This document shows, piece after piece, positions 1-63,643 of a stretch of DNA of 63,643 nt. How positions within the stretch are numbered: position 1 is the first letter of the stretch; each line of letters opens with the position of its first letter. Below the pieces are notes generated by a model. The model saw only the letters and a program-made list of their open reading frames with translations. It made no database searches and was not told where the DNA came from. Location: contig NZ_JAUXNK010000077.1 in NCBI RefSeq assembly GCF_030682845.1, positions 1 to 63,643 on the forward strand. Reading direction: 5' to 3'. Origin of the DNA: Methanolobus sp. (GTDB taxonomy: Archaea; Halobacteriota; Methanosarcinia; Methanosarcinales; Methanosarcinaceae). The position numbers and the translations under genes are program-made.

Positions 1-222
1 TGTTTTGGCCTTAATTCAACCTTATCACAGGTCCTTGAATTGAATGGTAGAAATGACATAGGGCGGCGTTCCCGCCGCATATAAAGCTATCGGAAAGCAT
101 TATTCTGTGTCCTATTCAAAATTAGTGAAGTACTGAATTTGCATTCATGAGGATTTCTGCAGATCTAAAAGTGCTTCACTTATATGCCTGCACTACCCAA
201 ACATAAGGATTGATGTGATGAA

Positions 223-891
223 ATGTATTCCGTGGATATGACAATATTTTTACTGGAAGAGTTTGATAAAACAATGCGCACTGCACAACTTCTGCCCTCT
301 CAGATGCCCATACTTGATGACCTTTCCCTTAACATGCAGAGATTAAGGGATAAAGGCGTGATTAACCTTCAGCAGGTGCATGACCTTCTCAAAAAGAAGG
401 AAAATTATCCTGCTGTTTCGAAGGACACAGGGATTCCTGAGGATTACCTTGTGATTCTCAACCGGATGGTCAACAGCTATATCGTAAAAATACTGCCTCT
501 AGAGAAGCTTGAAATATTTTCGCACGATGAACTGGAGATGCTTAAGAAACAGAACATTAAGAACACAAAGCAGTATTATGAAGCCTTTTCAAATGCAGGA
601 CCGAGAGATGTCCTCTCAGCTGTTACCGGTATCTTTGTATCGAGAATAGAATACGCTCTGTGTATCACGGACCTGTTGAGGATAAACGGAGTTGGGGTCG
701 GTTATGCCAAGATCCTTGAAGAGATAGGTGTGAAAAGCATCGGGGACTACAACAAGACATCTTCTGAAAAAATACTTTGCTCAGTTAATGCGTTAAATAA
801 GGAACGGGCCTTCACCAAGGCTACACTTGGCATCTCGGACATAGATTATTGCCGTCGCTTCTGCGAGAAACTGGACAAAGATATCGACTGA
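223..891 (+). CDS. Hypothetical protein with C-terminal helix-hairpin-helix-like segment
   Basis: I do not recognise this 222-residue soluble protein by name. Around residues 140-180 it carries a helix-hairpin-helix-like stretch (LLRINGVGVGYAKILEEIGV) of the kind found in DUF4332-type and DNA-binding HhH proteins, and an earlier, weaker copy is suggested around residues 85-120 (KLEIFSHDELEMLKKQNI). There is no signal peptide or membrane segment. The start is an ATG; an alternative in-frame ATG lies six codons in. It stands alone, with the next real gene convergent on the other strand. A nucleic-acid-binding role is possible, but that is inference from the fold-like motif only. Confidence 0.6.
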   Translation: MYSVDMTIFLLEEFDKTMRTAQLLPSQMPILDDLSLNMQRLRDKGVINLQQVHDLLKKKENYPAVSKDTGIPEDYLVILNRMVNSYIVKILPLEKLEIFSHDELEMLKKQNIKNTKQYYEAFSNAGPRDVLSAVTGIFVSRIEYALCITDLLRINGVGVGYAKILEEIGVKSIGDYNKTSSEKILCSVNALNKERAFTKATLGISDIDYCRRFCEKLDKDID

Positions 892-985
892 TAAACTAAG
901 ATGGTAGTTCTGGTGGGCATCCTGTAACAGTAAATAAATACGTAAATAAATTTAAGAAAGGTGCATGTGGCACTTGCTGCACAGC

Positions 986-1441
986 TCATTTACGGATATG
1001 TCTTCGCATTAAGTAAACGGCTGCCAGTAATCCGACAACTGCAACAATGGATTCAAATCCCGGAGATTGCTGCCCATCGGTTCTGTTGCTTACATTGTCA
1101 ATTCTTTCGCTCGCATTTCCAAGTCTCTCACTTGCATTACCAAGTCTCTCACTGCCATTTCCAGCTCTCTCGCTTACGTTACCTACTCTTTCACTGGCAG
1201 TATCAAGCCTTTCGCTTGCATTACCAATTCTCTCGCTTGCATTACCCACGTTTTCACTGGCACTACCAAGCCTATCACTTGCGTTACTAGCTTTTTCACT
1301 GGCGTTATCAAGTCTCTCACTTACATCACTGAATGTCCCGGTTACATTATCATTTAGAGAACTAAGTACAAATGACACCATAAGTAATCCTGAAACAATA
1401 AGCACTGCTAAAATCAATATGACAGGTAGTTTATGCTTCAT
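986..1441 (-). CDS. PGF-CTERM surface protein with heptad repeats
   Basis: The 151-residue product has an N-terminal hydrophobic segment (residues about 5-27), then about twelve 7-residue repeats of the pattern SERLGNA (residues about 41-124), then a C-terminal SPGFESIVAVVGLLAAVYL segment followed by RRHIRK. That tail fits the PGF-CTERM signal (Pro-Gly-Phe, hydrophobic helix, basic end), which in archaea is processed by the archaeosortase ArtA and linked to lipid anchoring at the cell surface. The heptads, with S/E/R/N positions and Asn-x-Ser sites (NAS), suggest an extended or coiled-coil, possibly N-glycosylated stalk. The opposite-strand reading frames here are repeat-driven shadows. Function beyond surface attachment is unknown. 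Confidence 0.75.
   Translation of the reverse strand: MKHKLPVILILAVLIVSGLLMVSFVLSSLNDNVTGTFSDVSERLDNASEKASNASDRLGSASENVGNASERIGNASERLDTASERVGNVSERAGNGSERLGNASERLGNASERIDNVSNRTDGQQSPGFESIVAVVGLLAAVYLMRRHIRK
1070..1321 (-). repeat. Tandem 21-bp coding repeat (heptads)
   Basis: About twelve 21-bp units encode the SERLGNA-like heptads of the surface protein. Units are imperfect at DNA level (for example ctcgcttgcattaccaa and ctcacttgcattaccaa on the plus strand). Such an array can expand or contract by slippage and so change stalk length in whole heptads without a frameshift. Confidence 0.75.
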
Positions 1442-1710
1442 ATCATCGCCCCAACTCCATATAAATAAAGTTGGTGATTAGATATTTAAGCGCTGCTAAT
1501 CTTAGTTCAATAAGAATGATATCGAAAACAAGTTAAAGGACAAAATGAAAACAAATAATCACAGTTGAAGCGTTCATTGCAGAATACCGGGAGATAAAAT
1601 AAATAGGTGCAGAGGCTTGAATGAAAATGGAAAGTAATTAGACAACACATTTATATTCTCTCACCTTAACTATACGAACTAATTATTCACTAAGTCTGGT
1701 CTTACTTTCA

Positions 1711-2493
1711 TTGAATCGTCAAGATCCAATTATTAAAGAATCAACCATCTTTCATTCTAAAATAACACTGTCACTTGGGGGAAAAAGAATAACCGACCAT
1801 GAGCCAATAAAATCAGATGCTGCCGTAAGTTCTAATGACGACTCACCGGAACAGAAGGAAAGCGAAGTGAATACGGAACATCAGGATGCAGTTAAGGAGC
1901 TCAATAATTTGGCTGCACTCTATCAATCCCAGGGCAAATACTCTGATGCTGAGCCTCTCTACCTTCGTTCATTGGAGATGAGAGAGAGCACATTGGGTCC
2001 GGATCATCCATCTGTAGCTACAAGTCTCATTGATCTGGCCGGACTCTACCAGGCCCAGGGTAAATATTCTGTTGTTGAACCTCTCTACCTTCGTGCATTG
2101 GAAATTACAGAGAGCACATTGGGTCCGGAAAATCCCTCTTTTGCTACAATTCTCAATAGCTTGGCTGTTATCTACAAAGCCCAGGGTAAATACCCTGATG
2201 CTGAACCTCTTTACCTTCGTTCATTGGGGATCAGGGAGAACGTACTGGGTCCGGAACATCCGGATGTAGTTGCAAGCCTGCGCAGTTTAGCCGGACTCTA
2301 CCATAATCAGGGCAAACATCTCAAGGCTAAAGAGGTGTATATTCGGGCAATCACAATAATCGACAAGAACAAAAGTGAAGGTCATCCCGACTCATTAAAG
2401 TGCTTCGAGAACTACGCCCATTTACTGGAGAAAATGGGACGAAAACGTGAGGCAGTCAAAATGCGCAATCGCGTTAAAAGAACACGTTTATAA
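1711..2493 (+). CDS. Tetratricopeptide repeat protein (kinesin light chain-type TPR)
   Basis: The 260-residue product holds four to five repeats of about 42 residues, each with the signature NNLAALYQSQGKYSDAEPLY followed by LRSLE and LGPDHPSVATSL, typical of TPR_10/TPR_12 (kinesin light chain or FxSxx-COOH-type) repeats; they run from residue about 64 to 250. TPRs make a superhelical protein-binding scaffold. The N-terminal 60 residues are polar and carry no recognised domain. The only start reaching the full frame is a TTG; an internal GTG near 1868 would give a protein that begins shortly before the repeats, so the start is uncertain. No partner gene is evident. The repeats are strikingly similar at DNA level, suggesting recent internal duplication. 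Confidence 0.7.
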   Translation: MNRQDPIIKESTIFHSKITLSLGGKRITDHEPIKSDAAVSSNDDSPEQKESEVNTEHQDAVKELNNLAALYQSQGKYSDAEPLYLRSLEMRESTLGPDHPSVATSLIDLAGLYQAQGKYSVVEPLYLRALEITESTLGPENPSFATILNSLAVIYKAQGKYPDAEPLYLRSLGIRENVLGPEHPDVVASLRSLAGLYHNQGKHLKAKEVYIRAITIIDKNKSEGHPDSLKCFENYAHLLEKMGRKREAVKMRNRVKRTRL

Positions 2494-2512
2494 AACGCGG
2501 ACACTTGTTGAA

Positions 2513-3031
2513 ATGAGCCGGAAAATCGTTTACATTGCTACGAGCCTTGATAGTTTTATCGCAAGAAAGAATGGCGATATCGATTGGCTGGAAGAAGACC
2601 CTTCTTATGACTACTACAATGAATTCATCAAAAATGTCGAAGTCATTCTGATGGGAGCCACTACCTATGAGAAAGTGATGTCCTTTGGGATTGACTGGCC
2701 TTACCCGGAACAGACATCCTATGTGTTCACCCACAAGAAGGACCATGCAGATGAAAGGAACATTAAATTCACTGATGAGGACATAATTTCTCTCGTGGAA
2801 AAACTCCAGACTGAAACCACCGGTGACATCTGGATAATGGGAGGAAGTGATCTCATTAACCAGTTCCTTAGAAAAGGCCTGGTGGACGAGATCGTAATAG
2901 GTATCCAGCCAATAATCCTGGGAGAAGGAATACCTTTGTTCACGCAACCGGATGAGATCAGACTGGAACTGACTAAAGTCAGTTCGTATGACAAGGGGAT
3001 GATTCAGGTTCATTATAACGTGATCGGATAG
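2513..3031 (+). CDS. Dihydrofolate reductase-fold protein (RibD C-terminal domain family)
   Basis: This 172-residue protein fits the DHFR/RibD C-terminal superfamily: N-terminal RKIVYIATSLDSFIARKNG, central ILMGATTYEKV, the NADPH-loop-like IWIMGGSDL and the late PIILGEGIPLF. Members are NADPH-dependent reductases, but stand-alone copies such as this (YwjB/YyaP type) mostly lack a proven substrate. The ATG at 2513 is chosen because homologous sequence begins with MSRKIVYIA; the frame is open further upstream into the end of the TPR gene. The TPR gene ends only 19 bp earlier, so the two may be co-transcribed. Methanogens use tetrahydromethanopterin or sarcinapterin, so a reductase of a pterin or an aminopyrimidine is possible but untested. 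Confidence 0.8.
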   Translation: MSRKIVYIATSLDSFIARKNGDIDWLEEDPSYDYYNEFIKNVEVILMGATTYEKVMSFGIDWPYPEQTSYVFTHKKDHADERNIKFTDEDIISLVEKLQTETTGDIWIMGGSDLINQFLRKGLVDEIVIGIQPIILGEGIPLFTQPDEIRLELTKVSSYDKGMIQVHYNVIG

Positions 3032-3460
3032 GAACCCGGATTCACATCCTTGTCAGGATTCCGGCTGACAACGATGACATTTTAACGTAAGATATCATCG
3101 AGTTCACACATAAGAAAATCTTCACTGCCTGATAGGCTCGGTCTTCCCGACTCTTCTCTTGCCGGTTATTACCAGAAAGGACGGCTTGCTTTTGTCAAGG
3201 AGAGACATGAGGGCGAGTTCTTTTTCCTTGCTGTATTGCATAATGATTATTTTTGTAATCATTATATTCATAATCGTTGTTTGGGGTGCAAGAACAGGTT
3301 TGCCTAATTATCAAATATAGGCCCTCGAAAACTATGCACAGTTCTTGAAAAGAATGAGAAGAAATCATGCAGCAAACAAAATACTCAGTCGTATAAAGAC
3401 TATAAAAGCAAAAAATAGGAATATTGCTTTAAAGTATAATAAAAAGTAAAAAAGACAATC
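3032..3460. other. Gene-free stretch between the reductase gene and argG
   Basis: About 430 bp with no convincing coding sequence. It is AT-rich toward its right end. I see no tRNA, repeat family or clear structured RNA in it. The only clear element borders it on the right: the argG terminator hairpin. Confidence 0.5.
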
Positions 3461-3478
3461 GTATGCCTTCCGGCATAC
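3461..3478 (-). terminator. Hairpin terminator after argG
   Basis: A perfect 7-bp inverted repeat (GTATGCC/GGCATAC) with a 4-nt loop lies 4 bp beyond the argG stop. Read on the minus strand it is followed by a T-rich tract (gattgtctttttta), which fits an archaeal oligo-T-dependent terminator for the carA-carB-argG transcript. Confidence 0.65.
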
Positions 3479-3482
3479 TATC

Positions 3483-4664
3483 TCACTTCCCAATTACTTT
3501 CTTGTACAATCTCGCTTGGAAGCCATGGTACTTGGCGTAACCTTCGGCGTCTTTCTGGTTGATGGTGGCGCTATCGAAGGATACCATGTCCTCGGAGTAG
3601 AGGGCGCAGGGGGAGCTGCGGGCCAGGATCATGACACTGCCTTTGTAGAGTTTGACTGTGACGGTTCCTGTGACACGCTCCTGGGTCTTGTCGATGAAGG
3701 CGTTCAGGTCGTGGTAGAGGGGCTCGTCGACAAGGCCGGAGTATGCAAGCTCGGACCACTGCTCGTCAACCATTTTCTTGAACTTGAGCTCGGCGCGGCT
3801 TAAGACCAGCTTTTCCAGGTCCTTGTGGGCTGTGAGCAGCACTGTGGCTGCGGGGTGCTCGTAGTTCTCACGGGCTTTAAGGCCGAGCACGCGGTCCTCG
3901 ATCATGTCCGTGCGGCCGACACCGTGGGAGCCTGCTATCTTATTGAGTTTCACGATGAGCTCCACGCCGCCCATCTTCGTTCCGTCAAGAGAGACGGGGA
4001 CACCTTTCTCGAAACCGATTACAAGGGTCTGTGCATCCGGTGCATTGACGGGGGAAACTGTCCACTGGTAGATCTCCTCCGGCGGGATGAAGGCAGGGTC
4101 TTCCAGCTTACCGCCCTCGATACTGCGGCTCCATATGTTCTCGTCAACACTCCATGGCTTTGCGGTTGTAACCGTCACGGGGATGCCGTGCTTCTTTGCA
4201 TATTCTATTTCCCACTCACGTGTGAGGTTCATATCCCTCATGGGTGCGACAACGTCCAGGTCGGTGAGCCTGAAAATAGCCTCGAACCTGAGCTGGTCGT
4301 TACCCTTGCCGGTGCATCCGTGTGCCAGTGCAACAGCATTTTCCTTCAGGGCGATCTCAACGACCTTCCTGGCAATGAGCGGACGGGCGATAGAAGTTCC
4401 CATCACATAGCCCTCATAGTCGCCATTGGCCTTGATCAGTGGGAAGATGTAATCCTGCACGAACTCATCACGCGCATCAATTGTGAAGTGCTTGTTGCTG
4501 ATCTTCTGCGCTTTCTCTTCAGCCTGCTTCACATCTTCTTCCGGCTGGCCCACATTCACAGCTACCGTAATGACCTCATCGTAGCCGTATTCCTCTTTAA
4601 GCAGCGGGATACACACGGATGTGTCAAGCCCGCCAGAATAAGCAAGTACTACTTTCTTTGACAT
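3483..4664 (-). CDS. argG: Argininosuccinate synthase
   Basis: ArgG joins citrulline and aspartate with ATP to give argininosuccinate, the penultimate arginine step, in the cytosol. The 393-residue length is normal for the family. The N-terminal PP-loop AYSGGLDTS (residues 8-16) binds ATP; the citrulline/aspartate-binding [13 protein letters not shown] and the later [14 protein letters not shown] are family hallmarks. It is the last gene of a minus-strand set: carB ends 35 bp upstream and carA precedes that, so carbamoyl phosphate supply and its downstream use are linked. A hairpin with a T-tract follows. The start ATG has no credible competitor. Confidence 0.97.
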
Positions 4665-4699
4665 ATTATCTGGTCCTGAAACTGATTAAGAACTAGCCA

Positions 4700-7600
4700 T
4701 CATTTAACTATCTCTTTATGGTATTCATTGATGGACTTTACAGTCCCTTCGCCCAATTTCATCGAAGTTATCGCGGAGGCTGCTGCAAGTGCTGCCTGGA
4801 TGGTCGTGATGTATGGCACCTTGAAGTCCACAGCCGCACGGCGTATCCTGGAACCGTCCTTACGCGCCTGCTTGTTGGTAGGCGTGTTTATAACAAGAGC
4901 AACCTCGTCCCTGCGCATCATATCAATGACATTGGGGCTGCCGTCATGAACCTTCTTTATGATGCCCATCTCAATACCGTTCTTTTCAAGGAACTCGGCG
5001 GTGCCTTTGGTACCGACAAGCTCTATTCCTGCAATCTTGAGCTTGCGTGCAACTTCCAGCAATTGTTCTTCATCCACATTCCTAATGGACATGAACACCT
5101 TGCCAGTAAGGGGCAGTATGTTATCAGCGCTGAGCTGAGCCTTGAAGAAAGCACGCCCGTAATCATAGTCAATGCCCATTACCTCTCCGGTACTCTTCAT
5201 CTCCGGCCCGAGCACAGGATCGGCACCTGGCAGTTTATCAAACGGAAGCAGTACTTCCTTTACAGCGACATGCCCGATCTTTGGCTCTTTCTCCAGGTTG
5301 TACCCCAAATCCTTCAGGCTGTTGCCAATGATTACCTGTGCCGCTATCTTTGCCAGCGGCAGTCCGACTGCCTTTGATACGAAAGGTATTGTCCTGCTTG
5401 AACGCGGATTTGCCTCAAGGACATAGACAATGTCACCCTTTTTGGCCATCTGGAGGTTTACCAGACCTTTCACATTCAGTGCAAGTGCTATCTTGCGTGT
5501 GTAGTCGCGCACGATCTCCAGCGTTTCCTCGGAAAGGGACTGCGGCGGGATAACACATGCAGAGTCGCCTGAGTGGACACCTGCTTCCTCAATGTGTTCC
5601 ATGATGGCACCAATAAGAACATCCTTGCCATCACAAACGGCATCGACATCTATCTCCACCGCACTTTCAAGGAAATCGTCAATGAGGACCGGATGTTCCG
5701 GAGACACTTTTACAGCTTCGCGCATGTAGCGCTCCAGGTCATTATTGTCATAGATTATTTCCATTGCCCTGCCTCCAAGTACATAGGAAGGCCTGACAAG
5801 CACAGGATAACCGATGCGTGCCGCGATCTCGACCGCCTGGGCCTGTGACTTTGCATAACCTGCATCCGGCTGCCTGATGCCCAGTTGCTGCATCAGATGG
5901 TTGAATTTCTCACGGTCCTCAGCTACGTCTATGTCAGTAGGAGAAGTACCGAGTATAACAGTATCGAGGTCCTCACGCCTCTTAAGCTCCTTCTCAAGCG
6001 GCATTGCAAGATTGATGGATGTCTGGCCACCGAACTGCACAAGCACACCGTAGGGCTTTTCTTTTTCAATTACATTCATCACATCTTCAAGGGTAAGCGG
6101 CTCAAAGAACAGCTTGTCAGAAGTATCGTAGTCAGTAGAAACGGTCTCAGGGTTATTATTGATGATCTGGGCCTCTATGCCCTGTTCCCTTATCGCCGTC
6201 ACTGCGTGCACAGTACAGTAATCGAACTCTATGCCTTGGCCTATCCTTATGGGTCCCGAGCCCAGTATAATTATTTTCTTGCGGTCAGTGGGCTGTAATT
6301 CACACATAGTCTCATAGCAGGAGTAATAATATGGAGTTGCAGCTGCAAATTCCGCAGAGCATGTATCTACCATCTTGTAGGTGGTGATTATTCCTGCTTC
6401 CCGTCTCAGGTCGTTGATATCTTCCCGGGTCCTGCCGGTATGATTTGCGATCTTGGAGTCAGTGAAACCCATACGCTTGCTGCGCCGTAGAAGATCTAAG
6501 GACAGTTCACCTGACTTTGCGTTCTCATGCAGGGCATTTTCCATGTCCACTATGTTCTTGATCTTCTTGATGAAGAAAACATCTATTCCTGTCAGATGGG
6601 AAACCTCTTCGACGGTGAACCCGTTTCGAAGAGCATAGTAAATAACGAACAGCCTTTCACTGGTAGGGGTTTGCAGCAGGGTCCTGACCTCGCTGCTGCT
6701 CCATTCATCGGAACCAAGATCCATCTTGATATCGAGGGAACGGATAGCTTTCTGCAGGGACTCTTCTATTGTGCGACCGATAGCCATTACCTCACCGGTG
6801 CTCTTCATCGCGGTTGTAAGCGTCTTGTCTGCGTTGACGAACTTATCGAAAGGCCACCTGGGTATCTTGGTAACAACGTAGTCAATGGTCGGCTCAAAGG
6901 AAGCCGGTGTCTGTTTTGTAACGTTGTTGAGTATCTCGTCAAGCTTCATACCAAGAGCGATCTTTGCTGTCACCCTGGCTATCGGGTAGCCGGTTGCCTT
7001 TGAGGCAAGTGCAGATGAGCGGGAGACACGGGGATTGACCTCAACTATCCTGTAGTCGCCATCCTTGAGGGCGAACTGGATATTACAGCCTCCTTCAATA
7101 CCAAAAGTGCGTATGATCTTTATAGCTGCAGTCCTGAGCATCTGGTGCTCCTGGTCATTAAGGGTCTGTGAGGGTGTTACCACAATGGATTCACCTGTGT
7201 GGACTCCCATGGGGTCCAGGTTCTCCATGTTACAAATGACTATGCAGGTGTCATTTGAATCACGCATGACCTCATACTCGAACTCTTTCCATCCGAGTAC
7301 GCTTTCCTCTATAAGCACCTGGTGGATCCGGCTGCGCCTAAGTCCCCTCTCACATATCTCAAGGAGTTCCTCCCGGGTATGGGCAATACCGCCGCCTGCG
7401 CCTCCAAGGGTATATGCGGGACGGATGATGAGCGGAAGGCCAAGTTCATCAATGACCTCTTCAGTTTCCTTCAGTGATGACACTGCCCTGCTGCGCGGGA
7501 CCTTTTCTCCTATCCTCTGCATGGTCTGCTTGAACAGCTCACGGTCCTCTGTGTTCTTTATAGCATCAAGGGATGTACCCAGTAATTTCACCCCATACTT

Positions 7601-7927
7601 TTCCAGGATGCCGTGTTCTGCAAGTTCACTGGTCAGATTAAGTCCGGTCTGCCCACCGATACCCGCAATGATACCGTCGGGCCTTTCCTTCTCGATTATC
7701 TTCTCAATGGACCTGTAGTCAAGAGGCTCGATGTAAACGGCATCGGCCATCTCGGGATCTGTCATGATGGTTGCCGGGTTAGAGTTCACAAGTACGACCT
7801 TGATCCCTTCCTCCCTGAGGGACCTGCATGCCTGGCTGCCAGAGAAGTCAAACTCTGCCGCCTGGCCTATTGTTATCGGCCCTGAGCCGATTAAAAGTAC
7901 TTTTTTGATATCTTCACGTTTTGGCAT
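4700..7927 (-). CDS. carB: Carbamoyl-phosphate synthase large subunit
   Basis: CarB makes carbamoyl phosphate from bicarbonate, ammonia (delivered from CarA) and two ATP, feeding arginine and pyrimidine synthesis. At 1075 residues it is a full-length, unsplit enzyme; several thermophilic archaea have it divided, this one does not. Two homologous ATP-grasp halves are visible: the first starts [19 protein letters not shown] near residue 10, the second [19 protein letters not shown] near residue 556. The C-terminal 130 residues (from about [13 protein letters not shown]) form the MGS-like allosteric domain. It begins 3 bp after the carA stop, so the two are translationally coupled and probably made in fixed ratio. 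Confidence 0.98.
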
Positions 7928-7930
7928 CGT

Positions 7931-9025
7931 TTACTTCCTCCCTGCAAGTTTCAAAACCTTGTCAAAGAAAAGCTTTTCGGTATCCATCGGACCCGGATGT
8001 GCGTCAGGGTGATACTGCACGCTGAACATGTCGAGATAATTGTGGGATATTCCCTCAACGGTCTTGTCGTTAGCGTTAACCTGTGTCACCTGGACATCTG
8101 CCTCCTCAAATGAGTTTGGGTCCACTGCAAAACCATGATTCTGGGATGTGATGTACACTATGCCTGTTTCAAAGTCCTTGACCGGCTGGTTCGCGCCCCT
8201 GTGGCCAAACTTCAGCTTGTAGGTATCTCCACCAAGTGCCAGGGATATGATCTGGTGCCCAAGGCAGATACCAACTATCGGCAGTTCGCCCGCAAGCTCT
8301 TTAACGGCTTTTATCCCGTCTGCCGCTGCCTGCGGGTCTCCGGGACCGTTGGACAGGAAGAGCACATCGGGTTCATAAGAACTGATCTGCGAAGGTGATG
8401 TGCTCGCCGGCACTACAGTGACATCCATGCCACGGGCCAGCAGGCTTTTTTCTATGCTCAGTTTCCTTCCGAAATCCATGAGCACTACATTTACCGGGTT
8501 ATTGGGATCACGCAAAGGACTTTCTATCCTGAAAGGCTGTGGACAGGTAACTTTTGATATAAGGTCAAGCTCTGAGATACTTGGCAGTTCCCTGGCAAGC
8601 CTTACAGCTTCTTCACCATCATCACTGCCATTTATAAGGGCTGAGCGCATTGTACCATATTCACGGCTCTTGATAGTGAGCATACGTGTATCCACACCTG
8701 AGATGCCGGGTTTCCCCGCATCTTCCATTAACTTGAAGATCGTCTTCTTCGAAAGGTAATGGGACGGCTCCAGGCACTCTTCCCTTATAACAAGGCCTTC
8801 TGCCTTGACGCCGTCTGACTCAAAACAGCTTTCGCTGACACCGTAATTACCAATTAGTGGATAAGTGAACATGAGGATCTGACCCTTATATGACGGATCG
8901 GTCAAAGCCTCCTCATAACCTGTATATTGAGTGGTGAAAACAAGTTCCCCGGTAACGATACCTTCGGCACCGAATCCGGTGCCTTTAATAATTGTCCCAT
9001 CTTCTAAGCCTAGTACTGCATTCAT
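7931..9025 (-). CDS. carA: Carbamoyl-phosphate synthase small subunit
   Basis: CarA hydrolyses glutamine and passes ammonia to CarB. The 364-residue product has the N-terminal CarA domain (about 1-150) and a class I glutamine amidotransferase domain (about 178-360) with the nucleophile elbow VGICLGHQI, placing the catalytic Cys at residue 254, and His339 in QYHPDAHPGP. The usual HPE triad reads HPD here, so Asp341 replaces the common Glu; this is conservative and the enzyme is probably active. It is the first gene of the carA-carB-argG set. Confidence 0.97.
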   Translation of the reverse strand: MNAVLGLEDGTIIKGTGFGAEGIVTGELVFTTQYTGYEEALTDPSYKGQILMFTYPLIGNYGVSESCFESDGVKAEGLVIREECLEPSHYLSKKTIFKLMEDAGKPGISGVDTRMLTIKSREYGTMRSALINGSDDGEEAVRLARELPSISELDLISKVTCPQPFRIESPLRDPNNPVNVVLMDFGRKLSIEKSLLARGMDVTVVPASTSPSQISSYEPDVLFLSNGPGDPQAAADGIKAVKELAGELPIVGICLGHQIISLALGGDTYKLKFGHRGANQPVKDFETGIVYITSQNHGFAVDPNSFEEADVQVTQVNANDKTVEGISHNYLDMFSVQYHPDAHPGPMDTEKLFFDKVLKLAGRK

Positions 9026-9117
9026 TGTAAGAACCTGCGTCTACATGTAAGGAATAGGCTATAAGTATTGCGATGGGATCACGGGATTGACCGTCACAGA
9101 TTAAAAAAAAAAGGGAA

Positions 9118-10197
9118 CTATCTGATCTTCCTTAGGAAAGAATAGACTATACCCGATACTATCACAAAAGATATTAATAAGATAGATATGATGAACTTTT
9201 TAGGTTCTTCTGTTGCAAAGGCTCTGACTGTGTTTATATAGGGACTTATTTCCGCAACACTTTCTTCTTCCAGGTATTCTACGGTAGCAGCCTGTTCAGA
9301 TTTCTCGACACGTAGCTTTAGCACCCATAGATTATACTCGCCCCCCTCATTGGAAATGTAAGCTATACGACTGCCTTCTGGACTCCATGCAGGTGATCTT
9401 TCGCTTGAGTTCTCCATTGTGAGCTTTTTCATGCCCGTTCCATCTGTGCGCATGATCCACAGGTCATAGCTGCCATCCCTGTCGGATGAGAATACAATCA
9501 TATCACCCTGGGGACTGTATGAGGGTTCGGTATTATTGAATTCATCATCAGTCAGGCGTGTTGCTTTAACAGCATCTGGCTCCTGGGTGTATATGTCACC
9601 TCCGAGAGAATATAACAGCCTGGTTCCGTCCGGGCTCCAGGTTGGGGAAGCTTCGTCACCTTTATCATCTGTGATCTGAACACTTTTCCTGCTGTTGATA
9701 TCCATGATCCATATATCATAGTTACCGGAAATTTTGGAAACATAAGCTAAGCTGCGACCGTCAGGACTTACTGAGGGTTCTCTCGAATCGGACGTCCCGG
9801 TCAGTTTCACATTATTGCTGCCATCAGCATTCATCACATGCAGACTGATATAACGGGCTGAGTATGCAGTCCTGCTTTCAGTGGCATAATATATCTTACT
9901 GCCATCCTGATTGAATACCGGGTCTCCGGACCATGCGAGAGTGTCATAGAGTTTTTTTGTACCCGAACCGTCCGCATTCATAACCCATATTCCCTGATTA
10001 TAGGCATAGGTTAATTTATTGCCATCCGGGCTCCACGATGGATGATTGTACCCTTTACCATCTGTCAGCCTTATGTCCTCGTCTACAATAATAGCTCCTG
10101 CTCCGCATGCCAGTGGTAGCAACAGCGATAATGCCAGAAATATGAATAAGATATCCAGACAATATCTTGTTTTTGTGAAAGACAAATGAATTTGCAT
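9118..10197 (-). CDS. Secreted TolB-like PD40 beta-propeller protein, membrane-anchored
   Basis: The 359-residue product has an N-terminal hydrophobic signal (residues about 12-32, ending near CGAGAIIV), then at least six PD40/WD40-like blades with the core SPDGxxLxY (for example PSWSPDGNKLTYAY, PSVSPDGRSLAYVS, PAWSPEGSRIAYIS), then a C-terminal membrane helix (IISILLISFVIVSGIVYSFL) and a basic end. It is therefore an extracytoplasmic propeller tethered by its C-terminus. In bacteria TolB propellers dock to envelope complexes; archaeal members have no assigned role. The start lies 9 bp after the gatE stop, but an AT-rich TATA-like run sits inside the last codons of gatE, so separate transcription is possible. 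Confidence 0.8.
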   Translation of the reverse strand: MQIHLSFTKTRYCLDILFIFLALSLLLPLACGAGAIIVDEDIRLTDGKGYNHPSWSPDGNKLTYAYNQGIWVMNADGSGTKKLYDTLAWSGDPVFNQDGSKIYYATESRTAYSARYISLHVMNADGSNNVKLTGTSDSREPSVSPDGRSLAYVSKISGNYDIWIMDINSRKSVQITDDKGDEASPTWSPDGTRLLYSLGGDIYTQEPDAVKATRLTDDEFNNTEPSYSPQGDMIVFSSDRDGSYDLWIMRTDGTGMKKLTMENSSERSPAWSPEGSRIAYISNEGGEYNLWVLKLRVEKSEQAATVEYLEEESVAEISPYINTVRAFATEEPKKFIISILLISFVIVSGIVYSFLRKIR

Positions 10198-10206
10198 TAA
10201 AATATA

Positions 10207-12108
10207 TTAAGTAGACTTATATATATTAATCTTTTGTTTTAGGGTTTCACTTAATATCTTACCATCTACCTTGCCTCTGAACTCGGCCATTACTATGCCC
10301 ATAAGCGGACCAACTGCAGCGGGTCCTTTTTCCCTGACAAAGTCACTGCGATCCTCTATAATCCGGTCTATGAACTTCTCGACGAGAGCGATGTCCATTC
10401 CCCCCATCCCAAGCTGAGAAGCCGCATCTCCGGCGCTAAGGCCAGGCTCCCTGGCAACTACTCTTAATATACTGTCTATGGCCTCTTTAGATATCCCGCC
10501 GTCAGCTACCAGGCTGAATACATCCAGGAAATGACGGTCTTCCAGTTTATCTACCTCCACACCGTCACGCTTGAGTTCCGGAAGCATCCCTGTGAGCGTT
10601 CTCACTACAAGAGTGGCAGTGACACTGGTATTGCCTTCAAAGCGCTGCATCAGTTCCTCGAACAGAGGCAGGTGAGATGAATAAACTATCTTCTCGGACA
10701 GTTCCCTGTGAAGGTTGTACTCCGACTCAAAACGTTTTGCACGTTCTGTCAGGAGTTCGGGTATTCCTATGGATCCAAAATAAGCTGGTGAGATCTCCAC
10801 TTGCGGGACATCGGTCTCGGGATACATTCTTGCAGCTCCGGGGAGCGGTCGCAGGTAGGAACTGTTCCCATCCGGCAGCGCACGGCGGGTTTCCTCCGGC
10901 ACTCCTTCAAGTGTTTCCCTTGCCCTGATAATTACACTCTCCATGGCGCCTCTTGCGCGCTCTTCAAGATCAGCCACCATCACAACAGCATCATTTTCCA
11001 TCGCACCGACAGCCTGCCTCAGCATTCCGACCTCTTCGGCCGTTATGCCGTAATTGGGAAGTTCATCAGTATGGAAGATGCCGCCAACACCTGAGGTCTT
11101 GGCCCTGTCAGAGAACTCTGTCCCTATGCGCCTGCCAGGCTGCACTTCCCTGCCTGTGAATCCTGCAAACCCCGGCAGCATGACTGCAAGTACCTTTCCC
11201 TTTTTCAGTGTGCTCAGGAGGATCTTGGACTTCGTGTCCCTGAAAACGTCAGTAATGTCAAAAACAGTGTTGCATACAGAGGCCCCTCTTGCAAGTAACT
11301 CATCCCTGATGGCAAGCAGGCTGACCTGACGCTGAACTTCGCGCTCAACGATCGTCTCTATCATATCCAGTGCCTGCACACCCTTAAGCTCCACACGGGC
11401 GCCCTTTGCTATGGAGATGTTGACGTCCTGGCGTATGGTACCCAGGCCACGCTTGACCTTTCCTGTGGAGCGCAGCAACATCCCTATCTGCTGTGCAGTT
11501 TCCTTTGCGTGGGCAGGGGATATTATATCGGGTTCCGTACCGATTTCCACCAGCGGGATGCCAAGGCGGTCAAGTGAGTAAATAATAGAGTCGCCCTTAT
11601 CCTCTATCTTCTGGCATGCCTCTTCCTCAAGGCAGAGCACACCGACACCTACCGGTCCTACGGATGTATCTATAACACCATCCTTTGCCAGGAAGGCTGT
11701 CCGCTGGAAGCCAGAAGTATTAGAGCCGTCCACCACGATTTTGCGCATGACATGCACCTGATCCACAGGCCTCATACGCAGGAGCTTGGTGATGCAAAGT
11801 GCAATGTCAAGAGCCTCCTGGTTTACCTTTGTTGGGGGCTCATCGTCATTCTCAACCAGGCAGGTGGTGTCATATCCTTTGTATATATATTTGCGTTTCA
11901 GCTTGGACTGTTCAAGAGCCGCCCGGTCTGTCTCACCCATCTCACTTTCCGTGGGGCGTAAGTAACGGAAGAATTCATAAGTGGATTCACCGAGGTCCCT
12001 TATCAGGGTGGGGCATCTGCAAAAGAGCTTCTGTTTAGAATCAAGCTGCTGATGGATCTCAAGACCGCATTTCAGACCCAGTCCGGCATAATCGAATTTA
12101 TCGCTCAT
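10207..12108 (-). CDS. gatE: Glutamyl-tRNA(Gln) amidotransferase subunit E
   Basis: GatE pairs with GatD to convert Glu-tRNA(Gln) to Gln-tRNA(Gln), the archaeal route to glutaminyl-tRNA. The 633-residue protein begins [20 protein letters not shown] and has the conserved GatB/E core ([19 protein letters not shown]), the inserted AspRS-like domain in the middle ([19 protein letters not shown] region), and the C-terminal helical and YqeY-like tail. The frame is open 14 codons further, but the ATG at 12108 matches the family start and has a GGTGAG ribosome-binding site 7 nt upstream. gatD is not in the window. The gene is divergent from hdrC. Confidence 0.96.
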
Positions 12109-12575
12109 GAATAATCTCACCAAATAATTTTCGCATAGACGTCGGTTCACTCATCAAACAGCCTCAGGATGTATAAAGGTATTGTTCGTCGGCATGACTT
12201 CCAAAAACCCACATATAAAGCCTGAATGAGAATAATCGAAAGGTTTATCGTATACAATCATTTACAATCCATTGGTTATTCTGCTATGTACAAAGGTAGC
12301 GATAACTATTGCACTTATAGTATCAATTCCTCACTACATGCATCTGTAGGCAGATGCATTTAAGAGTTCAGGGCATAGTGATATTTAGTGTAAATCGCCA
12401 AAAATCATGTAAGTTGTTTTGCTCACTTGGGTCATGCTTTCCTCATCTAATATGTTCTAAAGTGAAGGATTGTAAGAATCATTCATGATAGATGCGAAGC
12501 GTTTATAAGGGATAATCATGTACAATATCTTGTTGAAAGACTAATTATTAATCATTATGGATAGGAGTTTGCAAG
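12109..12575. promoter_or_regulatory. Divergent gatE/hdrC intergenic region with inverted repeat
   Basis: About 470 bp without a gene. It holds a perfect 9-bp inverted repeat with a 4-nt spacer at 12338-12359 (ATGCATCTG/CAGATGCAT), a TATA-like GTTTATAAG at 12501-12509, and a ribosome-binding site GGATAGGAG at about 12561-12569 before hdrC. If transcription starts about 25 nt after the TATA box the hdrC leader is about 45 nt. The inverted repeat is about 140 bp upstream of the TATA box, so it could be a distant operator or the terminator of a short transcript. Confidence 0.5.
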
Positions 12576-13043
12576 ATGTCATCAAATATCGAACGCTGCT
12601 ACCAATGTGGTCAATGCACAGCCGCCTGTCCCATGGCTGAGCAGGAACAGGCATACAAGATCCGCAGGTTCCTGCAGATGGAAAAGCTTGGCCTCAAAAG
12701 TGAGGAGCCAATGGACATTCCATTCATATTTTACTGCACGACCTGCTACAAGTGCCAGGATAATTGTCCACAGGGTGTAAAAATAGTTGATGGGCTGCTC
12801 AGTATCAGGGAAGCTGCAGTTCGAGATGGCAATATACTGCCTGCTCACAGGAAGATCGGACAGATGCTGATGGATAGCGGCCACGCAGTTCCAGGTAATG
12901 AGGAAGGAAAAAAGAGGCGTCTGCAACTGGGTCTTAATGAAATACCGCCCACAGTGGCAAGTTCCGAAAAACAGCTGAACGATATAAAGATACTGTTGAA
13001 TCTCTCCGGTTTTGACCAGATAGTTGCTGAGGAGAAGGCATGA
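12576..13043 (+). CDS. hdrC: Heterodisulfide reductase subunit C (cytosolic type)
   Basis: HdrC is the small Fe-S protein that passes electrons from HdrA to the HdrB active site, where CoM-S-S-CoB is reduced. The 155-residue product shows both 4Fe-4S motifs, CYQCGQCTAACP near residue 8 and CTTCYKCQDNCP near residue 53, and matches the length of stand-alone HdrC. It starts 8 bp or so after a GGATAGGAG site, and its last codons overlap the hdrB ATG (ATGA junction), so C and B are coupled. It heads a seven-gene plus-strand run. This is the soluble HdrABC type, not the membrane HdrDE of cytochrome-containing methanogens. Confidence 0.94.
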   Translation: MSSNIERCYQCGQCTAACPMAEQEQAYKIRRFLQMEKLGLKSEEPMDIPFIFYCTTCYKCQDNCPQGVKIVDGLLSIREAAVRDGNILPAHRKIGQMLMDSGHAVPGNEEGKKRRLQLGLNEIPPTVASSEKQLNDIKILLNLSGFDQIVAEEKA

Positions 13044-13957
13044 CAGAACTCTCCCTGTTCCTGGGCTGTGTTGCTCCTAACAGATACCCGGGAATAGAAG
13101 TTGCTGCCAAGAAAGTATTCTCAACACTGGGTGTCGGTCTCGCTGACCTTGACGGAGCGTCATGCTGCCCTGCGCCGGGAGTATTCCGGTCTCTTGACAA
13201 GCTCACCTGGCTTACACTGGCTTCAAGGAACATCACACTATCCGAAAAAAAAAGCGATGACATCCTTACTATCTGCAACGGCTGTTTCAGTACGCTTAAA
13301 GACGCTAACGATATGCTCAAAGAAGATCCTGCTTTGAAAAAAGATGTCAACTCAAAGCTTGCAGAGATCGGACATGAATTCAGAGGCACTCAGGATGTAA
13401 GGCATGTCGTTGAATATCTCTATCAGGAGATAGGAGTCGACAAGGTAAGGGAAGCTGTTACAAAGCCTCTGAACCTCAGAGTCGCTGTACATTACGGCTG
13501 CCATCTTATTCACCCTTTAAAGGATTCAAAGCTCGGACTCGCCGGCAAACCTACGTTCTTTGATGAACTTGTAGAAGCAACCGGAGCCATCAGTGTTGAT
13601 TACGAGGATAAGATGAGTTGTTGCGGTGCCGGCGGAGGAGCCAGGACCGCAATCCTTGATGCGACGCTGAAGATAGCAAACAAAAAACTTGAGCACATGA
13701 CTGAGGCAGGTGCCGACTGCATCGTTGACGCATGCCCGTTCTGTCACCTTCAGTTCGATGTGGGGCAGGCAGAGATCAACCATAAGTTCGCAAAGAACTA
13801 CAACCTGCCGGTTTTGCATTATACGCAGCTTCTTGGACTTGCCATGGGCTTTTCACCAGAAGAGCTGGGAATAGCAATGAACATTGTGGATACTTCCAGG
13901 TTCATCGAAAAGGTAAAGATGGATACCTCTGAGAACGAAGTATGCACTATCGTGTGA
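13040..13957 (+). CDS. hdrB: Heterodisulfide reductase subunit B (cytosolic type)
   Basis: HdrB carries the noncubane 4Fe-4S clusters that reduce CoM-S-S-CoB. The 305-residue protein has two CCG domains: the first with CCPAPG near residue 52 and CNGCF near residue 80, the second with YGCHLIHP, CCGAGGG and CPFCHLQF between about residues 155 and 240. Both sets of cysteines are complete. It overlaps hdrC by 4 bp. A gap of about 150 bp with an AT-rich TATA-like run (ggtatattttaa near 13985) separates it from hdrA, so a secondary promoter there is possible. Its length and motif order fit HdrB of HdrABC rather than HdrD, which fuses C and B. Confidence 0.95.
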   Translation: MTELSLFLGCVAPNRYPGIEVAAKKVFSTLGVGLADLDGASCCPAPGVFRSLDKLTWLTLASRNITLSEKKSDDILTICNGCFSTLKDANDMLKEDPALKKDVNSKLAEIGHEFRGTQDVRHVVEYLYQEIGVDKVREAVTKPLNLRVAVHYGCHLIHPLKDSKLGLAGKPTFFDELVEATGAISVDYEDKMSCCGAGGGARTAILDATLKIANKKLEHMTEAGADCIVDACPFCHLQFDVGQAEINHKFAKNYNLPVLHYTQLLGLAMGFSPEELGIAMNIVDTSRFIEKVKMDTSENEVCTIV

Positions 13958-14111
13958 TCTTGCAGATACATGGTGCTTTTCGAACTGGTATATTTTAACT
14001 CAAAATACTCTTCACTCATAGAGATATCTACAAAAACACAGCCTTGTGCCGGTAAACATGCTTTTATATGATTACCCAGGTTATGCTATCGGATCAGCCC
14101 GGAGAAGAAAT

Positions 14112-16097
14112 ATGGTCAAAGAAAGTTCGGTTAAAGAAACTGAAGCAGCAGACACCCCCAGAATAGGGGTTTTTGTATGCGAGTGCGGTGTGAATATAGG
14201 TGGTGTTGTGAACTGCCGGGCTGTGGCCGATTATGCTTCCACATTGCCCAATGTGGCCACCTCCGTGGTCAACAAGTATGCATGTAGTGATGCAGGGCAG
14301 TCGGAGATAAAACAGGCTATAAAGGACCATGATCTTAACCGTGTCCTTGTGGCCTCATGTACGCCCAAGACACATGAACCTATCTTCAGGGCATGTGTAG
14401 AGGAAGGCGGCCTGAACCCTTACCTCTTTGAATTCGTCAACATAAGGGAACACTGCAGCTGGATACACATGCAGGACAAGGAGAATGCTACAAAGAAGGC
14501 GAGTGAGCTGGTGCGCATGGGCGTTTCCAGGGCGCAACTTCTGGAACCGCTCCAATCCACTGTGGTTCCTGTCACGAACAAGGCACTTGTTATCGGAGCA
14601 GGTGTTGCAGGTATGCAGGCAGCCCTGGACATTGCTGATATGGGTTACAAGGTCTATCTGGTCGAAAAGAACCCATCCATCGGCGGCAAGATGGCGCAGC
14701 TTGACAAGACCTTCCCCACAAATGATTGCAGTATATGTATACTTGGCCCGAAGATGGTGGAAGTGTCAAGGAACAGGAATATCCAGCTTATGACCTATTC
14801 CGAAGTGGAGGAAGTGGAAGGCTACGTAGGTAACTTCAGGGCGAGGGTCAGGCACAAGTCCCGTTTTGTCGATGTCACTACCTGCACTGGCTGTGGGTCA
14901 TGCGTTCAGAAATGTCCGATAGAGGTACCGGACTTTGAATTCAATGAAGGTATCGGCACCCGCAAAGCCATCTATGTACCGTTTCCCCAGGCAGTACCAC
15001 TCCGGGCTGTTGTGGACAGGTCCGTCTGCATAGACTGCGGTGCCTGCATCAAAGCATGTCAGAGCCATTCTATCAAAATGGAGCAGGAGGAAACATTCTC
15101 CGATCTGGAAGTAGGTGTGATAGTCGTAACCACCGGATACGATATATACGACCCAGAGCCAGCAAACGACTTCGGATATGGGATATATGATAATGTTATC
15201 ACCGGGATGGAGCTTGAGCGTCTGCTCAACGCCAGCGGACCCACAATGGGCAAGCTGGTGAGGCCCAGTGACGTCAAGCCTCCAAAGCGCGTAGGCTTTA
15301 TCCAGTGCGTGGGCAGCAGGGACAAGAAGCGCAACAGGTATTGTTCCGGATTCTGTTGCATGTATGCATTGAAGGACGCCCAGCTTATAAAAGAAAAATA
15401 TCCTGATTCTGAAGTGTATATCATGTACATGGATATCCGGGCACCTTTCAGGAACTATGAAGAGTTCTATGACCGGGCCAGGGACATGGGTATCAAATTC
15501 ATCCGCGGAAAACCCGGGAAGGTGAGCGAGGATAGGGATAACAGTGTCATTGTCCGCGTGGAGGACACGCTGACAAACAATATCTACAACCTTGAGCTCG
15601 ACCTGCTCGTGCTTAGTGTGGGAGCCGTGGCAAGCGAAAGTTCTGAGCGTGTCAGGCAGTTGCTTAAGGTCAGCAGGGCAGCCGACGGATTTATGATGGA
15701 AGCACATCCCAAGCTAAAACCCGTTGACACAACACTTGACGGTATATTCATAGGCGGTGTGACCCAGGGACCTAAGGACATACCTTACTCAGTATCCCAG
15801 GGAAGTGCCTGTGCCGCCCGTGCAACACGATATCTTGCCCAGGGTAAAGCAACCACTGAAGGAATCACTGTGGAAGTTGATGAGGATATCTGCGTCGGGT
15901 GCGGAATATGTGTGCCTATGTGTCCTTTCCAGGCGTTGTCGCTTGCAGATGGAAAATTGGCAATTATCAAAGCACTTTGTAAGGGGTGCGGAACCTGCGC
16001 CGTGGCATGCCCCACGGGAGCGCTGCAGCAGAGCCACTTCAAGAACCAGCAGTTGTTTGCCCAGGTCAGGAGTGTTTTCACATTTGAGGGAGAATAA
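14112..16097 (+). CDS. hdrA: Heterodisulfide reductase subunit A
   Basis: HdrA holds the bifurcating FAD and several 4Fe-4S clusters. From the ATG at 14112 ([14 protein letters not shown]) it has 661 residues; the frame is open 22 codons upstream, but GGAGAAG precedes this ATG and homologues begin close to the [14 protein letters not shown] block. Visible parts: the N-terminal CxCG element, the FAD-binding [18 protein letters not shown] followed by [20 protein letters not shown], an inserted ferredoxin pair ([23 protein letters not shown]) and a C-terminal ferredoxin pair ([24 protein letters not shown]). Unlike the hdrA2 product in this window it has no fused MvhD; a separate mvhD follows 2 bp later. 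Confidence 0.94.
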
Positions 16098-16099
16098 AA

Positions 16100-16528
16100 A
16101 TGGCAGGAACAGAATGGGAACCAAAGATAGTGGCTTTCTGCTGCAACTGGTGCAGTTACGGAGGCGCGGATACGGCAGGCATGGGAAGGTTCCAGCAACC
16201 CTCTTCCCTGAGGATCATCAGGGTGATGTGTTCAGGGCGTATTGACCCTATGCATGTTTTCAATGCTTTTCTTGAAGGAGCTGATGCCGTACTTGTGACC
16301 GGATGTCACCTTGGCGACTGCCATTACGTTAACGGCAACTACAAAGCCCAGGTCAGGTACCAGTTCCTCGAAGAGATGGTCAGGGAGCTTGGGCTTGAGC
16401 CTGAAAGACTCCAGCTCAACTGGATAAGCGCCAGTGAAGGAGAAAAGTTTGCAAATTTCATAAGGGATGTCACTGCGCAGATAAAGCAACTGGGCCCGAG
16501 CCCTCTGAAGCCCGAAGGAGTGAACTAG
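16100..16528 (+). CDS. mvhD: MvhD-like electron-transfer subunit (hydrogenase delta family)
   Basis: MvhD is the 2Fe-2S protein linking an electron-input module (hydrogenase, formate dehydrogenase or F420 dehydrogenase) to HdrA. The 142-residue product has the family cysteines in [16 protein letters not shown], the VMCSGRIDP block, and GCHLGDCHY, and a typical length. It begins 2 bp after hdrA and ends flush against the next ATG. The same domain is fused to the C-terminus of HdrA2 at 24.6-27.0 kb, so the window holds both arrangements. Confidence 0.93.
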
Positions 16529-17680
16529 ATGGTTGGAATTGGAGACAAGCTGCTTGGCTATGCTACTAACCCGGATGTCCGCAACAGGGGCGCATCAGGA
16601 GGACTTGTCACTGCCGTACTGGCTGCGGCTCTTGAAAAGGGCATGGTTGAGGGTGTGGTCGTGCTAAAACGTATAGATGAATATGAAGCGATACCGGTTA
16701 TCACAGATGATGTGCAGGAGGTACTTGCTTCCGGAGGCAGTATGCATGCAGTGCCCGTGAACCTGACAAAGCACGCTGTGGGCAGGAAGATAGCCATGCC
16801 AGGCAAACCCTGTGATGTCAGGGGTGTCATCGAGCAGGCTAAGCGTAACGGTGTTGACCTTGAGAACACCTACATCGTAGGACTTAACTGCGGAGGGTCC
16901 ATGCATCCCGTGGTCACCAGGGAGATGCTCATCAGGATGTATGAGATCGACCCGGAAGATGTCGTAGGCGAGGAGATCGAAAAGGGCAAGCTCATTTTCA
17001 AAACAAAGGATGGAGAAGAGAAGGCCATATCCATTGATGAGCTCGAGGAAGCCGGATATGGAAGACGTGAGAACTGCCGTTATTGCACAATTAAGATACC
17101 AACGAATGCCGATCTGGCATGTGGTAACTGGGGTGTCATCGGGGAGCTGGCTGGAAGTGCCACTTTCTGCGAAGTAATGAACGAGAAGGGCAAGCGCCTT
17201 CTTGATAATGCTATTGAGGCCGGGTTTATTGAGGTGCAGCCTGCGGACGAGAAATCCATAGCCATCAGGAATAAAGTCAACAGTGCTATGCTTAAGCTCG
17301 GAGATGAATGGAAAGGAAGGCTCCTTACTGAGATCCATGACCAGGAGCGCCTCACTTACTATATAGAGCAGTTCGCAGACTGTATCGATTGTGGCGCCTG
17401 CAGGGAGGTCTGCCCTGTATGCACGTGCGGTGAGGACTCAAAATGCACCATGTTCCATAGTCTCGCGGATAATTATAAGATGAGCATGTATCACATGGTA
17501 CGCCTTCTCCATTTATCTGACAGCTGTATCGGGTGTGGACAGTGTTCTGATATCTGTCCAGTAGATATTCCCGTCACAACTATTTTCAGGCGCTTTGCAG
17601 ACCCTGCCCAGAAGAAGCGAGATTATTCGCCTGGCATGGATCTCCAGAGACCGCCCTTCCTGGAGTTGATGCTGAAATGA
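16529..17680 (+). CDS. F420 dehydrogenase beta subunit (FrhB/FdhB/FpoF family)
   Basis: The 383-residue protein belongs to the coenzyme F420 hydrogenase/dehydrogenase beta family, which binds FAD and exchanges hydride with F420. Signs are the N-terminal [18 protein letters not shown] block, [26 protein letters not shown], and the Fe-S element [21 protein letters not shown]; the C-terminal part adds ferredoxin motifs [12 protein letters not shown] and [12 protein letters not shown]. The order beside MvhD and a FdhA-like gene resembles FdhB of hydrogenotrophs. In this context it most plausibly feeds electrons from F420H2 to MvhD and HdrA. It abuts mvhD and overlaps the next gene by 4 bp. Confidence 0.88.
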
Positions 17681-19137
17681 AGGAAACTATCTACCAGACA
17701 GTGTGCCCCGGCTGTGGCATTGGCTGCGGCCTCTACATCAGGGAAAATGGCAATGGCTCCGTAAGCATCGACTTTTTGAAGAGCAGCCCGGTGAACCTAG
17801 GAAAACTCTGCAGATTCGGAATGAAGCTGCCTTATTACTACTCCAGGCCTGCCTCAAGCAAAACTGAAGGCGTGGTATCCGGCGCTGAAGAAGCTGTCAA
17901 GGCAGCGGCTTCAAGGCTTAAAAATGCCGGAAAAATTGCCATGCTCTCTGCAGGCAACACTACCTGCGAAGAGCATATAGCATTCACAAGGCTCGCAGAG
18001 ACCCTGGGTACTGTGGTACACACCGGCATTCCTGTCTACCAGGAACTTCCTTCAGAGTGCCACCCCCATCTCGAAGGCATGCCATTGGCTGAAATAGAGA
18101 ATGCGGAGAAGATTGTACTATTCATAGATCCCTATGTGCAATATCCACTGCTTGTCAGGAGACTGCTGGTTGCCAGGCGAAACGGTGCACACATCATATC
18201 AGCAGGCACAAAAGAACTGCATCTTGCGCATGAGAACAGGGATCTCTCACCGGAACAGTACGCAGAACTGGAACTTGACAGTAACTCGGTCATTATCGCT
18301 GATGTGCATCCGCATACAGAGTCCTGTCATACGAAGCAGCTGCTCAACCTTGCACTTGAGACCGGAGCAAGGATACACTTTATGAAACCTTTCATAAACA
18401 GCGAAGGCGCCAACAGGCTCGCAAGGGACAAGGCCGGAATGATGGGTATCTCACATATCATGGATGAGATTGAAAAAGGGGACATCAAGACCCTCTTCCT
18501 GCTTGATAGTGACCCTCTGGAGATGATGCCGGATTCTGATAGGACAGCAAATGCGCTGAATAAACTTGACAATCTTATCGTGATAAGCTCAAGGGACAGC
18601 CCAATCACTGAAATTGCAAATGTGGTGATAGCCACTGAACCTCTATATCGCAAAAGAGGCACCTTCATCAACGCCGAAGGGAAACTCCGGGAGAACAGCG
18701 GGCAGGAAGTTGCCGGCATAGATGCAATGTCCCTGTTGAGCAGAGAACTGGGATCAGAGGGCTTTGAGTACAGGCAGATGCACGGGTACCTGCATGAAAG
18801 GATGATAGAGACCCTGGCTAATGAGAACAGGAAGCCTGAGTATGGAATAATGCAATGTGCTCCTGTACAGCACAATGGTGCATGCATATTGAAATACCTG
18901 TTTAACCCCTTCATGTGGGCTAACCAACCAGATGACAATGATTTCGTGCTCCTTAACATGAATATGGTCAGGAGTCTGAAACTCAGGAAAGGTGGCATGG
19001 TCAGGCTGGATTCTGAGAAAGGAAGCATGAAAATGCGGTATCGTGTGGAAAGGGTGCCTGATGGCATGATTTTGACTGCCAGGAAACTGCAGGTAGCAAC
19101 AGGAACGAACACAACTGTCAAAGTGGAGGGATGCTGA
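17677..19137 (+). CDS. Molybdopterin oxidoreductase-like subunit (FdhA/FwdB-like), Mo ligand not seen
   Basis: The 486-residue product resembles formate dehydrogenase alpha or FwdB in outline. It starts with a 4Fe-4S motif (CPGCGIGC at residues 10-17, then KLCRFGMK), has the fold-core stretches IVLFIDPYVQYP and LFLLDSDPLEMM, the ITEIANVVIATEPLYRKRGTF block, and a C-terminal dinucleotide-binding-like domain (LRKGGMVRLDSEKG). FdhA is usually about 680 residues, so this is short. Where a Cys or Sec ligand to Mo/W would be expected, after the SAGNTTCEEHIAF segment, the sequence reads HTGIPVYQELP with no Cys in the usual context. It may be a structural or electron-relay subunit, as NuoG is, rather than a formate dehydrogenase. 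It overlaps its neighbours at both ends. Confidence 0.75.
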   Translation: MKETIYQTVCPGCGIGCGLYIRENGNGSVSIDFLKSSPVNLGKLCRFGMKLPYYYSRPASSKTEGVVSGAEEAVKAAASRLKNAGKIAMLSAGNTTCEEHIAFTRLAETLGTVVHTGIPVYQELPSECHPHLEGMPLAEIENAEKIVLFIDPYVQYPLLVRRLLVARRNGAHIISAGTKELHLAHENRDLSPEQYAELELDSNSVIIADVHPHTESCHTKQLLNLALETGARIHFMKPFINSEGANRLARDKAGMMGISHIMDEIEKGDIKTLFLLDSDPLEMMPDSDRTANALNKLDNLIVISSRDSPITEIANVVIATEPLYRKRGTFINAEGKLRENSGQEVAGIDAMSLLSRELGSEGFEYRQMHGYLHERMIETLANENRKPEYGIMQCAPVQHNGACILKYLFNPFMWANQPDDNDFVLLNMNMVRSLKLRKGGMVRLDSEKGSMKMRYRVERVPDGMILTARKLQVATGTNTTVKVEGC

Positions 19138-19325
19138 TGATCGAACTTGATAAGGAGCAGCAGAAAGCCTTTGTCGATGAGATGATGGAATCTAACAAAC
19201 TCAAGGGTGCATCCAAGAAAAAGCTCATTGTATTCCTGGCCGAGCGCTATAACTGGGACAAACAGAAAGTCCAGCACAGGCTAAGGAGAGCGACGCTGGC
19301 TCAAAGATATGCGGAAAGCCACTGA
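19131..19325 (+). CDS. Small basic helical protein at the end of the hdr operon
   Basis: This 64-residue protein is not recognised. It is rich in Lys, Arg and Glu and predicted helical (FVDEMMESNKLKGASKK, then HRLRRATLAQRYAESH), with no cysteines, so it is not an Fe-S carrier. Its ATG overlaps the end of the molybdopterin-like gene (7 bp), which argues that it is translated with the complex; a second ATG two codons in is equally possible. It could be an assembly factor or small subunit, but nothing in the sequence decides this. An AT-rich, gene-free 105 bp then separates it from the next operon. Confidence 0.6.
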   Translation: MLMIELDKEQQKAFVDEMMESNKLKGASKKKLIVFLAERYNWDKQKVQHRLRRATLAQRYAESH

Positions 19326-19400
19326 TATTAAGTTTGTTATATGTGTAATAGATATTGGTATAAAAAAATTAAATTTATTACATCATTAAAAACTGAATAA

Positions 19401-19430
19401 CATATATATCAATAAACCTATCTCTTTTCT
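19401..19430 (+). promoter_or_regulatory. TATA box for eanB operon; probably leaderless mRNA
   Basis: An AT-rich run with TATATAT at 19403-19408 lies 23-28 nt before the eanB ATG, the normal distance from TATA box to transcription start in archaea. No Shine-Dalgarno-like sequence is present in the intervening CAATAAACCTATCTCTTTTCT, so the message may begin at or near the start codon. Confidence 0.55.
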
Positions 19431-20693
19431 ATGGGAGAAATTACAACTGAAGAGTTATCTATAAATTTAGATAATTATAAGTTAATTGATATAAGATCCG
19501 TTGATGCTTATAATGGATGGAAGGAGGGTGGGGAAAAAAAGGGTGGACACATCAAGGGTGCAAGATCACTACCTTATAAATGGTCACACTATATTGACTG
19601 GATAGAGATTGTCAGAAATAAAAAGCTCCTGCCGGAAGATTCTCTGCTTATCTATGGTTATGACAGGGACAAGACAAAGGAAGTGGCAAAGCAGTTTGAA
19701 AAGGCAGGATACCCTGATGTGACTGTTTTCAACTCATTTTTAGAATGGGCGCAAAAGGACCTGCCAATGGAAAACCTTGAAAGGTACAGACAACTGGTCT
19801 CAGCCGACTGGCTTAACCAGTTGATCACAACAAACAATGCTCTTGAATATGACAATGATAAATTCGTGGTATGTCATGCTCACTACAGGAATCCTTCAGA
19901 TTATGATGAAGGTCACATTCCGGGAGCAATATCTGTTGACACGAACACCCTTGAATCCCCGCAGACATGGAATCGCCGCTCGCCCGAAGAACTGAAGGAA
20001 GCACTGGAAAGCACAGGAATATCACATGATACGACGGTTATCGTTTACGGAAGGTTCTCCTATCCGAAGAACGAGGATCCTTTTCCGGGAAGCAGCGCAG
20101 GTCATCTGGGTGCAATGCGATGTGTGTTCATCATGCTCTATGCCGGCGTAAAGGATGTCCGCATACTTAATGGCGGTCTTCAGTCATGGCTTGATTCGGG
20201 ATATGATATAACAAAAGAGCCTGCCGAAAGCAATAGGGTCTCTTTTGGTATCGATATTCCACAGAAGCCGGAGATAGCTGTCGATCTTGTGGAAGCAAAA
20301 GAGATACTTTCATCCCCTGACAAAAACCTGGTGTGTGTCAGAAGCTGGAGGGAATATATCGGAGAGATAAGCGGGTATAATTATATTGAGAAAAAAGGCA
20401 GGATCCCCGGAGCAGTGTTCGGGGATTGTGGCTCAGACGCTTATCATATGGAAAATTACAGGAACCTGGACCACACCATGCGCGAATACGGGGAGGTTGT
20501 GGAAAACTGGAAGAAGGTCGGGATCTCTCCTGAAAAACGCAATGCATTCTACTGCGGGACTGGCTGGAGAGGCAGTGAAGCTTTCTTTAACGCATGGCTT
20601 CTGGGCTGGGATAGATCCGCAGTCTATGATGGCGGATGGTTTGAGTGGAGCAACAATGATCTACCTTTTGAGACGGGTGTGCCGGAAGAATGA
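19431..20693 (+). CDS. eanB: EanB-like sulfurtransferase, anaerobic ergothioneine synthase
   Basis: EanB of green sulfur bacteria replaces the imidazole C2-H of trimethylhistidine (hercynine) with sulfur, using a rhodanese-fold persulfide and no oxygen. This 420-residue protein has three rhodanese-like segments (starting near KLIDIRSVDAYNGW, KFVVCHAHYRNP and NLVCVRSWREY). The last carries the active-site loop CGTGWR at residues 375-380. The family's catalytic Cys412 and Tyr353, as I recall them for the Chlorobium enzyme, are 59 residues apart; here Cys375 and Tyr316 (in SGYNYIEKKGRIPGA) are also 59 apart. The eanA-like gene overlaps its end by 4 bp. An ordinary thiosulfate or mercaptopyruvate sulfurtransferase is the alternative, but the triple domain and the neighbour favour EanB. 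Confidence 0.85.
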   Translation: MGEITTEELSINLDNYKLIDIRSVDAYNGWKEGGEKKGGHIKGARSLPYKWSHYIDWIEIVRNKKLLPEDSLLIYGYDRDKTKEVAKQFEKAGYPDVTVFNSFLEWAQKDLPMENLERYRQLVSADWLNQLITTNNALEYDNDKFVVCHAHYRNPSDYDEGHIPGAISVDTNTLESPQTWNRRSPEELKEALESTGISHDTTVIVYGRFSYPKNEDPFPGSSAGHLGAMRCVFIMLYAGVKDVRILNGGLQSWLDSGYDITKEPAESNRVSFGIDIPQKPEIAVDLVEAKEILSSPDKNLVCVRSWREYIGEISGYNYIEKKGRIPGAVFGDCGSDAYHMENYRNLDHTMREYGEVVENWKKVGISPEKRNAFYCGTGWRGSEAFFNAWLLGWDRSAVYDGGWFEWSNNDLPFETGVPEE

Positions 20694-21652
20694 TCATAGA
20701 AGATTTCATGTCAGAGGTCGGAGAAACTTCGATCAGAGAAAAACTGGTAGCTTGCCTGAAGTCCAATCCTAAAACCCTTCCTTGTATCTTTTTCTACGAT
20801 CAGAGTGGATCGGAACTTTTTGAGAAGATAACAAAACTTGAGGAATATTATCCTCCGAAGATCGAGATCCCTTTGCTCAGATCAACAGCCCGGGAATTTA
20901 ACGGGGAGCTTAAGGACTGCGATATCGTAGAGCTTGGGAGCGGGGATTGTTCGAAGATCTCCGTGTTCCTTGATGAGGTTCCGGAAGAATCACGTCAGAC
21001 CATAGTGTATTATCCAGTTGACGTTTCCAGAGAGGCTATAGAGAAATCCGGCCGCACCCTCCAGAAGAAGTATCCTGAAATGGGACTTCATGGGATCAAT
21101 GCTGATTTTCTCGAGCATATTGAAAAGATCCGGGGAAAAAGAAAGAGGCTCTTCTGTTTCTTCGGGAGCACGATAGGTAATCTGACTGAAGCAAAGGCCA
21201 TGGAGTTTCTGAAAAACCTGAACAGTGTAATGAATAAAAAAGACAGGCTTCTTCTTGGAATGGATATGGTAAAAGATATCGATGTAATTGAGAGAGCCTA
21301 CAATGACAGTCAGGGGATCACTGCGAGATTCAATAAGAATATACTGAAGGTTACAAATAGTCATCTCAGAACGGATTTCAATCCTGATGATTTCGAGCAT
21401 GTCGCTTTCTTCAATAAAGCATATTCCCGGCTCGAGATGCACCTGAGAGCAAAAATGGATATGGAAGTGACAAGTCCTCTGCTGAAAGAGAGTATAATAT
21501 TAAAAAAAGGTGAGATGATCCATACGGAAAACTCTCATAAATATACTTCAGGCCATATAAGGAAAATGGCAGATGCTGCAGGGCTTTTCCTGGCAAATAT
21601 CTATACAGATGAGAAAAAGTGGTTCTCTCTTGCTGAAATGGTGAAAAGATGA
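20690..21652 (+). CDS. eanA: Histidine N-alpha-methyltransferase (EanA/EgtD family)
   Basis: The family trimethylates the alpha-amino group of L-histidine with three SAM to give hercynine. The 320-residue length is normal. Family features: FFYDQSGSELFEKITKLEEY near residue 35, the SAM loop VELGSGD at residues 80-86, YYPVDVS, the long CFFGSTIGNLTEA block, LLLGMDMVKD, and near the end HTENSHKY, where Glu280 and Ser282 correspond to the histidine-binding Glu/Ser pair of EgtD. It is flanked by eanB (4-bp overlap) and sufS (4-bp overlap), so all are probably one transcript. No EgtB (oxygen-dependent sulfoxide synthase) is nearby, consistent with the anaerobic route. The start ATG could be the seventh codon (MSEVGETS). 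Confidence 0.9.
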   Translation: MIIEDFMSEVGETSIREKLVACLKSNPKTLPCIFFYDQSGSELFEKITKLEEYYPPKIEIPLLRSTAREFNGELKDCDIVELGSGDCSKISVFLDEVPEESRQTIVYYPVDVSREAIEKSGRTLQKKYPEMGLHGINADFLEHIEKIRGKRKRLFCFFGSTIGNLTEAKAMEFLKNLNSVMNKKDRLLLGMDMVKDIDVIERAYNDSQGITARFNKNILKVTNSHLRTDFNPDDFEHVAFFNKAYSRLEMHLRAKMDMEVTSPLLKESIILKKGEMIHTENSHKYTSGHIRKMADAAGLFLANIYTDEKKWFSLAEMVKR

Positions 21653-22830
21653 CAGATTTCAAGAAAGATTTCCCGATACTTGAAAAAGAGGTATATGGGA
21701 AAAAACTGGTTTACCTTGATAACGCGGCAACGAGCCAGAAACCAGGCTATGTGATTGATACTATCTCTGATTTCTACAGGTCGGATAACAGCAATATACA
21801 TCGGGGAGCGCATTACCTGAGTGAGGTATCAAGTGAAAAGTATGAGAAAGCAAGGGAAAAGGTAAGTGACTTCATAGGCGCTCGTGACCCGGCGGAAGTG
21901 ACATTCACTGCCGGGGCAACAGATTCGATCAACCAGGTTGCATGCTCGCTTGAACCGATCCTGAAGGGAAACGAGGTTCTGATCACCGGTGTTGAGCACC
22001 ACTCAAATATCGTACCATGGCAGCTTGCAGGAGCAAAACTCAGGTCAATCCCAATGGATTCCGATTGTAATTTGCTGACGGATTCCATAGAGATCACGGA
22101 TAAAACAAAACTTATAGCCATATCCCATGCCTCGAACGTCCTTGGTTGCGTCAATCCGATCAAAGAGATAACCGGGATAGCAAAAGACCACGATATCCCT
22201 GTCCTTGTGGATGCGGCCCAGTCGATACAGCATCTGCCAATTGATGTGAAGGATATCGGTTGTGATTTCCTGGCCTTTTCAGGCCACAAGATGTATGCAG
22301 CAACCGGGATTGGCGTGCTTTACACAAGTGAGCGTTTCAGTGATATCATGCCGGCAAGAGGCGGAGGAGGCATGGTTGACAAGGTAACTCTTGAAAGAAC
22401 ATCATACCTGAACCCTCCTTTAAGGTACGAGGCAGGTACGCCTCACATCGCGGGTGCAATAAGTATTGCTGCTGCGATTGATTACATGCAGAATATAGGC
22501 ATGGATAAGATTCGAATGCACGAGCATGATGTATATTCCTACGCAAGGGAAAAACTGCTGGAAACGGATGGTGTGAAAGTTTACGGGAACACTGAAAAGA
22601 TGTGCGGTTCCATCTCGTTCAACCTTGACAATATACATCAGTACGACACAGGAATGATACTGGATAAGATGGGGATCGCTGTCAGGACCGGACATCACTG
22701 CGCCCAGCCATTGATGAGATTCCTCGGAACCGAAGGCACAGTGCGTGCAAGTTTTGCATTGTACAATACTGAAGAAGATGCCGACATGCTGATCGAAGGC
22801 ATCGAAAAAGTAAGGATGATGTATGCATGA
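21649..22830 (+). CDS. sufS: Cysteine desulfurase, SufS type (group II)
   Basis: SufS takes sulfur from L-cysteine with PLP and forms a persulfide that passes to SufE. The 393-residue product is full length. The PLP lysine is Lys214 in FSGHKMYAATG; the substrate region ITGVEHHSNIVPWQ and the active-site Cys351 in RTGHHCAQP identify group II rather than NifS/IscS. It overlaps both eanA and sufE by 4 bp. With no sufB, sufC or sufD here, its placement suggests it charges EanB with sulfur rather than (or as well as) building Fe-S clusters; this is inference from operon structure. Many methanogens lack such desulfurases and use sulfide directly. Confidence 0.93.
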   Translation: MTDFKKDFPILEKEVYGKKLVYLDNAATSQKPGYVIDTISDFYRSDNSNIHRGAHYLSEVSSEKYEKAREKVSDFIGARDPAEVTFTAGATDSINQVACSLEPILKGNEVLITGVEHHSNIVPWQLAGAKLRSIPMDSDCNLLTDSIEITDKTKLIAISHASNVLGCVNPIKEITGIAKDHDIPVLVDAAQSIQHLPIDVKDIGCDFLAFSGHKMYAATGIGVLYTSERFSDIMPARGGGGMVDKVTLERTSYLNPPLRYEAGTPHIAGAISIAAAIDYMQNIGMDKIRMHEHDVYSYAREKLLETDGVKVYGNTEKMCGSISFNLDNIHQYDTGMILDKMGIAVRTGHHCAQPLMRFLGTEGTVRASFALYNTEEDADMLIEGIEKVRMMYA

Positions 22831-23234
22831 GAGATGCTGTCCAGGACGATATCATAAAACAATTCGTTGGCCTTGAATGGCTCGATAGATACGGTCTGCT
22901 AATCTCCTTTGCCAAAGAGCTTAAGCCCATGGATGATAAGTTCAAGACCGAAGAGAACTCAATCAGCGGGTGCCAGTCCAAGGTATGGATCAGGACTTAT
23001 AGAGAGGACGGCAAAATGATCATCAATCTCGATAGTGATGCCATGATCACCAGAGGTATCATTTCTCTTTTACTAAAGGTTGTGAACAACCGCTCCCCTC
23101 AGGATATTCTAAACCTCGACCTGTACTTTATCGAAGAGATCGGCCTGAAGTCTAATTTGTCTCCTGCAAGGGCGGATGGACTGGCGTCGATCATCAGAAG
23201 GATACGGGAAGTGGCTGAGAGGGAGGCAAATTGA
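22827..23234 (+). CDS. sufE: SufE-like sulfur acceptor
   Basis: SufE accepts the persulfide sulfur from SufS and stimulates it. The 135-residue protein has the family signature ENSISGCQSKVW, with acceptor Cys49, and the C-terminal IEEIGLKSNLSPARADGL helix region. Length is typical. It overlaps sufS by 4 bp and closes the eanB-eanA-sufS-sufE operon; hdrA2-polyferredoxin genes converge on it from the other strand 86 bp later. SufE is a bacterial-type protein, so the gene pair may have entered this lineage by transfer, though I see no direct mark of that. Confidence 0.92.
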   Translation: MRDAVQDDIIKQFVGLEWLDRYGLLISFAKELKPMDDKFKTEENSISGCQSKVWIRTYREDGKMIINLDSDAMITRGIISLLLKVVNNRSPQDILNLDLYFIEEIGLKSNLSPARADGLASIIRRIREVAEREAN

Positions 23235-23320
23235 GACAACTCTAGCACCTACTGGTTGTGAAGATGGGAAGCTTGGTGAGTTTGAAAATATGATCTAAGT
23301 CTACTTCATAAAAAAGACAT

Positions 23321-24625
23321 TTATTCTTTTTCTCCGCCGGACTCCGTGGTTTTCGCTTCCACACCCTTCCGATATTTAGCATTGCGGAGCAGAGAACCTG
23401 CTTTTTCCAGGCTCTTTCTAGCAGCTTCCAGATGGGAAGGGTCAATGTCCGGCATTTCCACCTCAACATGTTCACGGAGAGGCTGTTTCTCAACTTCAAG
23501 GGTCCTTGAAATGTCAGGATAATTCCGTTCTCCGGTCTTTATGGAATCGACTGCATCACGCCACTGGCCAGCCCACGGAGAGTCGGGGATGCCGGTATGG
23601 GATACTCCTGAGCGAGAGACCTTCATTACATCCTTTGGGCAGGCATTGACACAGGCACCACAGTAGATGCAGTAGTCCTCTTTTATCGCAATGTTGTTTT
23701 TGCCGTCCTCCGGGACGTACCAGAGATGGGAAGGGCAGACATTAAAGCAGCCATGGCAGCCCTGAGGGTCGCACTTACTGATATTGGCATCTATAAGAGA
23801 AATCTCACCCTCAAAGGGCTTCTTAATATCGACGGCCTCATAAGGACACACCACCTGGCACCATGTGCACCTGGTGCATTTGTCGTCATCCACTACCAGT
23901 CTTCCTTCGATCTTCGGGGCCTCACCACGCCTTTCTCCCTTTACACGTATTGCTTCCTCGGGACAGAGGTCCTGGCAAAGTACGCAATAATCGCATTTGT
24001 CCTCATCCACCAGCAAAAGCTCAAATGGTGACGGGTCATTAGGAGTCGGCTCTTTTTCGACGAGAAGGAAAGCATCACAGAACTGCGCGCAAAGGCCGCA
24101 GAAGTTGCACTTGTCCGTATCTATTTCTATCTCGCCTTCAACGTCTCCTCCTGACTTATCTTTGAGGGGCGCTATCTCTTCCTTTTTCTTAAAAGTAAAC
24201 TCAACATCGATGGCATCTTCCGGACAGGTGGCTTTGCAGATAGCACAGGGAAGGCACTTGTCATTCATGCGGACATGTGATTCCAGTTCGGGGAAATTTT
24301 CATGTCCCGGAAAATTACCTTCTGAAGTCACTCTGAATGCGTCAACCGGGCAGAAGCTGGCACACATGGAGCAGAAGGTGCATTTATCCAGATCCATCAT
24401 CACCGGGGGCGCATCAAGCCCGGTAGCTATTTCTTTAATAGGCCCGAGCTCCAGTGCTTTCGTGGGGCAGAGCCTAACACATATGCCGCACCCGATACAC
24501 CGTTTGTAATCGTAATCAAGGAGTTTTACGGACTTGTCAGTGTTCAATCGATATCGGAAACAGGAGCCATCGATATCCATTTCCCTGGTCACTGCCAATG
24601 ACTTGTCTCCGGAGGGGTCGCTCAT
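23321..24625 (-). CDS. Polyferredoxin with eight 4Fe-4S motifs, partner of HdrA2
   Basis: The 434-residue protein is a chain of ferredoxin modules. I count eight cysteine motifs: CIGCGICVRLCP, CTFCSMCASFCP, CLPCAICKATCP, CNFCGLCAQFC, CDYCVLCQDLCP, CTRCTWCQVVCP, a variant CDPQGCHGCFNVCP and CIYCGACVNACP. The fourth lacks the usual CP ending. The last 100 residues are acidic and basic helix with no cysteines. The ATG at 24625 is chosen because it overlaps the hdrA2 stop (ATGA) and has a GGAGGGC site; the frame extends into hdrA2. In Methanosarcina a polyferredoxin likewise sits beside hdrA2, where it is presumed to shuttle electrons for the HdrA2B2C2 complex. Confidence 0.88.
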   Translation of the reverse strand: MSDPSGDKSLAVTREMDIDGSCFRYRLNTDKSVKLLDYDYKRCIGCGICVRLCPTKALELGPIKEIATGLDAPPVMMDLDKCTFCSMCASFCPVDAFRVTSEGNFPGHENFPELESHVRMNDKCLPCAICKATCPEDAIDVEFTFKKKEEIAPLKDKSGGDVEGEIEIDTDKCNFCGLCAQFCDAFLLVEKEPTPNDPSPFELLLVDEDKCDYCVLCQDLCPEEAIRVKGERRGEAPKIEGRLVVDDDKCTRCTWCQVVCPYEAVDIKKPFEGEISLIDANISKCDPQGCHGCFNVCPSHLWYVPEDGKNNIAIKEDYCIYCGACVNACPKDVMKVSRSGVSHTGIPDSPWAGQWRDAVDSIKTGERNYPDISRTLEVEKQPLREHVEVEMPDIDPSHLEAARKSLEKAGSLLRNAKYRKGVEAKTTESGGEKE

Positions 24626-26976
24626 TGAGAGCCCTCCTGCAGTTCCGAACCAATAGGACCTATCTTTTCCAGATATTCCACGAAACTTCGGATGGAGCCT
24701 GCAAACCTCTCGCCTTCGGCTGCGGATATCCACTCGACCCTGAGACGGCCTGAATTGATACCAATATCACTGAGCACTTCCTGGAGTGTTTCCATCCTGT
24801 GCTTGGCATTGTAGTTCGCAAATATGTAATGGCATTCTCCCAGGCGGCACCCAGCAACCAGCACGCCGTCGGCCCCGCACCCGAAAGCCTCAAGCACGAA
24901 GGCAGGATCCACGCGTCCGGCACAGGCGACCCTGATAGTTCTGATATTGGTTGGATACTGTATCCTTGATGTACCTGCGAGGTCCGCGCATGTGTAACTG
25001 CACCAGTTGCACAGGAATGCGATTATGAGCGGGAACTCGGACTTGACCTCTGTAGCCGCCTTTATCTGTGCAATTATCTGCTCATCTGTACTGTTGTTCA
25101 TGGTTATTGCGTCCGACGGGCAGGAAGCACTGCATGCACCACAGCCCATGCAGGATAGCTCCTCCACCACCGCCTTGCGGTCAACCATGCTGATCTTTTT
25201 GAACTTGCAAACATCAGCGCAGATGCCACATCCGATACACACATCGGCGTTCACATGGGCGCTGAGAGGGTCAGCTTCAAGCTCGCCTTTTGAGAGCAGC
25301 TGCATTACCTTGGAAGCGGCAGCACTGCCCTGTGCTATGGAAACCTGTATCTCCTTGGGCCCGGAGGCACAGCCAGCTATGTAAATGCCCTTGACATGGG
25401 AATCTACCGGCTTCATCTTGGGATGGGCTATTGCAAAGAAGCGGTCCGGGCGCCTGGAAAGGTTGAACACCCGTGATATCCTGTCAGCATCAGGAACATT
25501 CTCCAGGCCCGTGGCAAGTACAACAAGGTCATACGGCTCTTCATGGATCTCGCCTGCCAGGGTGTCCTCGTATCGCAGATACAGCCTGCCCGTGGCATCC
25601 GGCATTATCTCTGCAACCCTGCCCCGTGTGAAGTCTATGCCCATGGACTGTGTCCTTATATAGTACTCCTCGTACATCTCTCCGGATGCGCGGATGTCAA
25701 TGTAATGGATGTTAATATCAATATCAGGATAGCGTTCCTTGAGTAACTGGGCGTTCTTCATGCTGGCCATACAGCATACCCTGGAACAATATGGATTGCC
25801 GACCTTTTCATCCCTTGAACCTACACACTGGATGAAGGCTACCTTTTTGGGAACCTGCCCCGTGGACGGCACAACTACCTTTCCTCTGGTGGGGCCTGCA
25901 GCATTGAGCAGGCGTTCGAGCTCCATATTTGTGATCACATCTGGATACAGGCCATACCCATATTCCTGTTTGCGTTTGGCATCGAAGAGGCTGTATCCTG
26001 TGGCAAGTACAATGGCTCCTACAGTGAACTCAAGTGTTTCCTCTTTCTGTCCGTAGTCGATAGCATCCGCAGGGCATGCCTGTTTGCACAGTCCGCAGCC
26101 AACGCAGTATTTGTTATCTATATAGACTACCTGTGGCACTGCCTGGGGAATAGGCATGTTGATGGCTTTCGTTTTCCCAAGTCCGCAGTCGAAAATGTTG
26201 GATATCTCCACAGGACATACGCGCCCGCATTCATCCACACAGCCTTTACACTTTTTCTCGTCAATATACCTTGGCCTGCGCTTCACGGCCACATTGAAAT
26301 TGCCCACGGACCCTGTGACCTCGCTGACCTGCGCCATTGTGATAAGATCGATATTCGGATGGTTCTGCACATCGGTCATCTTGGGCGCCAGCACGCATAT
26401 GGAACAATCGTTTGTTGGAAAGACCTCGTTGAGCAGGGCCATCTTACCGCCAATCGTCGGCTCCTTCTCGACCATTATGACATGATAACCTGAATCCGCA
26501 AGGGTCAGCGCGGCTTCGATGCCTGCAACACCTCCACCGATAACGAGAACATCCTTTGTGACAGGAACTTTCTTCATCTGCAACGGGTCAAGCAGTTTCA
26601 GTCTGGCGACACCCATCCTGATTAGGTCGAAGGCCTTCTGTGTGGCCATCTGGGGCTCTTCCTGATGTACCCATGAGCACTGCTCCCTGATGTTTGCCAT
26701 CTCAAGCATGAAAGGGTTCAGCCCCGCTTTTGCAAGCACCCTCTTGAAGGTGGGCTCGTGCAGATGTGGTGAGCAAGCAGCCACAAGTATGCGGTCAAGC
26801 TTGTTCTCTCTTATGTCCTCTATTATAGCGTCCTGTCCTGAATCCGAACACATGAACTGTATGTCCCTGACAACTGTAACATCATCTAAGCCGCCTGCTT
26901 TCTCCTGCAGGGAATTGACGTTAATTGTGTGGGCTATGTTCAGTCCGCAGTGACAGATATATACTCCGATACGCAT
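24622..26976 (-). CDS. hdrA2: HdrA2: heterodisulfide reductase subunit A fused to MvhD
   Basis: This 784-residue protein is HdrA with a C-terminal MvhD domain. It starts RIGVYICHCGLNIAHTI, has the FAD block GGGVAGIEAALTLADSGY with [13 protein letters not shown], ferredoxin motifs CKGCVDECGRVCP, CVGCGLCKQACP, CIGCGICADVC and CMGCGACSASCP, and from about residue 645 the MvhD-like IIAFLCNWCSYTCADLAG, VACAGRVDP and GCRLGECHY. In Methanosarcina acetivorans the HdrA2 of this architecture takes electrons from F420H2 and bifurcates to ferredoxin and CoM-S-S-CoB. No hdrB2 or hdrC2 is adjacent; in that organism they are encoded elsewhere too. It is first in a two-gene minus-strand operon. Confidence 0.93.
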   Translation of the reverse strand: MRIGVYICHCGLNIAHTINVNSLQEKAGGLDDVTVVRDIQFMCSDSGQDAIIEDIRENKLDRILVAACSPHLHEPTFKRVLAKAGLNPFMLEMANIREQCSWVHQEEPQMATQKAFDLIRMGVARLKLLDPLQMKKVPVTKDVLVIGGGVAGIEAALTLADSGYHVIMVEKEPTIGGKMALLNEVFPTNDCSICVLAPKMTDVQNHPNIDLITMAQVSEVTGSVGNFNVAVKRRPRYIDEKKCKGCVDECGRVCPVEISNIFDCGLGKTKAINMPIPQAVPQVVYIDNKYCVGCGLCKQACPADAIDYGQKEETLEFTVGAIVLATGYSLFDAKRKQEYGYGLYPDVITNMELERLLNAAGPTRGKVVVPSTGQVPKKVAFIQCVGSRDEKVGNPYCSRVCCMASMKNAQLLKERYPDIDINIHYIDIRASGEMYEEYYIRTQSMGIDFTRGRVAEIMPDATGRLYLRYEDTLAGEIHEEPYDLVVLATGLENVPDADRISRVFNLSRRPDRFFAIAHPKMKPVDSHVKGIYIAGCASGPKEIQVSIAQGSAAASKVMQLLSKGELEADPLSAHVNADVCIGCGICADVCKFKKISMVDRKAVVEELSCMGCGACSASCPSDAITMNNSTDEQIIAQIKAATEVKSEFPLIIAFLCNWCSYTCADLAGTSRIQYPTNIRTIRVACAGRVDPAFVLEAFGCGADGVLVAGCRLGECHYIFANYNAKHRMETLQEVLSDIGINSGRLRVEWISAAEGERFAGSIRSFVEYLEKIGPIGSELQEGSQ

Positions 26977-27161
26977 TTTAGTGGCATCCTTTTGCAGAAA
27001 TGATGACCTTAGGAGAGATATAGTTTTGGATTTTACTTATGTATGAGTTCTTAGTTCATGTAGTCATTCTGCTATTTTTATTGACAAGCCAATACATGTT
27101 TGTCTGCTCCGGATATCCTACCGGAAACTACCCCACTTATATGCAAGTACCTCCAATATTT

Positions 27162-27178
27162 TAGTATCAAAAAGATAT
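27162..27178 (+). repeat. Promoter-region repeat shared by hcp remnant and hcp
   Basis: The 17-nt sequence TAGTATCAAAAAGATAT occurs here and again, identically, at 27480-27496. In both places it ends 22-24 nt before an hcp-type start codon (27201 and 27521), and each copy is preceded by an AT-rich TATA-like run. This marks a duplicated upstream region; the conserved stretch could be a promoter element or binding site for a redox or NO-responsive regulator. Confidence 0.7.
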
Positions 27179-27200
27179 TGGGATAAAAGGGGTGTAACCA

Positions 27201-27317
27201 ATGTACTGTTACCAGTGTGAAGAAACAGCTAACGTGCAGGCCTGCATGAAAGTGGGTGTCTGCGGGAAGAAGAGCGAGGTCGCTGAACTGCAGGAGGATT
27301 TTCAGGTTCTTCTTTAA
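27201..27317 (+). pseudogene. Internally deleted hcp copy (38 codons left)
   Basis: A short open frame (38 residues) begins MYCYQCEETANVQACMKVGV and ends QEDFQVLL. Its first 31 residues match the start of the intact hcp gene 320 bp downstream, including Cys3, Cys6, Cys15 and Cys21 at identical spacing; its last residues match the very end of that gene (EEDLKVLL). The middle of about 520 codons is missing, as if recombination occurred between two short CAGGATGAT- and GAGGAGGAT-like direct repeats. The upstream region is duplicated too. It may be a dead remnant, or a surviving mini-protein able to hold the N-terminal 4Fe-4S cluster; frame, start and stop are intact, which leaves that open. Confidence 0.75.
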
Positions 27318-27520
27318 TCCTTTTTAATTTTGCAGACTATGCAAGTCCGTTATTCTTTATTTATCCCCTAGCTACCGGTGTTATCTTTTGGATTATCCAT
27401 TTGCTTTGAGAGCATATGCTTGCTTTAAAGGTATCCACTTGGAAACTGTCCCGTATATATGCGATGGTCCCTAATAACCTAGTATCAAAAAGATATCGAA
27501 TATAGGAAGCGTGTGTCAAA

Positions 27521-29206
27521 ATGTTATGTTACCAATGTGAAGAAACTTTGAATGGAAGCGGCTGTACAAAGAACGGTGTCTGTGGAAAGAAAGGCGAGGT
27601 TGCGGACCTTCAGGATGATCTCATCTATGTCCTGAAAAGCATTGCATTCTACAACTCAAAAGCAAGGGCACACAATCTGAATGAGCCAAAGACAGATGCA
27701 TTTATGATCGACGGGCTTTTTGCCACTGTGACAAACACCAACTTCAGTAAGTCCGATTTTGAGAAACTCATTAGTGAAGGCTTTGAGATAAAGGATGGAA
27801 TAAAGAAGAAACTTGTCAGCGAGAAAGTACTTGATGAGAGATCCGGCTCATCTTTCCCCCGATGGATAAAAGAAAAGCTTCTGGGAACATCTCCAAATGC
27901 AGGCCAGGAGCTTCCTTTCATGGCAAAGGTAACACCAGAAAGCCTGGCCAATGTGAATACAGGTATACTTGCAACAGAGAACGAAGACATTCGCTCCTTG
28001 CGGGAATTGCTTACCTACGGGCTCAAAGGCATGGCTGCTTACGCCCATCATGCAAATGTTCTGGGATACAGGGACGAAGATGTAATGGCTTTTGTCGAAA
28101 AGGCTCTCCTGGCAACGATGGATGACAGCATGGGTGTCAATGAACTCGTTCCCCTTGTACTTGAGTGTGGCTCAAAGGGTGTCGCAACACTTGCCCTGCT
28201 TGATAAAGCCAATACTACCACTTACGGGAACCCGGAGCCGACAGCAGTCAATATTGGTGTAAGGGGCAACCCTGGCATCCTCATAAGCGGACACGATTTG
28301 CGTGACCTCGAGCAGCTCCTTGAACAGACCCAGGGTACAGGCGTGGATGTCTATACTCACGGAGAGATGCTGCCTGCAAACTCCTATCCCGCTTTCAAGG
28401 GCTATGAGAACTTTGTAGGCAATTACGGTGGTTCCTGGTGGAAGCAAAAAGAGGAATTCGAGAAGTTCAACGGTCCGATATTCATGACCACAAACTGTAT
28501 CGTTCCTCCAAAGGAGTCTTACATCAACAGGATATACACGACAGGAGTAGTCGGATTTGATGGAGTGTCCCACATCAGGGCTGATAAGGATGGGAACAAG
28601 GATTTCTCCGCCATCATTGAGCAGGCAAAGAAATGTGAGTCTCCTGAACAGCTTGAAGAAGGGACCATTATGGGAGGTTTCGCACATGTTTCGGCATTGT
28701 CAGTTGCTGATAAGATCGTCGAGGCTGTCAAAGGCGGGCAGATAAAGAAGTTTGTCGTCATGGCGGGATGCGACGGCAGGCACAAGGAAAGGGATTACTA
28801 TACTGACTTTGCAGAAGCCCTTCCAAAGGATACTGTCATCCTCACAGCAGGATGTGCCAAATACCGCTACAATAAGCTTGAGCTGGGAGACATCGGCGGC
28901 ATCCCGAGAGTCATCGATGCTGGCCAGTGCAACGACTCCTATTCATTGGTGGTCATTGCACAGAAGCTTGCAGAGGCTTTCGGGCTTGAGGATATCAACG
29001 ATCTGCCCGTATCATACAACATAGCATGGTACGAGCAGAAAGCAGTACTTGTCCTGCTTGCACTGCTGAGCCTTGGTGTTAAGAACATCATGCTGGGTCC
29101 CAAACTGCCAGCATTTGTCTCGCCTAATGTACTTAATGTGCTGGTCGAGAATTTCAACATCAGACCAAACTCTACGGTTGAGGAGGATCTCAAGGTCCTT
29201 CTTTAA
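27521..29206 (+). CDS. hcp: Hybrid cluster protein (hydroxylamine reductase, prismane)
   Basis: Hcp contains a 4Fe-4S cluster and a 4Fe-2S-2O hybrid cluster; it reduces hydroxylamine in vitro and in bacteria acts as a high-affinity NO reductase against nitrosative stress. The 561-residue length fits the full class. The proximal-cluster cysteines are C3, C6, C15 and C21 (CX2CX8CX5C, the anaerobe-type spacing). Hybrid-cluster ligands lie in [38 protein letters not shown] and [11 protein letters not shown], in the expected order. A 17-nt element shared with the upstream remnant precedes it. No hcr reductase is adjacent, so the donor is probably a ferredoxin or rubredoxin. Confidence 0.95.
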
Positions 29207-29314
29207 ATTTTTAGATATTTAGCATCTGAAAGGTAAGCAAAAACATAGGAAGAATGAGATGAAGATCACATCTTTTAAGAATGAAGCGGACAAGGAGAAC
29301 CCCCAGGGGTTTCC

Positions 29315-29596
29315 GTGAAGAAACTCTATGATACTGAACATGCACAGGTAACGCACATCGAGCTCAAGCCGGGAGAGAGCCTTAAGAAGCATTCAACACC
29401 TGTAGACGCATTCTTTTATGTACTTGAAGGGGAAGGCATCGTAGAGATTGGCGGGGAGCAGGAAAATGCATCAAAAGACATGATAATTGAAAGCCCTGCA
29501 AAGATATCTCACCGGCTGATGAACGAAAGTGATAGTACGTTTCGCTTCCTTGTTGTAAAAGTACCAAGGCAGACAGAGCAGACAAGGCTGCTTTGA
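29315..29596 (+). CDS. Small cupin-domain protein, N-terminus apparently frameshifted
   Basis: The product is a 93-residue single-domain cupin: VTHIELKPGESLKKHSTP, AFFYVLEGEGIVEIGGEQ and MIIESPAKISHRLMN give the two cupin motifs. It begins at a GTG with no ribosome-binding site. The ATG at 29259 opens a frame reading MKITSFKNEADKENPQGFP that stops exactly at this GTG; adding one G to the GGGG run at 29306-29309 would join the two into the usual family N-terminus (KENPQGVSVKKLYD). So the gene probably extends from 29259 with a one-base deletion. Substrate unknown; the His of motif 1 is retained. Confidence 0.7.
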   Translation: MKKLYDTEHAQVTHIELKPGESLKKHSTPVDAFFYVLEGEGIVEIGGEQENASKDMIIESPAKISHRLMNESDSTFRFLVVKVPRQTEQTRLL

Positions 29597-29601
29597 GAGG
29601 G

Positions 29602-29640
29602 TACGGCAGAACAAGCCGTAACTGTCTTATTTGCAGTTTT
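29602..29640 (+). terminator. Stem-loop and T-rich tract after the cupin gene
   Basis: TACGGC (29602-29607) pairs with GCCGTA (29615-29620) across a 7-nt loop, followed by a T-rich stretch (tcttatttgcagtttta). It lies just beyond the cupin stop and fits a transcription terminator. Confidence 0.5.
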
Positions 29641-29719
29641 ATTCACTTTATGGGGAAAATAGATTAATGGTATAAAGGATTATATTTGTCAATAATCAAA
29701 GCTCATAACGGAGATACTT

Positions 29720-29998
29720 ATGACAAACCTTAAACCCATTATGGACAAGACGCATGCCTGGGCAACCTCCTATGCAAAGAGAAGAGGTTACAAATTAAAT
29801 TCTGATGATGAGATGGTTCAGCTTGTGGTAGAAGGTCTTGCAAAGAACAAGGCGGAACTTGGGAGGCAGTATTGCCCGTGTCGTATAGTCAGCGGCAACG
29901 TCGAGCAGGATCGCAAGATCATATGCCCCTGTGTCTATCACCATGATGAGATCAAAGAAAATGGCAGTTGCCACTGTTCACTGTTCTTCAGGCACTAA
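29720..29998 (+). CDS. Ferredoxin-thioredoxin reductase catalytic subunit
   Basis: The 92-residue protein is the catalytic (beta) chain of ferredoxin-thioredoxin reductase, which uses a 4Fe-4S cluster next to a redox disulfide to reduce thioredoxin with ferredoxin electrons. All motifs are present: CPC at residues 52-54, CPC at 69-71 and CHC at 84-86. No variable (alpha) subunit is near, as is usual in methanogens. It has its own likely promoter (AT-rich run near 29660-29690) and a GGAG site before the ATG. It links the ferredoxin pool to disulfide reduction, beside other Fe-S genes. Confidence 0.93.
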   Translation: MTNLKPIMDKTHAWATSYAKRRGYKLNSDDEMVQLVVEGLAKNKAELGRQYCPCRIVSGNVEQDRKIICPCVYHHDEIKENGSCHCSLFFRH

Positions 29999-30056
29999 AC
30001 TGACTTACCGGTCGTGCAGTCTTTGAGCAGAAGGATTGTGCTCGCAGGAGATATAT

Positions 30057-30518
30057 ATGGCAAGTGTAATGGAAATATACCAGTTACTACCAAAAACCAA
30101 CTGTAAGGAATGTGGTAAAAGCACATGCATGGCTTTTGCAGTTGACCTTCTGTCCCGCAAGGTCAAGGTCGGGGACTGCCCTCCTCTTGTAAATGAGGAT
30201 AAGTACAAGGCCAACTACGAGAAGCTCTCCGGTATGTTCGCCAAGGTCGGGAATGTCACCGAGACCGGGCTGATAGTGCACGCTGACAAATGCATAGGAT
30301 GTGGGAATTGTGTGGTCGCGTGTCCCGTGAACGTGGCAGCAGACCCTATGGGTGCAGGCAGTGGAAAGGCTCCGACATGTGACAGGGTGATATTTAAAGT
30401 TGAAGATGGCGTCGTCAAGGCTGTGAATGTCCAGGAGTGCCGCCGTTTCGGGGAGAATAAGATCCTCTGTGTTGCCTGTATCGATACATGCCCGACAAAG
30501 GCAATAGAATTTGTATGA
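30057..30518 (+). CDS. Fe-S protein with CdhE-like N-terminal cluster domain and ferredoxin domain, fwd-linked
   Basis: The 153-residue protein starts MEIYQLLPKTNCKECGKSTC, a Fes-type 4Fe-4S domain like that at the N-terminus of the corrinoid/Fe-S subunit CdhE, then has ferredoxin motifs CIGCGNCVVACP near residue 90 and CVACIDTCP near the end, with extra cysteines between. The ATG at 30057 has a GGAG site; the frame is open seven codons more. It sits 41 bp before fwdB, so it probably delivers electrons to the formylmethanofuran dehydrogenase, similar in role to FwdG/FmdF, though it is not a standard FwdG. A separate ferredoxin role cannot be excluded. Confidence 0.75.
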   Translation: MASVMEIYQLLPKTNCKECGKSTCMAFAVDLLSRKVKVGDCPPLVNEDKYKANYEKLSGMFAKVGNVTETGLIVHADKCIGCGNCVVACPVNVAADPMGAGSGKAPTCDRVIFKVEDGVVKAVNVQECRRFGENKILCVACIDTCPTKAIEFV

Positions 30519-30559
30519 TGGGATAAATAATACTTCTTTAGGGATTTCTGCAAAGGGGG

Positions 30560-31813
30560 ATGAAGTTGGACAATGATTATTACGTCTGCACAGGCTGCGC
30601 GCTCCTGTGTGATGATATCGGGGTGGAACTTGAAGGCGGAAAACTGAACAAGGTCCATACTGCGTGCAGGAAAGGGTTTGCGTTCATGAAGGGATGCAGC
30701 AATCCGATGGAATGCACAGTGAATGGTGAGAGAACAGATATGGACTCCTCTATCAAAGAGGCTGCAAGCATCCTTAAGAATGCAGAAAGGCCACTCATCT
30801 TCGGCCATGCGAACTCAAGCTCCGGGGCGCAGAAGAAAGCTATCGATATTGCCAGGAAGACTAACGGATTTATCGATGACACATCATCGTTCTGCCAGGG
30901 ACCTATGGTTGAGGCCATCATGGAAGGTAAACTGAAGACATGTACCCTTGATGATGTAAGGCACAAAGCCGATGTGATAATCTACTGGGGTGCAGATCCC
31001 GCAAATTCACATCCCAGGCATATGTCCCGCTACTCCTATTTCCCCAGGGGTAAGGAGCGTCAGAGGGGCTGGGAAGAGGACCGCACCGCAATAACCATCG
31101 ATGTCAGGAAATCCGACACTGCAGAGATATGCGGTCAAAATGGCTTTTACCAGATACCTGTCAAAGGGGACGCCGAGTTCATGGATGCTATGGTGAGTGC
31201 GCTTTCAGGCAAGATCCCAAAGACATCCTATGATCTTGACAAGAAAAAATTGCTTGAGCTTGCGAGCATACTAAAGAAAGCAAAATTCGGGGTTATATTC
31301 GCAGGTCTTGGAATGGTCTATGCACTTGACGACCGTGAGCCTCTGTACAAGCTTATGGATAAGCTTAACTCGGTCTCCAGTTTCCATCTTATTCCGATGG
31401 CAGGACATTATAACATGAGAGGTTTCAATCAGAACCTGTTCGAAGAGACAGGATACATCAATCGTGTGAAGTTCAGTAGTGGTGAGGTGCTGCACGGACC
31501 TGAGTACTCGGTTGTCGAAGTGCTGAGGCAGAAGGCTGTCGATGCTGCACTGGTCATTGGTGCGGACCCACTCTCAAGCCTGCCACGCTCTGTTGTGAGA
31601 TACCTTGAGAAAATACCCCTTATAGTCATCGACCCCTGCCAGACCCTGACATCAGCAAAGGCAAATGTCACAATTCCCTGCGGCCTTGTTGGCGTGGAAA
31701 CCGGCGGGTCTGCAGTCCGTATGGACGGAGTCGAGATCGAAGTAAAACAGATAGTTGATACGGACCGCCTGTCAGATGAGGAGATAATGACGCGTATATC
31801 GGAGGCATTATAA
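30560..31813 (+). CDS. fwdB: Formylmethanofuran dehydrogenase subunit B
   Basis: FwdB carries the molybdopterin (W or Mo) centre that interconverts CO2 and formate within the formylmethanofuran dehydrogenase complex, the CO2-fixing or CO2-releasing end of methanogenesis. The 417-residue protein has the 4Fe-4S motif CTGCALLCDDI with later Cys36, and the metal ligand Cys112 in SSFCQGP; it is a Cys, not selenocysteine, version. The block NSHPRHMSRYSYFPRG is typical. It overlaps fwdD by 1 bp. A TTG two codons in is an alternative start with better spacing from GGGGG. fwdA and fwdC are not adjacent, so the complex must draw on another locus. Confidence 0.93.
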   Translation: MKLDNDYYVCTGCALLCDDIGVELEGGKLNKVHTACRKGFAFMKGCSNPMECTVNGERTDMDSSIKEAASILKNAERPLIFGHANSSSGAQKKAIDIARKTNGFIDDTSSFCQGPMVEAIMEGKLKTCTLDDVRHKADVIIYWGADPANSHPRHMSRYSYFPRGKERQRGWEEDRTAITIDVRKSDTAEICGQNGFYQIPVKGDAEFMDAMVSALSGKIPKTSYDLDKKKLLELASILKKAKFGVIFAGLGMVYALDDREPLYKLMDKLNSVSSFHLIPMAGHYNMRGFNQNLFEETGYINRVKFSSGEVLHGPEYSVVEVLRQKAVDAALVIGADPLSSLPRSVVRYLEKIPLIVIDPCQTLTSAKANVTIPCGLVGVETGGSAVRMDGVEIEVKQIVDTDRLSDEEIMTRISEAL

Positions 31814-32217
31814 TGGGATTTGGACAATTCCTTTCAGCCCCGGAGACAAAACTGAGGATAGTGACTTACCGGGACGTTTTCCAGGACTCGGCAAAAGTAG
31901 TATCCATTTTTGGGGAAGATTACGAAAAGCTCTCTGCCGTCATCAAGCTTGATCCCAAGGATATCTCAAAGCTTGCCATAAAGGAGGGTGACACGCTCAT
32001 CCTGAAGAACAGCTCTGGCAAGGTAATCGTAAAAGCCCTGAATTCGGGATATGATAATCCACATACAGGAACTGCCTATATGGTGAACAGCCCCTGGTCC
32101 AACTCACTTGTGCCTGAGGACTCAGGCGTAACAGGAGTGCCTGATTTCAAGGACTTCGAAGTGATTGCGTCCAGCGCAAAAGGAGAAAAGGTTACTGGGA
32201 TAAAGGAAATAATCTGA
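31813..32217 (+). CDS. fwdD: Formylmethanofuran dehydrogenase subunit D (molybdopterin-dinucleotide binding)
   Basis: The 134-residue FwdD supplies the C-terminal dinucleotide-binding half of the tungsten/molybdenum active site together with FwdB. Recognisable features are RIVTYRDVFQDSAK at the start, AVIKLDPKDISKLAIKEGD, and the GTAYMVNSPWSN block followed by TGVPDFKDFEV. Length is typical. It overlaps fwdB by one base and ends the three-gene set; a convergent membrane-protein gene begins 22 bp later on the other strand. Confidence 0.93.
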   Translation: MGFGQFLSAPETKLRIVTYRDVFQDSAKVVSIFGEDYEKLSAVIKLDPKDISKLAIKEGDTLILKNSSGKVIVKALNSGYDNPHTGTAYMVNSPWSNSLVPEDSGVTGVPDFKDFEVIASSAKGEKVTGIKEII

Positions 32218-32239
32218 AAGTATGGCATTCCTCCTCCTC

Positions 32240-32446
32240 TCAATTATTGTAAGCATCATATATCTGCCAGAGCCAGATAAGCGGCAGCAATATGAACCCT
32301 ATCAGGATGAACTGAAGCAGCCAGCTGATACCAAGGGCCAGCCATATGATTATAGCTTTAAGTACCTGGCCTTTTACTATTTGTCCCAGACCCGGCACGA
32401 AAAATGAAAGTAATGCCGGGACACCGTATGTTCTCTTTTCACTCAT
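32240..32446 (-). CDS. Small TM2-like membrane protein
   Basis: The 68-residue protein from MSEKRTYGVPALL has two hydrophobic helices: GVPALLSFFVPGLGQIVKGQ followed by the region AIIIWLALGISWLLQFILIG, then PLIWLWQIYDAYNN. The proline/glycine pattern FVPGLGQ and the WQIYDAY end match TM2-domain and related small archaeal membrane proteins. The inner ATG at 32446 is preferred over the upstream one (20 codons) because homologous proteins begin just before the first helix. Function unknown. It is convergent with fwdD. Confidence 0.7.
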   Translation of the reverse strand: MSEKRTYGVPALLSFFVPGLGQIVKGQVLKAIIIWLALGISWLLQFILIGFILLPLIWLWQIYDAYNN

Positions 32447-32559
32447 GATGTTTACCCTGTTAATATTGGGAAACATATTATAATAATTGTTCGAGCTCTG
32501 CAATCATGTGCTGGTGCGGGAAGTATTTCAGATGTAATCCAAATACTTTTAAAAAAGAG

Positions 32560-32579
32560 CCCCCAATTCTATGTGGGGG
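32560..32579 (+). promoter_or_regulatory. Inverted repeat covering the chaB ribosome-binding site
   Basis: CCCCCA (32560-32565) can pair with TGGGGG (32574-32579) across an 8-nt loop. The 3' arm forms part of the GGGGGGAG ribosome-binding site for the ATG at 32586. A TATA-like CTTTTAAAA at 32546-32554 would place transcription start close to the loop, so the element could act as a DNA operator or, if transcription starts earlier, as an RNA hairpin hiding the site. Confidence 0.4.
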
Positions 32580-32585
32580 GAGAAA

Positions 32586-32816
32586 ATGCCTTACGAAAAT
32601 AGATCTCAACTACCAGAAACGGTCAGTGAGCACCTGCCGGAACATGCACAGGATATCTACATGAAAGCTTTCAACAATGCCTGGGAACAGTACAAGGACC
32701 CTTCAGAAAGAAGAGGGAACGCTTCCCGGGAAGAGACTGCACATAAGGTTGCCTGGAGTGCCGTAAAGAACGAATATGAAAAAGACCCTAAAGGGAACTG
32801 GGTCCGAAAAGATTGA
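32586..32816 (+). CDS. ChaB family protein
   Basis: The 76-residue protein matches the ChaB family: MPYENRSQLPETVSEHLPEH, then DIYMKAFNNAWEQYKD, and AHKVAWSAVKNEYEKD near the end. ChaB was named as a putative cation-transport regulator in E. coli; in archaea and viruses its role is unclear. The ATG at 32586 is chosen for the strong GGGGGGAG site and the family N-terminus. It is a single-gene unit with its own promoter. Confidence 0.88.
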   Translation: MPYENRSQLPETVSEHLPEHAQDIYMKAFNNAWEQYKDPSERRGNASREETAHKVAWSAVKNEYEKDPKGNWVRKD

Positions 32817-32913
32817 TTTCGCATGCTGTTTCTGGTAAGTCATTTGCATGACTGCAACCACTGTAAATATTTGAGTACTGCGTAAATCTGGCAAAAATAG
32901 AGGTACTACCGAG

Positions 32914-32982
32914 TATTTAAATACCGATGCGTACTACATATGTAGTGTAGAGACTACATATGCAGGTATAATAATTCCTGCA
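32914..32982 (+). promoter_or_regulatory. TATA box with tandem palindromic operator sites
   Basis: A palindromic TATA box (TATTTAAATA, 32914-32923) is followed by a perfect 14-bp palindrome ACTACATATGTAGT at 32933-32946 and a partial second copy, ACTACATATG at 32953-32962, exactly 20 bp downstream (two helical turns). A further inverted repeat TGCAGG/CCTGCA spans 32961-32982. The palindromes cover the expected transcription start, so a repressor dimer pair here would block initiation of the secreted-protein gene at 33001. The winged-helix gene at 33856 in the same gene group is the obvious candidate regulator. Confidence 0.6.
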
Positions 32983-33000
32983 AACAAAGAGGTGTGAAAA

Positions 33001-33522
33001 GTGAAGAAAATAACAGCAATACTCCTTGCAGGAATGCTTATTGCAGTTACCGCGGGAGTAGGAGTAGTGGCCGCAGTGAATGGGCAGGCAGGCAATGCAG
33101 GCTTTTACGGTTCCATGCACCAGTGGGCAGCTAACAGAATGAATCAGTATGGGGATGGCAATTGGGTCGGTTATGCCGGATGCCCGTTCTTTGGTACAGA
33201 TGCAAACAACGGCACAGGCAATAATATAGCAGTTGAGCTTGAAGTCTCGACCATTGAAGAAGCTATAAGCATCGCAGAAGCAGAGACAGGCCGGAATATC
33301 ACAGAAGACAATGTTTACCAGATGGGCAGATGGTGGGTCTTCAGCTACGCCGATGAGGAAGGTATCATCAAGCAGGGACGTATCGATGCATATACAGGCG
33401 AGGTCATAGAGGACTTTTATGCAGACTCCGAATATCGGGGACAGTACTCTCAAAATGGACGTGGTATGATGCGTAGCGGTGGATATGGTGGCGGATACAA
33501 CGGCGGATGTTACAATACCTAA
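33001..33522 (+). CDS. Secreted PepSY-like protein with Gly/Tyr-rich tail
   Basis: The 173-residue protein has a clear signal peptide (KKITAILLAGMLIAVTAGVG). The middle (residues about 80-140) resembles a PepSY domain: VSTIEEAISIAEAETGR, YQMGRWWVFSYAD, IDAYTGEVIED. The tail is rich in Gly, Tyr, Arg and Met (MMRSGGYGGGYNGGC). Met- and His-containing secreted PepSY proteins are often linked to metal or envelope stress, but that is only a hint. It starts at GTG after a GAGGTGTG site, behind the tandem operator sites. Two small genes for a membrane coiled-coil protein and an ArsR-type regulator follow on the same strand. Confidence 0.75.
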   Translation: MKKITAILLAGMLIAVTAGVGVVAAVNGQAGNAGFYGSMHQWAANRMNQYGDGNWVGYAGCPFFGTDANNGTGNNIAVELEVSTIEEAISIAEAETGRNITEDNVYQMGRWWVFSYADEEGIIKQGRIDAYTGEVIEDFYADSEYRGQYSQNGRGMMRSGGYGGGYNGGCYNT

Positions 33523-33607
33523 GGAATCAGTTGTAGCTTGATAGAAAACAATAATATGGACCTCTCCCATATATCTTTTTAAAATAATATCTGGCAGGTG
33601 AACAATT

Positions 33608-33823
33608 ATGATGGGTAGTGGCATGTATGGTGCATTTTCTGTTTGGGGCGTACTTTTGAATATATTTGTTATTCTTTTAATAGTAGGAATAGTTGTTTTA
33701 TTGCTGAACAGGTCCGAGTTTGTTAGTTCCGGGAATAACGAACGCCTGGCAAGGCTTGAGAAGGACGTAGACGAGATCAAGAGAACGGTGCAGGCTATCA
33801 AGGAAAAGCTGGATGAGATCTGA
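33608..33823 (+). CDS. Small membrane protein with C-terminal coiled coil
   Basis: The 71-residue product has one membrane helix (VWGVLLNIFVILLIVGIVVLL) and a charged heptad tail (ERLARLEKDVDEIKRTVQAI) predicted to form a coiled coil. Short proteins of this layout occur beside PspC or phage-shock-like genes and SHOCT-type proteins, but no family is certain. A second ATG lies one codon in. It follows the secreted PepSY-like gene by 85 bp and precedes the ArsR-type gene by 32 bp, so it may share their control. Confidence 0.65.
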   Translation: MMGSGMYGAFSVWGVLLNIFVILLIVGIVVLLLNRSEFVSSGNNERLARLEKDVDEIKRTVQAIKEKLDEI

Positions 33824-33855
33824 CCTTCCTTCAAAGGGTCCGGAAAAGTGACACG

Positions 33856-34149
33856 ATGACAAAATCGCTTCAGCAGATCACAAATATAGGTGAGGCTATA
33901 TCGCACCCAGTCAGATTGAAATTACTGTATCTGCTCTCTGAGCGGGAGAGATACGTATACGATCTGGCAAAGGATCTCAACCTTTCACGCCAGGTGGTGC
34001 AACTGCATCTGAAAAGGCTTGAAACTGCAGGATTTGTTGAGAGTGACCTCCGACTTGAGGACAATGACATGAGAGCAAAGAAATTCTTCAAGCTGAAAGA
34101 TTTTGACGTTAAGCTATGTATCGATGACCTTACGCAGATATTCGGATGA
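33856..34149 (+). CDS. ArsR-type winged-helix transcriptional regulator
   Basis: The 97-residue protein is a compact winged-helix: ISHPVRLKLLYLLSERERY, then the recognition-helix region DLAKDLNLSRQVVQLHLKRL, then the wing ETAGFVESDL. There is no metal-binding Cys pair (CVC) on the recognition helix, so it is not a classic metal sensor; a single Cys lies near the C-terminus. It is the third gene after the operator-bearing promoter at 32.9 kb and may autoregulate that unit. It converges with a methyltransferase gene 26 bp on. Confidence 0.85.
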   Translation: MTKSLQQITNIGEAISHPVRLKLLYLLSERERYVYDLAKDLNLSRQVVQLHLKRLETAGFVESDLRLEDNDMRAKKFFKLKDFDVKLCIDDLTQIFG

Positions 34150-34175
34150 CCATCCCGGCTTAAAAGTCTTGATCG

Positions 34176-34775
34176 CTATGGTTTTGACCTTATCAGCCTG
34201 AACACATCCTTCATGGCGAGTTTCCTCTCTTCTATTATCCCAAGACCCGCTTTTCTGATGTTTTCGACCGTTTTACGGTTGACATTTACTCCTGTAATAC
34301 TTGCTGTAATTGGATTGAAGAGGTCTTCAACAAAGGCTATCGCTCTGTTGCTGCTTCTCATGTGCTCGAGATTGATGACCGTGCCTTCAGGCTTGCACAC
34401 ACGCTTCATTTCTGTGAGGGCTGATACAGGGTCGGGGATGGAACACAAAACAAATGTCGTGATTACATAGTCAAAACAGCCGTCAACGAATCCCATATGT
34501 TCCGCATCCATCACAAGAAGAGAAATATTCTTTTTGCCTGCAGCTCTCTTTTTTGCGTGAGAGAGCATTTTTGCGCTGATATCTATCCCTACCATTTCAC
34601 AATCATCAGGATAGTAGGGGATGTTCTTTCCGGTCCCAACGCCCACCTCAAGCACTCTCCCTTCCAGGCCAAAGAAAACTTCTTTCCTCCACTTGCCATA
34701 TCTCATCAGTTCCATGGGCGTTTCCATAAGGTCATATACACGGGAGAAACGATTATACTTTGAGATAATAGACAT
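34176..34775 (-). CDS. Class I SAM-dependent methyltransferase
   Basis: The 199-residue protein has the Rossmann methyltransferase motifs: motif I VLEVGVGTGKNIPYY, the acidic VGIDIS, MDAEHMGFVDGCFDYVI, and CKPEGTVINLEHMRS. It most resembles UbiE/COQ5-like and phosphatidylethanolamine methyltransferases, and the segment FVEDLFNPITASITGVNVNR resembles membrane-lipid methyltransferases, though the substrate is not identifiable. The ATG at 34775 is preferred over the GTG at 34796: a TTTAAAT box at 34797-34805 lies about 25 nt upstream of it, which suggests a leaderless message. Confidence 0.82.
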   Translation of the reverse strand: MSIISKYNRFSRVYDLMETPMELMRYGKWRKEVFFGLEGRVLEVGVGTGKNIPYYPDDCEMVGIDISAKMLSHAKKRAAGKKNISLLVMDAEHMGFVDGCFDYVITTFVLCSIPDPVSALTEMKRVCKPEGTVINLEHMRSSNRAIAFVEDLFNPITASITGVNVNRKTVENIRKAGLGIIEERKLAMKDVFRLIRSKP

Positions 34776-34919
34776 ATCTTCATCTCTGATCTCCACATTT
34801 AAATCTATGCTGTCTGTTTACCGGCTGCTTATTGGCACAATGGCCGGGTAGCATATTTAGAAAGTGATATAAACTAGCAGAGATTTGTTTTGTCTTACAG
34901 CAATCCAAAGAGGCAAAGC

Positions 34920-35348
34920 ATGGTTACCAAACAGGAAGAGTACTGGGAAAAGGATAACTTCGTGGTCGTTACGGACGGCACAAAACCGGCGATGAAATGG
35001 ACCATTGAAGAACTGAATAAGCGAGGTAAGAATATACACGTCGTTGACCTTTCAGGCAAGCCTGTCCAGAATGCACTTACCGATGTATCTCAGGTGCCAA
35101 AGGGCATCGAGAATGCTATTATAGGTATTACAAAGACGGAGCCTGCAAGGATTATTGAAAAACTTGCGTCCATGGGCATAACTAACTTCTGGGTACACTG
35201 GAAGACCGACACATGTGATGTGGAGCATCTCACAGGTGACCCCAAGCTGAGTATAATCACCGGTCGTTGTCCGATGATGTATCTTGGAAAAGGCGCCAGC
35301 ATGCATGGTTTCCATAGGTTTATTGCCAGGTCGATGGGCAAATACTAA
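34920..35348 (+). CDS. CoA-binding domain protein (YccU-like)
   Basis: The 142-residue protein fits the CoA_binding_2 family: NFVVVTDGTKPAMKWTIEEL, GKNIHVVDLSG, IGITKTEPARIIEKL, ITNFWVHWKTDTCDVEHL and TGRCPMMYLG. These proteins bind CoA or related nucleotides in a Rossmann fold; the typical member has a GxS/NxxP loop, here altered to DGTKPAMK. The ATG at 34920 is chosen for its GAGG site; a TATA-like GATATAAAC lies near 34867. Physiological role unknown. Confidence 0.75.
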   Translation: MVTKQEEYWEKDNFVVVTDGTKPAMKWTIEELNKRGKNIHVVDLSGKPVQNALTDVSQVPKGIENAIIGITKTEPARIIEKLASMGITNFWVHWKTDTCDVEHLTGDPKLSIITGRCPMMYLGKGASMHGFHRFIARSMGKY

Positions 35349-35438
35349 TAACTGCAAGAGCAGGATCATCCACTCAGGCCCGGAGTTTCCGTAGAAAAGC
35401 ATTAATTGATAAAGTGCTCTTATTTAATAGGTGAGTGG

Positions 35439-36545
35439 ATGGTGAATACTCTTTCCCATTTAGGGATAGGACTGCTTATAGCTTCTTTTGCAGGACTGAC
35501 AGGCAGGAAACGGGCAATTGTAGCCTTTATGGCAGTATTGCCGGATCTGGATTTCTTCCTGGATGCTCTTTTGACCGTTATAGGAGGTATCATCAGCCAT
35601 GAGCTGTATAACCAGTTATACTATTTTATGGGGCACAGGGAATTCATGCATTCGCTGCTGTTCATCTTTTTCATTACATTTGCCCTGTGGTTCTACTCAA
35701 AGGACAGGATTTTCGCACTGGCAGGATTTGCTTCGATCTTCAGCCATGTCTACCTTGACTATGCCACCAACTGGAAAATGAGGCCATTGTATCCGTTCGT
35801 GCAGGAACCATCCATCATGGGGTCTATGGACTCGCTTGACCCTGTCATAACGCTGATATCATTTGTACCTCTGTACTTCCTGGTTGTCGAGATATTAAAA
35901 GAGAGGAATTTCCACAAACAATGGATGGAAAAACGGTGGAGATATATTCTGGAAAACAGGAGGAAAATAGAGAAAGGACTGGTTCTTCTGCTGGTTTTCT
36001 GGTGTGTTTTAACACCCATATCAAAAGCTATCCTTGTGGACCAAATATCCGAAAAGGAAGGTTACGACATAAGTTACCAGAATACATATCCTAAGTCTTT
36101 CGGGGTTTTCTTATCAGCATACCAATATAACGAGACTCATTACAAACTGCTTGAAACAAGTTATTGGTCAGGGATAGAAAGGAGCATTTACGTGCCTGCA
36201 GTAATCGCGCTGGAGAATTCCAAAGGTGATGACATTGAAACATACATGCGGTATTCCACTGATGTCTACAGTTCCAGCCCCTTTCAGGAGATAGATTACC
36301 CTGTATACATCATTTCATCAAATGAAGAGCTTGTGACTGTGATGTTGGTGGATGCAAGGAATCCTTTTGCATTGTACTGGACCTATTTCAGGACAGAATA
36401 CGTGTTTGAGTTCTCCAGGGACACTGACGAATTCACGGCATATTCCAGAAGATTCACTGATCAGAGGACGGAGGTCAATGGTAACTGGTTTGAAAAGAAG
36501 GTTTATGCAATGACCATGAGTCCTTTTTTTGCGCACATGAAATGA
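35439..36545 (+). CDS. Membrane-bound metal-dependent hydrolase, YdjM/DUF457 family
   Basis: The 368-residue protein has an N-terminal YdjM-like domain with several membrane helices and the conserved polar residues of the family: NTLSHLGIGLL, VLPDLDFFLD, GHREFMHSLL and FSHVYLDYATNW, giving the His/Asp set thought to bind metal. The second half (after about residue 190) has another membrane helix (LVLLLVFWCVLTPISKAILV) and an outward-facing domain of about 160 residues without a known motif. The ATG at 35439 is chosen for its GGTGAG site. Family members have been linked to membrane lipid or damage responses without firm function. Confidence 0.82.
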   Translation: MVNTLSHLGIGLLIASFAGLTGRKRAIVAFMAVLPDLDFFLDALLTVIGGIISHELYNQLYYFMGHREFMHSLLFIFFITFALWFYSKDRIFALAGFASIFSHVYLDYATNWKMRPLYPFVQEPSIMGSMDSLDPVITLISFVPLYFLVVEILKERNFHKQWMEKRWRYILENRRKIEKGLVLLLVFWCVLTPISKAILVDQISEKEGYDISYQNTYPKSFGVFLSAYQYNETHYKLLETSYWSGIERSIYVPAVIALENSKGDDIETYMRYSTDVYSSSPFQEIDYPVYIISSNEELVTVMLVDARNPFALYWTYFRTEYVFEFSRDTDEFTAYSRRFTDQRTEVNGNWFEKKVYAMTMSPFFAHMK

Positions 36546-36638
36546 AATAATATGTACACATTTTGGAGAATCCGCACAGATTGCTTATATATGTGTTCAC
36601 TGTAACTAGGTATTATAGTCACACAGAAGGAGATCGTT

Positions 36639-36986
36639 TTGAAGTACACTGATGACAGTCTGCTGATGGATATAATGGTCCATGAATTCCTTAACAAAGA
36701 CACATGGGAGTTACATCTCACACTGCATGTGAACAATACACTTGTAGGCATTACATCAGCAAAGGCCGGAAGATCCAGTCGCGATTACGAAACAGTTGTC
36801 GCTGCTATTCAAAGCCTTAAAAATGACTATTATGTTGCCATCGGATCCCCTATGAGATACTCAGAAGGGAAACTGGTCTATTTGCCCGCGGATGAAGGAC
36901 TTGCGTCAAAACAGACAAATATTGAGCCTTTGATATCCGCAAACCGGGTTCAAACAGCAGACCAGATGATGGCTTTATCCCATTAA
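36639..36986 (+). CDS. Hypothetical protein, 115 residues
   Basis: Not recognised. The soluble, cysteine-free product starts KYTDDSLLMDIMVHEFLN from a TTG with a good AAGGAG site 5 nt before it. It includes a beta-rich stretch (WELHLTLHVNNTLVGITSA) and ends in a region with QTADQMMALSH. A TATA-like CTTATATATG lies near 36583. Its stop codon forms the left end of a 17-bp inverted repeat. Nothing in the neighbourhood suggests a role. Confidence 0.6.
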   Translation: MKYTDDSLLMDIMVHEFLNKDTWELHLTLHVNNTLVGITSAKAGRSSRDYETVVAAIQSLKNDYYVAIGSPMRYSEGKLVYLPADEGLASKQTNIEPLISANRVQTADQMMALSH

Positions 36987-37082
36987 TATAAATGTTGGCA
37001 GACAATACTCCCCTCAGATAAATGTACAACAATCCTATCAAACGATAATAAGTTTGCTTTCACAATGCCAACATTTATATTA
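36984..37082. repeat. Perfect 17-bp inverted repeat with 65-nt spacer
   Basis: TAATATAAATGTTGGCA at 36984-37000 is matched exactly by its reverse complement at 37066-37082. The left arm begins on the stop codon of the preceding gene. Just downstream a second stem-loop (37088-37129: CCAAC/GTTGG outer, GCATC/GATGC inner) is followed by TCTTTTT. The whole could be an elaborate terminator, a small RNA, or the ends of a tiny mobile or foldback element. Confidence 0.65.
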
Positions 37083-37196
37083 TTTCTCCAACTCCTGTTT
37101 TCCAGCATCATTTCTACGATGCCTGTTGGATAATCTTTTTAAGAAAGATTTGCATATAGTATATATCAAAATGCAGCAATAGCAAAGGAGTGGAAA

Positions 37197-37496
37197 ATGC
37201 TGGAAAATGATGACCTTGATGATTTTCTTACGGGAGAGACATCCGAGCGCGAACGCGTTAAAATGGAGCATGAATACATGCATAAGGCTGCTTCTCATCC
37301 AATTCGCCGGCAGCTTGTCAGGCAGATAGGGGTGTTCGGCGCAACAAAAGAAGAGATTATGGAGGCTGTTGACATAGATGAGAAAGTGTTCAAGTACCAT
37401 ACGGAATATCTCATCAATGGTGACCTCCTGAGCATACTGGAAGGTAAATATCTTCTAACTGAAAAAGGACTTGAGATCCTTTCAAACATTAAGTGA
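37197..37496 (+). CDS. Winged-helix-like small regulator
   Basis: The 99-residue protein has an acidic start (ENDDLDDFLTG) and then a winged-helix-like layout: HKAASHPIRRQLVRQIGVFG, TKEEIMEAVDIDEKVFKYH and NGDLLSILEGKYLLTEKG. The ASHPIRRQLVRQI helix is typical of ArsR-like and other archaeal HTH proteins. It has a GGAG site, and a TATA-like CATATAGTATATATC at about 37153-37167. Target unknown; it lies next to the candidate small RNA at 37.6 kb and the frameshifted regulator. Confidence 0.72.
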   Translation: MLENDDLDDFLTGETSERERVKMEHEYMHKAASHPIRRQLVRQIGVFGATKEEIMEAVDIDEKVFKYHTEYLINGDLLSILEGKYLLTEKGLEILSNIK

Positions 37497-37594
37497 GCGT
37501 TAAGTAACTCTTACTTCTATTTATTTCTGCATACCGACGCCGACAATACCGATGCATCAATGATATTTTAAATCCCAAATAGACTTGTGAACAT

Positions 37595-37752
37595 AAGCAC
37601 AAGAGTGCGCTGTTGCAGGAAATGCCTGAACCATGGACCTCAAGGTTGCAGCGTATTTGTTCCTTATGGATATGTGTGATCTTAAAGATCGGTATCCTGT
37701 AGGGCTTTGAACCTCAATGATAACGTATCAAGTCAGGCGACTGGATTTTTTT
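37595..37752 (+). ncRNA. Candidate structured small RNA 1
   Basis: A 610-bp gene-free stretch holds a unit with its own TATA box (TATTTTAAAT, 37564-37573), a three-way junction and a terminator. Outer stem GCGCTG (37607-37612) pairs with CAGCGT (37649-37654); inside it CAGG/CCTG (37616-37619, 37625-37628) and AACC/GGTT (37629-37632, 37644-37647) form two adjacent hairpins. At the end AGTC/GACT (37731-37742) precedes seven Ts (37746-37752). No reading frame with a start and ribosome site is seen. I do not recognise the RNA; the structure was found by eye and has not been folded or compared. Confidence 0.4.
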
Positions 37753-37775
37753 AAAAACGGATGTTTTTATTAATT

Positions 37776-37827
37776 GAGGTGTGTGTATTGGGAGTGGGGT
37801 ATTGGGGGAAAATAAGTCACACACCTC
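37776..37827. other. Stem-loop with G-rich loop
   Basis: GAGGTGTGTG (37776-37785) pairs perfectly with CACACACCTC (37818-37827). The 32-nt loop contains three G-runs (GGG, GGGG, GGGGG on the plus strand), which could take part in a quadruplex. It follows small RNA candidate 1 and its T-run, and could be read as a separate element or an attenuator for downstream transcription. The rest of the stretch to 38108 has a palindromic CTTATATAAG at 37861-37870 and the promoter of the next gene, and no other gene that I can see. Confidence 0.5.
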
Positions 37828-38108
37828 TGTAATCATATAATACCATGTTAACGCCGGTACCTTATATAAGAGTTAGCGCTATAAATATTTTTTATAAACC
37901 CTCGCAGTCCAGGCTAAATCTCTGAACTCCTTAGAGATATGGAGAAAATTCGGAGTGTATGACTTTTAAGAGGCAGTGGAAACATAAAACTCTAGAGAAT
38001 GCGCATATCTACCAGCCTAACTATGTTAACATTTCTTAGTTCACTTTAAATATAACAACCTTCATACTTAAAAGTAAGGGATATTATAGTTGAGGAGGGC
38101 GTACTTTA

Positions 38109-38884
38109 TTGAAGAAGCCACTGCTTGATGTTATATTTGCATCTGATAAGAGAAAAAATGTACTTCTTTTGATGCAGGATGGCCCTAAGCAGATGGGGAC
38201 TCTCCTAAAATCACTTGGAACAACAAGAACGGCTTTACTTCCCCAGATAAGGATACTGGAAGAACACTATCTCGTGAAACATGATAAAGATACCTATGAA
38301 TTAACAACTGTCGGGAAACTCATAACTGATGAGATGATCCCTCTTCTGGATGTGATCGATGCCGATGTTGAATATTGGGGAACTCATAAACTTGATTTCA
38401 TACCGTTACATCTCTTACAAAGAATCGGTGAATTGAAAGCATGTAACTTAATTGAGGTTCCCTTTCATGAAATATTTGAAGAGGATAAACAGTTCACTGA
38501 AAAAGCTAAGAAGTCAAAATCCGTGTTCACCGTTACTTCATACGCATTTCCTCATTTTGAGAAAATACTTGCCGATTTAATAGTGAATAACGTTTCTATA
38601 TCGATAATTATTCAAAAGAACTCTATGGAAAACTCATCCGTGAACACTTCAATAACACCCAGGCATTGATAGAAAGTTCAAGCATTAGTTTGCACATGTA
38701 CCCGGATAGCCTTGGCTTCTTGTCCCTTTCAATCAATGACTACAGCATGCTGTTTGAATTGTTGACAGAAGAAGGCAATTATGATACTAAGAAGGTTATT
38801 TGTTCTAGTGACAGTGCGCTTCATTGGGGGAAAGAGCTATTTAATTATTACTTGATTAATTCAACACCAATAAAGGAACTTTAA
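38109..38884 (+). pseudogene. Frameshifted methanogen-type winged-helix regulator (FilR1/DUF1724)
   Basis: Two overlapping frames make one regulator. The first (38109-38669) gives a winged helix (DVIFASDKRKNVLLLMQDGP, TTRTALLPQIRILEEHYLV) and the start of the DUF1724/FilR1 sensor domain (HKLDFIPLHLLQRIGEL); the second (about 38610-38884) continues it in the next frame with LYGKLIREHFNNTQALIESS and ends STPIKEL. Joined, they give about 258 residues, the normal size of these Methanosarcinales regulators. The break is near 38600-38615 and is explained by one missing base. The TTG start has a GAGGAGGG site; a TATA-like CTTTAAATATA lies near 38046. A hairpin (TTCCC/GGGAA, 38893-38905) follows the stop. 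Confidence 0.8.
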
Positions 38885-38954
38885 TCAAAATATTCCCTGC
38901 GGGAAAACATTTTCGATTACAAGAATGATTTATACTAGAAAAACCATTTTCGAC

Positions 38955-39113
38955 TAGTTGAGAAGGTAGTATGAGGCGCCTAGAAACCACCACGCTTATT
39001 TGGCGCCTCTCTCCTTGCGAATCCGAGATGTCCCCAACATCTCTCAACTAATCCACTCCCATGTTGCGGTTCATTTCCCCACGACCCACAACACATAGTA
39101 AGTCACCTTTTTT
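38955..39113 (+). ncRNA. Candidate structured small RNA 2
   Basis: A TATA-like TTTATACTA at 38929-38937 lies about 24 nt before a strongly folded sequence. Outer stem TAGTTGAG (38955-38962) pairs with CTCAACTA (39043-39050). Inside are GAGGCGCC/GGCGCCTC (38973-38980 with 39002-39009), extended across an internal loop by AAGG/CCTT, and GAGATG/CATCTC (39025-39030 with 39038-39043, sharing one base with the outer stem). After it TGTTG/CAACA (39062-39066, 39089-39093) forms another hairpin, then six Ts at 39108-39113. The region has no credible coding frame. The fit of promoter, stems and T-run is better than chance would suggest, but no RNA family is recognised. Confidence 0.5.
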
Positions 39114-39423
39114 ATTTAACCTAAACTGTATTTAATATCTGGTGAGATGTTATTTGTAAGGCGGGCCTTTATTTCAATTAAGGCTTAAATTAAAGGTACG
39201 AGATGATATTCTTTTATTATCAAATAGTTAGATGCTGTTATAATTTCAATATGTTTTAGTAGAGTTCAGATGATAATTTCTGATGGTGCTTGGTTACTTT
39301 CTTCAGTAGACCTCTCTCAGAGGAAATTTTTTCTAATGGGTGTGACCCTGCTGGGGGAGTTCTCATATTCTAAGCCTTGCTGCAACAAAACGTTAATTTA
39401 TACTAATAGTCAATATACTCCCG
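39114..39423. other. Gene-free stretch before ccmA
   Basis: About 310 bp, AT-rich, with no convincing gene. Near its right end AATTTATACTAA (about 39399-39410) is a TATA-like run roughly 20-25 nt before the ccmA ATG, and no ribosome-binding site is visible, so the ccm message may be nearly leaderless. Nothing else stands out. Confidence 0.45.
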
Positions 39424-40173
39424 ATGGATCCTGTCATATCAGCCAGCGGGGTACGGAAGAGTTTCGGGAACCGTGTGGCACTAAAGAATATCGACCTGCA
39501 GGTGGAAAAGGGTCAGTTTGTGAGTATTTTTGGCCCTAACGGAGCTGGCAAGACTACTTTCCTGAAGGTGCTTTCAACCGTTATCACACCGACAAAAGGC
39601 ACTGTGAGAATGAACGGCATTGATACCAAAAAGGATCCTGCGGCTGCAAGACAGATGATAGGGGTGGTGTCACATGAGACCTATCTGTATGACGAACTGA
39701 CAGCAAGGGAAAACCTTCGATTCTTTGGAAAAATGTATGGTCTGGGAAAAGCCCCTCTCGATGAACGCATCGAGGAACTGCTGGTTCAGGTAAGTCTCCT
39801 GAAACGTGGAGATGACAGGGTGGGCTCCTTCTCAAGGGGAATGAAACAGCGCTTATCCATTGCAAGGGCACTTGTACATCAGCCTTCCATATTGCTTATG
39901 GATGAACCGTACACCGGACTTGATCAGCAGGCTGCGGAAACATTCGAAAATGCCTTGAGATCACTGGATACAAACATGGTTACAAAGGTTATGGTGTCCC
40001 ATAACATCGAAAGGGCTTTGCAGCTATGTGACCGTGCTATCATTATGGATTGCGGGAAGATCGTTCACGATTCCATGCGAGTGGATTTCGCATGTGCAGA
40101 GAACTTCAATAGCATCTATCGGTCACTTGTATGCGGGGATACGGACGCTGAGGGAATTTCCAGCTTACAATGA
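39424..40173 (+). CDS. ccmA: Haem exporter ABC ATPase CcmA
   Basis: CcmA is the ATPase of the CcmABC complex used in cytochrome c maturation to release holo-CcmE haem. The 249-residue protein has Walker A GPNGAGKTT near residue 38, the ABC signature FSRGMKQR near residue 138, Walker B ILLMDEPYTGLD, and the switch His in VMVSHNIE. Taken alone it is a generic ABC ATPase; the call rests on ccmB and ccmC following directly. Cytochrome c maturation in methanogens is confined to Methanosarcinales with multihaem cytochrome c. Confidence 0.85.
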   Translation: MDPVISASGVRKSFGNRVALKNIDLQVEKGQFVSIFGPNGAGKTTFLKVLSTVITPTKGTVRMNGIDTKKDPAAARQMIGVVSHETYLYDELTARENLRFFGKMYGLGKAPLDERIEELLVQVSLLKRGDDRVGSFSRGMKQRLSIARALVHQPSILLMDEPYTGLDQQAAETFENALRSLDTNMVTKVMVSHNIERALQLCDRAIIMDCGKIVHDSMRVDFACAENFNSIYRSLVCGDTDAEGISSLQ

Positions 40174-40188
40174 AGGGGACAGGAGCAA

Positions 40189-40863
40189 ATGATCAAAAGC
40201 ATCCACATCGCAGCAAAGGACCTCAGGTCGGAGTTCAGGACCAAGCAAATGCTCAATTCCATGTTCATATTCTCCCTGCTTGTGATAGTTATATTCAGCA
40301 TAGCTTTGGGGGAGTTGCTGAGCCAGCCCGATATCATTGAAAAGCTAGCTCCGGGAATACTCTGGATAGCTTTTATCTTTGCCGGGACATTGGGTCTCTC
40401 GCGTGCTTTTGGTTCTGAGATGGACAACGGATGCCTGGAAGGATTGAAACTCTGCCCGGTCGACCGCGGAGCTATCTATACAGGTAAAACGATATCCAGT
40501 GCAGTGATAATGTTCCTTGTTGAAGCTCTGACCATTCCGGTCTTTGTAGTGCTGTTCAATTATGAGATCAGTGGCCTTGCAGGTCTGGCGCTTGTTATAT
40601 TTCTTGGCACCTTGGGTTTTGTCGTTGTCGGGACGCTGCTTTCAGCCCTTACTGTCAACACCCGTGCAAGAGAAATAATGCTCCCTATATTACTATTGCC
40701 ACTTATCATTCCAATCCTTATCCCTGCTGTGATGGCAACAGGCAAGCTACTGGCAGGTGGTGACATCAGCACCATATATACAGAACTGAGGATCCTGCTT
40801 GTCTACGACCTCGTCTTCTTTGCTGTGGGGCATCTGGTATTCGAATTCACCATCCAGGAATAA
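40189..40863 (+). CDS. ccmB: Haem exporter membrane protein CcmB
   Basis: The 224-residue protein has six predicted membrane helices and the CcmB features AAKDLRSEFRTKQMLNSM at the start, GLSRAFGSEMDNGCLEGL in the second quarter, and LPILLLPLIIPILIPAV near the end. It begins 15 bp after ccmA with a GGGGACAGGAG leader, so the two are coupled. It forms the membrane partner of CcmA in cytochrome c maturation. Confidence 0.92.
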   Translation: MIKSIHIAAKDLRSEFRTKQMLNSMFIFSLLVIVIFSIALGELLSQPDIIEKLAPGILWIAFIFAGTLGLSRAFGSEMDNGCLEGLKLCPVDRGAIYTGKTISSAVIMFLVEALTIPVFVVLFNYEISGLAGLALVIFLGTLGFVVVGTLLSALTVNTRAREIMLPILLLPLIIPILIPAVMATGKLLAGGDISTIYTELRILLVYDLVFFAVGHLVFEFTIQE

Positions 40864-40926
40864 GAGCCCTGAAAGTAAAAGCCTTTAAATAAAAAGTAAA
40901 GCATCGGTTATGTCACAGGAGACAGC

Positions 40927-41628
40927 ATGTCCTTAAAATGGAACACAGAAAAAGCACTTACTATCGCCACTGTCATTCTTATGTCGCTTGCAATCTGGAT
41001 GGTCTTCTTCTACCTGCCGGAGATGAGAAGCGGCACAGGCCAGGTACTGGATAGCAGTTTCAAGATATTCTATTTCCATCTTCCTATTGCATTTACGGCT
41101 TATTTCGCATTTCTTCTGGTCCTTATCGCAAGCGTACAGCATCTCAGGCTCAATAGCAGTAAATGGGATACTATTGCACTCTCGGCAGCCGAGGTTGGCG
41201 TAGTGTTCTCCTTCCTTGTGCTGGTCACGGGGTCCATATGGGCAAAAGCTACCTGGGGTTGGTACTGGATATGGGAACCCAGGCTTACCACGTCATTGGT
41301 ACTTATGCTTGTCTATCTTGCATACCTGATGTTGCGCCAGGCCATTGAAGATCCCGAAAAGAGAGCCAGGCTTGCCGCTGTTTTTGGCATCGTCGGTTTT
41401 GTTTCTGTGCCCCTGAGCTTCCTGTCTATCAGGCTCTGGCGCTCTGCACATCCGCTCATGTTTGGTTCTTCAGCCTACGGTGGCTCAGGTGGGGGGCTAG
41501 AAGGGACCACACTTCAGATGACACTTCTTATTAATATGGCAGCATTCTTCCTTCTTTTTGTCACAATGCTAGTCTACAGGATACGTAATGAGGAGCTCAG
41601 AGAAGAACTGCTTGCACACGATGAATAG
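40927..41628 (+). CDS. ccmC: Haem-handling membrane protein CcmC
   Basis: CcmC binds haem at its tryptophan-rich WWD loop and attaches it to CcmE. The 233-residue protein has about six membrane helices, the WWD motif WGWYWIWEPRLTTSL near residue 110, and conserved His in IFYFHLPIAF and RLWRSAHPLM (the axial ligand positions). It follows ccmB by 63 bp. ccmE and ccmF are not in this window; archaeal CcmE proteins differ from bacterial ones and would have to be sought elsewhere. Confidence 0.93.
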   Translation: MSLKWNTEKALTIATVILMSLAIWMVFFYLPEMRSGTGQVLDSSFKIFYFHLPIAFTAYFAFLLVLIASVQHLRLNSSKWDTIALSAAEVGVVFSFLVLVTGSIWAKATWGWYWIWEPRLTTSLVLMLVYLAYLMLRQAIEDPEKRARLAAVFGIVGFVSVPLSFLSIRLWRSAHPLMFGSSAYGGSGGGLEGTTLQMTLLINMAAFFLLFVTMLVYRIRNEELREELLAHDE

Positions 41629-41704
41629 ATCCTGCTAATATCCCTGAATATAGCAGGAGAGGTCTGAAGAAAAGCATATAAGTGACAGGCTTCAATATCA
41701 TGTT

Positions 41705-42793
41705 ATGTTGTTCGAACCGATGGCCATGTGCGGATTTGATGTCCGCAATCGTTTTGTGCGCTCTGCGACCCACGAATGGATGGCGCAAGCCGACGGAACC
41801 CCGACTTCCAGAATTGGCGACATGTATGAGGAACTCTCCAGGAACGAAGTGGGAATCATTGTCACTGGCTATGCATATGTCAACCCGAAAGGAAAGAGCG
41901 ACCGCTTCCAGCAGGGAATATATGATGACAGGTTCATCGAAGCTTACAGGGAAATCGTATCCAGGGTACACGCGCACGGCAGCAGGATTGTCCTCCAGGT
42001 AGTTCACGGCGGCAGGCAGACGATGATAAGCTCCGAGAACCCTTATGCATTTGCACCTTCCGCTGTCACTCTGACCGGAACGGGTATTACTCCTGAGGAA
42101 ATGGGTGAACAGGAGATCCTGGAAACCATAGAGGACTTTGCACAGGCTGTCAGGAGATGCAAAGAAGCAGGTTTTGATGCAGTGCAGTTGCATTGCGCCC
42201 ACGGCTTCCTGCTAAGCAACTTCATCTCGCCCTACACCAACCGCAGGAAGGACAGATGGGGAGGAAGCACAATGAAACGCACGCAGGTAATTCTTGATAT
42301 CATTAAAAGATCCAGAGAGATGGTCGGCGACTATCCAATAATGGTCAAGCTGAATGTTACGGACGGTTTTCCTGAAGGTTCCAAAAAGAATTCCTTTGAT
42401 GCTCCGGAATCCATAGAGATAGCAAAGATGCTGGCAGATAACGGGGTTTGCGCCATCGAAGTCAGCGGAGGGATCGCTGATGCAGGGGATGTGATGTTCA
42501 GGACAAAAATAAGCTCGCCGGAAGAGGAAGCTTACTACAGGGAATATTCCAGGATGATCAAAGAGGCTGTCGATGTCCCTGTGATACTCGTGGGCGGCAT
42601 CAGGTCAAGGGGAGTTATGGAAATGCTGCTTAAAGAGGGATATGCTGACATGATATCCCTTAGCAGGCCGTTCATCTCTGAGCCGGATCTGATCGTTAGG
42701 CTCAGGACTGGACAGGCCGATGCCGTGAAATGCGTTTCCTGCAATCTTTGCTCGGACCACAGCGGCATAAAATGCAACTACTTCAAAGACTGA
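41705..42793 (+). CDS. Old Yellow Enzyme-type NADH:flavin oxidoreductase with C-terminal Cys motif
   Basis: The 362-residue protein is an FMN TIM barrel of the OYE/2-enoate reductase group: NRFVRSATHEWMA at the start, the active-site pattern DAVQLHCAHGFLLSNFISP, NRRKDRWGGS, and MISLSRPFISEPDL. The end has four cysteines (CVSCNLCSDHSGIKC) like the Fe-S site after the barrel in 2,4-dienoyl-CoA reductase and BaiCD, but the following FAD/NADH domain is missing, so it is a short form that must receive electrons from another carrier. TATA-like CATATAAG is about 27 nt before the ATG, with no ribosome-binding site, suggesting a leaderless message. Substrate unknown. Confidence 0.88.
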   Translation: MLFEPMAMCGFDVRNRFVRSATHEWMAQADGTPTSRIGDMYEELSRNEVGIIVTGYAYVNPKGKSDRFQQGIYDDRFIEAYREIVSRVHAHGSRIVLQVVHGGRQTMISSENPYAFAPSAVTLTGTGITPEEMGEQEILETIEDFAQAVRRCKEAGFDAVQLHCAHGFLLSNFISPYTNRRKDRWGGSTMKRTQVILDIIKRSREMVGDYPIMVKLNVTDGFPEGSKKNSFDAPESIEIAKMLADNGVCAIEVSGGIADAGDVMFRTKISSPEEEAYYREYSRMIKEAVDVPVILVGGIRSRGVMEMLLKEGYADMISLSRPFISEPDLIVRLRTGQADAVKCVSCNLCSDHSGIKCNYFKD

Positions 42794-42804
42794 GACTTTA
42801 AGCA

Positions 42805-43467
42805 CTAAAGGCAGACGTTGCTGGTGGTTTCAAGATCAAGGAGGTAGTTTACTAGTTCCCTGTGATCAGGAATAAGAAGGTTAGCCCTGCTTAGTTTTTC
42901 AGGTGCAAGGTAAGTTGGCACTGCAATACAACAGATTCCGGCACTGAGAGCTGAATCCACGCCCATGGGGGCGTTCTCCACGACGATGCATTCATCTTTC
43001 CTTAATTTCAGCATGGCCACAGCTTTCAGGTATGGGTCGGGCGATGGTTTGCCACGCTCCACGTCATCCCCTGTGACGATCACATCAAAGATTCCTGGAA
43101 ACTCATTTTGCATAATATCATAGACTATGGGTTTATCGGAGCCGGAAACTACCGCAAGAAGGAAATTTGTTTTGAGGATCTGCAGGCACTCCTTCATCCC
43201 CTCGAATACCTTGATCTGCGCAATATGTCCAAACTTTGCGATGTACTTATCAACAATATCCTTTCGGTCATACACTGAAGCGTCATCAGTCCCCTTTTCA
43301 AGCAGGAAGTTAACGACATCAATGGTCTTTTCCCCTTCTCTCTCATAGATATCCTGCGTGTCGATGGTAATACCTAATCCGTTGAACACCTTTTCCATGG
43401 CCTGTGCATGATAAGGCATCGAGTCAGTCAGTACGCCGTCCATGTCAAATATCACTGCTTTTAACAT
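42805..43467 (-). CDS. HAD family phosphatase or phosphomutase
   Basis: The 220-residue protein is a subfamily IA haloacid dehalogenase: motif I VIFDMDGVLTDS at residues 5-16 with nucleophile Asp8 and acid Asp10, motif II VVSGSDKP, motif III GKPSPDPY, motif IV VVENAPMGVDSALSAG. The DMDGV form and an alpha-helical cap are typical of beta-phosphoglucomutase-like and phosphoglycolate-phosphatase-like enzymes; the exact substrate cannot be told. It converges with the OYE-type gene and is divergent from the TlyA-like gene. Confidence 0.9.
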   Translation of the reverse strand: MLKAVIFDMDGVLTDSMPYHAQAMEKVFNGLGITIDTQDIYEREGEKTIDVVNFLLEKGTDDASVYDRKDIVDKYIAKFGHIAQIKVFEGMKECLQILKTNFLLAVVSGSDKPIVYDIMQNEFPGIFDVIVTGDDVERGKPSPDPYLKAVAMLKLRKDECIVVENAPMGVDSALSAGICCIAVPTYLAPEKLSRANLLIPDHRELVNYLLDLETTSNVCL

Positions 43468-43559
43468 TCTTTTTACCTTTATCCGTATTTAAGGCACATC
43501 ATGATGCTATCGTATAAATACTAAAGTCTCAAATAGTTAAGCTCCATATTACTTTTCTT

Positions 43560-44222
43560 ATGAGACTGGATGCATATCTTGTGGAAACCGGCCACTTCAA
43601 GTCCCGGGCGCGGGCAAAGACCGCGATACTTGAAGGAAATGTCAGTGTAGGTGGGATTATTGTGAGAAAACCTTCAAAGGATATTATAGCCGGGGAAGAG
43701 GTCCGGGTGGAGGAAGGCCTGGATATGCCAAAGGGGTACTTCAAACTTAAAAAGATACAGGAAGCCACCGGCATGATAACTGAGAATGATAGCGTGCTTG
43801 ACCTGGGTTCGAGTGCCGGAGGGTTCGTACTCTATGCCTCAGAGATAGCCGCTAAGGTGCGGGGCGTTGAGTTCAGCAGGGATTTCAGGACCGAGCTTAA
43901 GAAGATCGAATACGAGAAAGACAATGTTTCGATAGTGTTTGCAGATGTGTTCCAGGCTCCCCTTAAGGAACTGTCACCTGAGCCGGTGGACGTGCTGCTT
44001 ATTGACATGACCCTTGAGCCCCTTGATTCTATACAGGCCCTTGAGAGAGTCTCACCCCTGCTAAAAACCGGTGGCAATCTCCTGCTGGTCATCAAGATAG
44101 CAAATATAGAGGACAGCCATTCATTCATTGAAATGGTAGAGGACGGCGGATTCAGGATACTTAATGTGATAGACCCGGAACAGATGGAGATTTACGTCAT
44201 CGGTGAGAAAGAGAGCAGCTGA
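43560..44222 (+). CDS. TlyA-like protein: S4 domain plus FtsJ-type methyltransferase
   Basis: The first 60 residues are an S4 RNA-binding domain (MRLDAYLVETGHFKSRARAK, AILEGNVSVGGIIVRKPSK), and the rest is a Rossmann methyltransferase with motif I VLDLGSSAGGFVLYASE near residue 80. The same order occurs in TlyA, which 2'-O-methylates ribosomal RNA in bacteria. At 220 residues it is a little shorter than bacterial TlyA. rRNA or tRNA is the likely substrate. An AT-rich promoter lies upstream and the start ATG has no strong ribosome-binding site. The DUF2119 gene follows 8 bp later and is probably co-transcribed. Confidence 0.85.
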   Translation: MRLDAYLVETGHFKSRARAKTAILEGNVSVGGIIVRKPSKDIIAGEEVRVEEGLDMPKGYFKLKKIQEATGMITENDSVLDLGSSAGGFVLYASEIAAKVRGVEFSRDFRTELKKIEYEKDNVSIVFADVFQAPLKELSPEPVDVLLIDMTLEPLDSIQALERVSPLLKTGGNLLLVIKIANIEDSHSFIEMVEDGGFRILNVIDPEQMEIYVIGEKESS

Positions 44223-44230
44223 TCATTCAA

Positions 44231-44860
44231 ATGTCATACAGGATACTCGGGCAAGGTCTCCCTGTCAGGCTCTTTGTAGCCGGCCTTCATGGAAGCGAAT
44301 GGAAGGACACATCTGACATACTTGAAAATATCCGGGCACCGAAAGAAGGCACGTTAGCTGTCATTCCGCTGGTAAACGCAGGCAATTATGTGTCAACCCT
44401 GGATGACACATATTTTACATCCATCGGCCAGCCCATCATAGAAGCCGTCGAAGAATTGAATCCCTGTATTTACATCGAGTTGCATTCCTATTCTGCAAAG
44501 AACCTTGCAGCTCTCACCGACCCGGACAGGCTTAAAAGCGCAGGGGTGCCCGCGTTCAGCAGGCTGGACCATGATGTGCTGCTGGGCTCTGTCGGTCCCT
44601 TCATCCGCAGGAAATACTTTCCACCGCAGGCCCTGTGCCTGACCTTCGAGATACAGAAGGACAATCCCCTGTCAAAGCAACATGCAACCGAACTTATAGA
44701 TGTTGTTAAAGAATGCAGATCCAAGGTGGAATTCGTCAGGTTCATGTTCAGCCGGTATCCTGAACAGGCGAAGAATGTCATCAGGGATTACAGGAACTTC
44801 TACGGGCTGCAGGAAGATCTGGAAATGTTCATGAAAAAAGAAGTTGAAAAGGACAGTTGA
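44231..44860 (+). CDS. DUF2119 protein, peptidase M14-like
   Basis: DUF2119 proteins are conserved in methanogens and uncharacterised. This 209-residue member keeps a pattern like the zinc site of M14 carboxypeptidases and succinylglutamate desuccinylases: H20 and E23 in GLHGSEWKD (HxxE) and H85 in IELHSYS. A metal-dependent hydrolase acting on an amide or ester is therefore plausible. It sits 8 bp after the TlyA-like gene and converges with the large surface-protein gene 11 bp on. Activity is inference from the motif alone. Confidence 0.8.
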   Translation: MSYRILGQGLPVRLFVAGLHGSEWKDTSDILENIRAPKEGTLAVIPLVNAGNYVSTLDDTYFTSIGQPIIEAVEELNPCIYIELHSYSAKNLAALTDPDRLKSAGVPAFSRLDHDVLLGSVGPFIRRKYFPPQALCLTFEIQKDNPLSKQHATELIDVVKECRSKVEFVRFMFSRYPEQAKNVIRDYRNFYGLQEDLEMFMKKEVEKDS

Positions 44861-44871
44861 CCGCCCTTTTC

Positions 44872-47800
44872 TTAAAGTCTGAACCTTCTGCTTGCCACAC
44901 AGGCAACCGCCACAAAGATCAGTCCCATCAATCCGGTGAAGCCTGGTGTTTTTTTGTCCTCTGCTGTCGCGGGAACTTCAGCACCCTCTTCTGTGAACAC
45001 CGGAGGCACATCGTTTGCTCCCTGGGTTGCTAAAACGAACTTGTCACCCACGACGCTGAAGATAGAGAATCCCTGTGTTTGTGCAACGAAGTAGAGATAT
45101 TCATCATCCTCGTTCTCGCTTTGTGTGGGCAGTTCTTCCCATTTCCCGTCATTATAACGTGTCATGCGGATGGTTGCAGGGTCGATGTTGTTCTCTCGTA
45201 TCCATTCCCGGCTTACCTTGAAGTTGATCCTGATGTTGTCAGCATTGTGGTTTGAGATCGTACCCTGGCTACCCACATCGATACTCATGAGCTGGTAGGA
45301 GTTTCCCGGAGGGTTTGAGATGCCTTCCGGCCTTTCCGAGAGCACCTGAACTTTTGCGACCACAAGACCTTCATTGTCCTTTGCATCAAAGCTGATCCCA
45401 AGCACCGGACTGCCTGTGCCGGAGAGATCGTACTCAACGCTGGTGCCTCCCATGACATGTTTTACGGAGGTGTAGGTAGATGTGACACTTTCAGGCGGCT
45501 GGCCGGGACTTACTGAGGCACGACGGCTTGAGTCGGAACTACCTGAGGCAACAGTGATGTAACCCACCTCTGTGCTTACGTTATATCCACCGACATTTGA
45601 TGCATTCAGACTGACAGTGTATGTACCTGCACTTGTGTAAGTGTGGGTCGGGCTCTGAGACGTTGAGGTTGCACCATCACCGAAATCCCATTCCCATGTA
45701 GTAGGGGTGTTTGTAGAGAGGTCGGTGAAGGAGACGGAGAGCGGTGCTGTCCCGGAAGTGGCATCAGCAGTGAAGTTTGTTACCGGAGCAATAGCAACGG
45801 TGATGTAATCGGTCCGCATGATGGTATTGCTTCCACCTATGTTTGTCACATTGAGGCTGACTGTGTAGTTACCTGCACTTGTATAGTTGTGTGTCGGATG
45901 CTGCTCATCTGAAGTGCCGCCATCGCCAAAGTCCCATTCCCAGCCGGTGGGGTCGTTAAATGAAGTATCTGCAAAGTTCACTGAAAGTGGAACTGCACCG
46001 GATGTGACATTAGCACTGAAATTGGCAACCGGGACATAGGCTGCTGTAACGTAAGCTGTTTTTGTGGTGATGTTGTATCCACCCAGATTTGACGCATTCA
46101 GGCTGACAGTATAAGTTCCCGGAGTAGAGTATGTATGCGTCGGATTTTGCTCAGTTGAATTGATGCCGTCACCAAAGTCCCAGACCAGTCCGGTTGGATA
46201 GTGCGACGGATTATATGTGAAGTTCACTGCCAGGGGAACTAAACCGGATGTGACATCAGCCGTGAAGTCGCTGCCCGGTATAATGGACATCAGGTTGAAG
46301 GTAACGTTATTCTCCGGTGAGTTGTCCATTGAGTCGTTAGCATACACTTTGAACCTGGCTTCGCTGATATCATCTATAGGTACTGTGAACTCAAAACTGG
46401 TGCCTTCCAGCATGCCTGCAATCTGCGACCACGTTCCGTTGAAGTACCAGAGATCATACGTTATGGCATCATCCTCAGGATCAGTGGAAACTCCCCAGCT
46501 TACATTTACCGTGCTGCCCCTTTCAACCGAGTCGCCAGCAAGGGGACTTGTGAAATTGCCAGGCATGCTGGGTGCATCGTTTATGGAGTGGATGTTCACT
46601 GTGATCGTAGCCGTGAGCTGCGGTATGGGTTCATCCGGCATTCCGCCGTATTCTACAAGATAATATCGGACATTTGCGGAGTTGGGGAAATCATTCCATA
46701 ATTTGGTTGTGCCTCCATAAATGTGTGCGTAATCTTCATCTCCGGCATTATTAGGTTCTCCACCAGCCCAATTGGAATAATGATTATTTTGAGAACTGCC
46801 TGAAGAATCTCCTAGCCAGAACAAAGTTCCATTTTCAGGACCTGTTACCCACTTCCATTCTCCTTCGACAGCAGCATCACTTGCTCCTATCCATGCATTG
46901 TCAGGGGCTTTTGATTCAAGGAACACACTTTCCTCCTCTGTAAGTATGGTGGCTAGATAACCCTGCATACCTGAAAGACTCCTTGCTTCGGCTGCAGCCT
47001 TTGCATCGGTCCAGGAAATTGCAATTTCTGAGTAAACACTTTCATAGTAATGCCCTGTGGACTCAAGGTAAACTGCATTGTCCCCCATCACAAAGGTGAT
47101 GTTCCTGTCAGAAGTATTGGGGTTATCGTTGATGTTCTCGTACCTGATATTCCTGAAAGCTTCCTGATAATCAGCCGTATTCCCGCTTCCTGAAAGGGAA
47201 AGGATGCCGGTTAGCGGGTTAAAGCTTCCGTTGATGCTGCTTGTGTTTGTGAAACGGAGGAAGTCCTCACCTTCTAGGTAACCGTCGCCGATGTAGACTC
47301 TAGCTGAGGTAAAAGTTGAACTGCCGTTAACAACAATGCCCGAATCTACGAACATATCATCGTTTTCATTATAAGTGACCGACGTATAGGAAGCATTCAC
47401 AGTGGTCGCTACCGGAACTTCGGTCACAGTTATGTAATCCACCTTTGTGCTTGTGTTGTTGCCAGCAGCATTTGTTGCAGTGAGGCTGACGGTATAGTTA
47501 CCTGCATTTGTATAGGTGTGGGTCGAGTTCTGAGACGTTGAGGTTGCACCATCACCGAAATCCCATTCCCATGTAGTAGGAGTGTTTGTAGAGAGGTCGG
47601 TGAAGGAGACGGAGAGCGGTGCTGTCCCGGAAGTGGCATCAGCAGTGAAATTGGCACCCGGGGCAACTGGGCCGGAACTTGTAATGAAGTTCCACAAGTC
47701 TGAGTGAGATTCCCCACCATCATTTCTGGCTACGACATGCCAGTAGTAAGTTGTGTTTGCAGACAAATCAGAAAGAGATAGTGATGACTCTGTAGTAAGG

Positions 47801-48663
47801 TTTGACGATGCATCACTAAGACCGGCATTTACTGAAACCCTGATCGTGTAATTGGTCGCGTTCCCAGAACTCCAGCTCAATGTAGGGCTTGTGGACGTTG
47901 TCGCACCGACAGAAGGATTGGGATTAGAAGGTTTAGTTGGTGGTGCGACACTGCCCGCCTTGTAAAGCAAAATGTCCCAGAAGTCTTCAGTACCTGCTTC
48001 TGACTTTGTGTAACTGGTTCCACCATTATATCCAAAGTTTATTGCGTAGCCACTCCTGATACCTGCATCCACCTCAGCGCCTTCTGTACCATAAGAATGC
48101 TGCACATAACTACCAGTACCATTTTCCTGTATACCGATAGTAGCAGACTGCCCATAAGAACGTGTGGGTTCTATTAGAGAATTATAATTAAACGTGATAT
48201 TACCATCAGACACTAAATGAACCTGGAAACTATCTACTCCCAATACAGTATTATGGAAACGATAATTTGTCCATTGCACCACCAATACATCAGTACCATA
48301 AGGATTGCCAGATTCTCCTTCAGCGATTGTAGCATACAAGATAGAACCATTTTCATATGGATTTAAATCGTCCCAGAAAGGAAATACTGCAGGGAAATCA
48401 TAGTTTGATGATGAAAGATCTGTGTTGATAAATGTAGACTGACCGTCTCCAAAACTGACAACACCATTGGTTGTTGCATAGAATTGTGTCTGGCTTGTGT
48501 CATAGAAAGGAAATGTAAAACCTATGTTCAAAGGTCCTGTGTAGTTGTCATCATTCAACTCTCCATCCAGCTCCGATAAATGCGTACCTTCGACATAGTA
48601 AGTAGCACATGAAGGGGACACAAACATAGCAAGAAGAATAAATGCAATAACTAAATGCTTCAC
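44872..48663 (-). CDS. Large surface protein: NIDO-like, PKD, C-type lectin domains, PGF-CTERM anchor
   Basis: The 1263-residue protein begins with a signal peptide (HLVIAFILLAMFVSPSCA). In order I see an N-terminal beta domain with FPFYDTSQTQFYATTNG (NIDO/adhesin-like), a fibronectin III-like segment near 240-325, a PKD domain (WEWDFGDGAT), a C-type lectin-like domain near 520-660 (NAWIGASDAAVEGEWKWV, NWAGGEPNNAGDEDYAHI), another Ig/Fn3-like segment, three more PKD domains, a PGF-pre-PGF-like domain, and the anchor TPGFTGLMGLIFVAVACVAS followed by RRFRL. This is a cell-surface adhesin or envelope protein exposed outside and processed by archaeosortase. The start is a GTG with a strong GGAGGGG site. 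Many NxS/T sites suggest N-glycosylation. Confidence 0.88.
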   Translation of the reverse strand: MKHLVIAFILLAMFVSPSCATYYVEGTHLSELDGELNDDNYTGPLNIGFTFPFYDTSQTQFYATTNGVVSFGDGQSTFINTDLSSSNYDFPAVFPFWDDLNPYENGSILYATIAEGESGNPYGTDVLVVQWTNYRFHNTVLGVDSFQVHLVSDGNITFNYNSLIEPTRSYGQSATIGIQENGTGSYVQHSYGTEGAEVDAGIRSGYAINFGYNGGTSYTKSEAGTEDFWDILLYKAGSVAPPTKPSNPNPSVGATTSTSPTLSWSSGNATNYTIRVSVNAGLSDASSNLTTESSLSLSDLSANTTYYWHVVARNDGGESHSDLWNFITSSGPVAPGANFTADATSGTAPLSVSFTDLSTNTPTTWEWDFGDGATSTSQNSTHTYTNAGNYTVSLTATNAAGNNTSTKVDYITVTEVPVATTVNASYTSVTYNENDDMFVDSGIVVNGSSTFTSARVYIGDGYLEGEDFLRFTNTSSINGSFNPLTGILSLSGSGNTADYQEAFRNIRYENINDNPNTSDRNITFVMGDNAVYLESTGHYYESVYSEIAISWTDAKAAAEARSLSGMQGYLATILTEEESVFLESKAPDNAWIGASDAAVEGEWKWVTGPENGTLFWLGDSSGSSQNNHYSNWAGGEPNNAGDEDYAHIYGGTTKLWNDFPNSANVRYYLVEYGGMPDEPIPQLTATITVNIHSINDAPSMPGNFTSPLAGDSVERGSTVNVSWGVSTDPEDDAITYDLWYFNGTWSQIAGMLEGTSFEFTVPIDDISEARFKVYANDSMDNSPENNVTFNLMSIIPGSDFTADVTSGLVPLAVNFTYNPSHYPTGLVWDFGDGINSTEQNPTHTYSTPGTYTVSLNASNLGGYNITTKTAYVTAAYVPVANFSANVTSGAVPLSVNFADTSFNDPTGWEWDFGDGGTSDEQHPTHNYTSAGNYTVSLNVTNIGGSNTIMRTDYITVAIAPVTNFTADATSGTAPLSVSFTDLSTNTPTTWEWDFGDGATSTSQSPTHTYTSAGTYTVSLNASNVGGYNVSTEVGYITVASGSSDSSRRASVSPGQPPESVTSTYTSVKHVMGGTSVEYDLSGTGSPVLGISFDAKDNEGLVVAKVQVLSERPEGISNPPGNSYQLMSIDVGSQGTISNHNADNIRINFKVSREWIRENNIDPATIRMTRYNDGKWEELPTQSENEDDEYLYFVAQTQGFSIFSVVGDKFVLATQGANDVPPVFTEEGAEVPATAEDKKTPGFTGLMGLIFVAVACVASRRFRL
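45655..45774. repeat. Near-identical 120-bp PKD-coding repeat, first copy
   Basis: This segment recurs at 47530-47649 with one mismatch that I can see (taggggtgt against taggagtgt) over 120 bp, although the other two PKD units in the gene differ widely. The copies lie about 1.88 kb apart in the same orientation and encode the same PKD core. This points to recent duplication or gene conversion, and the pair could recombine to delete the lectin-containing middle. Confidence 0.85.
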
Positions 48664-49067
48664 TTAAAAACCCCTCCGTGAATTGCCCTCAAAACCCGCT
48701 GATACGGTTAACTGCGGTACTTCTGTGCGTAAAATGGCACTGAAAACAAAAGAGATTGCAAGCTTATCGTGCAATGACTGAATACTTATTCTCTCATTCA
48801 AAATGATCTTTCCTCTCAGACTGTAATTAAAACTAATAGTTTTATAAAAATATAAATATATGAATGTTGCGCCGGAAATCGCGATAACATTATCTCAAAA
48901 AGTGCAAGTCTGCCATTTCATAGCACAGTAATGGCCTGTAGAAGTGGTCAAGATTGCTGATTTCACGAAGGACAAGTACAGAGGCAGGCACTGTGCAAAT
49001 ATCAAAACAAACCTTAGGGAAAAACAATGAATACTTTGAAGAATAATATAAAAAGAAGATTTACTTG
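48664..49067 (-). promoter_or_regulatory. Upstream region of the surface-protein gene
   Basis: About 400 bp without a gene between the surface-protein start and the thermosome end. It contains long AT-rich TATA-like runs (ttttataaaaatataaatata, about 48840-48860, read on the plus strand) that could serve as promoter for the minus-strand gene with a leader of about 150 nt. I see no other element. Confidence 0.35.
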
Positions 49068-49111
49068 AAAAAAGAAAGAAAACAGGGACTGATAAGAGGG
49101 CTTACCCTCTT
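49068..49111 (-). terminator. Hairpin terminator at the thermosome stop codon
   Basis: AAGAGGG/CCCTCTT (49094-49100 with 49105-49111) forms a 7-bp stem with a 4-nt loop overlapping the thermosome stop codon. On the minus strand it is followed by a T-rich tract (tgttttctttcttttttc). It is well placed to end the thermosome transcript. Confidence 0.65.
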
Positions 49112-50744
49112 ACATTCCCATTCCGCTCATATCGTAATTGTGGATGTTGTGCTCGGGAGCTACATCCATCATGTCCTTTTCTCTGGCGCGGAGCATGTCG
49201 TCAATACGCAGGACCATACTGGCAACTTCTGCGGCTGACTTGATGGCCTGGGTCTTTACCCTGAGGGGGTCTATGATACCCTTATCATACATATTTGAGA
49301 CACCGCCTGTCTGTATGTCAATACCTGCATATTTCATGGTGCTGTGGCTGGCACGTAGGTTGAGTAGCATGTCAATAGAGTCAAAACCACAGTTCTCTGC
49401 GATAGTTTTTGGGATTTCCTCGATGGCTGATGCGAATGCTTCAATGGCCATCTGTTCACGTCCCTGCACACTGGCAGCGTATGCACGCAGCTTCTGTGCG
49501 ACCTCGATCTCGGATGCTCCTCCGCCAGGTACTATTGTACCATCCTCGAAAACACACTTCACAACGCGCAGTGCATCATCGAAATCACGCTCGATATTGT
49601 CAGTGACATGTTCGGAACCACCTTTGATCAGAATGGTCATGGTCTTGAAATCCTTGAATCCCTTGATAAAGGTCTTCTCCTCACTGAGTTTTTCCTGCTC
49701 CACAAGTCCTGCGTATCCCAGATCATCGGCTGTCATTTCGTGTACGTTCCTTACAAGGGAAGCACCTGTGGAACGTGTAAGCTTCAGCATGTCCTCTTCC
49801 CTGACACGCCTGGTGGCATATACGCCCGCCTGCTTGAAGAAGTGAATTGCATAGTCATCCATTGCCTTAGAACAGAACACAGCGTTAGCTCCCGTGTCGA
49901 TGATCTTCTGGATGGTCTTCCTGAAAGTAGCCCTCTCCTGCTCCTTGAACTCCTGGAGCTGTTCTGCCCTGTCTACATGGAGCTTGGATTTGGTGGCGGT
50001 CTTGCCGAAAGTAAGCTCAGTGTCGATAAGCGCTATCTTTGCATTCTCTATGTGGAGAGGCATGTCCGGATGGAGGGCTGCCTGCCTGATAGAAATGCCG
50101 TTTATGAGCTCGGTGTCAAAAATGGTGCCGCCTGCTTCCTTTGCAATAATGATGCCATCGTCGATGTTGACCTTGCCATCCTGCTGTATTGCCAATACCG
50201 CATCAACGCATATCCAGGCGAGGTGGTCATAAGCCATTTCAGCTGCCTTGCCGGTGATAGATGTCATAGCTATCTTCTTGAGCGCTTCCCGGTCATTCCT
50301 GTCGACTTTGATGGCATACTCATTAAGGACCTGCAGGGCCTTTTCGGTTGCCATGCTGAAACCTTTGACGATGACTGTTGGGTGTATTCCCAGCAGGACC
50401 AATTCCTGAGCTTTCTCAAGCATCGCACCTGCCATAACTACTGCGCTGGTCGTACCATCACCTGCGGACTTTTCCTGGGTGCTGGCAATCTCTACGATCA
50501 TCTTTGCGGTAGGATGCTCGATGTCCATTTCCTTAAGGATCGTTGCTCCGTCGTTTGTGAGGGTGATATCACCTATCACGTTAACGAGCATCTTATCCAT
50601 GCCTTTGGGGCCAAGGGTAGACTTGACTATATTGGCAACTGCCTTTGCAGAAGCAATGTTGACTGATAATGCATCTTTTCCAGTGGTGTGCTCTTTACTT
50701 GGATCTATAATGATAACGGGGTGACCGCCATATTGTCCTGCCAT
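49110..50744 (-). CDS. Thermosome subunit (group II chaperonin)
   Basis: Group II chaperonin subunits form two stacked eight- or nine-membered rings that fold proteins with a built-in lid. The 544-residue length is typical. Hallmarks are the N-terminal [30 protein letters not shown], the ATP-hydrolysis motif [11 protein letters not shown] near residue 95, and [10 protein letters not shown] in the C-terminal equatorial domain; the tail ends in a Gly/Met-rich DMSGMGM. It is a single-gene unit with a hairpin at its stop. Methanosarcinales often have several paralogues, so alpha, beta or gamma cannot be told here. Confidence 0.97.
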
Positions 50745-50899
50745 GATTCCAAACCTCCAATCAACGAAATTGAAATGATCATAATTACGTTATGTATGAG
50801 TGAAACTAACTGTATGTGGTTCTATAAAAATGTTGCGATTACCTCTGCAGGCATGGGGAATTCAAAACATTTAACATATAAATGCTCATTATCCAGAGC

Positions 50900-51703
50900 A
50901 TGCTTACTTTCATAGGACTGGGTCTTTTCGATGAAAAAGATATCTCTCTAAAAGGGCTTGAGGCCATACAACGGGCAGACATGGTCTTTGCAGAGTTCTA
51001 CACTTCGGTGCTCATGGGCACGACCATTGAAAAACTGGAAGAACTATACGGAAAGAAGGTTCATGTCCTCTTAAGGGAAGATGTGGAGCAGAATCCCGGC
51101 TGGCTGGACCAGGCAGCAGACAAGGACGTCGTTTTCCTGACAGGCGGGGACACCATGGTTTCTACGACTCATGTGGATTTGCGCCTGCGGGCACAGGATG
51201 CGGGCATCACGACCAAGCTTATTCACGGGGCATCCATCTCATCAGCTATCTGCGGGCTTTCAGGCCTTCAGAACTATCGCTTCGGGAAGGCTTCTACTAT
51301 ACCTCATCCTTATACCAGCAGCAGAGGTATCACCGTCATTTCCGAGACGCCCTATGACACAATCAAGCTCAACAGACAGCACAATATGCACACGCTCATG
51401 TTCCTGGATATCGACCGGGAAAAAGGCTACATGACAGTGAATCAGGCGCTTGCCCTCCTAATGGAAGTGGAGAAAAAGAGAGGGGAAGGTATCATGGACA
51501 ACGCGCTTGCTGTCGGCATTTCCAGGGCCGGCTCACCGGAACCTATAGTAAAGGCAGGCTACGCACACCTGCTCCTGGAAAGTGATTTCGGTGCCCCGCT
51601 GCACATACTGGTCATCCCTGCATCATTACACTTTGTCGAAGCCGAAGCCCTTGTAAAGCTTGCAGGGGCTCCTTCATCCAGCATCGAAGACATTAAGGAT
51701 TGA
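50900..51703 (+). CDS. dphB: Diphthine synthase
   Basis: DphB (Dph5) adds three methyl groups from SAM to the modified histidine of elongation factor 2 in diphthamide synthesis. From the ATG at 50900 it has 267 residues. The family start LTFIGLGLFDEKDISLKGLE, FLTGGDTMVSTTH, and IHGASISSAICGLSGLQ are all present. The frame is open six codons upstream, but the chosen ATG matches the family and lies about 22 nt after a TATA-like ACATATAAA, so the message is probably leaderless. Confidence 0.95.
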   Translation: MLTFIGLGLFDEKDISLKGLEAIQRADMVFAEFYTSVLMGTTIEKLEELYGKKVHVLLREDVEQNPGWLDQAADKDVVFLTGGDTMVSTTHVDLRLRAQDAGITTKLIHGASISSAICGLSGLQNYRFGKASTIPHPYTSSRGITVISETPYDTIKLNRQHNMHTLMFLDIDREKGYMTVNQALALLMEVEKKRGEGIMDNALAVGISRAGSPEPIVKAGYAHLLLESDFGAPLHILVIPASLHFVEAEALVKLAGAPSSSIEDIKD

Positions 51704-51817
51704 ATAAGGTTTGAAGGAACTAGTATTGGAACATAGTAAAAAGGAACTTGCCTGCCGGGGAAAATATAATAATACGTGGGAAACATATAATACAGACCAA
51801 GAATAGAGGGATGAAAA

Positions 51818-53524
51818 ATGGTTCGAGGTTCAGTAGGCGTTATCTTTGGAGAGACAGGAACTCTGGAATTCAAGTTGCTTGTCTCAGACAGTACAGCAGT
51901 CCATAGAGGCGCATATATAAAAGCCTGGCATGAGACCGACGGCTGGGTGCTCGCGCAGGTATTATCTATCACACGCTCAAGCGATTCCTTCACACTGGAA
52001 GAAGCAAAGAGCGGACAGCGAAAGGACAAAAGTGATGACAGGATAGTGGCAGAGGCCATAGTGATCGGCACCCGCGATGGCGATGGGATGCTCAGGTCCC
52101 CTGTTATTCCTTTCAGTCCCGGGGACCTTATCTACGTGGCTGACGAAGGCCTCATACGTTCCGTACTGGGGCTTTCCGGTGAGGACATGAATATCGGCCT
52201 GCTGGAGGGTACCGGCATCAAGGTCCAGCTAAGTGTCAACAGCCTTGTTCAAAAGCATTGCAGCATCCTTGCCAAGACCGGAAGCGGAAAATCTTATACT
52301 GCCGCAGTGCTGCTGGAGGAGCTTCTTGACCGCGATATTCCACTTCTTATATTGGATCCTCACAGCGAATATGCATCTCTTAAGGTTGAGGCACCCGAAG
52401 ACGCGGACGCCTTCAAAAAGTATGGCATATCACCGAAGTCCTATGCCGACAGGGTCACTGTGTATACCCCTGCCAGCAAGGCAGTAAATCCTGCTGCAGA
52501 TGAGCTGTTCAGGCTTAACGGCATGAATCTCACAGTAAAAGACCTGACTTCCATTTTCCCGGACAATTTCAATACCACTCACACCGGAATACTCTACGAG
52601 GCGATACAGAAGCTCAGGGCGGAAATGGAAACATACACGCTGGAAGACATCATCTTTGCAGTCAGTAACGACAAGAGCAAGGCCAAGTGGAACGTCATCA
52701 GCATGCTTGAGGGCATCAATGAGGCCGGCATCCTCTCGCCAAATCCGACTCCGATAGAGGCACTTGTACGCAAGGGCCGAGCTTGCATTATTGACTTCAA
52801 GGGTGTGGCGCCTGACATGCAGAGCATGATAGTCTCGCAGATATGCTCGGCAATGTTTGAGGCAAGGAAACTGGACCGCATACCTCCCGGGATGCTTGTC
52901 GTCGAGGAAGCTCATAACTACGCACCGGAAAAAGGCTTCAGTAAGACTGTAAGCACTGATATTCTCAGGACCATTGCATCTGAGGGCAGGAAATTCGGTC
53001 TTGGCATGATGGTGATATCCCAGCGTCCTGCAAGGGTTGATAAGAACGTCCTTTCCCAATGTGGTACCCAGATTATCATGAAGGTCACAAACCCCAACGA
53101 CCTTAAAGCTATCAGCAAAGGTCTTGAAGGCGTCAGCTCCTATGTGGAGGACGAGCTCATGAGGCTTCCGGCCGGTGTTGCCATGCTTGTAAGCAATGAC
53201 ATCGAAAGGCCCATACTTGTAGATATACGCACCAGAAAGTCAAAGCATGGGGGAGAATCCGTAAATGTTCTCAAGGCGGCAAAGACAAAAGGCCCAATCC
53301 CTGAGCCGGAGGTTGCTACCAGGGTCCCTGTTGTCAAGGCGCAGCAAACCTACGTGCCGCCAACACCGGCGACACCGGTGTCACCTCCGCCACGTGTAGA
53401 GAGCCCTGCGGTGCAGGAACAGCAAGAGCAAACTACTCCACCTCCTCCTAAGAGGCAGCCTTCCCGCCCTCCTCGAAATGAGGGTGGCAAACTGTTCACA
53501 CGTATATTCGGAGGCAGCAAATAA
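51818..53524 (+). CDS. herA: HerA-type DNA translocase
   Basis: HerA is a hexameric FtsK/HerA-family ATPase that works with the nuclease NurA and Mre11-Rad50 in DNA-end resection. The 568-residue protein has an N-terminal HAS-barrel (GSVGVIFGETGTLEFKLLV), Walker A AKTGSGKSYTA near residue 150, Walker B GMLVVEEAHNYAPE near residue 350, and the late arginine-containing VISQRPARVDKNV. The last 90 residues are a Pro/Gln-rich linker ending in GGKLFTRIFGGSK, an unusual tail that could be a partner-binding peptide. nurA, mre11 and rad50 are not adjacent. DUF357 and DUF555 genes follow on the same strand. Confidence 0.9.
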   Translation: MVRGSVGVIFGETGTLEFKLLVSDSTAVHRGAYIKAWHETDGWVLAQVLSITRSSDSFTLEEAKSGQRKDKSDDRIVAEAIVIGTRDGDGMLRSPVIPFSPGDLIYVADEGLIRSVLGLSGEDMNIGLLEGTGIKVQLSVNSLVQKHCSILAKTGSGKSYTAAVLLEELLDRDIPLLILDPHSEYASLKVEAPEDADAFKKYGISPKSYADRVTVYTPASKAVNPAADELFRLNGMNLTVKDLTSIFPDNFNTTHTGILYEAIQKLRAEMETYTLEDIIFAVSNDKSKAKWNVISMLEGINEAGILSPNPTPIEALVRKGRACIIDFKGVAPDMQSMIVSQICSAMFEARKLDRIPPGMLVVEEAHNYAPEKGFSKTVSTDILRTIASEGRKFGLGMMVISQRPARVDKNVLSQCGTQIIMKVTNPNDLKAISKGLEGVSSYVEDELMRLPAGVAMLVSNDIERPILVDIRTRKSKHGGESVNVLKAAKTKGPIPEPEVATRVPVVKAQQTYVPPTPATPVSPPPRVESPAVQEQQEQTTPPPPKRQPSRPPRNEGGKLFTRIFGGSK

Positions 53525-53545
53525 TTTAATAATGAGTGATATGGC

Positions 53546-53827
53546 ATGGCTGCGGAACTGAATGAAAAGGTTAAGAGATATGAGGTCCTATTGGGGGCTG
53601 CGCTTGAGAAAGCCAGGGTCGCCCCAATAGACAGGTCCCACATGTATACTGTAGCCATGGACTATCGCACGATGGCCACTTCATACTACAATGACGGACT
53701 GCACTTTATGGAAAATGATGATCCAGTGAACGCCCTTGTGTGTTTCAGTTACGGGCATGCCTGGCTGGATGCAGGTGCAAGACTTGGTTTGTTCGATGTT
53801 GATGACGATGTTCTATTTACCATTTGA
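53546..53827 (+). CDS. DUF357 protein
   Basis: The 93-residue helical protein matches DUF357, a family found widely in archaea and without known function: MDYRTMATSYYNDGLHFMEN and NALVCFSYGHAWLDAGARLG are its core. It looks like a helical repeat of TPR type. It starts 21 bp after herA and precedes the DUF555 gene, so the three probably form an operon; the herA link hints at a DNA-related context only by position. Confidence 0.85.
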   Translation: MAAELNEKVKRYEVLLGAALEKARVAPIDRSHMYTVAMDYRTMATSYYNDGLHFMENDDPVNALVCFSYGHAWLDAGARLGLFDVDDDVLFTI

Positions 53828-53873
53828 GTAATTAATAACTGAAGAAGAAAGAGATGTGAATCGGAGAGAAAAG

Positions 53874-54215
53874 ATGACGAATTATCATGTTACGCTTGAA
53901 GCTGCCTGGTTGGTCAGAGATGTTAAGTCCGGTGATGATGCTATTGGTGTTGCTATTTCAGAGGCCGGTAAACGCCTTAACCCTAAGCTCGATTATGTGG
54001 AAGTCGATATCGGGACCACGTTCTGCCCGTCCTGTAATGAACCTTTCAGCAGCGTTTTCGTTGCAGCCAACACCGCCATTGTAGGTCTTGTCCTCGAGAT
54101 GAAAGTGTTTGATGCGGAAAGTGACGAGCATGCTGCCAGGATTGCAAAATCAGTTATCGGGAGAGCACTCAGGGATGTACCTCTGGATGTAGTGGACGTC
54201 GAAGAGTTCGAATGA
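53874..54215 (+). CDS. DUF555 (UPF0212) protein
   Basis: The 113-residue product fits the archaeal UPF0212/DUF555 family: [20 protein letters not shown], then [11 protein letters not shown] with a CxxC pair that may bind zinc, and [18 protein letters not shown]. Function unknown. The ATG at 53874 is chosen for its GGAG site and family start. It ends three bases before the open frame of the sugar-kinase gene. Confidence 0.88.
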
Positions 54216-54233
54216 GCTTTGGCAGGCAAGAAC

Positions 54234-55130
54234 ATGGAAAAGGTCATTACCATTGTCGGCCATGCGGCCATAGACCTTCTGTTCGATGTTGAGAACATAG
54301 CTGTGCACGACGAGTCCCAGCCCATTATAGAATATCATGAATATTTTGGCGGGGGCGCCGCTAATATTGCCATCGGGATTGCAAGACTTGGCGGAAGCTG
54401 CCAGCTCATCTCAGCGGTCGGCGGTGATTTTGGTTCAAGTGGCTATGAAGCAGAACTGCAGGACCACAGGGTTGACCTCTCGCTCCTATACAGGTACGCA
54501 AATGAAAAGTGCACAAGGGCCTTTGTGTTCACTGACAGGGAACACCGCCAGAGCACCTATTTCGACTGGGGTGCATCTGTCCACCTTAAAGAACTGGAGC
54601 CACCAGTAATCGATTTCGTACACCTGGCAACCTCAGACTCAACATTCAATGCAAGGATTGCAAAAAAAGCCAGGTTCGTTTCCTTCGATCCCGGACAGGA
54701 CCTTATAACCTATTCCCGGGAAAACCTAAAGAGCATCCTTGAGAACACGAATATACTTTTCACCAACAGGCATGAGATCCAGCGCGTATGCGAGATGACA
54801 GGTAAAACCTTTGAGGAGATCCTGTCCATGATCGATACTGTAGTCGTTACATACGACGCCAAAGGAAGTATCATACATAATGCAGGGAAATCTATGAACA
54901 TTCCCATAGTCCCCGTGAAGGCTGTTGACCCCACGGGTGCAGGCGATGCCTACCGGGCTGGCTTCTTACTGGCATATACCCGCAACTACCCTCTTGAGAC
55001 CTGCGGCAGGATAGGTGCCACAGTTGCTTCATTTGCGGTGCAGAGCATTGGCTGCCAGACTGACCTGCCTTCCTGGAAAGGGATGCAGGAAAGGTACGAG
55101 AAGCATTTCGGAAAACTCGATGATTTATGA
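54234..55130 (+). CDS. PfkB family sugar or nucleoside kinase
   Basis: The 298-residue protein is a ribokinase/PfkB-type kinase: EYHEYFGGGAANIAIGIARL near residue 35 (GGxxxN substrate motif), and the ATP/anion-hole signature DPTGAGDAYRAGFLLAY near residue 236 with catalytic Asp in GAGD. In methanogens related enzymes phosphorylate nucleosides, ribose or fructose derivatives; the sequence does not decide which. The ATG at 54234 is preferred because the family begins KVITIVGHAAID; the upstream TTG would add five residues. It follows the DUF555 gene closely. Confidence 0.88.
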   Translation: MEKVITIVGHAAIDLLFDVENIAVHDESQPIIEYHEYFGGGAANIAIGIARLGGSCQLISAVGGDFGSSGYEAELQDHRVDLSLLYRYANEKCTRAFVFTDREHRQSTYFDWGASVHLKELEPPVIDFVHLATSDSTFNARIAKKARFVSFDPGQDLITYSRENLKSILENTNILFTNRHEIQRVCEMTGKTFEEILSMIDTVVVTYDAKGSIIHNAGKSMNIPIVPVKAVDPTGAGDAYRAGFLLAYTRNYPLETCGRIGATVASFAVQSIGCQTDLPSWKGMQERYEKHFGKLDDL

Positions 55131-55264
55131 TATCCTTTGATTACTTTTTTTATCCTGTCCTTACTGGAAGTTGGTTTTCTATCCTTACTTTGTCTTTAAT
55201 TACTCTTACAATTACATTTCTTAAAACAAAGACTTTTTATATATAAATGACATCATAATAATGA

Positions 55265-56959
55265 ATGAGTCCGGATCTGGAATACACTGAATCTAGCACA
55301 ATAGTTCCGCTTGTGCAGGACAAAGATCTTACGGAAGCATCAGCTCCGTTAAAAGGTACATCTCTTTATGCCAATATTAAAGAACGGCTGTCAGGTGTAA
55401 TAAAAACAAGACGAGAGCTCCCAGCCTATGACCCGCAGATACACGGGCCTCTTGTAGAAATGGAGATACCTGTGGGGTACACAGAAATAGAAAGGTATTG
55501 GGTTAATGAGCCTTTCTCTTTTATCTGCATCCTTGAAAAAGGTAATATCTTCAATTATCATGTCGCTGAGCCGGAGCTTACTCTTTACGAAAGGGACGTG
55601 CTTGAAAGGGTCTATGATGACCTCCGTGACATCCTGAGTCTGGGAGGCATTGGGCCGAGAAAAGATAAGGATATCATCCTCACAGAGCATGCACTTTCTC
55701 TTTTTAGCAGGTACCATGCAGACCTTGGAACTGCATCCATGCACAGGATACTCTATTACCTCAGACGTAATTTCCTTGGGAATGACAGGATCAACACACT
55801 CATGCTTGATCCCTATATAGAGGACATATCCTGTGATGGGGTGAATATTCCTGTTTTCATGTACCATAACAAGTATCGCAACATTAAAACAAACATCTCT
55901 TTCGCCGAGGAGGAGCTTAATTCACTGGTGATAAAACTTTGCCAAAAGAGCGGGAAGCATATCTCCATAAGTGAACCCATGGTGGACGCGACACTTCCTG
56001 ACGGCTCCAGGCTGCAGGCAACTCTGGGAAAAGAGATAACTACCAGGGGAAGCTCCTTTACTATACGGAAGTTCAGGGGCGACCCTATCACAGCCATAGA
56101 CCTCATAAATTACAACACATGCAGCATTGATATGATGGCATATTTCTGGCTGGCCATCGAGAATGGCAATTGTGCCATCTTTGCAGGAGGTACCGCATCA
56201 GGCAAGACCTCTATACTCAATGCAGTATCTCTTTTTATCCCGCCCCTTTCAAAGATAGTTTCCATTGAGGATACACGTGAGCTGACCCTGCACCATGATA
56301 ACTGGATAGCGGGAGTTACCAGGAAGGCACTTGGCGCAGGCAGTGCAGGAGAAGTCACGATGTATGATCTTTTACGCTCTGCGCTGCGCCAGCGTCCGGA
56401 GTACATCCTTGTAGGAGAGATACGCGGAGAGGAAGCCCTCACTCTCTTCCAGGCAATATCCACAGGTCATGCTACCTATTCTACAATGCATGCAGGAGAC
56501 GTGCAGACTGTTGTGAACAGGCTGGATAGCCCTCCTCTTAATGTGCCTCATGTGATGCTGCAGTCACTGGACATATTGAGCATACAGGTCCAGACTTTTG
56601 TTAAGGACAAGCGCGTACGCAGGACACATAGCCTTGTGGAGCTCACAGGCATTGATACCAAGACCGGCTATATCCGTATCAATGAGCTTTACCGCTGGGA
56701 CCCTCTTACAGACACCTTCAAGTGCAACGGTGATTCATACGCTCTTGCTAAAGTAATGCAGTCCCGTGGATGGGATAAAGAGAAACTTGCCTCTGAGATA
56801 AAGGTGAGGCAGCGTATCCTTGAATATATGCGCGATAAAGGCATACGGGACTACGTCAACACTTCTCTTGTTGTGCAGGCCTACTCCGCAGACCCTGAAA
56901 TGGTGATCCGGTCTATCGAGAACGGCACCCTTGAGGATATACTCGCAAACAGTGGGTGA
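55265..56959 (+). CDS. Type IV pilus/type II secretion-like ATPase (GspE/TadA family)
   Basis: The 564-residue ATPase powers assembly of archaeal type IV pilus-like structures at the inner face of the membrane. Visible are the N-terminal domain (HYHVAEPELT-like stretch FNYHVAEPELTLYERDVLE), the N2 region DPYIEDISCDGVNIPVF, Walker A FAGGTASGKTSI near residue 309, the Asp box SIEDTRELTL, Walker B EYILVGEIRGEEAL and the His box TGHATYSTMHAGDV. TATA-like TATATATAAAT precedes the ATG by about 20 nt. The membrane platform gene follows 10 bp later and three pilin-like genes after that. Confidence 0.93.
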   Translation: MSPDLEYTESSTIVPLVQDKDLTEASAPLKGTSLYANIKERLSGVIKTRRELPAYDPQIHGPLVEMEIPVGYTEIERYWVNEPFSFICILEKGNIFNYHVAEPELTLYERDVLERVYDDLRDILSLGGIGPRKDKDIILTEHALSLFSRYHADLGTASMHRILYYLRRNFLGNDRINTLMLDPYIEDISCDGVNIPVFMYHNKYRNIKTNISFAEEELNSLVIKLCQKSGKHISISEPMVDATLPDGSRLQATLGKEITTRGSSFTIRKFRGDPITAIDLINYNTCSIDMMAYFWLAIENGNCAIFAGGTASGKTSILNAVSLFIPPLSKIVSIEDTRELTLHHDNWIAGVTRKALGAGSAGEVTMYDLLRSALRQRPEYILVGEIRGEEALTLFQAISTGHATYSTMHAGDVQTVVNRLDSPPLNVPHVMLQSLDILSIQVQTFVKDKRVRRTHSLVELTGIDTKTGYIRINELYRWDPLTDTFKCNGDSYALAKVMQSRGWDKEKLASEIKVRQRILEYMRDKGIRDYVNTSLVVQAYSADPEMVIRSIENGTLEDILANSG

Positions 56960-56969
56960 AGGTGTACAG

Positions 56970-58928
56970 GTGAATTTTATAACTAATGCAATAGACTTTA
57001 CCGCACATCTGCTGTTTGGAAAACACATCCGCAGGAACATAGATCGCTTCCTGGATACACGCAACATGCTGCGTAAGGCCAGTATGGGCATGCTGGTGGA
57101 GCAGTACGTATCACAGGCATGTCTTGTGTCTCTGCTTATTGGACTGTTCGCTGCAATTGCCGGGATGACCCTTGGACTACATTCTTTTAAAGACATGGCA
57201 CTGTCTCATGTGGGTCCGTGGTTAGTACCCGCCACTATAAGTGCAAATTTTCCGTTTATATTTTCTCTGCTACTATGTATTACGTTCTTTGCTGTTGCCT
57301 TTTCCCTGACGTACTATGTTTACATGTCCATTCCCGAGGTACAGGCAAATGTAAGAAGCTCACTCATTAACCAGTCCCTGCCGCACACAACCGCTTACCT
57401 GTATGCCATGAGCAGGGGCGGGGGCCTGAACCTGCTGGACGTTATGCGGTCCATCACTGACAACTACCATATCTACGGCGCTTCTGCGGAAGAGATAGGA
57501 TACATCGTCAAGGACATGGACTGTTATGGTACGGATCTTCTGACGGCTCTTGAAAAAGCAAGCCAGAGGACACCTTCCCAGAAGTTCAAGGACTTCATAG
57601 AGGGGCTTACATCCATCGTTGCCAGCGGAGGGGATGTGACCTCTTACCTCAGAGCCAAGAATGACCAATACCGTCTGACAGCTTCCAAGGAGCAGAAATT
57701 GTTCTTTGAGACACTTGGAGTGATGGCCGAGATATACATATCCGCGTTTGTCGCCGGCCCACTGTTCCTTATTACCATACTTGTGGTGCTGGGGCTCATA
57801 AATACGGGTTCTATGGTGATCCTGAACTACATGATCTACCTGCTGATTCCCCTGAGCACTATAGTATTCATAATTCTGCTAAGCTCGATAACCGGTGAAA
57901 GCTCTAACCTGCATAATGTCTACTTAAAGGAAAAGAAGCTGGAAATATTTTCACACGTCAGGATAAGGCCGGGCCCGGAGAACGAGGAAGAGCTCAGGAA
58001 GAAGATTCTCTTTCGGGAAAAGATGCTGAAGGTAATCTACACTCTCACTCATCCATTCCATTTTTTAAAGAGCACACCTGCATACGTGTTCATTCTAAGT
58101 GTTCCGGCTGCAGCGATCTATCTGTTGTGGAATATCAGGAATTATACAGGCTCTTTGAATATTGCAGTTTTCAGGAACATTAATTCCGCTACTGTGGCAA
58201 TTATTGATGATTATGTGTTCATTGCACTGCTTATAATGTTCATCCCTTTCGTAGTATTCAATGAAATGAGGAACTACCGTGTAAGACAAATAGAATCTCA
58301 TATCCCTGAATTCCTGAGCAATCTTGCGGGTATCAACGAGGCCGGAATAGTGCTGGTAGATGCCATTGAGATGAGCATGAAGATGAAGATCGGCGTGCTG
58401 CACGCCGAGGTCAGGAGGCTTATCAACGACCTTTCCTGGGGAGCAAAGCTTGACGACGCTCTGAGAAAGTTCGAATACCGCATCAGAACCGATATGACAC
58501 AGCGTATCATTACTCTTATCATCAAGGCTAATGAAACCACCAGTGACATTAAAAGTGTGCTCACAATAGCCGCTCATGATGCCGATGTCCAGAAGCATCT
58601 CAAAAAGGAACGTAATGCAGAGATGTTCGTGTATGTTTTCATAATCTACATTGCTTTTATGGTATTCCTTTTCATCGTTTACATACTTGCAGCTTACTTC
58701 CTGCCGGCGATACCTTCTGCCAGCGGTGCTGTCCAGGTGGGTATGCCACTGATAACCGATTTCGATCTTGAGGCGTACACAATGATATTCTTCCACGCGG
58801 CAATGATCCAGGGTTTCTGCTCAGGCATCGTTGCCGGAAAGATGGGAGCCGGTAACATCCGTTCGGGAATCAAGCATTCCCTGACAATGATGTGTATAGC
58901 CTATCTGGTATTTGCCTTATTGATATGA
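56970..58928 (+). CDS. Pilus assembly membrane platform protein, double T2SF/TadC domains
   Basis: This 652-residue protein is the polytopic platform on which the ATPase acts. It has two F-type (TadC/T2SSF) units: one around residues 115-255 (SLPHTTAYLYAMSRGGGLNLLDV, then TPSQKFKDFIEGLTSIVASG), one around 430-560 (HIPEFLSNLAGINEAGIVLVDAIE, then TDMTQRIITLIIKANETT), with about nine membrane helices in all. The GTG at 56970 is chosen because GGTGAAGGTG precedes it and the previous gene has just ended. Archaeal platform proteins of this double length are typical of euryarchaeal adhesive pili rather than the archaellum (ArlJ). Confidence 0.88.
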   Translation: MNFITNAIDFTAHLLFGKHIRRNIDRFLDTRNMLRKASMGMLVEQYVSQACLVSLLIGLFAAIAGMTLGLHSFKDMALSHVGPWLVPATISANFPFIFSLLLCITFFAVAFSLTYYVYMSIPEVQANVRSSLINQSLPHTTAYLYAMSRGGGLNLLDVMRSITDNYHIYGASAEEIGYIVKDMDCYGTDLLTALEKASQRTPSQKFKDFIEGLTSIVASGGDVTSYLRAKNDQYRLTASKEQKLFFETLGVMAEIYISAFVAGPLFLITILVVLGLINTGSMVILNYMIYLLIPLSTIVFIILLSSITGESSNLHNVYLKEKKLEIFSHVRIRPGPENEEELRKKILFREKMLKVIYTLTHPFHFLKSTPAYVFILSVPAAAIYLLWNIRNYTGSLNIAVFRNINSATVAIIDDYVFIALLIMFIPFVVFNEMRNYRVRQIESHIPEFLSNLAGINEAGIVLVDAIEMSMKMKIGVLHAEVRRLINDLSWGAKLDDALRKFEYRIRTDMTQRIITLIIKANETTSDIKSVLTIAAHDADVQKHLKKERNAEMFVYVFIIYIAFMVFLFIVYILAAYFLPAIPSASGAVQVGMPLITDFDLEAYTMIFFHAAMIQGFCSGIVAGKMGAGNIRSGIKHSLTMMCIAYLVFALLI

Positions 58929-58929
58929 G

Positions 58930-59445
58930 ATGTTCCGCATGAGTAGTCACAAAAATACATTCAGGGATGATACCAATGCAGTTTCCGAGGTTATCGGTGA
59001 AGTATTGATGACAGCCATTGCAGTACTTGCATTTACTGTTATAGCTGTGTTCGTGTTCTCATATGCGGACTCCCGTGAAATGGTGTATGCTGATATACAG
59101 GGCTGGGTTGACACAGATTCTGACACTGTCTACCTTCGCCATGCAGGCGGCCAGGTAATAGACATCTCCAATACCCGTATAATGCTGAATGTCAACGGGA
59201 CCATAAGAGAATTATCATCTGCTGAACTTCTGAACCAGAAAGGCGGTAGTATCTGGAAACCTGGCGAGGTGCTCAGTATCAATACTTCAAGCCTCTGGGG
59301 GAGCGGTATTGCTCCTGCTGATCATATATCCACCACTATCATTGATGTGGATACAAATCTGGTAATAATGAGTGGATGGCTTACTGGAAATACACGTTAC
59401 ATGGAAGAAGGCTCAGGAATGTCAGGTTGGTCGTATGATAACTGA
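58930..59445 (+). CDS. Archaeal type IV pilin 1
   Basis: The 171-residue product has a class III signal: a short polar leader (MFRMSSHKNTFRDDTNA) followed by AVSEVIGEVLMTAIAVLAF and more hydrophobic residues, the archaeal pilin N-terminal domain (DUF1628) cleaved by a PibD/EppA-type peptidase. The remainder is a beta-rich head (TDSDTVYLRHAGGQVIDISN). It starts right after the platform gene and overlaps the next pilin gene by 11 bp. The next product shares most of this sequence, so the two arose by tandem duplication. Confidence 0.88.
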   Translation: MFRMSSHKNTFRDDTNAVSEVIGEVLMTAIAVLAFTVIAVFVFSYADSREMVYADIQGWVDTDSDTVYLRHAGGQVIDISNTRIMLNVNGTIRELSSAELLNQKGGSIWKPGEVLSINTSSLWGSGIAPADHISTTIIDVDTNLVIMSGWLTGNTRYMEEGSGMSGWSYDN

Positions 59446-60556
59446 CACAGGCACATTCAGGGCTGATACTAATGCAGTATCAGAAGTTTTAGGGGAAATA
59501 TTGCTGACAGCAATTGCAGTGCTTACATTTGCTGTGATAGCTGTGTTCATCTTCTCCAATGCAGTTCCCCAGGAAAAAGTGTACGCTGAAATCAAGGGGT
59601 GGGCAAACGCAGATTCGGATGAGGTCTATCTTTTCCATGCGGGCGGCCAGAAAATTGATCTCTCAGACACCCGTATAATCCTGAACGTCAATGGGGTCAT
59701 GCGAGAACTGTCATCTGCCGAACTTCTTAAGCTGAAGAACAGCAGTATCTGGCAATTGGGGGAAGTGATAAGTATCAATGTTTCTTCCTGGGGAAATATC
59801 ACTCCTGATGGCTATATATCCGCCACTGTCCTTGATTTGAATACAAACATGGTAATAAAGAGCGGATTGCTTATTGTAGATACAGGATACCTGGGAGGAG
59901 GTCACGGGAATGTTACGCCACCCCCGCCTACTCCAGTCATATCTCTGGGAGAGCTTGCCTGGTGGAAGCTTAATGAGAATGCGGGCACCATAGCCTACGA
60001 CTCCATAAACAATTATGATGGAACTATCTACGGTGCAGCCCGCATTAGAGGTAAAAGTGGAAATGCGCTCCATTTTGATGGAGCTGATGACTACGTGCAG
60101 GTCAATGAAAAGATTATCACAGGATATCCTTTTAGCATAAGCCTTTGGTTGAATACTACCAGTTCCGGTTCTGAACAGGCTGTGGCTAACCTTGCATATT
60201 CAAGTGCCCAAAACTCTTACTATGGGATAGATATGACTTCCGGCGGTGTAGTCCGGCTAGTGGCAAGGAACACAAATGCCAGGTATTTAAATGGAGTTCA
60301 AATTAATGATGGTCAATGGCACCATGTTGTTGCTGTATACCGCTCATCGAACGACAGGACACTCTATGTCGATGGAGTGAGTGCAGGGACCGATGGAAGA
60401 GGAACCAACTTTAACGCTAATTCCAACCGCTGGACTTTTGGCAGGTGGGGGGACAGCACACCCAGCAATTATTTCAACGGCTATATCGATGATGTGAGAC
60501 TCTATAGCAGAGCATTGAACAGCACAGAGGTACAGCAGCTTTACATGAATCCATAG
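59435..60556 (+). CDS. Archaeal type IV pilin 2 fused to a LamG-type lectin domain
   Basis: The first 170 residues (from MITDTGTFRADTNAVSEVLG) are a paralogue of pilin 1, with the hydrophobic assembly helix ILLTAIAVLTFAVIAVFIF. After a proline linker (GNVTPPPPTP) comes a concanavalin A-like/LamG domain of about 190 residues: WWKLNENAGTIAYDSINNYD, ALHFDGADDYVQV, SISLWLNTT, QWHHVVAVYRSSNDRTLYVD and YIDDVRLYSRALNSTEV. A pilin carrying a carbohydrate-binding-like head would be a tip or side adhesin of the pilus. The ATG at 59435 overlaps the end of pilin 1, so they are co-translated; upstream in-frame codons are shadows of pilin 1. Confidence 0.88.
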   Translation: MITDTGTFRADTNAVSEVLGEILLTAIAVLTFAVIAVFIFSNAVPQEKVYAEIKGWANADSDEVYLFHAGGQKIDLSDTRIILNVNGVMRELSSAELLKLKNSSIWQLGEVISINVSSWGNITPDGYISATVLDLNTNMVIKSGLLIVDTGYLGGGHGNVTPPPPTPVISLGELAWWKLNENAGTIAYDSINNYDGTIYGAARIRGKSGNALHFDGADDYVQVNEKIITGYPFSISLWLNTTSSGSEQAVANLAYSSAQNSYYGIDMTSGGVVRLVARNTNARYLNGVQINDGQWHHVVAVYRSSNDRTLYVDGVSAGTDGRGTNFNANSNRWTFGRWGDSTPSNYFNGYIDDVRLYSRALNSTEVQQLYMNP

Positions 60557-60566
60557 AGGTGATGAT

Positions 60567-61454
60567 ATGTCAGGAATAAGACTCAAAGATTCCGAAACAG
60601 CGGTCTCGACAGTAGTATCAGCGGTGCTGCTCCTGGGTATAATAGTGGCCCTGATTACAGTAATCCATGTAAGCTACATTCCGGAATGGAAGATAGGTGC
60701 AGAGCAGGCACACATGGCTGATGTATATTATGACATGTCGGTCCTTAAATCCAATATGGATATCCTGTCTGTGGCAGCTATGAATGACCCTATGAACACA
60801 ATGTCGTTCAGTAATCCTGTAAGGGCGGGAGGCGCAAGCATTCCCCTGATAAGTCCGGGGAGGTCGAGCGGAGTGCTAGGTGTGGTTCCAGGCATGCCAG
60901 GCATGAGGATAATAGCTAACGGTGCCATGATGAACTATGACAGTGAGGAACACCTCCAAAACCTCGGGACATTGTTCTACACTTCAGGTAACAGTTATTT
61001 TGTGGATCAGACATATGCTTATGAGAGCGGAGGCCTGATACTTGCACAGGGCGAGCTTGCTATAATGAGGCAGTCCCCACCCATAGCCATCAGAAGGACT
61101 GACAACAGTACCAACATAACCATATACGTCCATGGCATGCAGGTTTCGGGGCCTGCAAAAGCCATTAGCAGTAACTCCATTGAAGAGGTAAGGACAATAT
61201 GCGACTCCTCAGTTTCGCTATACGCAGAGGAAACTGTCTTTACAGACCTCACACTGACAGTGGACACCGTCTATCCAAGGGCCTGGGAGGACTTCTTCAG
61301 GAGGGAGGCAGCCAATGCAGGTCTGACAGAAGGTGAGTATATGGTATCCAACAGTACCACATCCGCTGTACTGAGTCTTCAGGGTTCTCCCGGCGAAGAC
61401 ATAAAAGCCAATATAAGAATGAGCAGTTTTGAAGCTAACTTCAACTATTTCTAA
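60567..61454 (+). CDS. Pilin-like secreted protein 3 (large minor pilin)
   Basis: The 295-residue protein starts with SETAVSTVVSAVLLLGIIVA, a class III-type signal with an N-terminal assembly helix, then a long exported domain with a Gly/Pro/Ser-rich early part (RAGGASIPLISPGRSSG). It lacks the DUF1628 core of pilins 1 and 2 but resembles large pilin-like proteins (DUF7289/DUF7266 type) encoded in archaeal pilus loci. It begins 10 bp after pilin 2, following a GAGGTGATG leader, and ends the pilus operon. A minor or initiating pilin is likely. Confidence 0.8.
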   Translation: MSGIRLKDSETAVSTVVSAVLLLGIIVALITVIHVSYIPEWKIGAEQAHMADVYYDMSVLKSNMDILSVAAMNDPMNTMSFSNPVRAGGASIPLISPGRSSGVLGVVPGMPGMRIIANGAMMNYDSEEHLQNLGTLFYTSGNSYFVDQTYAYESGGLILAQGELAIMRQSPPIAIRRTDNSTNITIYVHGMQVSGPAKAISSNSIEEVRTICDSSVSLYAEETVFTDLTLTVDTVYPRAWEDFFRREAANAGLTEGEYMVSNSTTSAVLSLQGSPGEDIKANIRMSSFEANFNYF

Positions 61455-61538
61455 ACGAGCTGGAAGGCAGGGTATGATACTAACTGCCCTTCCAATAGTC
61501 CCTTATATCTTCTGGCCAATTTTGTCATAGGGGTTTTC

Positions 61539-62576
61539 ATGATCAAAGAAGCAATGCTTTACGAGAAGCTGGATGACAGGAAGGTACACTGCAAAGTGTG
61601 TGCCCAGAGCTGCACTATCTCGCTCGGGAAGCGGGGATTCTGCAGAGTGAGGGAGAACAGGGACGGAACATTGTACACCCTGAACTACAATGTGGTTTCC
61701 AGCGAGGCTCTTGACCCGATAGAGAAAAAGCCGCTCTATCATTTCTATCCGGGTTCTGCTGTCTATTCCCTGGGGAGCATCGGTTGCAATTTCAGATGCA
61801 AACACTGCCAGAACTGGACCATCTCACAGGTAGGTATAGATACATCTAATGCTGTTGAAATGAGTCCTGAGGAGGCGGTGTCAAGGGCACTGCAGTTTGG
61901 TGCAAGGTCCATTGCCTGGACATATAATGAGCCTACCATTTGGTATGAGTACACCTACGACTGCGCCAGGCTTGCAAAGGAAGCCGGGCTTGCCACCGTT
62001 TATGTCACGAATGGCTACATCACGCCCGAAGCGCTGGAGAAGATATCCCCATACCTGGACGCCTTCAGGGTGGATATCAAGGCTTTTAATGATGACTTCT
62101 ACAGGAAAGTAGCAAGTGCGAGACTTGAGCCGGTGCTGGAGGCTACAAAGCTGGCCCGTGAACTTGGGATGCATATTGAAGTGGTCAATCTGATAATACC
62201 AACCCATAATGATGACCCAGAGGAACTTCGTGCCATGTCAAGATGGATCTATGAGAACCTGGGGACTGACACTCCAGTACATTTCACCAGGTTCCACCCC
62301 TATTACCAGCTCACAGATGTGCCGCCAACTCCACTGGAAACTCTTGAGATGGCGTATGATATCGCAAAGGAAGAAGGGCTGCACTATATCTATATCGGGA
62401 ATGTGCCGGGAAGCGGCAGGGAGAGCACTTTCTGTCCTCAATGTAACGAGCTGCTGATTAAGAGAGGCATGTTCGATACGGAAGAATACAACCTAACTGA
62501 AGACATGGCTTGTCCGCAGTGCGGGAAACAGATATGTATCTTCAATGAGGATATTGGCGATACTAAAACATGCTGA
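61539..62576 (+). CDS. amrS: AmmeMemoRadiSam-type radical SAM enzyme
   Basis: The 345-residue protein is AmrS, a radical SAM enzyme of the widely conserved but biochemically unassigned AmmeMemoRadiSam (AMMECR1-MEMO1-radical SAM) system. It has the N-terminal Cys-rich element CKVCAQSCTISLGKRGFC, the radical SAM cluster CNFRCKHC near residue 83, and YNEPTIWYEY; near the C-terminus CPQC pairs (STFCPQCNELL, ACPQCGKQ) may bind another metal or cluster. The partner AMMECR1 and MEMO1 genes are not adjacent. A hairpin follows the stop. Confidence 0.93.
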   Translation: MIKEAMLYEKLDDRKVHCKVCAQSCTISLGKRGFCRVRENRDGTLYTLNYNVVSSEALDPIEKKPLYHFYPGSAVYSLGSIGCNFRCKHCQNWTISQVGIDTSNAVEMSPEEAVSRALQFGARSIAWTYNEPTIWYEYTYDCARLAKEAGLATVYVTNGYITPEALEKISPYLDAFRVDIKAFNDDFYRKVASARLEPVLEATKLARELGMHIEVVNLIIPTHNDDPEELRAMSRWIYENLGTDTPVHFTRFHPYYQLTDVPPTPLETLEMAYDIAKEEGLHYIYIGNVPGSGRESTFCPQCNELLIKRGMFDTEEYNLTEDMACPQCGKQICIFNEDIGDTKTC

Positions 62577-62594
62577 CATTCTCAAGAAAATACT

Positions 62595-62614
62595 TATGTA
62601 ACGCAAGTTACATA
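62595..62614 (+). terminator. Hairpin with GCAA tetraloop after amrS
   Basis: TATGTAAC and GTTACATA form a perfect 8-bp stem with a GCAA (GNRA-type) loop, followed by aaaactatcttttt. It lies 19 bp past the amrS stop and fits a terminator. The rest of the gap to the tRNA genes is AT-rich and has no gene that I see. Confidence 0.55.
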
Positions 62615-62771
62615 GTAAAAACTATCTTTTTAGTTACACCCCTCCATTTCCAGTGGAACATATATTGTTAAAGATATATGATTATCATCATTATTATGAG
62701 GTACTACGGGGAAATTATTTTGGAAATGGTAAGAATGGTGCCGAAAACCACGAAAAACACGCAGTCAATCA

Positions 62772-62784
62772 AAAGGTTTAAAAG
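62772..62784 (+). promoter_or_regulatory. BRE/TATA element for the tRNA genes
   Basis: AAAGGTTTAAAAG combines a BRE-like purine pair and a TATA box about 45-57 nt before the mature 5' end of tRNA-Asn, which would give a leader of about 25 nt to be removed by RNase P. The second tRNA follows after 21 nt, so both are probably made as one transcript. Confidence 0.5.
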
Positions 62785-62828
62785 CAATAAGTGCATTAAG
62801 AGGATTCGCGCGTTGGCGCCACCAAAAA

Positions 62829-62901
62829 GCCGCAATAACTCAGTTGGTAGAGTGTCTGGCTGTTAACCAGAATGTCACAGGTTCGAGCCCTGTTTGCGGC
62901 G
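62829..62901 (+). tRNA. tRNA-Asn (GTT anticodon)
   Basis: The 73-nt cloverleaf is complete: acceptor stem GCCGCAA/TTGCGGC with discriminator G, D arm ACTC...GAGT, anticodon stem TCTGG/CCAGA around CTGTTAA with anticodon GTT, and T arm ACAGG-TTCGAGC-CCTGT. CCA is not encoded. No intron is present. Confidence 0.96.
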
Positions 62902-62922
62902 CTCTAAATCTTTTCTCAGAAC

Positions 62923-62997
62923 GGGCCTGTAGCTTAGCCAGGTTAGAGCGCTCGGCTCATAACCGAGCGGTCACCGGTTCGAATCCGGTTAGGCCCA
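62923..62997 (+). tRNA. tRNA with CAT anticodon (Ile2 more likely than elongator Met)
   Basis: The 75-nt cloverleaf has acceptor GGGCCTG/TAGGCCC with discriminator A, anticodon stem CTCGG/CCGAG around CTCATAA, and T arm ACCGG-TTCGAAT-CCGGT. CAT can mean methionine or, after agmatidine modification by TiaS, isoleucine AUA. The GGGCC acceptor start and discriminator A are like archaeal isoleucine tRNAs; initiator tRNA would begin AGC. CCA is not encoded. Confidence 0.9.
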
Positions 62998-63113
62998 TTT
63001 TAAAACTCATTAAGTGATAGCGAGATTATTTTCTGAATCATTCTTTTACAGATGAATACTTATATTTGTTTCAACAGACTTACTCAAGGGTATATTCGGG
63101 GTAAAGGGGTAAG

Positions 63114-63643
63114 ATGCCAGGAGAGTTTATCGGATATAAGGATGAGATTAATAAGATTGAGAAAGTTATTATGCAGCATGGACCGGAGCCAGCTGCCAAT
63201 ATAGCCATTATTTCCGGACCATATTCTGGAAAGACGACTCTCATGGACATGCTCTATCATAAGTTCCCTCTTGTATCCCGAAAAATAATCATCCCTTTTA
63301 GCTTGACAGATTTTGAGGGTTTCGATAAAGTACAGAAAGACAATAAGGGAAAGATTTTTTTTATCGATGACTGCCATATGTTGTATAAGAGAAAGGTGGG
63401 TGGGTTTGAAGCACTCAGGAAACTGCTGGACTATATTGCAACTCACCCGGAGCATCTGTTCATAACTTCCTGGAACCTCTTCTCATGGGAATATCTCAAC
63501 GAAATGCTTCACATCGAAAAGCATTTCCCCACTCAGATCCACCTGCATGGAATTGAAGTTGATGAAATTAAGTCCATTATTATGTCTGACTACAATACCG
63601 GGGAAGTGATATTTGAAAACGGGGACAAGAACACCATAGAACG
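63114..63643 (+). CDS. P-loop ATPase, N-terminal part, cut by window end
   Basis: An open frame from the ATG at 63114 runs to the window edge without a stop (about 176 codons). It begins PGEFIGYKDEINKIEKVIMQ, has Walker A IISGPYSGKTTLM near residue 38, and Walker B KIFFIDDCHML near residue 83, then a sensor-1-like FITSWNLFSW. The layout is like archaeal STAND/AAA ATPases (MJ1 or Orc1-like) with an N-terminal protein-binding motif FIGYKDEI. A GGGGT site lies just before the ATG. The remaining domains and function cannot be judged. Confidence 0.75.
   Translation, partial: MPGEFIGYKDEINKIEKVIMQHGPEPAANIAIISGPYSGKTTLMDMLYHKFPLVSRKIIIPFSLTDFEGFDKVQKDNKGKIFFIDDCHMLYKRKVGGFEALRKLLDYIATHPEHLFITSWNLFSWEYLNEMLHIEKHFPTQIHLHGIEVDEIKSIIMSDYNTGEVIFENGDKNTIE

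Follow-up and report, generated by a model that had tools for sequence, protein, structure and literature searches.

How is the antioxidant ergothioneine supplied with sulfur in cells that make it without oxygen? This question is raised by a four-gene operon of Methanolobus sp. (assembly GCF_030682845.1, contig NZ_JAUXNK010000077.1; positions 19431-23234 of the window, i.e. the whole 63,643-nt stretch that was analyzed), in which predicted genes for ergothioneine synthesis are followed by genes of the cysteine desulfurase and sulfur acceptor families. Our answer, to which we assign a probability of about 75% on sequence comparisons, is that the operon directs oxygen-free ergothioneine synthesis with SufS and SufE specialized for EanB, sulfur passing from cysteine to SufS, SufE, and EanB in turn. 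This reading is based on gene content and order, co-inheritance, the exclusivity of SufE, separate clades, and intact catalytic residues. The features are:

19392-19430, + strand: putative core promoter, with a TATA-like CATATATATC at 19401-19410, about 20 nt 5' of the ATG
19431-20693, + strand: eanB, 420 aa, predicted triple-rhodanese ergothioneine synthase (hercynine C2 sulfurtransferase); catalytic C375, Y316
20690-21652, + strand: eanA (egtD-type), 320 aa, predicted histidine N-alpha-trimethyltransferase; E280/S282
21649-22830, + strand: sufS, 393 aa, group II cysteine desulfurase of the eanB-linked clade; K214, C351
22827-23234, + strand: sufE, 135 aa, sulfur acceptor of the eanB-linked clade; C49

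According to the open reading frame calls, the genes are arranged eanB-eanA-sufS-sufE with a 4-bp ATGA overlap at all three junctions, as the initial annotation had described, and the residues it had named are all at the positions listed above. The products match the families Rhodanese (three times), Methyltransf_33, Aminotran_5, and SufE. The same gene set, order, and 4-bp overlaps recur in the other methanogen loci compared, except for a 7-nt gap between SufS and SufE in one (L005); two further loci (L006, L009) are incomplete because the operon reaches contig ends. All four genes are under purifying selection (dN/dS 0.07-0.15). The putative promoter element is retained as ACTGAATARCATATATA in two Methanolobus loci (L085, L089) in which the DNA farther upstream is unrelated. 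No Rfam matches were found in the operon region.

Assignment of the first two genes to EanB and EanA is supported. Over 417 aligned residues, the EanB product and EanB of Chlorobium limicola (solved structures 6ktv/6h98) share 60% identity (585 bits), whereas identity to Escherichia coli YnjE is 39% (274 bits). The spacing of 59 between Y316 and C375 equals that of Y353/C412 in C. limicola, and C375, Y316, T377, and R380 (Cys412, Tyr353, Thr414, and Arg417) are invariant in 81 aligned sequences. These four residues alone cannot identify EanB because YnjE, also a triple rhodanese with a CGTGWR loop, carries them all; the cysteine and tyrosine, initially offered as proof of identity, were dropped in that role. 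The gene is instead identified by overall identity and its EanA neighbor; no histidine methyltransferase gene neighbors ynjE in the E. coli region examined. In the trees suggested as a check, the product groups with EanB and apart from YnjE (shorter rhodaneses were compared by score alone), and YnjE departs from EanB at 18 positions that are invariant in every EanB compared. EanA scores 342.9 bits against TIGR03438 (EgtD), above the equivalog cut-off of 290.9, scores 203 bits against EgtD from the PDB, and keeps the amino-acid-binding Glu and Ser. The C. limicola enzymes (Clim_1148/1149; Burn 2017, Leisinger 2019, Cheng 2020, cited in PMC7278568 and PMC9103826) are orthologous to these, and EanB shares the catalytic Cys, Tyr, Thr, and Arg with its C. 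limicola counterpart.

The third and fourth genes are also clear members of their families. SufS scores 507.7 bits against TIGR01979 (cut-off 475.1) and keeps the PLP-binding lysine and catalytic cysteine; SufE scores 136.4 bits against PF02657 (cut-off 27), and C49 is its sole cysteine. The operon SufE is the only SufE in the genome. No scaffold gene (SufB, SufC, or SufD) was found within the operon, so its content does not place it in Suf Fe-S assembly. Other desulfurases of the genome adjoin different acceptors, namely FdhD, YcaO-TfuA, and a NifU/IscU-like protein. The pair resembles SufS-SufE and CsdA-CsdE of E. coli in family membership and in the catalytic lysine and two cysteines; it differs in belonging to other clades, in lacking SufBCD, and in its predicted partner, EanB.

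SufE is strictly associated with EanB. Among 60 relatives, the two proteins occur in exactly the same 19. Across a 393-genome sample of the phylum, intact SufE is present in 24 genomes, precisely those with eanB, and is absent from the rest except for one 31-residue remnant. It lies about 3.4 kb from the start of eanB in genomes carrying both, one pair (G018) being split by contig ends. A class-level search around another genome (G084), aimed at Chlorobium, yielded two eanB genomes only.

This association extends well beyond methanogens. The cassette recurs in methanogens and Thermoplasmata, and the arrangement is not special to methanogens, since sufSE also adjoins eanB in several bacterial phyla. 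Ten additional loci from bacteria or Thermoplasmata have sufS-sufE after eanB(-eanA), and an eleventh sequence, L021, ends before sufE; the groups with this order are Thermoplasmata, Aminicenantes, Planctomycetota, Omnitrophota, Elusimicrobiota, and Fibrobacterota. In seven more bacterial loci, sufE without sufS adjoins eanB. The linked SufE is the sole copy in 16 of 17 such non-methanogen genomes, the exception being Caldithrix with a second, divergent copy. A chance neighborhood was rejected because the arrangement recurs in multiple phyla and co-occurrence is exclusive. The EanB family as a whole does not need a linked pair, given that sufSE was not found near eanB in many Bacteroidota loci. 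Neighbors there (NmrA-like, Rieske/glutamate-synthase, FMN-reductase, DUF427) include no evident sulfur donor.

Phylogenies of the individual proteins are in line with this pattern. The eanB-linked SufE sequences form one clade (support 100/99, or 98/100 when E. coli sequences are included), as do the linked SufS sequences (99/93), each apart from the Suf-operon copies. The EanB tree has a SufE-linked part and a SufE-lacking part; C. limicola EanB falls in the latter, its own locus lying outside the neighborhoods compared, whereas the Methanolobus operon encodes the specialized pair. The cassette for oxygen-free ergothioneine synthesis probably had a single origin and spread laterally. Exclusive co-occurrence, separate clades, and eanB-sufE dyads thus uphold the earlier proposal that SufS-SufE is a supply specialized for EanB.

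In the proposed pathway, histidine, S-adenosylmethionine, and cysteine would be converted to ergothioneine with no need for oxygen. EanA would trimethylate histidine to hercynine. SufS would desulfurate cysteine, holding the sulfur as a C351 persulfide, and C49 of SufE would carry it to load C375 of EanB, whether directly or by way of a small, transient persulfide formed at SufE. C375 would then insert the sulfur at C2 of the hercynine imidazole. SufS and SufE would act as specialized partners of EanB, outside Fe-S cluster assembly. There is precedent in the metallopterin-dependent ergothioneine synthase (MES) of Caldithrix abyssi, likewise an anaerobic synthase fed by its own cysteine desulfurase through a persulfide relay (PMC9516567). 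However, MES is an unrelated acetylene-hydratase-like enzyme with a fused IscS/NifS-type desulfurase, and SufE is not described for it.

How sulfur enters EanB is less certain. One cysteine, C333 (C370 in C. limicola), is invariant in all EanB compared and may take part in sulfur reception, although C370 is dispensable in vitro with polysulfide. Only one EanB column separates SufE-linked from SufE-lacking sequences (A137 versus Pro), so no docking patch was inferred; nor were EanB-SufE gene fusions noticed in the open frames of the loci, where only EanB-EanA fusions occur. In vitro, C. limicola EanB has been supplied by IscS or polysulfide, according to work cited in PMC7278568 and PMC9103826. 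In this enzyme, the catalytic cysteine sits at the bottom of a 13 A tunnel; on that ground protein persulfides were taken as excluded and polysulfide admitted, with IscS-driven synthesis reinterpreted as polysulfide release (PMC9103826). Direct hand-over from SufE, which we infer, conflicts with that argument.

An alternative that deserves serious weight, if not preference, is that SufS-SufE acts as a local generator: sulfide or a small thiol would react with the SufE persulfide, and the resulting small species would diffuse into the EanB tunnel with no docking between EanB and SufE. In vitro, polysulfide outperforms other donors, and it suits the tunnel (PMC9103826); and operon coupling alone would yield an identical gene pattern. 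A specific partner nevertheless explains more easily why one SufE subfamily is kept with EanB in several phyla, and the dyads without sufS fit it better than a generic polysulfide source. Neighborhood and phylogeny fit direct transfer and a small carrier alike. The broader proposal that SufE is the physiological direct donor to an entire EanB clade, with a relay of protein persulfides in place of free polysulfide in archaea and bacteria of several phyla, is advanced tentatively, at a little under even odds.

It is very unlikely that the pair is merely parked in the operon and serves Fe-S assembly (SufBC) or the sulfur needs of the cell at large. SufSE usually feeds SufBCD, and methanogen SufE has been read as Fe-S machinery (PMC8351635). 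Against this, SufE is missing from phylum-sample genomes without eanB (the remnant aside), while SufBC has been reported for some 95% of the methanogens and related archaea surveyed (PMC8351635). In addition, a distinct NifS/IscS-type desulfurase is encoded in the genome beside a NifU/IscU-like scaffold, and the linked SufE and SufS stand in clades of their own. A general Fe-S role is strongly weakened.

Selenocysteine can be a substrate of group II desulfurases, and the product could in principle be an ergothioneine relative, such as selenoneine or a further-modified thiol, with SufS as selenocysteine lyase. This too is highly improbable: SufS scores 179 bits against the selenocysteine lyase model NF040779, far under its 525-bit cut-off, and selenoneine synthesis with EanB was attempted without success (PMC9103826). 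It is scarcely credible that the first gene encodes a YnjE-like sulfurtransferase (e.g. for molybdopterin) in an operon with another product, since beyond the shared loop and Tyr316 stand the identities and 18 differing positions given above, the overlap with a methyltransferase gene scoring above its equivalog cut-off, and natural EanB-EanA fusions in two loci (L030, L052).

The presence of eanBA in methanogens was already published (Burn 2017, cited in PMC11993508; also PMC7278568). A 2020 review reported ergothioneine as undetected in archaea (PMC7278568), which counts against the reading proposed here. The new part is the link to sufSE, which is stronger and wider than the first reading of the sequence could see. 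A cysteine-fed version of the pathway could aid microbial ergothioneine production. That specialized SufS-SufE branches travel with the pathway in many phyla suggests the sulfur route used in living cells. The SufE clade accompanying EanB is a candidate in vivo sulfur donor, making the sulfur-source question directly testable, and the rare SufE of Methanosarcinales, hitherto counted as Fe-S machinery, would gain a different meaning.

The SufS-SufE pair encoded in this Methanolobus operon is probably a sulfur supply specialised for EanB, as indicated by its phyletic pattern, its linkage in other organisms, and phylogenetic trees. The source genome is 2.87 Mb in size and 99.8% complete.

19431-23234, + strand: four consecutive genes with 4-bp ATGA overlaps, encoding by family profiles a triple rhodanese (EanB), a histidine-specific methyltransferase (EanA), a SufS-type cysteine desulfurase, and SufE.
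16100-19137, upstream of the operon: genes for a protein resembling the C-terminal part of HdrA2/VhuD, a ferredoxin fusion similar to FrhB, and a short 486-aa protein related in sequence to formate dehydrogenase alpha.

Every residue listed in the initial annotation was found at its given position. The closest eanB loci are those of Methanolobus spp. (92-93% protein identity). The upstream redox genes form an unusual set that seems unrelated to the ergothioneine operon.

Among solved structures, the top matches of the first protein are Chlorobium limicola EanB entries 6ktv and 6h98 (576-585 bits), followed by the E. coli triple rhodanese YnjE at 274 bits; identity is 60% to the former and 39% to the latter. 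The catalytic cysteine and tyrosine had been taken as marks of EanB. Their spacing does equal that in C. limicola, but they are not diagnostic because they also occur in YnjE, as does the complete CGTGWR loop. Of the 82 positions invariant among the compared EanB, 18 differ in YnjE, including C333. EanA scores above the equivalog cut-off for L-histidine N-alpha-methyltransferase. The pairing of the two proteins is supported by natural fusions, given that EanB and EanA form a single 749-aa open frame in two Bacteroidales MAGs (L030:6001-8235, L052:6001-8217).

Within the phylum, SufE tracks EanB: the same 19 of 60 relatives carry both, and SufE exceeds its Pfam cut-off in 24 of 393 genomes, namely the 23 with full EanB and one (G018) where EanB is interrupted by a contig end. 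The Fisher p values for co-occurrence (5e-16 and 7e-39) are indicative only, as phylogeny is ignored and four genera are involved. The only further SufE trace in the 393 genomes is a 31-residue remnant, apparently of a decayed operon, in a genome (G136) of the genus holding Methanococcoides; this genome lacks eanB. Upstream of the remnant, which comes from the SufE C-terminus, is a fragment resembling a tRNA 3' end (L202:1-400), a stretch in which ARAGORN found no whole tRNA; the remnant apparently traces operon loss, perhaps at a tRNA site. SufE occurs in only 5 of 237 sampled Omnitrophota genomes, a background rate and no independent test, because two of the five are eanB genomes known from the first survey.

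Linkage recurs in other phyla. Across 80 eanB loci, sufS-sufE also follows eanB(-eanA) in Aminicenantes, Phycisphaerae, Thermoplasmata, Omnitrophota, Elusimicrobia, Chitinivibrionales, and Fibrobacter. Elsewhere sufE lies downstream of eanB without sufS, at 10-20 nt in Gemmatimonadetes, Ignavibacteriales, and others, and at 131 nt in Caldithrix. SufE was identified in 17 such genomes, and in 16 of them the linked SufE is the sole copy, the exception being Caldithrix with a second divergent SufE. Bacteroidota with unlinked eanB mostly encode SufE elsewhere in the genome, in several cases on the SufS contig and close to SufS. MAG binning errors may touch single bacterial rows, not isolate methanogens.

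Two further observations concern gene neighborhoods. About 12 of the eanB loci from Bacteroidota and Thermoplasmata (L063, L044, L049, L075, L019, L021, and others) encode a DUF427 (PF04248) protein of ~94 aa, possibly tied to ergothioneine. In Salinimicrobium (Flavobacteria) loci L031, L036, L041, L047, and others, EanB stands without EanA, sufS, or sufE nearby.

Among the desulfurases tested in the Methanolobus genome, only the operon copy passed the SufS cut-off (507.7 bits versus 431 and 401). One SufS-like protein adjoins FdhD, another YcaO-TfuA, and a NifS/IscS-type desulfurase adjoins a NifU/IscU-like scaffold. At the second of these loci (L131, G000:C104), the SufS-like gene lies ~370 bp from the YcaO-TfuA genes for thioamide installation, in divergent orientation, and its product might supply the sulfur for this step.

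EanA and EanB are already known in methanogens, namely Methanohalophilus mahii (Burn 2017, as cited in PMC11993508) and Methanococcoides vulcani (PMC7278568). SufE is rare in Methanosarcinales (10 of 132 genomes) and has been treated as Fe-S machinery (PMC8351635). IscS supports EanB activity in vitro (PMC9103826), and an unrelated ergothioneine synthase has a fused desulfurase (PMC9516567). In our literature searches pairing ergothioneine with either SufE or Methanolobus, no publication connected SufSE to EanB; an earlier mention is possible.

As initially proposed, sulfur is most likely relayed from cysteine to a persulfide on SufS C351, which would pass it to SufE C49, then to EanB C375, and finally to C2 of hercynine. 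The first transfer is expected from known SufS-SufE chemistry and the last step from published EanB work. The step we infer, direct transfer from SufE to EanB, is opposed by the 13 Å tunnel argument and by the reinterpretation of IscS as a polysulfide generator (PMC9103826), whereas SufE-specific co-inheritance and the eanB-sufE dyads lacking sufS favor it. EanB C333 (20427-20429; C370 in C. limicola), which all 81 compared EanB sequences share and YnjE lacks, may possibly take part in sulfur reception. According to a review, only Cys412 of the five EanB cysteines is required with polysulfide, C370 being dispensable in vitro (PMC9103826).

Phylogenetic analysis sets the pair apart. All eanB-linked SufE fall in one clade (support 100/99), which is retained in a tree including E. 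coli SufE and CsdE (98/100), and every linked SufS likewise falls in one clade (99/93). In the EanB tree, SufE-linked members separate from SufE-lacking ones, among which C. limicola EanB sits; one Bacteroidota row is of unsure place. These patterns fit a single origin of the cassette followed by spread.
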